A stretch of DNA of 20,777 nucleotides from a virus, in IMG/VR virus record IMGVR_UViG_3300050021_000810, positions 1-20,777 of that record; one strand, 5' to 3'. The translations under genes were made by a program, and so were the position numbers. The notes under the pieces were generated by a model. The model had not been told where the DNA came from. It searched no databases and saw nothing but the letters and a program-made list of their open reading frames with translations. Shown here in pieces: positions 1 through 20,777 of this stretch. How positions within the stretch are numbered: position 1 is the stretch's first letter; each line of letters starts with the position of its first letter.

Positions 1-1100
1 CTGCCGCTCTGCCAGAAGGCCGAGTTGGTGCAGACGGTGAACTCGGTGCCGTAGCGCACCCGCGAGCGCGCCATCGTCTTCTGCGTCCAGGTCGTCGTCT
101 GATAGGTGTAGGCGGCGATTGACGTCGAGCCGGTCGCCGGCCCAATGCTGGCGCCGGTAGCGATGTCGTAGGCGGGAAACAGCACACCGTTGATCACCGT
201 CGCCAGCGGGTCTAGCGGGTTGAACAGCTGCAGCGCTGCGTCGGCGGCCCCGTCGTCGGGGAAGCGCACCCCTTCCGCCACGTTGCACGACGACAGCAGA
301 TTGGCGAGATCGGACGTGGCGCCGGTGAGGAAGAAATCGGCGGCTGAAGAAGCGGCGGTCGACGGGATGCCGTCTTTGGCCTCGATCACGGCGAGGCGCT
401 GCAGGATCTGCCCGGTCAATGCCGCGGTCGAGGGCGCCTGCAAGCTGTTCGACAGCCGGGCGATCGACGACGACAGCGACGTCAGTTCGGGCGCTGCGAC
501 GCCTTCCCACGCTTCGAGCGCCGCGGTTCGCGACGCGACGTCCTGGAGATTGGGCGCTTGCGCCGAGGCGATGTTGGCGACCGAGGCGACGCCGGTCGGC
601 GACAGCGTCACCGTGGCGACAGCGAGCAGCGTCGAGCTGATCGACGGCGGCGACGGATTCGGGCTTTCGGCGCCGACGACATAGCTCATATTGGCGAGCC
701 GCACATGGTCGAGCGCCACCGATTGCGGCTGATAGACCGGATTGGTCGGTGTCGACAGCGTCGGCGAGAGGAAATTGACCGCCGAGACGTTAGTGTCCTC
801 TTCGACCCCGTTGAGGCAGATCAGCACGATCTTCTGCGACGCGACCGGCAGGATCGAGGTGAAGTCGTAAGGCGTCGCGGTGGATAGCGCGTAGACTTTG
901 CCGCTGATGTAGAGGCGGCCGCTGGCGACCGACACTTGCGCTGGGCCGGTCTTGGCGCCGACGAAGCCGGTATAAGCCATCGCCGGGATGAGCGTGTCCT
1001 GCACGACGTCGTCGAGGCTGGTCTCGGCGTCAGCCTGGATCGCATTGAGATCGGCCGGCGAGACCTGCTGATAATTGGCGAAGTTGCGCTTGGTTTCCAT
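1..1100 (-). CDS. Phage tail fibre-position structural protein (3'-truncated by window)
   Basis: The reading frame is open from an ATG at 1100 to the window edge, giving about 366 residues and no stop. The N-terminus reads METKRNFANYQQVSPADLNA and is preceded by AAGGTGAT about 6 nt upstream, so the start is well supported. The visible part is rich in Ser, Thr, Ala and Val, as in beta-structured virion proteins, with a helical stretch in the middle. Near the window edge is a motif beginning SRVRYGTEFTVCTN. It lies 39 nt after the gpI-like gene. In P2-type phages this slot holds the tail fibre gene (H), so a fibre or baseplate-attached protein is the best inference. I do not recognise the family with certainty; a DUF4815-like phage protein is one possibility. 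A receptor-binding role is not shown by the sequence. Confidence 0.72.
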   Translation of the reverse strand, partial: METKRNFANYQQVSPADLNAIQADAETSLDDVVQDTLIPAMAYTGFVGAKTGPAQVSVASGRLYISGKVYALSTATPYDFTSILPVASQKIVLICLNGVEEDTNVSAVNFLSPTLSTPTNPVYQPQSVALDHVRLANMSYVVGAESPNPSPPSISSTLLAVATVTLSPTGVASVANIASAQAPNLQDVASRTAALEAWEGVAAPELTSLSSSIARLSNSLQAPSTAALTGQILQRLAVIEAKDGIPSTAASSAADFFLTGATSDLANLLSSCNVAEGVRFPDDGAADAALQLFNPLDPLATVINGVLFPAYDIATGASIGPATGSTSIAAYTYQTTTWTQKTMARSRVRYGTEFTVCTNSAFWQSG

Positions 1101-1139
1101 CTTGGATCACCTTGGGTTTTGCTCGGCGTCTCGAGCGAA

Positions 1140-2351
1140 CTAAGCGACTTTTTGCAGATCGCCGAAGTCGAACTGGCCGAAGCGATAGCCGGAATTGAAA
1201 TCGATCGGCTGATAGAGTTTCGTCGACACCAGAACCGTGTCGCGCTGCGCCTGGGCGACCCGCAGCGCCGCCAGCGCGTCCCAAAACGGCGACAGGTCTG
1301 GCTCTATAATTGTGGCGAGGCCGAGCGGCCCCGGGAACGGCCACGCCGGGCCGGCAAGCCTGACGTCGAGCGTCAGCTCTGCGGTGTAAGGCGCGCAGCC
1401 GAAGCTCGACCAACCCCAGAACGACACCGCCGCGCCGGGATCCTTGATCCGCGTGAGATCGAATAGCGTCAGGCTTGAATAGAGATGCGCGGCGGCGTCG
1501 CTCGGATAGAGCGTCGAGAGATAGCCGAGCGTCATGTGGTAGGCGAAGGCCATGTCGACCGGGCCGGCGACGTTGTCGGCGGTCGGAACCGGCCGCACGG
1601 TCGACGGCGTTAATCCGGTGGGCACGGCAAAGCTCAGCGCCGAGGAGTCCGGCGTGATCAGGATGACGCTCGTCTCGGCGTCGTCGGCGAACAAAGCCCC
1701 GGTTTCGAGCGCCGCGCCGGAAAAATAGCGCGCGACGCTGCAGGCCGTCGAAACCGCAATCTGCGTCGAAGCGCTGGCGAGACCGTCGATATTGTCGACG
1801 CGGCAGCGGATCGAGGTCGCGCCGTCGACATAGACCGCGCGCTCGGCCCACCGCTCGGCGGCGTCCGACGGCGCGGCGACGAAATCGTAGCCGAGAGCGC
1901 AGGCGCCGAGAAAGGCCATGCCGAGCTCGACCGCGAAGGTCGGCGCGGCCGGGAAGATGTGGATCTGCGGCATTGCCGCTTCGATCGCCGCGCGTTCGGC
2001 GGCGCTCCACGGCTCGACGGCGAACACCTTGTCGCGCGGCCGGACCGCCTTGACGATTCGTCCGCCTTCGAGGCCGGCGTAGGCGGCGAGGCCTTTGAGC
2101 TTCGTCTTGTTGCGCTTCAGCGCCCAGATGTCGGCGATCGTCGCGCGCTTGAACGCCTCGCTCCAGTCGTCATGCCAGATTTCCAGGCCGAGGCCGGCGG
2201 CGAGATAGGGCAGCAGATCGAGCGGACAGGTCGCCGGGTTCCAGACGCTCTTGACCAGGTCGACTGGCAGCGGCCAACGCGAAGCGTCGGCGAGCGACTG
2301 CGCCCGCTCGAACGGCGTCGCGTTCGATGGCAGCAGGCTCGCTTCAGGCAT
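1140..2351 (-). CDS. I: P2 gpI-like baseplate (tail) protein with long C-terminal extension
   Basis: A 403-residue protein. Residues 1-120 match the tail protein I family: MPEASLLPSNATPFERAQSL, then WNPATCPLDLLPYLAAGLGLE, then IWALKRNKTKLKGLAAYAGL. In P2 and relatives gpI is part of the baseplate wedge, with gpJ. P2 gpI is about 176 residues, so roughly 220 residues here are extra. The extra part looks beta-rich and could be a fused structural domain. The ATG lies inside the last codons of the J gene (8-nt overlap), which implies translational coupling. The next gene downstream sits where P2 has its fibre gene. The family call is confident; the role of the extension is unknown. Confidence 0.88.
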   Translation of the reverse strand: MPEASLLPSNATPFERAQSLADASRWPLPVDLVKSVWNPATCPLDLLPYLAAGLGLEIWHDDWSEAFKRATIADIWALKRNKTKLKGLAAYAGLEGGRIVKAVRPRDKVFAVEPWSAAERAAIEAAMPQIHIFPAAPTFAVELGMAFLGACALGYDFVAAPSDAAERWAERAVYVDGATSIRCRVDNIDGLASASTQIAVSTACSVARYFSGAALETGALFADDAETSVILITPDSSALSFAVPTGLTPSTVRPVPTADNVAGPVDMAFAYHMTLGYLSTLYPSDAAAHLYSSLTLFDLTRIKDPGAAVSFWGWSSFGCAPYTAELTLDVRLAGPAWPFPGPLGLATIIEPDLSPFWDALAALRVAQAQRDTVLVSTKLYQPIDFNSGYRFGQFDFGDLQKVA

Positions 2352-3279
2352 TGGTCACCGTGACCACAATCGACGTGCAATAAGGCGTCTCGTCGCCAGC
2401 GCAGACCACGTCGGCGGCGGGCTGATCGAGGATGAACTTGGTCATCGGCGCGACGCGGCCGGCGGCAATCAAAGCGTCGGTCGGCACCGCATTGCCGATC
2501 AGTTGCAGGGACGTCGTCGCGGCGGCGAGATTGGCGAGCGAAGCCGCTTGGACGGCGGAGAGCGACGGGCCGATCGGCACAATCGCCCGCGCGACGATCG
2601 CGTAAGCGCGCGGCGTCGCCGAGCGCACCTGCGGAATGTCGGTCAACTGACTGCCGGTTGCCGGATCGGCGCTCCAATCGTCGTTAAGCGCCGCCGCCAC
2701 CGCCTGCACCGAGGCGGAAGAAACCGAGCCATCGGCGTTGATATTGCCCTGTAGGATCACGTTGACCACGCCGCCCGGCGCGGTGATCAGCCCGACGCGT
2801 CGCACTTCCGACGAAGCGCGCAGCGCGACACTGGCGTAGCCGCCGCCGGTCAGACCTGGCGCGGTTCCCTCGAGCGCGATCTGAGCGCGGGCGCGGAAGG
2901 AGTCGTCGCTTTCCATCACCGCCGCCGTCGGCGGCGTGGTCGTCGGATCGGGCGCGGTGATCGTCAGGCGACGAACGCCGAGCAGCGCGTAGAGGACGTC
3001 CTGATCGGCGCGCTGGGCGTAGAGGATCATCACGGCTTTGGCGGCGGCGTTGATTGCGGCGAGGTTCAGCACCTCACGATAGGCGCCTTCCTCCTGCAGG
3101 ATGACGGCGGGATCGGTTTCAAGCGCGGCGACGTCGAAGGCGACGCCGGCGGCGGCGAGTCGCGCAGCGAGATCAGCGACGCGCGCCGATTTGATCGCGG
3201 CGTAGTCGACCGGCTGGATAACCGCCGGCGGTGGCAGCAGCGACAGCGCCAGGGTCGCGTCAGGGAAGCGGTCGGACAC
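2344..3279 (-). CDS. J: P2 gpJ-like baseplate assembly protein
   Basis: About 311 residues with the features of the Baseplate_J family. The N-terminus has the FPDATLALSLLPPPAVIQPVDY region, followed by LETDPAVILQEEGAYREVLN and a helical AAAKAVMILYAQRADQDVLY segment. The second half has the typical VGLITAPGGVVNVILQG strand region. P2 gpJ is about 302 residues, so the length fits. The product builds the baseplate wedge with gpI and gpW. Start choice: the longest frame begins with TTG at 3285, but the GCGAGG ribosome site directly abuts that TTG. The GTG at 3279 is 6 nt from GAGG and is preferred. The gene starts 34 nt after gpW and overlaps gpI by 8 nt. Confidence 0.9.
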   Translation of the reverse strand: MSDRFPDATLALSLLPPPAVIQPVDYAAIKSARVADLAARLAAAGVAFDVAALETDPAVILQEEGAYREVLNLAAINAAAKAVMILYAQRADQDVLYALLGVRRLTITAPDPTTTPPTAAVMESDDSFRARAQIALEGTAPGLTGGGYASVALRASSEVRRVGLITAPGGVVNVILQGNINADGSVSSASVQAVAAALNDDWSADPATGSQLTDIPQVRSATPRAYAIVARAIVPIGPSLSAVQAASLANLAAATTSLQLIGNAVPTDALIAAGRVAPMTKFILDQPAADVVCAGDETPYCTSIVVTVTNA

Positions 3280-3313
3280 CGTCAACCTCGCGAGTTCGAG
3301 CGGCGGAGCGCCG

Positions 3314-3688
3314 TCACAGGATCACCGAAACAGTGGCGGCGACGGTGAAGTCGCCTTCGAGGGCGTTCGGCATATACTGGCCGAGAATGGTCACGCCAAA
3401 GCGCCCCTGCTGAAGCTGAGACGCACTGTTCTGCGCCTTGGGATAGTCGAGCGAGATCACCTTGAATCGCGGCTCCCACAACTCGACGGCTATGACGATC
3501 GCCATATAGAAGCGCAGCAGCCGGTCCGGCGTCAGTGGTTGGCCGAGCAGCTTAGGAACCGCAGAGCCGAAGGTGCGACGCATCAGGCGCGAAGTAAGCC
3601 GCGTCGTGAAGATGACGCCGAGGCTCTGCTCGACGTGAGCGAAGCCAGCGAGCGGTTGGCCGGTGAAGCGATTGAGACCTGCGGTCAT
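3314..3688 (-). CDS. W: P2 gpW/T4 gp25-like baseplate wedge protein
   Basis: A 124-residue protein beginning MTAGLNRFTGQPLAGFAHVE. It has the gpW/gp25 family core: SLGVIFTTRLTSRLMRRTFGS, then a conserved YMAIVIAVELWEPRFKV segment with the E-x-R-F pair typical of these wedge proteins, and a short beta C-terminus (GDFTVAATVSVIL). P2 gpW is 115 residues. The start is the ATG at 3688, which overlaps the gpV stop as ATGA. A longer frame begins upstream at 4108, but it lies inside gpV and has no family similarity, so it was rejected. The gene sits between V and J in the canonical V-W-J-I order. Confidence 0.9.
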   Translation of the reverse strand: MTAGLNRFTGQPLAGFAHVEQSLGVIFTTRLTSRLMRRTFGSAVPKLLGQPLTPDRLLRFYMAIVIAVELWEPRFKVISLDYPKAQNSASQLQQGRFGVTILGQYMPNALEGDFTVAATVSVIL

Positions 3689-4296
3689 TGCGGCGGCCCG
3701 GTGAGTGCCGAGCCAGACATGACTTCGGTGTGCTTGTGATCGGAACCGATGTCGTGACTGTTGTGGCTGACCTCGCCGCCGGTTATGGCGACTCCCGAAC
3801 CGGAGACGACCATCGTCACGCCCCCCGATTTCAAGGTGATCGAGCCGTCGACGATTGCGACGCTGGAGCCGCCGACCGCGATTGTGCGCGACGAAGTGGT
3901 CCGGGTGTCCGTGGTCGTTCCGCGCACGTCGACGTCGGCGGCCGGGTCGGTCGAGGGCGAAGGGTTCTGATCGTACCAGCCGTGCGGCACGCCGAGACCT
4001 TGGGTGAAGTCGGGCGAGCCGTCGGGGTTCACCAGCAGATATTGCTCGCCGACGCTCGGCGGCGAATGCGACTTGCGGGCGCCGGCGATCTGCGAATAGG
4101 GCGCCCACGGTGACTTGACTGTTTGACCTTGATCGTCGAGGCCGATCTCCTGGCGGTAAAGCCCTTTCGTCGCGTCGACGTCGGTGACCTTGCCTTTACG
4201 GAACATCCGCTCGATGCGCGCCTCGAGATCGGCGTGGCGAGAAAACAGCTCGCCAAGCGCCTCATGAATTTCCAGCAGGGTGCGATCGGCGCTCAC
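3685..4296 (-). CDS. V: P2 gpV-like baseplate spike protein
   Basis: 203 residues, close to P2 gpV (211). The N-terminal helix (EIHEALGELFSRHADLEARIERM) leads into the OB-fold: GKVTDVDATKGLYRQEIG, SPWAPYSQIAGARKSHSPPS, GEQYLLVNPDG. The last third is a repetitive Ser/Thr/Val/Gly beta-helix region. It ends with HNSHDIGSDHKHTEV, a histidine-rich tip in which HKH matches the H-x-H iron-binding motif known from P2 and phi92 spike tips. The spike is the puncturing tip of a contractile tail. Translation starts at GTG 4296, one base after the upstream stop. A 5-bp hairpin (CCCCG/CGGGG) lies just before this start. Confidence 0.92.
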   Translation of the reverse strand: MSADRTLLEIHEALGELFSRHADLEARIERMFRKGKVTDVDATKGLYRQEIGLDDQGQTVKSPWAPYSQIAGARKSHSPPSVGEQYLLVNPDGSPDFTQGLGVPHGWYDQNPSPSTDPAADVDVRGTTTDTRTTSSRTIAVGGSSVAIVDGSITLKSGGVTMVVSGSGVAITGGEVSHNSHDIGSDHKHTEVMSGSALTGPPQ

Positions 4297-4297
4297 G

Positions 4298-5104
4298 TCA
4301 CAGCCCCGGTAGCGGGGTAATCGGTTCAGTCACAGTCTCTTGCGTCGGCGCATTGTCGCCGGTGTCGACCGCCGGCGTCGAATTGTCGCCCGGCCCGAGG
4401 TCGATCATCTGCATCGCATAGCGGCTGAGGCCGAGGAAGATGCGGTCGACTTCGGTCTGCGACAGGCCGGCGGGCGCAGCGATCTCAGCGGCGATCCATG
4501 GCGCGAGCGCAGCGATATTGGAGACCCCTGGCGTGGCGTCCGCCTGCATCGCCGTCAGCAATTCCGACCAGACCCCAGTCAGTGCGGCGCCGGGGATGGG
4601 CTCCTGTAGCGTCTCGCAGACCATGCGAATCTCGCGCGCCGGGGCCTTCACCTTGGCGGTCTCGACCAGATAGGACGACGAAACGACCCTCTCGATCGTC
4701 TGGATGAAACGGCCGAACAGATCGGACCAAACATCGGCCTTGACCGCCAGCGCCCGCGCGATCATGCGCTCGATCAGGTCGAGCGCCGTCTCCGACCCTT
4801 CGCCACGCGTGTCGAGCGTGACCGTCTGTGGCGCGCCATGCGCATCGGTGTAGGAAAACACCATCTGCTGCGGCAGGAACACCTGCAAATCAAGGTTGAG
4901 CCGGGGCTCGCCGGCAAAGAAGGCGCCGCCGTCGAGTTTGTTATCACCCTGGCCGGTGTAAACGGCGACCAGCGCCGCGGCGGGATTTGCCTCGAGGCTG
5001 TCGATTGGATCGACCGGCGAATCGACGACGATGAAAGCGGCGGGCAGCGCGGCGCGCAACACGCGCACCGCAGCAATGCGCGCGGCGAAAGCGACGAGGC
5101 TCAT
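4298..5104 (-). CDS. Conserved phage protein, possible tail-completion or tail-terminator protein
   Basis: 268 residues, not confidently recognised. The N-terminal part has a pattern seen in tail terminator/completion proteins: an amphipathic helix (FAARIAAVRVLRAALPAAFI), a PAAALVAVYTGQGDNKLDGG strand segment, then EPRLNLDLQVFLPQQMVFSY. The middle is helical and includes ETALDLIERMIARALAVKAD. The C-terminus (residues about 240-268) is Thr/Pro-rich and probably disordered. The gene lies between the FII-like head-tail joiner and the spike gene, where tail completion proteins often occur. It starts at the ATG at 5104 and is followed at once by the spike gene. The function is inferred from position and loose pattern only. 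Confidence 0.8.
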   Translation of the reverse strand: MSLVAFAARIAAVRVLRAALPAAFIVVDSPVDPIDSLEANPAAALVAVYTGQGDNKLDGGAFFAGEPRLNLDLQVFLPQQMVFSYTDAHGAPQTVTLDTRGEGSETALDLIERMIARALAVKADVWSDLFGRFIQTIERVVSSSYLVETAKVKAPAREIRMVCETLQEPIPGAALTGVWSELLTAMQADATPGVSNIAALAPWIAAEIAAPAGLSQTEVDRIFLGLSRYAMQMIDLGPGDNSTPAVDTGDNAPTQETVTEPITPLPGL

Positions 5105-5127
5105 GGCTCTATCCTCGCTCGCTCACG

Positions 5128-5499
5128 TCAAGTCTTGACCAGCGTCAGGATGGTGCGATCGCCACCGAAGCGGTAGACGCCCGAGACGCGAAGCCGCGCC
5201 TCGTCCGGATTGTCGATGCGGGTCAGGATGAAGCCGGCGGCGGCTGTAAACGGCAGCGCCGAGGTCGTAAACTTCGCTGTGTGGGTGACGCCGATCAGTT
5301 CGACCGCATGGCCGGATCCGGCGTCGCCTGAGGCGCCTATGGCCGCGCTAGTCTCGGTCACGACGGCCAAGACCTCGGACGGCTCGCCGATGGGAGAACC
5401 GACGATGTAGCCGCCAGCCTGCATCGGCTGAATCGACACCCGTTCGGCCGCATGGCGGTCGACGGCGCGATGCAGCTTGCGCAGGCTAGCGGGCCGCAT
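5128..5499 (-). CDS. Small head-tail joining protein, lambda gpFII-like by position
   Basis: 123 residues beginning MRPASLRKLHRAVDRHAAER. After one helix the chain is mainly beta: VELIGVTHTAKFTTSALPFT, then a segment with YRFGGDRTILTLVK. Lambda gpFII is 117 residues and follows the capsid gene E in the same way, so a head-tail joiner of the FII (Phage_attach) type is the best inference. The start is the ATG at 5499, two bases after the capsid stop; GGAAATCTAGGC provides the ribosome site. A longer frame reaches back to 5598 but lies inside the capsid gene. Existence is well supported; the role is moderate. Confidence 0.8.
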   Translation of the reverse strand: MRPASLRKLHRAVDRHAAERVSIQPMQAGGYIVGSPIGEPSEVLAVVTETSAAIGASGDAGSGHAVELIGVTHTAKFTTSALPFTAAAGFILTRIDNPDEARLRVSGVYRFGGDRTILTLVKT

Positions 5500-5501
5500 G
5501 C

Positions 5502-6539
5502 CTAGATTTCCGTGCCGGCGCCGTTGTTGCCCGAGACCAACGCGTCGGGCTTGACGCAGACGTGCAGCGGATAGCTGTACTGCTCGACGTCGGCCCACGA
5601 GTCTCGGTCGCGGTCGGGCACGATCCAGGAATAGTTCTCCTGACCGGGTGTATTGACGAATTCGAACCGCTCGGCCGGGGCCTGCGCCACTTGGAAGATG
5701 TCGGCGCCGGCGGGGAAGAAGCGGCAGCCGTTGGTTGGAATGGCGACGGTCGAATTGTCGTCAGTGCCGCGATAGTTGTGCCACATGATGTTGGCGAACA
5801 GGAAGTCTTCCCATGCTCCTCCGACCTGGTTCTGCAGCATCAGCGCCGCCTGCGCCTGATAGGTCTTGCGCACCTCGGACGAAGCAATGAAATCGTCCCA
5901 GAAGCCGTCGCCGCACAGCGCATGCACCTTGACGTTGGCGCCGCCGAGGCCACGCAAGGCGCGGATCATCTGGCGCTTGAGCGCATTGGCCTGCTTGCGG
6001 ATTGTCCCGTCGACTCCGGTCGAGCCGAAGTTGAAAGAGACCGCCGCCGCCGGCGCGACGCCGAATTCGTCGAACCAGTTGTAGATGACCGAATTGTCGG
6101 CATCGACGACGATACCTTGAATGCAGCCGAGGCGCATGTGCTCCTTGGTCAGATTGAAGTCGGACTTCATCTTCATCTGGCGCCGGCCGATTTCGAGCTG
6201 CAGATCCTTGACCGCCGCTTCCTCGCCGAAAGCGCGCACGCCCTGAAGTTCACTCGCCCAGACGCGCGAAGCGTCGGCGACGCGGGTCGAATTGAAGGCG
6301 AGCGCCTTGCGCTCGTCGCCGCCCTTCTGCGCCGGCGGCGCGCCGCGCGGGCTGGTCTGAATCAGCGCTGCGCCGAAGTCGCGCTTCTCGATCCACACCT
6401 TGTCGGTGCGCACCGGCTTGGCGACGAACAGGCCTTGGATGGTGTCGAGGAACTGTGGCACGTAGGCATAGGTGTCGACGGCGGCGGTGAGTGAGCGCGC
6501 GGTGAAGGCGTCGCCCAGGAAGACGTCCATGATGGGCAT
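5502..6539 (-). CDS. Major capsid protein, lambda gpE family
   Basis: 345 residues from the ATG at 6539 (MPIMDVFLGDAFTARSLTAA), close to lambda gpE (341). Typical family segments are visible: TDKVWIEKRDFGAALIQTSP near residue 45, RGAPPAQKGGDERKAL, a helical EEAAVKDLQLEIGRRQMKMK, and the C-terminal SWIVPDRDRDSWADVEQYSY and PLHVCVKPDALV. It forms the icosahedral shell. AAGGAC lies 9 nt before this start, so the 13-residue longer frame from 6578 is not preferred. It is preceded by the decoration gene, as lambda D precedes E. A strong hairpin lies in the 88-nt gap between the two. Confidence 0.95.
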   Translation of the reverse strand: MPIMDVFLGDAFTARSLTAAVDTYAYVPQFLDTIQGLFVAKPVRTDKVWIEKRDFGAALIQTSPRGAPPAQKGGDERKALAFNSTRVADASRVWASELQGVRAFGEEAAVKDLQLEIGRRQMKMKSDFNLTKEHMRLGCIQGIVVDADNSVIYNWFDEFGVAPAAAVSFNFGSTGVDGTIRKQANALKRQMIRALRGLGGANVKVHALCGDGFWDDFIASSEVRKTYQAQAALMLQNQVGGAWEDFLFANIMWHNYRGTDDNSTVAIPTNGCRFFPAGADIFQVAQAPAERFEFVNTPGQENYSWIVPDRDRDSWADVEQYSYPLHVCVKPDALVSGNNGAGTEI

Positions 6540-6557
6540 TGTTGGGGTCCTTGTTCG
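6540..6557 (-). promoter_or_regulatory. Capsid gene ribosome-binding leader, shared with the decoration gene
   Basis: On the minus strand this leader reads AACAAGGACCCCAAC just before the capsid ATG. The 17 bases 6541-6557 match 15 of 17 bases of the leader of the decoration gene (7571-7587). Both place AAGGA 9 nt from the ATG. The match suggests an optimised translation signal for the two most abundant virion proteins. Confidence 0.55.
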
Positions 6558-6598
6558 AGGTTGGGCGACGGCCCTCATCCGGCGTCGCTAAGCGGCGA

Positions 6599-6620
6599 CC
6601 CCCGGGGTCAACCCCGGGGG
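6599..6620 (-). other. Strong intercistronic hairpin between decoration and capsid genes
   Basis: A perfect 9-bp inverted repeat with arms 6599-6607 (CCCCCGGGG) and 6612-6620 and a 4-base loop. It lies in the gap between the decoration stop (6628) and the capsid start (6539). No T-run follows on the minus strand, so it is not a standard intrinsic terminator. It could stabilise or process the transcript so that capsid mRNA is kept at a high level. The hairpin is certain as sequence; the role is inferred. Confidence 0.6.
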
Positions 6621-6627
6621 GATTTCG

Positions 6628-7569
6628 TCAGCGGAACTTGACCAGGTTGGCGGCGAGGTCGGCCTGCGCTGCGGCGATCTGCGCCGCAGACGGCGAACCG
6701 CCGAAGGTCAGGTCGGCGAGCCGCACGGCGGCATGCGCGTTGATGACGGTGATTTGGGCCGTCTGGCCAACACCGGTCTTGCAGCTGTAGCCGGCGATCG
6801 CCTTCGCCGTGTTACCACCCGCCCATGCGACGTAGGCGCCGAAGGTGACGGTCACGTCAAATTCGTCGCCGACCGCGAAATCGGGCGCGCCGTCGGCGAT
6901 TGTGAAGGCGATCTGATTGGAGAAGGCGCCCCCGACCGTCGCGTTGGCGACGAAGACGCCCTCCGGGTCGGTCACGGCGAAAACGCCGCCGTTCGTGGGA
7001 ACCGCCGCGACGACCGTCACGTCGAATTCGTCGGCGAGAGCAAAATCAGCCCCGCTGGCGCTGATGGTGAAATTCGGGCCGTGTGGCGAATTGTAGGCGA
7101 CGCCGACGGTGGCGACGCCGTTGAGCGCGCCGCTCGGATCGAACACAGCGAACTCGCCAGCGCCAGCCGCCGCAACTTCGCAAACGGCGAGCCATTTGCC
7201 GACTGCCGCGTCGGCGTCTGAGGTCAGCGAACCGAGCGAGCCGGCGCCGACCATGCCGGCCTTCTTCGCTGAGGTCGCCGAGGTCGCGCCGCCAATGCAG
7301 ACGGCCTTGTAAACGCCTTCCTGCGCGCCGACGACATTGGCGGGGTTGGCGAGCGTCATCAGGCCGCCGCCGGTATTGTCGCCGGTCTTGGCCGCTTTGG
7401 TCACCGTGGTCGGCGTCGTCGTCAGCACCTGTCCGACGACGATCGTCTGGCTCGGCGCGAGCGTGACATCGTCGCGCGACAGATAACCGTCGCCGTCCGA
7501 ATCTTCGGAGACGAGGAAGGAAAACGGATGCATCGCTTCGGAAAGAGTGATGCCCTGCGGGGTTCCCAT
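6628..7569 (-). CDS. Head decoration protein, lambda gpD-like with two inserted repeats
   Basis: 313 residues, against about 110 for lambda gpD. The gpD-type elements sit at the ends: HPFSFLVSEDSDGDGYLSRD (residues 14-33) and AKAIAGYSCKTGVGQTAQIT followed by VINAHAAVRLADLTFGG (256-291). Between them lies a long insertion with two copies of a module of about 50 residues. One (138-187) begins GEFAVFDPSG and ends EFDVTVV; the other (195-242) begins GVFAVTDPEG and ends EFDVTVT. The modules look like all-beta domains that may project from the capsid. The ATG at 7569 has AAGGAC 9 nt upstream. It follows the protease-scaffold gene and precedes the capsid gene, the lambda C-Nu3-D-E order. Confidence 0.9.
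   Translation of the reverse strand: MGTPQGITLSEAMHPFSFLVSEDSDGDGYLSRDDVTLAPSQTIVVGQVLTTTPTTVTKAAKTGDNTGGGLMTLANPANVVGAQEGVYKAVCIGGATSATSAKKAGMVGAGSLGSLTSDADAAVGKWLAVCEVAAAGAGEFAVFDPSGALNGVATVGVAYNSPHGPNFTISASGADFALADEFDVTVVAAVPTNGGVFAVTDPEGVFVANATVGGAFSNQIAFTIADGAPDFAVGDEFDVTVTFGAYVAWAGGNTAKAIAGYSCKTGVGQTAQITVINAHAAVRLADLTFGGSPSAAQIAAAQADLAANLVKFR
6844..7158 (-). repeat. Tandem duplicated coding module in decoration gene
   Basis: Codons 138-187 and 195-242 of the decoration gene encode two related modules. They share the layout FAVxDPxG, then A-TVG-A, then FTI, then DFA-x-DEFDVTV. The DNA copies have diverged but are still alignable in protein, so this is an old duplication rather than a recent one. 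Confidence 0.75.
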
Positions 7570-7587
7570 GGTTGGCGTCCTTGTTTG
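7570..7587 (-). promoter_or_regulatory. Decoration gene ribosome-binding leader
   Basis: The minus strand reads AACAAGGACGCCAAC before the decoration ATG. It is nearly identical to the leader of the capsid gene; see the entry at 6540. Confidence 0.55.
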
Positions 7588-7613
7588 GCGAGGGAAAGGG
7601 GTTAGGCCGCGCT

Positions 7614-8102
7614 TCAGCGGCCGGTCTTCTGGCTCTTGGCGAGCTCAGCGTTGAGCGTGGCGGCGATTGACGACCATGCGACGGCGCCCTTCTGCGCCGG
7701 GGCGCGGTCGAGGTCGCTCTTGGGCCCGGCCGACGCCGAGCCGCGCTCGCCGGTGTCGACGCTGGCGGCGCCGACGTTGATAGTCTCTTCGGCACGTGCG
7801 GCGATCGACGGCGGGGCGGTGACCTCGAGCGTCGAGGCGACGGACGAAGCACTGAGCGTCGCGCGGGCGTCGTCGGCGGAGACGTTGGTCTTGAAGGCGA
7901 GATGACGCGCCAGGCTCTCGCGGCCTGTGGCCTCGGTGCAATCGAGAATAGCGGCAATGCGCGCCTGCGCCGCCTCGGCGGCCTGACTCGCCGCGGTGCG
8001 CGCCTGGTCGGCGGCGGCCGTGGCGGCTGTGGTCTGCGCCTGCTGCGCGCCGGCGGTCTGGCCTTCGGCGCGCGCGCGATCGATGTCTTCCTGGGTAAAC
8101 AT
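7614..8102 (-). CDS. Nested in-frame scaffold protein (lambda Nu3-like)
   Basis: An ATG at 8102 (codon 319 of the protease) begins MFTQEDIDRARAEG and is preceded by AAGGAAAG about 5-9 nt upstream, one of the best ribosome sites in the window despite lying inside a gene. It would give a 162-residue Ala-rich helical protein with the same stop as the protease. Lambda makes its scaffold Nu3 from an internal start in gene C in exactly this way. That separate translation occurs here is inferred. Confidence 0.62.
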   Translation of the reverse strand: MFTQEDIDRARAEGQTAGAQQAQTTAATAAADQARTAASQAAEAAQARIAAILDCTEATGRESLARHLAFKTNVSADDARATLSASSVASTLEVTAPPSIAARAEETINVGAASVDTGERGSASAGPKSDLDRAPAQKGAVAWSSIAATLNAELAKSQKTGR

Positions 8103-9056
8103 GGAGGCTTTCCTTGAGTTTGCGCCGCGCGATTTGCCGGCGGACGACAGGGAACCGAGGAGATCGGCGAAGCCGCCGATTTCGTCGACCAAACCAGCGG
8201 CTTTCGCCGCCTGGCCGATGAAGGTGCGCGCCTCGGTGGCGCGCGCGGCCTTCGCCGACAGACGGCGTCCACGTCCCTCGGCGACGGTGTTGAGAAACAT
8301 CTCGTAGAAGTTGTCGACTTCCGCCTGCAGGTCGCCGCGCACTTCGGCGCTGAGCGGCGCGTAGGGGTTGCCGTCGACCTTGTGCGCCCCGGCGTGGATG
8401 AAGGTCGGCGTGACGCCGGCGCGATCAACCATGCGCGAATAGTCGGCGTGCATCAGAACAACGCCGATCGAGCCCGACAGACCGGTCTCGGTCGACATGA
8501 TTGCTTTGGCGCCCGATGCGATGGCGTAGGCGGCGGAGGCCGCCATACCGTTGACCAGTGCGAACACCGGCTTGACGGAATTGGCCTTGCGCACGATCGC
8601 CGCCGTCTCGAAGGCGCCGACCGCTTCGCCACCCGGCGATTCGATATCGAGCAGGATCGAGCGGACTTTGTCGTCGCGCGCCGCACTCTCAATCTGGAAA
8701 GCGATGCCCTCGTAACTGGTGAGACCGGACGAGGCCCCGACCCATGCGCCGCGATTGACCAGCGAGCCGGTGATGGTGACGATCGCCACGCCGTTGGGCG
8801 TGCGGCGATAAGGCAGACTCTTGACCCGCTTGCCGGCGTCGTCGACCTCAAAAGGATCTCCGACGAAGCGCGACGCGGCGGGCGCAGCCGCCTCGAGTGC
8901 GGCGACGGCAGCCGAATCGCGCGGGCCGAAATCGCTCGCCGCGGCGTCGACGCCGATACGGCCGGCGAGAACCTCAGTGAGAACCGCGAGCTTCTCGGGC
9001 AACAGCAGTAGCGGCCGGTTGAGCACACGGTCGGCGAGGCGCAACAGGATCGTCAT
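7614..9056 (-). CDS. S49 (SppA-like) head maturation protease with C-terminal scaffold domain
   Basis: 480 residues from the ATG at 9056, two bases before the end of the upstream stop region (TGA-G-ATG). Residues about 88-300 form the S49 peptidase core: VAIVTITGSLVNRG, ILLDIESPGGEA (138-145 region), nucleophile Ser174 in NGMAASAAYAIASG, SGSIGVVLMHADYS, and probable catalytic Lys226 in HAGAHKVDGNPY. Residues about 319-480 are Ala/Gln/Glu-rich, helical and low in complexity, as in lambda gpC/Nu3 scaffolds. The product cleaves scaffold and portal or capsid partners during prohead maturation. It lies between the W-like joiner and the decoration gene, as in lambda. The 9-residue longer start at 9083 overlaps the W gene and lacks support. 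Confidence 0.93.
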   Translation of the reverse strand: MTILLRLADRVLNRPLLLLPEKLAVLTEVLAGRIGVDAAASDFGPRDSAAVAALEAAAPAASRFVGDPFEVDDAGKRVKSLPYRRTPNGVAIVTITGSLVNRGAWVGASSGLTSYEGIAFQIESAARDDKVRSILLDIESPGGEAVGAFETAAIVRKANSVKPVFALVNGMAASAAYAIASGAKAIMSTETGLSGSIGVVLMHADYSRMVDRAGVTPTFIHAGAHKVDGNPYAPLSAEVRGDLQAEVDNFYEMFLNTVAEGRGRRLSAKAARATEARTFIGQAAKAAGLVDEIGGFADLLGSLSSAGKSRGANSRKASMFTQEDIDRARAEGQTAGAQQAQTTAATAAADQARTAASQAAEAAQARIAAILDCTEATGRESLARHLAFKTNVSADDARATLSASSVASTLEVTAPPSIAARAEETINVGAASVDTGERGSASAGPKSDLDRAPAQKGAVAWSSIAATLNAELAKSQKTGR

Positions 9057-9057
9057 C

Positions 9058-9384
9058 TCAGCCCCGCGGATCGGTAGGATCATAGCCCACGCGTCCGAAG
9101 GCGCGTCGATAGCCGAGGCGGATTGGAAAGCGGCGGTTCGGATCGCGCGCCCCGGTCGTCTTGGCGCATTCGGATTGCGCCGACATCATTTCGATGCGCA
9201 GCTTTTCGATGTCGACCGGCAGGAAGCGGACAAGGTCTTCGGCGTCGCGCGAGCGCGTGCGGATCTCGATCTCGCGCTCGCCGGCCAGCGCGGCGTAATA
9301 GGCTGATGTCAACGCGCTGGCGCGCTGACACGGGTCAGTCCAATCGATCGGCGCGTCGACGCCGAGGCGGACGCATTCGGTCAT
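9058..9384 (-). CDS. Head-tail joining (head completion) protein, lambda gpW-like
   Basis: 108 residues. The core has an alpha-beta-alpha pattern like lambda gpW: a helix ASALTSAYYAALAGEREIEI, a basic strand RTRSRDAEDLVRFLP, and a helix DIEKLRIEMMSAQSECAKTT. Lambda gpW (68 residues) plugs the portal channel after packaging and offers a site for gpFII. This protein has an extra C-terminal 25-30 residues rich in Arg and Pro (RRFPIRLGYRRAFGRVGYDP). The start overlaps the portal stop as ATGA, and one base separates its stop from the protease ATG. Position between portal and protease differs slightly from lambda (W before B) but remains in the head module. Confidence 0.78.
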   Translation of the reverse strand: MTECVRLGVDAPIDWTDPCQRASALTSAYYAALAGEREIEIRTRSRDAEDLVRFLPVDIEKLRIEMMSAQSECAKTTGARDPNRRFPIRLGYRRAFGRVGYDPTDPRG

Positions 9385-11054
9385 TTACCCGCCCCGCCCT
9401 TGTTCTTGTCCTTGCCGTCATCGCGATTCTCGCCGCGGTCGCGGTCGCCCGCGAGTTCGGCGTCGTCTTGTTTGTCGACGTCGACGACGGTCGAGCCGGA
9501 GACGACGTTCTCGGGCAGACCGAGGCGCTCGCGCGCCGCTTTCTCACGGGCTCGCTGCTCGTAGACGTCCTCCCAGTCGAAGCCCATTTCGGCGCAGATA
9601 TGCTCGTCGGAAACGACCCCGAGTTCCTTATGGATTTTGTTTGCAGCGGCGAATTTGAGATCGTCGGCCTGTGGCTTGGCCGGCCCACGCCAATCGGCGC
9701 GGCAGGCGGCGGTGCGATTGGCGATGAACGCCGCGATTCCACCGGGAAACGGCGTCAGGCCGCGCTCGATATCCTCTTCCAGCCAGCACTCATAAGCTGT
9801 TTGGTAGAACGGCGCGGCGAGATGTTTGCGCCGCCATAGTTGAATCGGCCAGTTGGTCGTCGTCGACATGCGGATCGACGAATAGGTCGCGCCGTTGTAG
9901 TCGCCGGTCATGTCCTCGGTGGTGAAGCCGGCGGCGGCGGCGATCTCACGCAGCAGGAAGCGGGCGAAGGGCTCGAAATTGCTGTTGGGCGTCTCGCTGC
10001 GATTGAAGTCGAGCTTTTCGCCGGGGAAGAGATGGGCGAGCTTGCCCATGCCGCCGAGGTCGATCTTGGTTTTGTCGTACCAGCCGGCGCGCGCGTCCAT
10101 CCAGGCGTCGAAGTCGCCGCCGTCGCCGCCCTTGCCGTCCTGATCCTCGAAGGCGCCGAGAATGTCGGCGGTCGGCGACGGCGACGTGACGGTCGCCGAG
10201 AAGATCGCCTGCAACAGCGCCGCGGTCAGCGTGGCGTTGCTGAGCTGGTCGTATTGCCGCAGCACCTGCAGCACGGGGGCGAAGATCGAGATGCCGCGCA
10301 TCTGGCCGACGTCGCCGTCGAAACAATGGTGCAGCACGGGGCGGTTGCCGGAATCGCGCGCCGCGACTTCGAAGATTTCGCCGGTCTCCATGATCGGCGT
10401 CGTCAGGCGCAAGCGATACGAGCGCGGCAAGCCATTCTTGTCGATGCGCACGCCTTGAAACAGGTCGTAGCCGTTCGATTCCTGCGTTAGGCGATGGGCC
10501 GGCACGAGATGGATCTTGGTCGAGGTCGCCGATTGGCTGCGCGGCAGCCAGCGCATCCATTGCAGATATTCACCGGTGGCGAACGATGTGCGTAACGACG
10601 CTTTGCATTGCTTATGGATGTCGGACTTGCCGGCGGCGTCACATTCGAGTGGCGTCGACGCCCACAGTTCGAAACGCCGCTCGGCCTTGCGCGCCCAATC
10701 GGCGGCCGATGGTTGGGACCAGCCGAGCGCATCGGCGTCAGGTTTGGCGGCGAGCCGCAAGCCGTCGCCCATGATCGAGGCGCAGCCCTTGTTGACGACG
10801 CCGGCGATCCATCCGGAATTGTGCACCATGTCGATGGTGCGGGCCGCGGCGCGCCAATAGGCGGCGCGGACGTCCTCGCGCGGGTCGCGCAGGATCGGAT
10901 ACCAGTTCTGAAAGACCGGCGACCACTCGTTGCGCATATAGGCCGCGCCAGGTTGTCCGCGCGCCGGCGCTGGCGCGCCAAACATCCCGGTCAGCCCGCG
11001 CAAACCGCGGCCGATCAGCGCCGGCAACCCGGCTTTCTGCGCTTGGGCGCTCAT
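9381..11054 (-). CDS. Portal protein, lambda gpB family
   Basis: 557 residues; lambda gpB is 533. Family features visible in order: YMRNEWSPVFQNWYPILRDP near residue 40, YWRAAARTIDMVHNSGWIAG (66-85), an SSxMGDGLRLAA-type segment (ASIMGDGLRLAA), WMRWLPRS..STKIHLVPAHRLT, HCFDGDVGQMRGISIFAPVLQVLRQY in the middle, and the C-terminal LPGEKLDF-type region (HLFPGEKLDFNRSETP, FARFLLREIAAAAG, TEDMTGDYNGATYSSIRMST). The last about 60 residues are charged and low in complexity. It forms the dodecameric ring at the packaging vertex. It starts at ATG 11054, overlapping the terminase stop by ATGA. Confidence 0.95.
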   Translation of the reverse strand: MSAQAQKAGLPALIGRGLRGLTGMFGAPAPARGQPGAAYMRNEWSPVFQNWYPILRDPREDVRAAYWRAAARTIDMVHNSGWIAGVVNKGCASIMGDGLRLAAKPDADALGWSQPSAADWARKAERRFELWASTPLECDAAGKSDIHKQCKASLRTSFATGEYLQWMRWLPRSQSATSTKIHLVPAHRLTQESNGYDLFQGVRIDKNGLPRSYRLRLTTPIMETGEIFEVAARDSGNRPVLHHCFDGDVGQMRGISIFAPVLQVLRQYDQLSNATLTAALLQAIFSATVTSPSPTADILGAFEDQDGKGGDGGDFDAWMDARAGWYDKTKIDLGGMGKLAHLFPGEKLDFNRSETPNSNFEPFARFLLREIAAAAGFTTEDMTGDYNGATYSSIRMSTTTNWPIQLWRRKHLAAPFYQTAYECWLEEDIERGLTPFPGGIAAFIANRTAACRADWRGPAKPQADDLKFAAANKIHKELGVVSDEHICAEMGFDWEDVYEQRAREKAARERLGLPENVVSGSTVVDVDKQDDAELAGDRDRGENRDDGKDKNKGGAGK

Positions 11055-13078
11055 GATCGGTTGAACCGCTCCGCGATGTCGGAAAAACGCTTACGTGTTG
11101 GCGAGGCCGCTGCAGGCGCTGGCGGCTCGGTGGGGATGGGCGCCGCCGGCGACGGCGGCGGCTCTTCACTGGTCTCGGCGGCCGGCTGCTCCGGCGCGAA
11201 CAGATCGATCTGCGCGTCGGCGATGGCGTGGCGATCAGCAAGAATCTCGGTCCACCGCGCCGGCGAGAAGCGATCGACGCCGAGGCCGTTGGGATGGGCG
11301 CCGAACGCGCCGGCCCGCGCATAGACCGCGAGGTCGAGCGCTTCGTTGCGCGGCCGAATCTTCTTCCACTCCTTGACCACCATGCCGTCGCGCCGCTCGC
11401 GCGGGACCAACACTTCGGCAGTCATCTGCTCGAGATAGGCCTCGTCGGCGATGTCCTTGGTCAACCGCAGGCCGCCGATCAACGGCTTGTCGCTTTCGAT
11501 GCACTTGAGCGCATGTGACAGCCACAGCTTCAGTTCATAGGTGCCGACGAAATAGATCGGCACGCGAAACAGCAGCCGGCCGAGGGCGTTCTTGACCTCG
11601 AAACGGCGCGGCGTCGACAGCGGCAAGGAAGTGCGGTCAGACGAGCCTTTAATGCCGCGCCAGCGCGCCTTCTTGTGAACGAAGCGATAGGCGTGCTGCG
11701 TGAAGTGCCCACCGGTGTCGAGAATGGCGACATCGGCGACGAATTCTTTGCCGCCGGCGTGAGGCCAGGGACGCTTCGACAAGGCGTCGAGTTCGTCCCA
11801 TGGCTTGTCTTCATGCAGGTCGCCGGCAATCTCGCCCGCCGCAATCAGCGTCTGTTCGACCGCCGCGCCACCTGAAGCCGGGCCAAACCCCCACAACGCC
11901 CACTCGAAACGATCGTCCTGGGTGTCGACCGACAGCGCCAGGCGGCCTACCCATTTTGGAACGACGTTGCGCTGATAGTCCTCGATCCTGACCGCGATGC
12001 GCGCCGGATCGAGATCGGAACCGATCTCTTCGTAGCTCTCGCCGAGCCAGAGATTGACGAAGCCCTTTTCTTTGAGGGGATCGTCGCGGCTGTCGAGGTA
12101 TTTGCCCCAGACCTCATCCCAGCTCGTGAGCAGCGACGAAAGGGAGTCGAAAGAATAGCTCGGCTGACGACCTGGTCCCGAATGGGTCGGCTTCCACTGG
12201 CCGCCCAACACCATGTCGCGCTGCTGCCAGGATTCGATTTGAGCGCCGCAGCACTGCGCCATGTAATGCGCGTTGAACGGGCGATGTGGCTCGCCGCGCA
12301 ACTGCAAAAACTCGAACGTGATCTCCGCCTCGCAATGCGGGCAGCGGACGAACCATTTGCGTTGATCCCCTGCCGCGTAGTCGACGTCGATGCGCGACGA
12401 GCCTTTGTTGGTCGGCGTCGAGATAATGAGAGTTTTATGTGTACCGGAGCGCGTGAACGCGAGCTGGCGCGCATCGCACATTTCCATCGGGTCGCCCTGC
12501 CCGTCGAGATCGGCAGGCCAGCGATCGACTTCGTCGCGCAGCATGAAGCGGATGGTCTTGGCGGAAAGATCGGTCGCTGAATTGGCGCCCGTCAGCACCA
12601 AGCGACCGCCTGGGAATTTCTTTTCAAGTGTCTTCGAGCCGTCGGCGTCGCGCGACCTCTGCTCACGGACCTTGTTGGCGATGACACGTATCGACTTGAT
12701 GAGCGGGTCGAGGCGTTCCGAGTTGAAATCCTTGGCCGCCGTGAGCGACGGCTGCACAATCATCATGTCGTCGGGCGACGTGTCGATGAGGCACATCAGC
12801 CAGATGAGGCCGAGGGTCGAAAACCCCGATTGCCCAGACTTCTTGACCGCAATCCGTGTCCAGGGCGAATCGACCCGGAGCATTTCGAGCGGTTCAACGA
12901 TATGCGGCGTCAGCGACAGATCGAGTGGTTGCCCCTTCCGCGGGCCGAGCGGCACGATGAAGTTATCGCGGCCCCAGTCGGCCGGTGAAACAATCGGCGC
13001 CGGTCGTATGCCGAGTGCGAAGGCGGCGAGCAGCACGCCGCATTCTTCACTCGGGATCGGCGGGGCCGCTGTCGTCAT
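11051..13078 (-). CDS. terL: Terminase large subunit, lambda GpA family
   Basis: 675 residues; lambda gpA is 641. The packaging ATPase domain has a Walker A-like motif at 78-88 (VKKSGQSGFST), Walker B near 176-187 with the acidic pair Asp182-Glu183 (IRFMLRDEVDRW), and a coupling motif near 216-226 (TLIISTPTNKG). A zinc-ribbon follows (CPHC at 246-249 and CCG at 276-278). The nuclease domain has ALSVDTQDDRFEWA (381-394), ILDTGGHF (452-459) and WRGIKGSS (473-480). It cuts concatemers at the packaging site and drives DNA into proheads. The last about 70 residues are Pro/Ala-rich. The start at ATG 13078 lies within the small-subunit gene (32-nt overlap). Confidence 0.96.
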   Translation of the reverse strand: MTTAAPPIPSEECGVLLAAFALGIRPAPIVSPADWGRDNFIVPLGPRKGQPLDLSLTPHIVEPLEMLRVDSPWTRIAVKKSGQSGFSTLGLIWLMCLIDTSPDDMMIVQPSLTAAKDFNSERLDPLIKSIRVIANKVREQRSRDADGSKTLEKKFPGGRLVLTGANSATDLSAKTIRFMLRDEVDRWPADLDGQGDPMEMCDARQLAFTRSGTHKTLIISTPTNKGSSRIDVDYAAGDQRKWFVRCPHCEAEITFEFLQLRGEPHRPFNAHYMAQCCGAQIESWQQRDMVLGGQWKPTHSGPGRQPSYSFDSLSSLLTSWDEVWGKYLDSRDDPLKEKGFVNLWLGESYEEIGSDLDPARIAVRIEDYQRNVVPKWVGRLALSVDTQDDRFEWALWGFGPASGGAAVEQTLIAAGEIAGDLHEDKPWDELDALSKRPWPHAGGKEFVADVAILDTGGHFTQHAYRFVHKKARWRGIKGSSDRTSLPLSTPRRFEVKNALGRLLFRVPIYFVGTYELKLWLSHALKCIESDKPLIGGLRLTKDIADEAYLEQMTAEVLVPRERRDGMVVKEWKKIRPRNEALDLAVYARAGAFGAHPNGLGVDRFSPARWTEILADRHAIADAQIDLFAPEQPAAETSEEPPPSPAAPIPTEPPAPAAASPTRKRFSDIAERFNRS

Positions 13079-13670
13079 CGGGTTCCTGCGCCGCGCTCGC
13101 CGTCAGCGTGTCGGCAAGCTGAGCACAGAGTTCATTCGCCTTGGCGCGCAGCCACGCGGTAAGCCCGGGCATACCGCCGGAGCGGGCGACGCCGTTAATC
13201 TCTTCAGCCCACGCCGTCATCGTCTGAAACTGCCGCCCGACCGCGCGTCCAGCCGTTTCGAAAGCATCGAGTTGCGCCTGGCGCGGAACCAGTTCGCCGC
13301 GCTCGCGCGCCAAACGCAGGCGCAGCAGATCGGCTTGCAGTTCTTCCTTGGCCGTCTTGGCGCCGACCAAGGTCGGCAGCTTAGCCGCGGCGGCCGACGC
13401 CGGCGCCGGATCCGCATCCTCGGGCTCGATCGACAGTTCACGGTCGAGCTCGGCCGACAGCTCGGCGACAACCGCGTCGTCGATGCGCGCGCGCGACAGC
13501 CGAAACGCTGTCGCCGCCTCTTCCGGCTTGACAAATTTCAGACCGCCAAACGCCGCCGATACAGACGCCCCGGTCGCGTCATAGACAGGGATGCGCCCCG
13601 CCTTGACCGCCTTGGAGACCGCTTGTTTCGAGACCCCGACCTGTTTGGCGAACGCGCTCTGCGAGATCAT
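13047..13670 (-). CDS. terS: Terminase small subunit, Nu1-like DNA-recognition protein
   Basis: 207 residues from the ATG at 13670. Residues 1-30 form a helix-turn-helix (MISQSAFAKQVGVSKQAVSK, then AVKAGRIPVYD), as in the winged helix of lambda Nu1. Residues about 90-150 are a charged helix, including KEELQADLLRLRLARERGEL, that fits oligomerisation and contact with the large subunit. A conserved-looking WAEEINGVARSGG segment and an acidic tail follow. A longer frame begins with TTG 13691, but GGAGG abuts that codon directly. The ATG has a weak GGA 8 nt upstream. Position just before terL and just after a cluster of direct repeats supports the role. Confidence 0.88.
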   Translation of the reverse strand: MISQSAFAKQVGVSKQAVSKAVKAGRIPVYDATGASVSAAFGGLKFVKPEEAATAFRLSRARIDDAVVAELSAELDRELSIEPEDADPAPASAAAAKLPTLVGAKTAKEELQADLLRLRLARERGELVPRQAQLDAFETAGRAVGRQFQTMTAWAEEINGVARSGGMPGLTAWLRAKANELCAQLADTLTASAAQEPDDDSGPADPE

Positions 13671-13673
13671 GCG

Positions 13674-13747
13674 GTCAATCCGTGGCGTCAACCTCCAAAG
13701 GGGCGACCGTCAACCCGTCAACCGGGTCAACCCTATCTTTTTCAACC
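13674..13747 (-). repeat. Cluster of six GGTTGAC-type direct repeats upstream of terS (candidate cos/TerS site)
   Basis: On the minus strand, six copies of GGTTGA(C) occur. In plus-strand coordinates they begin at 13674 (GTCAATC), 13687, 13709, 13717, 13726 (all GTCAACC) and 13741 (TTCAACC). Start-to-start distances are 13, 22, 8, 9 and 15 bp. The cluster runs from the 5' end of terS into the 155-bp gene-free gap (13671-13825), which also holds a perfect 10-bp palindrome (AAGGTACCTT, 13801-13810). In lambda the cos site with its Nu1-binding R sequences lies next to Nu1. A cos-type packaging site is therefore the favoured reading. TTGAC is also half of a -35 box, so regulation is an alternative. 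Confidence 0.6.
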
Positions 13748-13825
13748 CAAACTAGCGTTTTATCGGGGGTCCGTTCCGCGTTCGCAGGTGCGAGATGCGG
13801 AAGGTACCTTGGATGGTCCGGGCCG

Positions 13826-14485
13826 TCAGGCGGCGAGGAGAGACCCTAGGCGACTGACGATGTGCGTCGCGGCGACGACCGCCATATCCTCGAAGGCTTT
13901 GGCCGTCGGGCCCTTCACCATTTCAGTTGGGATGAATAGGCCGGAGCGCTCCTGCACGATCATACTCTTGTGCTTCTTGAACCCGTCGCGCCTTTCATTC
14001 CAGCGTGTAGACGGCGTCGCGCGGATATAGACTTGGCCGTTGAGCTCCTTGACCATGAACCGCGCGCCGGGGCGACCGGACGTGAGAAACGCCCCGGGGA
14101 ATGATGTGGGTCTCCCCCAAGGGGTCGCCGTGACCCCGCCGCCGCCTTCGGCGGCGTGAAAATACTTCAAGCGCACATTGCCGCCACGCGAGACGATGGT
14201 GAATTGCAGCCGTCTGGGTGCAGCGTCGATCGTCTGTTGGGCGCGGTTCATCGTGGCTTCTGGCAGGCCGGTCTGCACGGTCTCGGCTTCCACGGTCGCC
14301 GCGCGGATCGCCTCGCCTTCAGCGTTGAGAATGTCCGCCAACAGGACGGGGCCTTCCTCAGCGAGTGCCGAGAGCCGCTTGGCGAAATCCGACAGCGCGC
14401 GATCTTGGACGACGGCGATGATTTGCACCGGCGCGCTCGCTTGTTTTGAGGATTTCGCCATTGCGGTGGCAGGATGGGGTTGCAT
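13826..14485 (-). CDS. Minor tail / tail completion protein, lambda gpZ or HK97 gp10-like
   Basis: 219 residues from ATG 14485 (MQPHPATAMAKSS). The pattern is like gpZ/gp10 tail completion proteins: an N-terminal helix region (DFAKRLSALAEEGPVLLADI), a basic middle with PRRLQFTIVSRGGNVRLKYF, a PTSFPGAFL motif followed by ARFMVKELNGQVYIRATPS, and a C-terminal IPTEMVKGPTAKAFEDMAVV motif. The FPGAF and GPT elements are the clearest. The start is uncertain. ATG 14485 has a GGCGG site 11 nt upstream but lies in a hairpin; ATG 14461 (MAKSSK) has no clear site. It is oddly placed upstream of the terminase genes rather than after the head-tail joiner. Confidence 0.75.
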   Translation of the reverse strand: MQPHPATAMAKSSKQASAPVQIIAVVQDRALSDFAKRLSALAEEGPVLLADILNAEGEAIRAATVEAETVQTGLPEATMNRAQQTIDAAPRRLQFTIVSRGGNVRLKYFHAAEGGGGVTATPWGRPTSFPGAFLTSGRPGARFMVKELNGQVYIRATPSTRWNERRDGFKKHKSMIVQERSGLFIPTEMVKGPTAKAFEDMAVVAATHIVSRLGSLLAA

Positions 14486-14498
14486 TTTTGCAACACCC
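14476..14498 (-). other. Leader hairpin at the start of the Z-like gene
   Basis: Inverted repeat GTTGCA (14479-14484), four-base loop, TGCAAC (14489-14494), extended by a further GGG/CCC pairing with one bulged base. On the minus strand the stem covers the ATG at 14485. No U-run follows, so it is not a standard terminator. It could be a translational control hairpin, a pause or antitermination site for the NusG-like protein, or an operator. Confidence 0.4.
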
Positions 14499-14544
14499 GC
14501 CCCGCAGATTGCGCTCAATAGGGAGCGACTCGCGTTGGGCGAAT

Positions 14545-14574
14545 CGTATAAATCAAACGAGGCCGACCTGACAA
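14545..14574 (-). promoter_or_regulatory. Candidate late promoter at the 3' end of the NusG-like gene
   Basis: Minus-strand TTGTCA (14569-14574; 5 of 6 to TTGACA) and TATACG (14545-14550; 4 of 6 to TATAAT) are separated by 18 bp. A GANTC site (14541-14545) touches the -10 box. Predicted transcription would start near 14538 and read into the Z-like gene, terminase and head genes. It overlaps the last codons of the NusG-like gene. This is a pattern match only. Confidence 0.35.
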
Positions 14575-15302
14575 GCGTCGAATGTGACCGGCGCACTGCC
14601 TCCGAACAGGTGCAGATCGACGGTCACCCTCATCTCACCCGGCAAAGCCTCAACGATTCCGCGCATGTCCGCGAATGGTCCATCGGTCACAAGAACCTGT
14701 GCACCGGGGCGTAGACGCGTCTGCGTCGCCCAACTGTCCCACCAGCGTCCCGCGACTTCGAGCCTGTTGATGTTGGCGATGATTCGCGGCGCGATGAAGT
14801 GAGGCCCCTTGGTATCGCTGATCACGGTGCCAACACGTTCGCCCCAATGGTCATAGATCTCTCGACCGATCTCGCGGCCTGGAATGCAGCCGACGAACAA
14901 ATAGGGCGAGAACACGACAAACGGCCGCATGCGGCGCTGGCGGTGGGTTGATCCCTTGACCCGCGCGCGCAAGGCCAACTTGCGACCGAGTGGGCAATAG
15001 GGCCGAAACCCTTCGTCGGCCAGATCGCGAGCGATGCGCCGCTCCGTTCCTGGCATCACGCGGGCGACCACCCAGCGCAAGCCATCTGTTTCGATCTGCT
15101 TCGGCTCGACGATTTCATCAGGGACGGACGCCAGCGGTTCCGCACGCCGCGTCCGCTCGCCTAAAAACTGAACGATCTCACGGTGGTCGGATGCCGACAA
15201 CCCAGCGAGATATTCATCGATCCTTTCAAGCGCGACCGACACACGCGGCTTGATTTGCACAACACGAAATGTCCCGCCGTTCGCCCCACTGCGTGTTTTC
15301 AT
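14553..15302 (-). CDS. NusG-family transcription factor (candidate phage antiterminator)
   Basis: 249 residues. Residues about 76-184 form a NusG N-terminal (NGN) domain: WVVARVMPGTERRIARDLAD, GFRPYCPLGRK, then RPFVVFSPYLFVGCI, and a VGTVISDTKGPHFIAPRII segment. Residues about 196-249 form a KOW domain: LRPGAQVLVTDGPFADMRGI, VEALPGEMRVTVDLHLFGG, ending PVTFDACQVGLV. Such proteins bind the RNA polymerase clamp and change pausing and termination; RfaH and LoaP are specialised paralogues. The first 75 residues are an extension of unknown role. AGGGGG lies 7 nt before ATG 15302. Position at the early/late junction suggests a late-gene regulator, comparable in job (not in fold) to lambda Q. Confidence 0.87.
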   Translation of the reverse strand: MKTRSGANGGTFRVVQIKPRVSVALERIDEYLAGLSASDHREIVQFLGERTRRAEPLASVPDEIVEPKQIETDGLRWVVARVMPGTERRIARDLADEGFRPYCPLGRKLALRARVKGSTHRQRRMRPFVVFSPYLFVGCIPGREIGREIYDHWGERVGTVISDTKGPHFIAPRIIANINRLEVAGRWWDSWATQTRLRPGAQVLVTDGPFADMRGIVEALPGEMRVTVDLHLFGGSAPVTFDACQVGLV

Positions 15303-15344
15303 ATCGAAGCCCCCTATCGACCGCCCAACGCACTGAAACGACGC

Positions 15345-16457
15345 TCACTCGAACGGAATGTCGTCGTCTGGCGGCCCGGTAGCGGCTTCAGGGGGAACGG
15401 CTTGCGGGTTGATGCGCGACGCCAGCGTCTTCCAGGCGTCGGCGCCGACTCGCGAAGCAGGCGCAGTCGGTTCTGTTGGAGGCGGCGGCGCAGTGCCCAA
15501 GTCCGGTGGGAACAACGTCGCTCGCCAGCTGACCTGGCAGCGATGTTCGTCCGACCACGCCCAGTAGCCTTTCTTGCCGGCGCGCTGGTCGCTTGCTTCC
15601 CAGCGGTCGCCGGCTGGCGTGCCCTTGCGCACCGGCACAAGCGGCGCTTTCAGGCCCGCCTTTTCGGCCTTCGCCTGCCGCACTTCGGCCAGCCGATCGA
15701 AATCGCGATCAGCAATCCAGCGCCAAGCTTCCTTCGGGAAGGTCTTTTTCGCCGCCTTGATCTCGGCCGCGTAATGCGCCGCTTCGCGGATCGCGACGTC
15801 GCGATCGCCGAGATTGAGCCGGCCGAGTTCCTGCTCGCCGCGCGCCAGGTCCATCGCCGCGACGCCGGGATAGTTGGCGGCGAAGCGCTTCCAGTCTTCC
15901 TTGAGCCTTTTCTGAAATTCGATAATCTTCTCTCTCTCGCCTTCGCGAGCGCTCGCGCTCGCGTTTAAGAGAGATTCTTTAAGATTCGTATATAATGGTG
16001 TGGTGTCGCATTTGGCGGGACCTGATGCGCTGTTTGGCGGGACCTGATGCGCTGTTTGGCGGGACCTAGGTCCCGCCAATTTGGCGGGACCTGCCTCGTC
16101 GCCCTCCGCGATATTCTGATCGTCAGAAACTTCGCCATCACTTGTAGGCATAGAGGCGCGCTCTGCCGCGGTCGGTTCGTCGAGCTGGCAATCGAGCCGC
16201 AGTCGGATGATCACCCGCCGGCCGCCCGATCCATCATGGGCGTCGGCGCGCTCGATCGCGCCCGCGCCTTCGAGATTGGCGAGCAGCCGCGACACAGTGC
16301 GCTGCGATTGGCGCGTCACTTCCGCCAGCCGCGGAATCGATAGGTCGACCACTGTGCCGAGATCCGAGGCGTTGAGCCCCAGCTCGACCAGCAGCAGTTG
16401 TGCGCCCGGCCCGCTCGGCCGCTGTGCGCGCGCCCATTTCAGTCCGTCCGCGCTCAT
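15345..16457 (-). CDS. Winged-helix replication initiator-like protein carrying an internal origin
   Basis: 370 residues. Residues about 15-88 have a winged-helix fold: LLLVELGLNASDLGTVVDLS, IPRLAEVTRQSQRTVSRLLA, NLEGAGAIERADA, then a basic wing GGRRVIIRLRLDC. Residues about 100-175 are low in complexity and coincide with the DNA iterons. Residues about 175-290 are charged and helical (IIEFQKRLKEDWKRFAANYP). The C-terminal third is Pro/Ala-rich and ends DDDIPFE. The layout resembles lambda gpO: N-terminal DNA-binding domain, origin DNA under the linker, C-terminal partner domain. The final acidic DDDIPF motif resembles the SSB-type C-terminus and could bind replication proteins. The start ATG overlaps the upstream stop as ATGA. 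Initiator function is inferred. Confidence 0.83.
   Translation of the reverse strand: MSADGLKWARAQRPSGPGAQLLLVELGLNASDLGTVVDLSIPRLAEVTRQSQRTVSRLLANLEGAGAIERADAHDGSGGRRVIIRLRLDCQLDEPTAAERASMPTSDGEVSDDQNIAEGDEAGPAKLAGPRSRQTAHQVPPNSASGPAKCDTTPLYTNLKESLLNASASAREGEREKIIEFQKRLKEDWKRFAANYPGVAAMDLARGEQELGRLNLGDRDVAIREAAHYAAEIKAAKKTFPKEAWRWIADRDFDRLAEVRQAKAEKAGLKAPLVPVRKGTPAGDRWEASDQRAGKKGYWAWSDEHRCQVSWRATLFPPDLGTAPPPPTEPTAPASRVGADAWKTLASRINPQAVPPEAATGPPDDDIPFE
15944..16092. other. Candidate phage replication origin inside the initiator-like gene
   Basis: Reading along the gene (minus strand) the order is: five iterons (16092-16011), an AT-rich stretch (16000-15962; 27 of 39 bases A/T in a high-GC genome), and a perfect 14-bp palindrome CGCGAGCGCTCGCG (15957-15944). 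Lambda ori, inside gene O, has the same order: iterons, AT-rich DNA, palindrome. The AT-rich part has two GATTC sites (15973 and 15983) 10 bp apart, and two TTTAAGA copies. Replication activity is inferred. Confidence 0.72.
16011..16092. repeat. Iteron array: five TTTGGCGGGACCT copies
   Basis: Direct copies lie at 16011-16023, 16033-16045 and 16055-16067, the first two followed by identical GATGCGCTG spacers (exact 22-bp period). An inverted copy (16068-16080; one mismatch at its outer base) abuts copy three to form a perfect 24-bp palindrome centred on CCTAGG. A further direct copy is at 16080-16092. The 22-bp period is not a multiple of three, so the encoded peptides differ (GPRSRQTAHQ, VPPNSAS, GPAKC). 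The repeats are thus kept at the DNA level. Confidence 0.93.
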
Positions 16458-16735
16458 GGGGTGCGACCCGATTTTCCGACGAGAAGGTGGATCGGCCGCG
16501 CTCGTTCCTCACCCGGCGAAACGATTAGGGCGCCGTCGCTCGCCAGCCTCAGAATGCAGCCGTCGATCGCGTCGCGCGTCATGCATTTCGCTGCCCCGAC
16601 ATCGTCGAGCGCTGCGGCGCCGCGCGCCACCAAGCCAGTCGCGTCGGCGCAGCTCGCCAGCAGCGCGAGTGTTAGCCGACGCTTGACGCTCGAGGTCGGC
16701 CATTCGAACGCCCACGCGACAGCTTCGATGTTCAT
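16454..16735 (-). CDS. Small winged-helix protein, replication-region helper
   Basis: 93 residues from ATG 16735 (MNIEAVAWAFEWPTSSVKRR). The sequence resembles the N-terminal helix-turn-helix of phage replication proteins: AVAWAFEWPTSSVKRRLTLA, LLASCADATGLVA, then TRDAIDGCILRLASDGALIV as recognition helix and wing. GAGGGG lies 6 nt before this ATG. A TTG-initiated form from 16753 overlaps it and is not preferred. It overlaps both neighbours by ATGA, which ties it to the GcrA-like and initiator-like genes. It may bind the iterons or assist the initiator; this is inferred. Confidence 0.8.
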   Translation of the reverse strand: MNIEAVAWAFEWPTSSVKRRLTLALLASCADATGLVARGAAALDDVGAAKCMTRDAIDGCILRLASDGALIVSPGEERARPIHLLVGKSGRTP

Positions 16736-16989
16736 CTTGATCCCCTCGCCCAACGCCCATGCTCGGCGCAGTAAGGCTCGCCCGCCACACGCGTCGCGCA
16801 GCAGAAGCGAAAGCCCTCGGCCCTAGGGTGGCCGAGCGGCCAGCGGCACGAGCCGAACTTCAGCGCCATCACCGCTGTGATCGCTGGCGACGGCCGAGCT
16901 TCGCCCGCTGCGGCGCGCCGCCGGCAGGATCCCGGCGCCGCAACAAACGCGAACGGCAGGCCTTCGATCCTGCGGGCGAGAAAGCTCAT
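16732..16989 (-). CDS. Short GcrA-like protein (C-terminal zinc-finger-type half only)
   Basis: 85 residues. Residues about 44-80 carry the GcrA C-terminal signature: GSCRWPLGHP, GFRFCCATRVAGEPYCAEHG, with the C-x-W-P-x-G, F-x-F-C and P-Y-C-x-x-H elements. GcrA is an alphaproteobacterial cofactor of sigma-70 RNA polymerase that acts at promoters with methylated GANTC sites; in full-length GcrA the N-terminal helix-turn-helix reads DNA and another part contacts sigma. Here the N-terminal 43 residues are basic, Ala/Arg/Pro-rich and show no such helix-turn-helix. It overlaps both neighbours by ATGA. It may be a reduced form or a decoy for host partners. The family call rests on the signature alone. 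Confidence 0.75.
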   Translation of the reverse strand: MSFLARRIEGLPFAFVAAPGSCRRRAAAGEARPSPAITAVMALKFGSCRWPLGHPRAEGFRFCCATRVAGEPYCAEHGRWARGSR

Positions 16990-17429
16990 TGCGCCGCCCT
17001 CGCTTCGTCCGGCAATTCGCGGCCGATCGCCAGTGCGACCGCGCGCGCCTCAACCATCAGACTGGCGTCGAGCGCCGCACGCGTTTCGAAGATGCGCAGC
17101 TGGTAGGCGACCGTCGCCGCGTCGCGCTTCAGCCGTTCGCCGAGCGCGATCTTGCTCAGTCCGGAGAGTCGCGCTGCGACCCAGCAGGCGAGAAAGCGCG
17201 GATGGGCGAGCGCCGAGCGCCCGACGTGGCCGATCATCTCCGCTTCGGTCAGTGAATACCGGCGCGCCACCTCGCGCACCACGTTGTCGGCGATGGCGCC
17301 AGCTTCGGTGTGGCGCGTGCTGGTCGTCTCGCGCAGCGCCGCGCGCCAGCCAGCCGCCTTGCCAGCCTGAAACCCCTGATCGTAGATCTGCGCCTCGCGA
17401 ATCTGCGCCGCGCTCAACGTCACGCCCAT
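16986..17429 (-). CDS. Stand-alone DnaA domain IV-like DNA-binding protein
   Basis: 147 residues from ATG 17429. Residues about 46-118 follow the DnaA C-terminal domain pattern: IADNVVREVARRYSLTEAEM, IGHVGRSALAHPRFLACWVA, ARLSGLSKIALGERL, then RDAATVAYQLRIFE, which parallels the R-D-H-T-T-V-x-x-A signature helix of DnaA. The AAA+ part of DnaA is absent, and the signature His is Ala here, so box specificity may differ. Residues 1-30 (AQIYDQGFQAGKAAGWRAAL) form a short helix. GAGGGGG lies 5 nt before the start; the longer frame to 17498 lacks such a site. A separate AAA+ gene lies two genes upstream. Confidence 0.83.
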   Translation of the reverse strand: MGVTLSAAQIREAQIYDQGFQAGKAAGWRAALRETTSTRHTEAGAIADNVVREVARRYSLTEAEMIGHVGRSALAHPRFLACWVAARLSGLSKIALGERLKRDAATVAYQLRIFETRAALDASLMVEARAVALAIGRELPDEARAAQ

Positions 17430-17446
17430 ACGATCCCCCTCGACAA

Positions 17447-18595
17447 TCACTCCGGCGGCGTCGCCGCATCTGTCGCTTCGTTCCCCCACGCCGCCCAATT
17501 CTTGCGCGGCGGCCCGCGCCGATTCAGTTCGATTTTGGGAAGGTTCGGGAAGTAGTGTTCAATCATCTCGCAGAATAGATCAGGCTTAGCCGAGTGTTCG
17601 GCGCGCGGAGCAAGCTGCAGCGAGTCCAGCTGCGTCCCCATCGCCGGCGCTGGAATCGCGCCGCGCGTCCCGACCAGCAGCAGCTCGTGCTTGTTGCGGA
17701 ACCAATACCCATTGCCGATGCGATCCTTGGCCCAGACCACATGCGATTTGTAAGTGAATCCCCACGCCGCCATCACCACGAGCGCGTGCGGCAACATCGG
17801 CGCGGTCGCCCACAGAAACAGGACGCAATCGTCGGCGGCGATCGACGCGACGTCGCGCGCCGCGATTACTTCGAGCGCGCTAGTCGGGTAGTGATTGTCG
17901 GCGGCGCGATCGAGACCAGTGTCGCGCGACCACGGATCGAAACGCCATTCCGGATCGGCGAGGATGACGCCGAATTTCGCCTCGGGGAGCGCACACTGCC
18001 GGGCGCCGAGATCCGCCTCACGTTCGTCGCGCGTGGCACGCTTGATGATCGTCTGGGCCGCCCGCCCTTCGCCCGCGCTGGCGCGCGCCGCGATCTCGCG
18101 CTGAATTTCCGGCGTCAGCGCGCTCGCCTTGGCCGCAGCGCTGACGGCGAGCGCACCTTGGTCGACGGCCGTTTTGAGTTCGGGCGCCGCGTCCGAACTG
18201 ACCTTGGCGGCGTCGCAGACGCTGCGCTCGCTGACATGCAACGCTGCGGCCGCTTCACCGCGCGAAACACGCAAATTTGCGTCTTTTCCTGGCCGCCCCG
18301 GCCGCATCGTCTCCAGCCGCGCCGCCACCATGGCGCGCTGGCTTTCGTTCAAATGCCGCCGCGCCAGGTTGAGACTGAGGACGTAAGCGAGGGGGTCGTC
18401 GCCCAAATAGCTGCGAAAGCGCGCCGTTACGCCGGCGATCTCACAAGCGCGGAAGCGGTTGCGGCCGTCGAGGATTGCACCGTCGAGCAGCACAATCGTT
18501 TCGCGCAGCCCGTGCGCCTTGATGTCGTCGACGAGCGCCGCCAGGTCGTCACCTTCCATCATCGGAAAGAGATTGGCGAGCGGATGGATGTTCAT
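17447..18595 (-). CDS. ParB-like domain fused to MT-A70-type adenine methyltransferase
   Basis: 382 residues from ATG 18595, overlapping the AAA+ stop as ATGA. Residues 1-100 are ParB/Srx-like: DDLAALVDDIKAHGLRETIV, LLDGAILDGRNRFRACEIAG (GRNR at 44-47), LAYVLSLNLARRHLNESQRA. Residues 108-135 form a helix-turn-helix (SRGEAAAALHVSERSVCDAA). Residues about 205-375 are MT-A70-like: FGVILADPEWRFDPWS with DPEW at 214-217 in place of the usual DPPW, DNHYPTSALEVIA, CVLFLWATAPMLPHAL, and GNGYWFRNKHELLLVGTRG (294-312). Predicted N6-adenine methylation of phage or host DNA. The DPEW variant could alter catalysis. The target sequence cannot be read from this. Confidence 0.88.
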   Translation of the reverse strand: MNIHPLANLFPMMEGDDLAALVDDIKAHGLRETIVLLDGAILDGRNRFRACEIAGVTARFRSYLGDDPLAYVLSLNLARRHLNESQRAMVAARLETMRPGRPGKDANLRVSRGEAAAALHVSERSVCDAAKVSSDAAPELKTAVDQGALAVSAAAKASALTPEIQREIAARASAGEGRAAQTIIKRATRDEREADLGARQCALPEAKFGVILADPEWRFDPWSRDTGLDRAADNHYPTSALEVIAARDVASIAADDCVLFLWATAPMLPHALVVMAAWGFTYKSHVVWAKDRIGNGYWFRNKHELLLVGTRGAIPAPAMGTQLDSLQLAPRAEHSAKPDLFCEMIEHYFPNLPKIELNRRGPPRKNWAAWGNEATDAATPPE

Positions 18596-19578
18596 GGCGC
18601 TGGGCGCCGAAACGGAACGACGCCGGCGCATGAGATGGTCGGCGCGGCGGCGGCCTCGGCCACCTCGCCGTCACGCGTCAGCGGCCAAGGCAACGCTGTA
18701 ATCGCCGGATCGGCGACCCCGAGGCTCCATAGCCGCGGCTTGCCGAGATCGGGATGGGGATGGATCGCGCTAAGCACGCGGCCGAACACCGCGCGTTTGT
18801 CCATGTCGGCCCCAAGCTTCGGGCCGACGATCAGCGCGCGTTTGATGTTCTCGGCCAGCGCCCGCATCAGCGCCGGCGACGCTGTTTCGCAGGATTCGGC
18901 GAGGACGTGGAGCGCCGCTTTCGGCAGAACGAAGGGGGCAAAATAGCGCGCGAGAATGCGCTCGCGTTCGCCCTGCCCCGGCAGTTCGAGCGTGATGTGC
19001 ATGTCGAAGCGCCGCCAGATCGCCTGATCGATCGATTCGGCGTAGTTGGTCGCAGCGACGAGATAGCCGCGATGCTGTTCGATCCGCTGCAGCATGGTGT
19101 CGACGATGGCGTTTTTCTCATCGTCGCTCCCCTGTTCGGAGCGCCGCCGTTGCCGCGACACAGCATCGAATTCGTCGAAAAACAGCAGCACCGGCTCGGT
19201 CTTCTCGCCGCCATCGGCGAGTTCCGCCGCCGTCGGTTCGGCCGCGAGCGTGAACAGTTCGCCGATCTGCTCCGAGGTCTGGCCGCACCATTTCGAGATC
19301 AGACGGTCAGGCCGCACCGCCAGCATGCGCAGGCCCAACCGCGCTGCAAGGTGATGGGCGAGCGTCGTCTTGCCGGTTCCCGGAGCGCCGGTGAACATCG
19401 CCCGCTTGCGTGGGCTGACGCCGGCGGCGATGAGTTCATCCTCCGCCCAGATCTCTGTCAGCCATTCGGTCAGCGCCTGGCGCACGCCGCGAGCCAAGAT
19501 CGGCTCAGCCGCCTCGGATGGTTCGAACAGTTCGCCGAAGTCTTCGAGCTTCGACGCGCTCCTCGGCATGCGCATCAT
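18592..19578 (-). CDS. AAA+ ATPase (classic FtsH/proteasome-type family)
   Basis: 328 residues. Walker A GAPGTGKT at 64-71, Walker B LLFFDE at 131-136, sensor 1 ATN at 176-178, and an arginine-finger-like pair at 189-190 (IWRRFD) are all present. The type is the classic AAA clade (FtsH, SpoVK, Cdc48-like) rather than DnaC or DnaA. The helical lid follows (ERERILARYFAPFVLPKAAL). The C-terminal about 60 residues are Pro/Ala-rich. It sits between the GapR-like and ParB-methyltransferase genes with ATGA overlaps on both sides. It could remodel the initiator or load a helicase, or act on host proteins; the sequence does not decide. The start could be ATG 19578 or 19575. Confidence 0.87.
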   Translation of the reverse strand: MMRMPRSASKLEDFGELFEPSEAAEPILARGVRQALTEWLTEIWAEDELIAAGVSPRKRAMFTGAPGTGKTTLAHHLAARLGLRMLAVRPDRLISKWCGQTSEQIGELFTLAAEPTAAELADGGEKTEPVLLFFDEFDAVSRQRRRSEQGSDDEKNAIVDTMLQRIEQHRGYLVAATNYAESIDQAIWRRFDMHITLELPGQGERERILARYFAPFVLPKAALHVLAESCETASPALMRALAENIKRALIVGPKLGADMDKRAVFGRVLSAIHPHPDLGKPRLWSLGVADPAITALPWPLTRDGEVAEAAAAPTISCAGVVPFRRPAP

Positions 19579-20234
19579 TCGTCATCCGGCCCCATGCCAT
19601 CGCCGCCGCTCTCAAGCCGCCAGCCCTTGTCCCAGCGCGCGCGGCGGCCGTCGCCGAACGGGAACGGATTGGCGATGATCGCCTGATTGGCCTTGAACGC
19701 TTCGCGCCCCAAGGCTTCGGCGCCGTCGGCGTCAACCGCCGGTGGTTCGGGCCGCGCGGGCGGAGCGCCCTTGGCCGCGCTGGCGGGCGCCGCGGGCTTC
19801 GTCGGCTCGACCTCATGCGCCGTGACGTCGCCGCTTTCATCACGGATCAGCCGCACCGGCTTGCCGCCGGCCTCGACGACGATCGCGCCGTTGGCGGGAA
19901 CGAACTTCTTCAGCGCCTCGATCACTTCGTCGCGCTGCGCGACGTCGACGCTCATCATCCCGACCTGGCGGAACAACGGCGTCTCGCTCGCCATGCCGAG
20001 CGCCGCCATGTAGGTGTCGGCGATCGCCTCCGCCTCGGCGAGATCCTGCGGTTTCTTGGCGCGGCGCGAGACGATGTATTTCAGCACCGCCGGCACAAAG
20101 CCGCCGGCCTTGGCCTCGGCCATGATTGCCGCTTCATCGTCGCTAAGCGCCTTCTTTTCGGCCCGGATGCGTTCGATGCGTTCGACGTAGCCTGCGAGAA
20201 TCTTTCCGCTCGGCGTGTTCCTGCCCATCATCAT
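19575..20234 (-). CDS. GapR-like (DUF2312) protein with C-terminal RMF/CrpP-like motif
   Basis: 219 residues from the first of three ATG codons at 20234; GGAGG lies 6 nt upstream. Residues about 7-80 match GapR/DUF2312: SGKILAGYVERIERIRAEKK, ALSDDEAAIMAEAKAGGFVP, then VLKYIVSRRAKKPQDLAEAE and a DTYMAALGM helix. GapR is an alphaproteobacterial nucleoid protein that binds overtwisted AT-rich DNA and aids replication. Residues 104-142 are predicted beta. After a Pro/Ala linker (144-168), residues 172-214 match the RMF/CrpP-type motif: EAFKANQAIIANPFPFGDGR, then RARWDKGWRLESG. That family includes ribosome modulation factor. A longer frame to 20438 lacks a ribosome site. Confidence 0.87.
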   Translation of the reverse strand: MMMGRNTPSGKILAGYVERIERIRAEKKALSDDEAAIMAEAKAGGFVPAVLKYIVSRRAKKPQDLAEAEAIADTYMAALGMASETPLFRQVGMMSVDVAQRDEVIEALKKFVPANGAIVVEAGGKPVRLIRDESGDVTAHEVEPTKPAAPASAAKGAPPARPEPPAVDADGAEALGREAFKANQAIIANPFPFGDGRRARWDKGWRLESGGDGMGPDDE

Positions 20235-20271
20235 CGGTTTCCTCCAATCGCGCGCGACGCGCCTGTCGCCC

Positions 20272-20505
20272 TTAGTAGATGAACCGCGGAGCGCCCCGCG
20301 GCGCGACGGGGACGCCCTTCGGATAGACGCGCACGAGGTCGTCGAGATGAGCGTCGCAGGCAACAACCTCGCGCTCACGTCGAGACTGAACCGCAGCCGA
20401 GACGACTTCCGGAGCGTCGTCGCCATCGCCATCTTCAAATTCCGCCCGCATTGCCGCTAATGCGGCGGCTTTCGGCAATGGAAACGCGTGCGCCAGATTC
20501 CCCAT
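20272..20505 (-). CDS. Small hypothetical phage protein
   Basis: 77 residues from ATG 20505 (MGNLAHAFPLPKAAALAAMR). GAGGGGGAG lies about 5 nt before the ATG, a strong site that decides against the longer frame to 20625. The middle is acidic (EFEDGDGDDAPEVV), and the end is basic and Pro-rich (RVYPKGVPVAPRGAPRFIY). No family is recognised. It lies between another small protein and the GapR-like gene with the same orientation and short gaps, so it is probably part of the early operon. Confidence 0.7.
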   Translation of the reverse strand: MGNLAHAFPLPKAAALAAMRAEFEDGDGDDAPEVVSAAVQSRREREVVACDAHLDDLVRVYPKGVPVAPRGAPRFIY

Positions 20506-20516
20506 GTCTCTCCCCC

Positions 20517-20738
20517 TCACTTCAAGCGACGATCGGCCGCCAACCACAGCGGCATCGTCACTTGAACAATCGCGAATTTCGCCCCCTGCGATCCCGCGGC
20601 GACGCGGCCCGGCAAGCGGCGCCACGAGATGCTGCGCAACGGCAGCGAGATCGTGTCGTCATCGCCGATGCGCGAGACGATGAGCGACGCCCGCAACTCG
20701 GCGCGCAGCGCCAGCTCGACGACGATGTCGGCGCTCAC
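20517..20738 (-). CDS. Small hypothetical phage protein
   Basis: 73 residues if translation starts at GTG 20738 (VSADIVVELALRAELRASLI). This GTG overlaps the stop of an upstream frame as GTGA, the coupling style used elsewhere in the window. A GTG at 20756 is an alternative start. The sequence suggests a small alpha-beta protein with a basic second half (LRSISWRRLPGRVAAGSQGA). The family is not recognised. It ends 11 nt before the next small gene. Confidence 0.6.
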   Translation of the reverse strand: MSADIVVELALRAELRASLIVSRIGDDDTISLPLRSISWRRLPGRVAAGSQGAKFAIVQVTMPLWLAADRRLK

Positions 20739-20777
20739 GCTCCCCGCCCCGCACACCTGGCTTCCGTCAGCGCCTTG
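20735..20777 (-). CDS. C-terminal end of an upstream gene (5'-truncated by window)
   Basis: A frame open from the window edge ends with KALTEARCAGRGA and a TGA at 20735-20737, overlapping the next gene's GTG start as GTGA. Only 13 codons are visible, so the gene is inferred mainly from the overlap style of this operon. Confidence 0.35.
   Translation of the reverse strand, partial: KALTEARCAGRGA

Follow-up and report, generated by a model that had tools for sequence, protein, structure and literature searches.

The segment at 15929-16092 of the window (the whole analysed stretch of viral DNA, a linear record of 20,777 bases that may be a fragment) is very probably a phage replication origin located inside the gene of its own initiator; we give this reading a probability of about 0.88. 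Five iterons, repeated as DNA and not as peptide, lie beside an AT-rich tract within a gene homologous to replication initiators, and the arrangement is conserved in relatives. The best reading of the sequence is a lambda-like origin within an O-like initiator gene of non-lambda type, which would be an arrangement of an already known kind. In such an origin, the winged-helix domain of the initiator (residues 1-90) would bind the five iterons, and the three in-phase direct iterons beside the AT-rich tract, about two helical turns apart, would align the initiator molecules. The aligned initiators would open the tract at 15962-16006, and the helical and C-terminal part of the protein would then recruit the replicative helicase, directly or via a loader. 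Comparison with relatives argues for the iteron binding, composition is consistent with the opening, and family annotation alone suggests the helicase recruitment. We infer that the segment would be used as an origin in vivo.

Iterons and adjacent elements in the initiator-like gene

The earlier note described five 13-bp iterons (three direct with an exact 22-bp period, one inverted to give a 24-bp palindrome, and one more direct), and their positions and spacings bear this out (Table 1). Four copies of TTTGGCGGGACCT are exact and lie on the plus strand; the inverted copy matches at 12 of 12 bases, differs at the 13th, and forms with the neighbouring direct copy the perfect 24-bp palindrome TTGGCGGGACCTAGGTCCCGCCAA (16056-16079). 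Successive direct copies are spaced by 22, 22, and then 25 bp, all five iterons fall within 82 bp (16011-16092), and two of the 22-bp units are identical across their full 22 bp. No further copy of TTTGGCGGGACCT with zero or one mismatch occurs in the whole 20,777-base record. Matches with up to three mismatches are not rare in themselves; what is rare is the presence of five near-exact copies within 82 bp.

Table 1. Features of the putative origin, the gene that contains it, and neighbouring genes
Feature	Position	Strand	Basis
NusG/RfaH-like antiterminator, immediately downstream of the O-like gene here and in L020 and L061	14553-15302	-	phrog_6386
O-like replication initiator gene, 370 aa	15345-16457	-	ORF, PHROG profiles, AlphaFold2, Foldseek
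(GA)n tract in the coding strand; related genes are enriched in GAGAGA here	15929-15938	-	Sequence and family enrichment
14-bp palindrome CGCGAGCGCTCGCG, beyond the AT-rich tract in the coding sense	15944-15957		Sequence
AT-rich tract, presumed DNA-unwinding element, with two GAATCT repeats (GANTC at 15973 and 15983)	15962-16006		Composition
Iteron, direct, nearest the AT-rich tract	16011-16023	+	Exact copy
Iteron, direct, 22 bp from its neighbours	16033-16045	+	Exact copy
Iteron, direct	16055-16067	+	Exact copy
Iteron, inverted; with 16056-16067 forms the 24-bp palindrome	16068-16079	-	12/12
Iteron, first in coding order, TTTGGCGGGACCT	16080-16092	+	Exact copy
Winged-helix coding region, residues 1-90, presumed iteron-binding domain	16188-16457	-	AlphaFold2 model
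99-aa protein, adjacent to the O-like gene on its upstream side, with weak similarity to N-terminal domains of replication initiators	16454-16753	-	phrog_6643, E 0.077
170-aa protein with DnaA domain IV (Bac_DnaA_C)	16986-17498	-	1.1e-8
ParB-like N-terminal part (phrog_4715) joined to MT-A70 adenine methyltransferase domain	17447-18631	-	MT-A70, 9.1e-20
AAA ATPase resembling the NCBIfam model for anti-phage ATPase IteA	18592-19578	-	1.2e-41, 143 bits, far under the cut-off of 510
GapR-like DNA-binding domain in a 287-aa frame with a long N-terminal extension	19575-20438	-	9.5e-20

That the repeats reflect the peptide, or are a functionless product of chance or slippage, is extremely improbable, even though two units identical over 22 bp are what a recent tandem duplication would be expected to leave. 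The 22-bp period shifts the codon frame, one copy is inverted, the five iterons are read in all three frames, and homologues have other iterons at the corresponding position. When synonymous codons were shuffled inside the gene, with the protein and codon counts kept, no 12-mer exceeded two copies in 3000 trials (versus five observed), which rules out a repeat at the peptide level and marks the repeats as a feature of DNA, as had been claimed. The initiator gene therefore holds at least three iterons beyond what its peptide explains, as is characteristic of an internal origin.

Directly beside the iterons, as also characterizes internal origins, is an AT-rich candidate unwinding tract. It begins 4 bp from the end of the cluster on the coding-strand 3' side, and no other 45-bp stretch of the record is as AT-rich. 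The AT stretch described earlier is thus present, although its quoted 69 per cent AT is not reached: the peak measured over 45 bp is 67 per cent, against a record mean of 34 per cent. The 14-bp palindrome reported next to the stretch is found as described.

The predicted initiator and its neighbours

PHROG replication-initiator profiles recognize the 370-aa protein (phrog_270 at 2.5e-7 over residues 8-268, phrog_391 at 6.8e-5, phrog_1032 at 1.3e-4, and phrog_678 at 1.8e-4), in agreement with the earlier description of an initiator-like winged-helix gene. The profile match extends across the DNA-binding and helical domains, which assigns the protein to the O-like initiators as PHROG classes them. 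The Pfam matches are sub-threshold winged-helix hits only (MarR_2 at 1.6e-4, below the cut-off), and PF04492 (Phage_rep_O), the family of lambda O, gives no match at E<=0.1, whereas lambda O as a positive control matches it at 5.7e-36. An hhalign comparison of the family N-terminal profile with lambda O returned a probability of 0.2 percent. The protein would therefore work like lambda O while standing outside that Pfam family. Of the proposal that it is independent of lambda or very diverged, the second part agrees with these results; the first is too strong, because phrog_391 and phrog_678, both O-like profiles, match the window protein and lambda O alike. The phage and plasmid collections yielded no full-length homologue.

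An AlphaFold2 model of modest confidence (mean pLDDT 59), built from seven sequences, predicts a winged helix in residues 1-90 (helix-helix-strand-helix-helix-strand-strand, with pLDDT of about 73-88 in residues 1-70), a disordered linker in residues 96-170 (pLDDT below 50), a helical domain in residues 171-266, and a C-terminal tail. The iteron cluster corresponds to residues 121-149 and falls within the predicted linker. By prediction, then, the gene has an N-terminal DNA-binding domain with iterons in a flexible linker, the layout of an internal origin. The best Foldseek matches in the PDB are winged helices, including MarR proteins, the N-terminal domain of DnaD (2v79), and a Rep-DNA complex (5kbj), none with an E-value below 0.01.

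Given this resemblance to MarR-type regulators, for which palindromic operator sites are typical, the repeats might be operators that the winged-helix protein uses to repress its own operon or set its timing, with the origin located elsewhere. We consider this very unlikely, as the sites lie approximately 365-447 nt inside the coding region and not at a promoter, the AT-rich tract is on one fixed side of the repeats in relatives, and lambda O and SPP1 gp38 show repeats internal to initiator genes to be origins (PMC7466680, PMC6316719). The protein possibly regulates in addition to initiating. Because the record is a linear 20.8-kb virus fragment, another origin could sit outside it. GC skew, which had been suggested as a check, is uninformative and does not mark the origin: it changes sign near 12-14 kb, in the direction opposite to the usual leading-strand excess, and the genes identified there lie on one strand.

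Several genes close to the O-like gene encode proteins with DNA-binding domains (Table 1). The 99-aa protein has 36 per cent identity to L061:2015-2185, a locus in which it is syntenic; we rejected it as a truncated copy of the O winged helix, as blastp finds no similarity to the O protein. The protein with DnaA domain IV, a counterpart of which also precedes the O gene in L020 (2.1e-10), is possibly an accessory factor, and the long N-terminal extension of the GapR-like frame may reflect a wrong start. No helicase-loader (P-like) gene was recognized among nine proteins scanned with Pfam and PHROG in this incomplete record. One of these neighbours (the DnaA domain IV protein at 16986-17498, the GapR-like protein, or the ParB-like/MT-A70 protein) might bind the repeats and leave the O-like protein only to load the helicase. 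Such a division of labour is highly improbable: there is no match to a DnaA box near the repeats, and named phage homologues with internal repeats have no neighbour annotated as DnaA-like in the stretches examined. In addition, there is a weak positive correlation between iteron similarity and identity in the recognition-helix region of the O protein (Mantel rho 0.14, p 0.02), driven by five matched pairs (L035/L055 with CCGTGTCTCAAA, L041/L046, L044/L045, L048/L051, and L024/L027 with ACCGGACA).

Internal repeats in related genes

The closest orthologues, in loci L020 and L061, carry internal repeats at the same place in the gene as the window. Those of L020 are four GAGTCCGGC-type palindromic units (22-mers) spaced by 23-24 bp, and those of L061 are GGTAGTCTCAAATCTGGACTACC units followed by the AT-rich tract TTATGTTCTAATAGTTATATAAATAA. 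Gene order is also shared: L061 has GapR-like, 99-aa-like, O, and NusG-like genes and then terminase genes, and L020 has DnaA_C, O, and NusG-like genes. L020 comes from a Rhizobiales metagenome-assembled genome (MAG) that also contains a terminase fragment of 74 per cent identity (L011), and Rhizobiales bacteria are the probable hosts of the phage. In the homologue of Bradyrhizobium phage ppBeUSDA76-1, GACCCTCGCAA-type sites cluster at the same place, imperfect and below our automatic threshold. Internal repeats are likewise found in named homologues annotated as replication proteins, SfV orf39 and gp22 of Pseudomonas phage phi2, the latter followed by a P-like loader gene. Scans for close relatives in viral and genome contigs, with the window protein or a nine-sequence N-terminal alignment as the query, gave nothing usable.

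Clusters, defined as at least three copies of one 9-mer within 160 bp, are present in 18 of 35 genes (the window, L002, and 33 genome-search loci, a few of them redundant) versus 3 of 70 flanks of equal length. Adding named phages, viral contigs, and a further 60 phrog_270 loci from among the matches listed brought the set to 107 phrog_270-type genes. Homologues lacking internal repeats had been named as evidence that would count against the origin; the closest homologues described above carry them, as do 58 of the 107 genes, that is, not all. The other 49 have no exact repeat of three or more copies by a scan that misses degenerate sites, and some phrog_270 matches are proteins with a seemingly different N-terminal domain. 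In Rhizobiales genomes, viral contigs, and named phages, homologues often have a cluster at the position seen in the window, unlike it in sequence but with the same 22-23 bp spacing and an AT-rich tract downstream.

In a curated set of 26 genes chosen for having a cluster (25 relatives, window included, and lambda O as a control), the iteron centre falls at residue 127 +- 14, and of 54 intervals between same-orientation copies, 41 measure 20-25 bp (33 of them 22 or 23 bp). An inverted-direct-direct-direct order recurs in the window, L027, L035, L040, L048, L051, and L055. The downstream 60 bp are AT-richer than the gene in 24 of these 26 preselected genes (p 2e-7) and AT-richer than the upstream 60 bp (p 6e-4). 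Third codon positions of the downstream tract are also AT-rich (0.57 versus 0.25 elsewhere; p 5e-10) in 51 genes of the extended set, which were preselected for a cluster and analysed with no correction for phylogeny. These were drawn from 56 nonredundant genes by leaving out lambda and, for a cluster or composition judged unsuitable after inspection, L074, L084, L129, and L131. The conserved position and AT side are less well accounted for by operators or by sites of another protein than by an origin.

Several motifs are enriched in the downstream tracts relative to synonymous resampling (GAGAGA, 37 seen versus 1.4 expected; GAACC, 42 versus 18.6; CCCCCC, 25 versus 5), an exploratory result, because the motifs were spotted by eye before being tested on an overlapping set. 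GAACC-like motifs are spaced by 11-14 bp in 26 of 38 intervals. A contribution of the peptide to GAACC is likely, because most copies (31 of 44) are in frame; the GAACC repeats of Bcep176 switch frame. GANTC occurs 12 times in the unwinding tracts of the 26 genes versus about 4 expected, an excess confounded by AT content. A tentative and rather doubtful generalization would be that one internal-origin grammar is common to this winged-helix initiator family across Proteobacteria: 22-23 bp iterons (often inverted-direct-direct-direct) come first, followed by an unwinding tract made of GAACC-type repeats of 12-13 bp, then a C-tract and a (GA)n/GC box. On this view, iteron sequences would change together with the recognition helix and the unwinding elements would not; the invariant element would serve as a second recognition site, not dependent on the iterons, for single-stranded DNA or a partner from host or phage.

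These observations point to a probable origin and initiator for an otherwise uncharacterized phage group, and internal repeat clusters would allow origins to be located easily in prophages that lack annotation. Because many homologues each have an individual iteron at a fixed position, they provide natural helix-site pairs, with which the initiator-iteron recognition code and the role of the shared unwinding element are directly testable. Titles and abstracts from part of the literature on internal or iteron origins and alphaproteobacterial prophages contain no account of internal origins in this initiator family.

Phages and a Methylocystis contig that share the window's terminase are without its O gene, which suggests that replication modules have been swapped. 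Several have other repeat clusters, apparently largely intergenic, at the corresponding place upstream of the terminase genes (L009:2592-2872, L012:7471-7641, L013:7594-7715, L015:3138-3331, L017:7682-7883, and L019:4231-4485), with the repeat sequences AAACCCTCC, AAACCCTGCA, AACCCTCCCA, AAGGTATGGC, and ATCCTCCCGT. The exact 24-bp palindrome was not found in viral contigs. A paired-iteron search of viral contigs returned one contig, which we rejected, as its repeats encode a proline-threonine peptide repeat and it has no initiator homologue. The viral contig L008:1-1365 encodes a long protein repeat of low complexity (APTL/PPTTV), which in DNA searches looks like an iteron array.

Comparison with known internal origins

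The window would widen the range of self-contained, lambda-type origins to an initiator outside the lambda O family. In lambda, iterons and an AT-rich tract lie in the middle of gene O (PMC7466680), whose product has an N-terminal DNA-binding region and a flexible linker (PMC6022878). The order within gene O claimed for the window in the earlier note is indeed that of lambda: the same scripts place the lambda iterons at residues 116-141 (121-149 in the window), with an AT-rich tract after them in both. Shared features are mid-gene iterons with 20-24 bp spacing, an AT-rich tract directly downstream, and an N-terminal DNA-binding domain, linker, and C-terminal domain. The iteron sequences differ, lambda has four sites and the window five with one inverted, and, unlike lambda O, the window protein does not match PF04492 and has no recognized P-like loader in its record.

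The annotated replication protein of Shigella phage SfV (orf39) has the same succession of winged helix, linker, and helical domain, a phrog_270 match, and internal repeats in its gene. Its phrog_270 match is far stronger (1.7e-88 versus the weak 2.5e-7 of the window), its iterons are different, and the window protein has an extra C-terminal part. The hypothetical protein WAX24339.1 of ppBeUSDA76-1 has 35 per cent identity to the window protein over residues 8-129 and clustered GACCCTCGCAA-type sites at the same place; its iterons are its own, of mixed orientation and imperfect, with no clear AT-rich tract downstream.

SPP1 differs in being a Bacillus phage that has a further origin (oriR) as well as a helicase and loader of its own. 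Its oriL lies within gene 38 and comprises direct repeats, bound by the initiator, and an AT-rich DUE (PMC6316719). The likeness to the window is one of arrangement: direct repeats and an AT-rich DUE inside the gene of the initiator.
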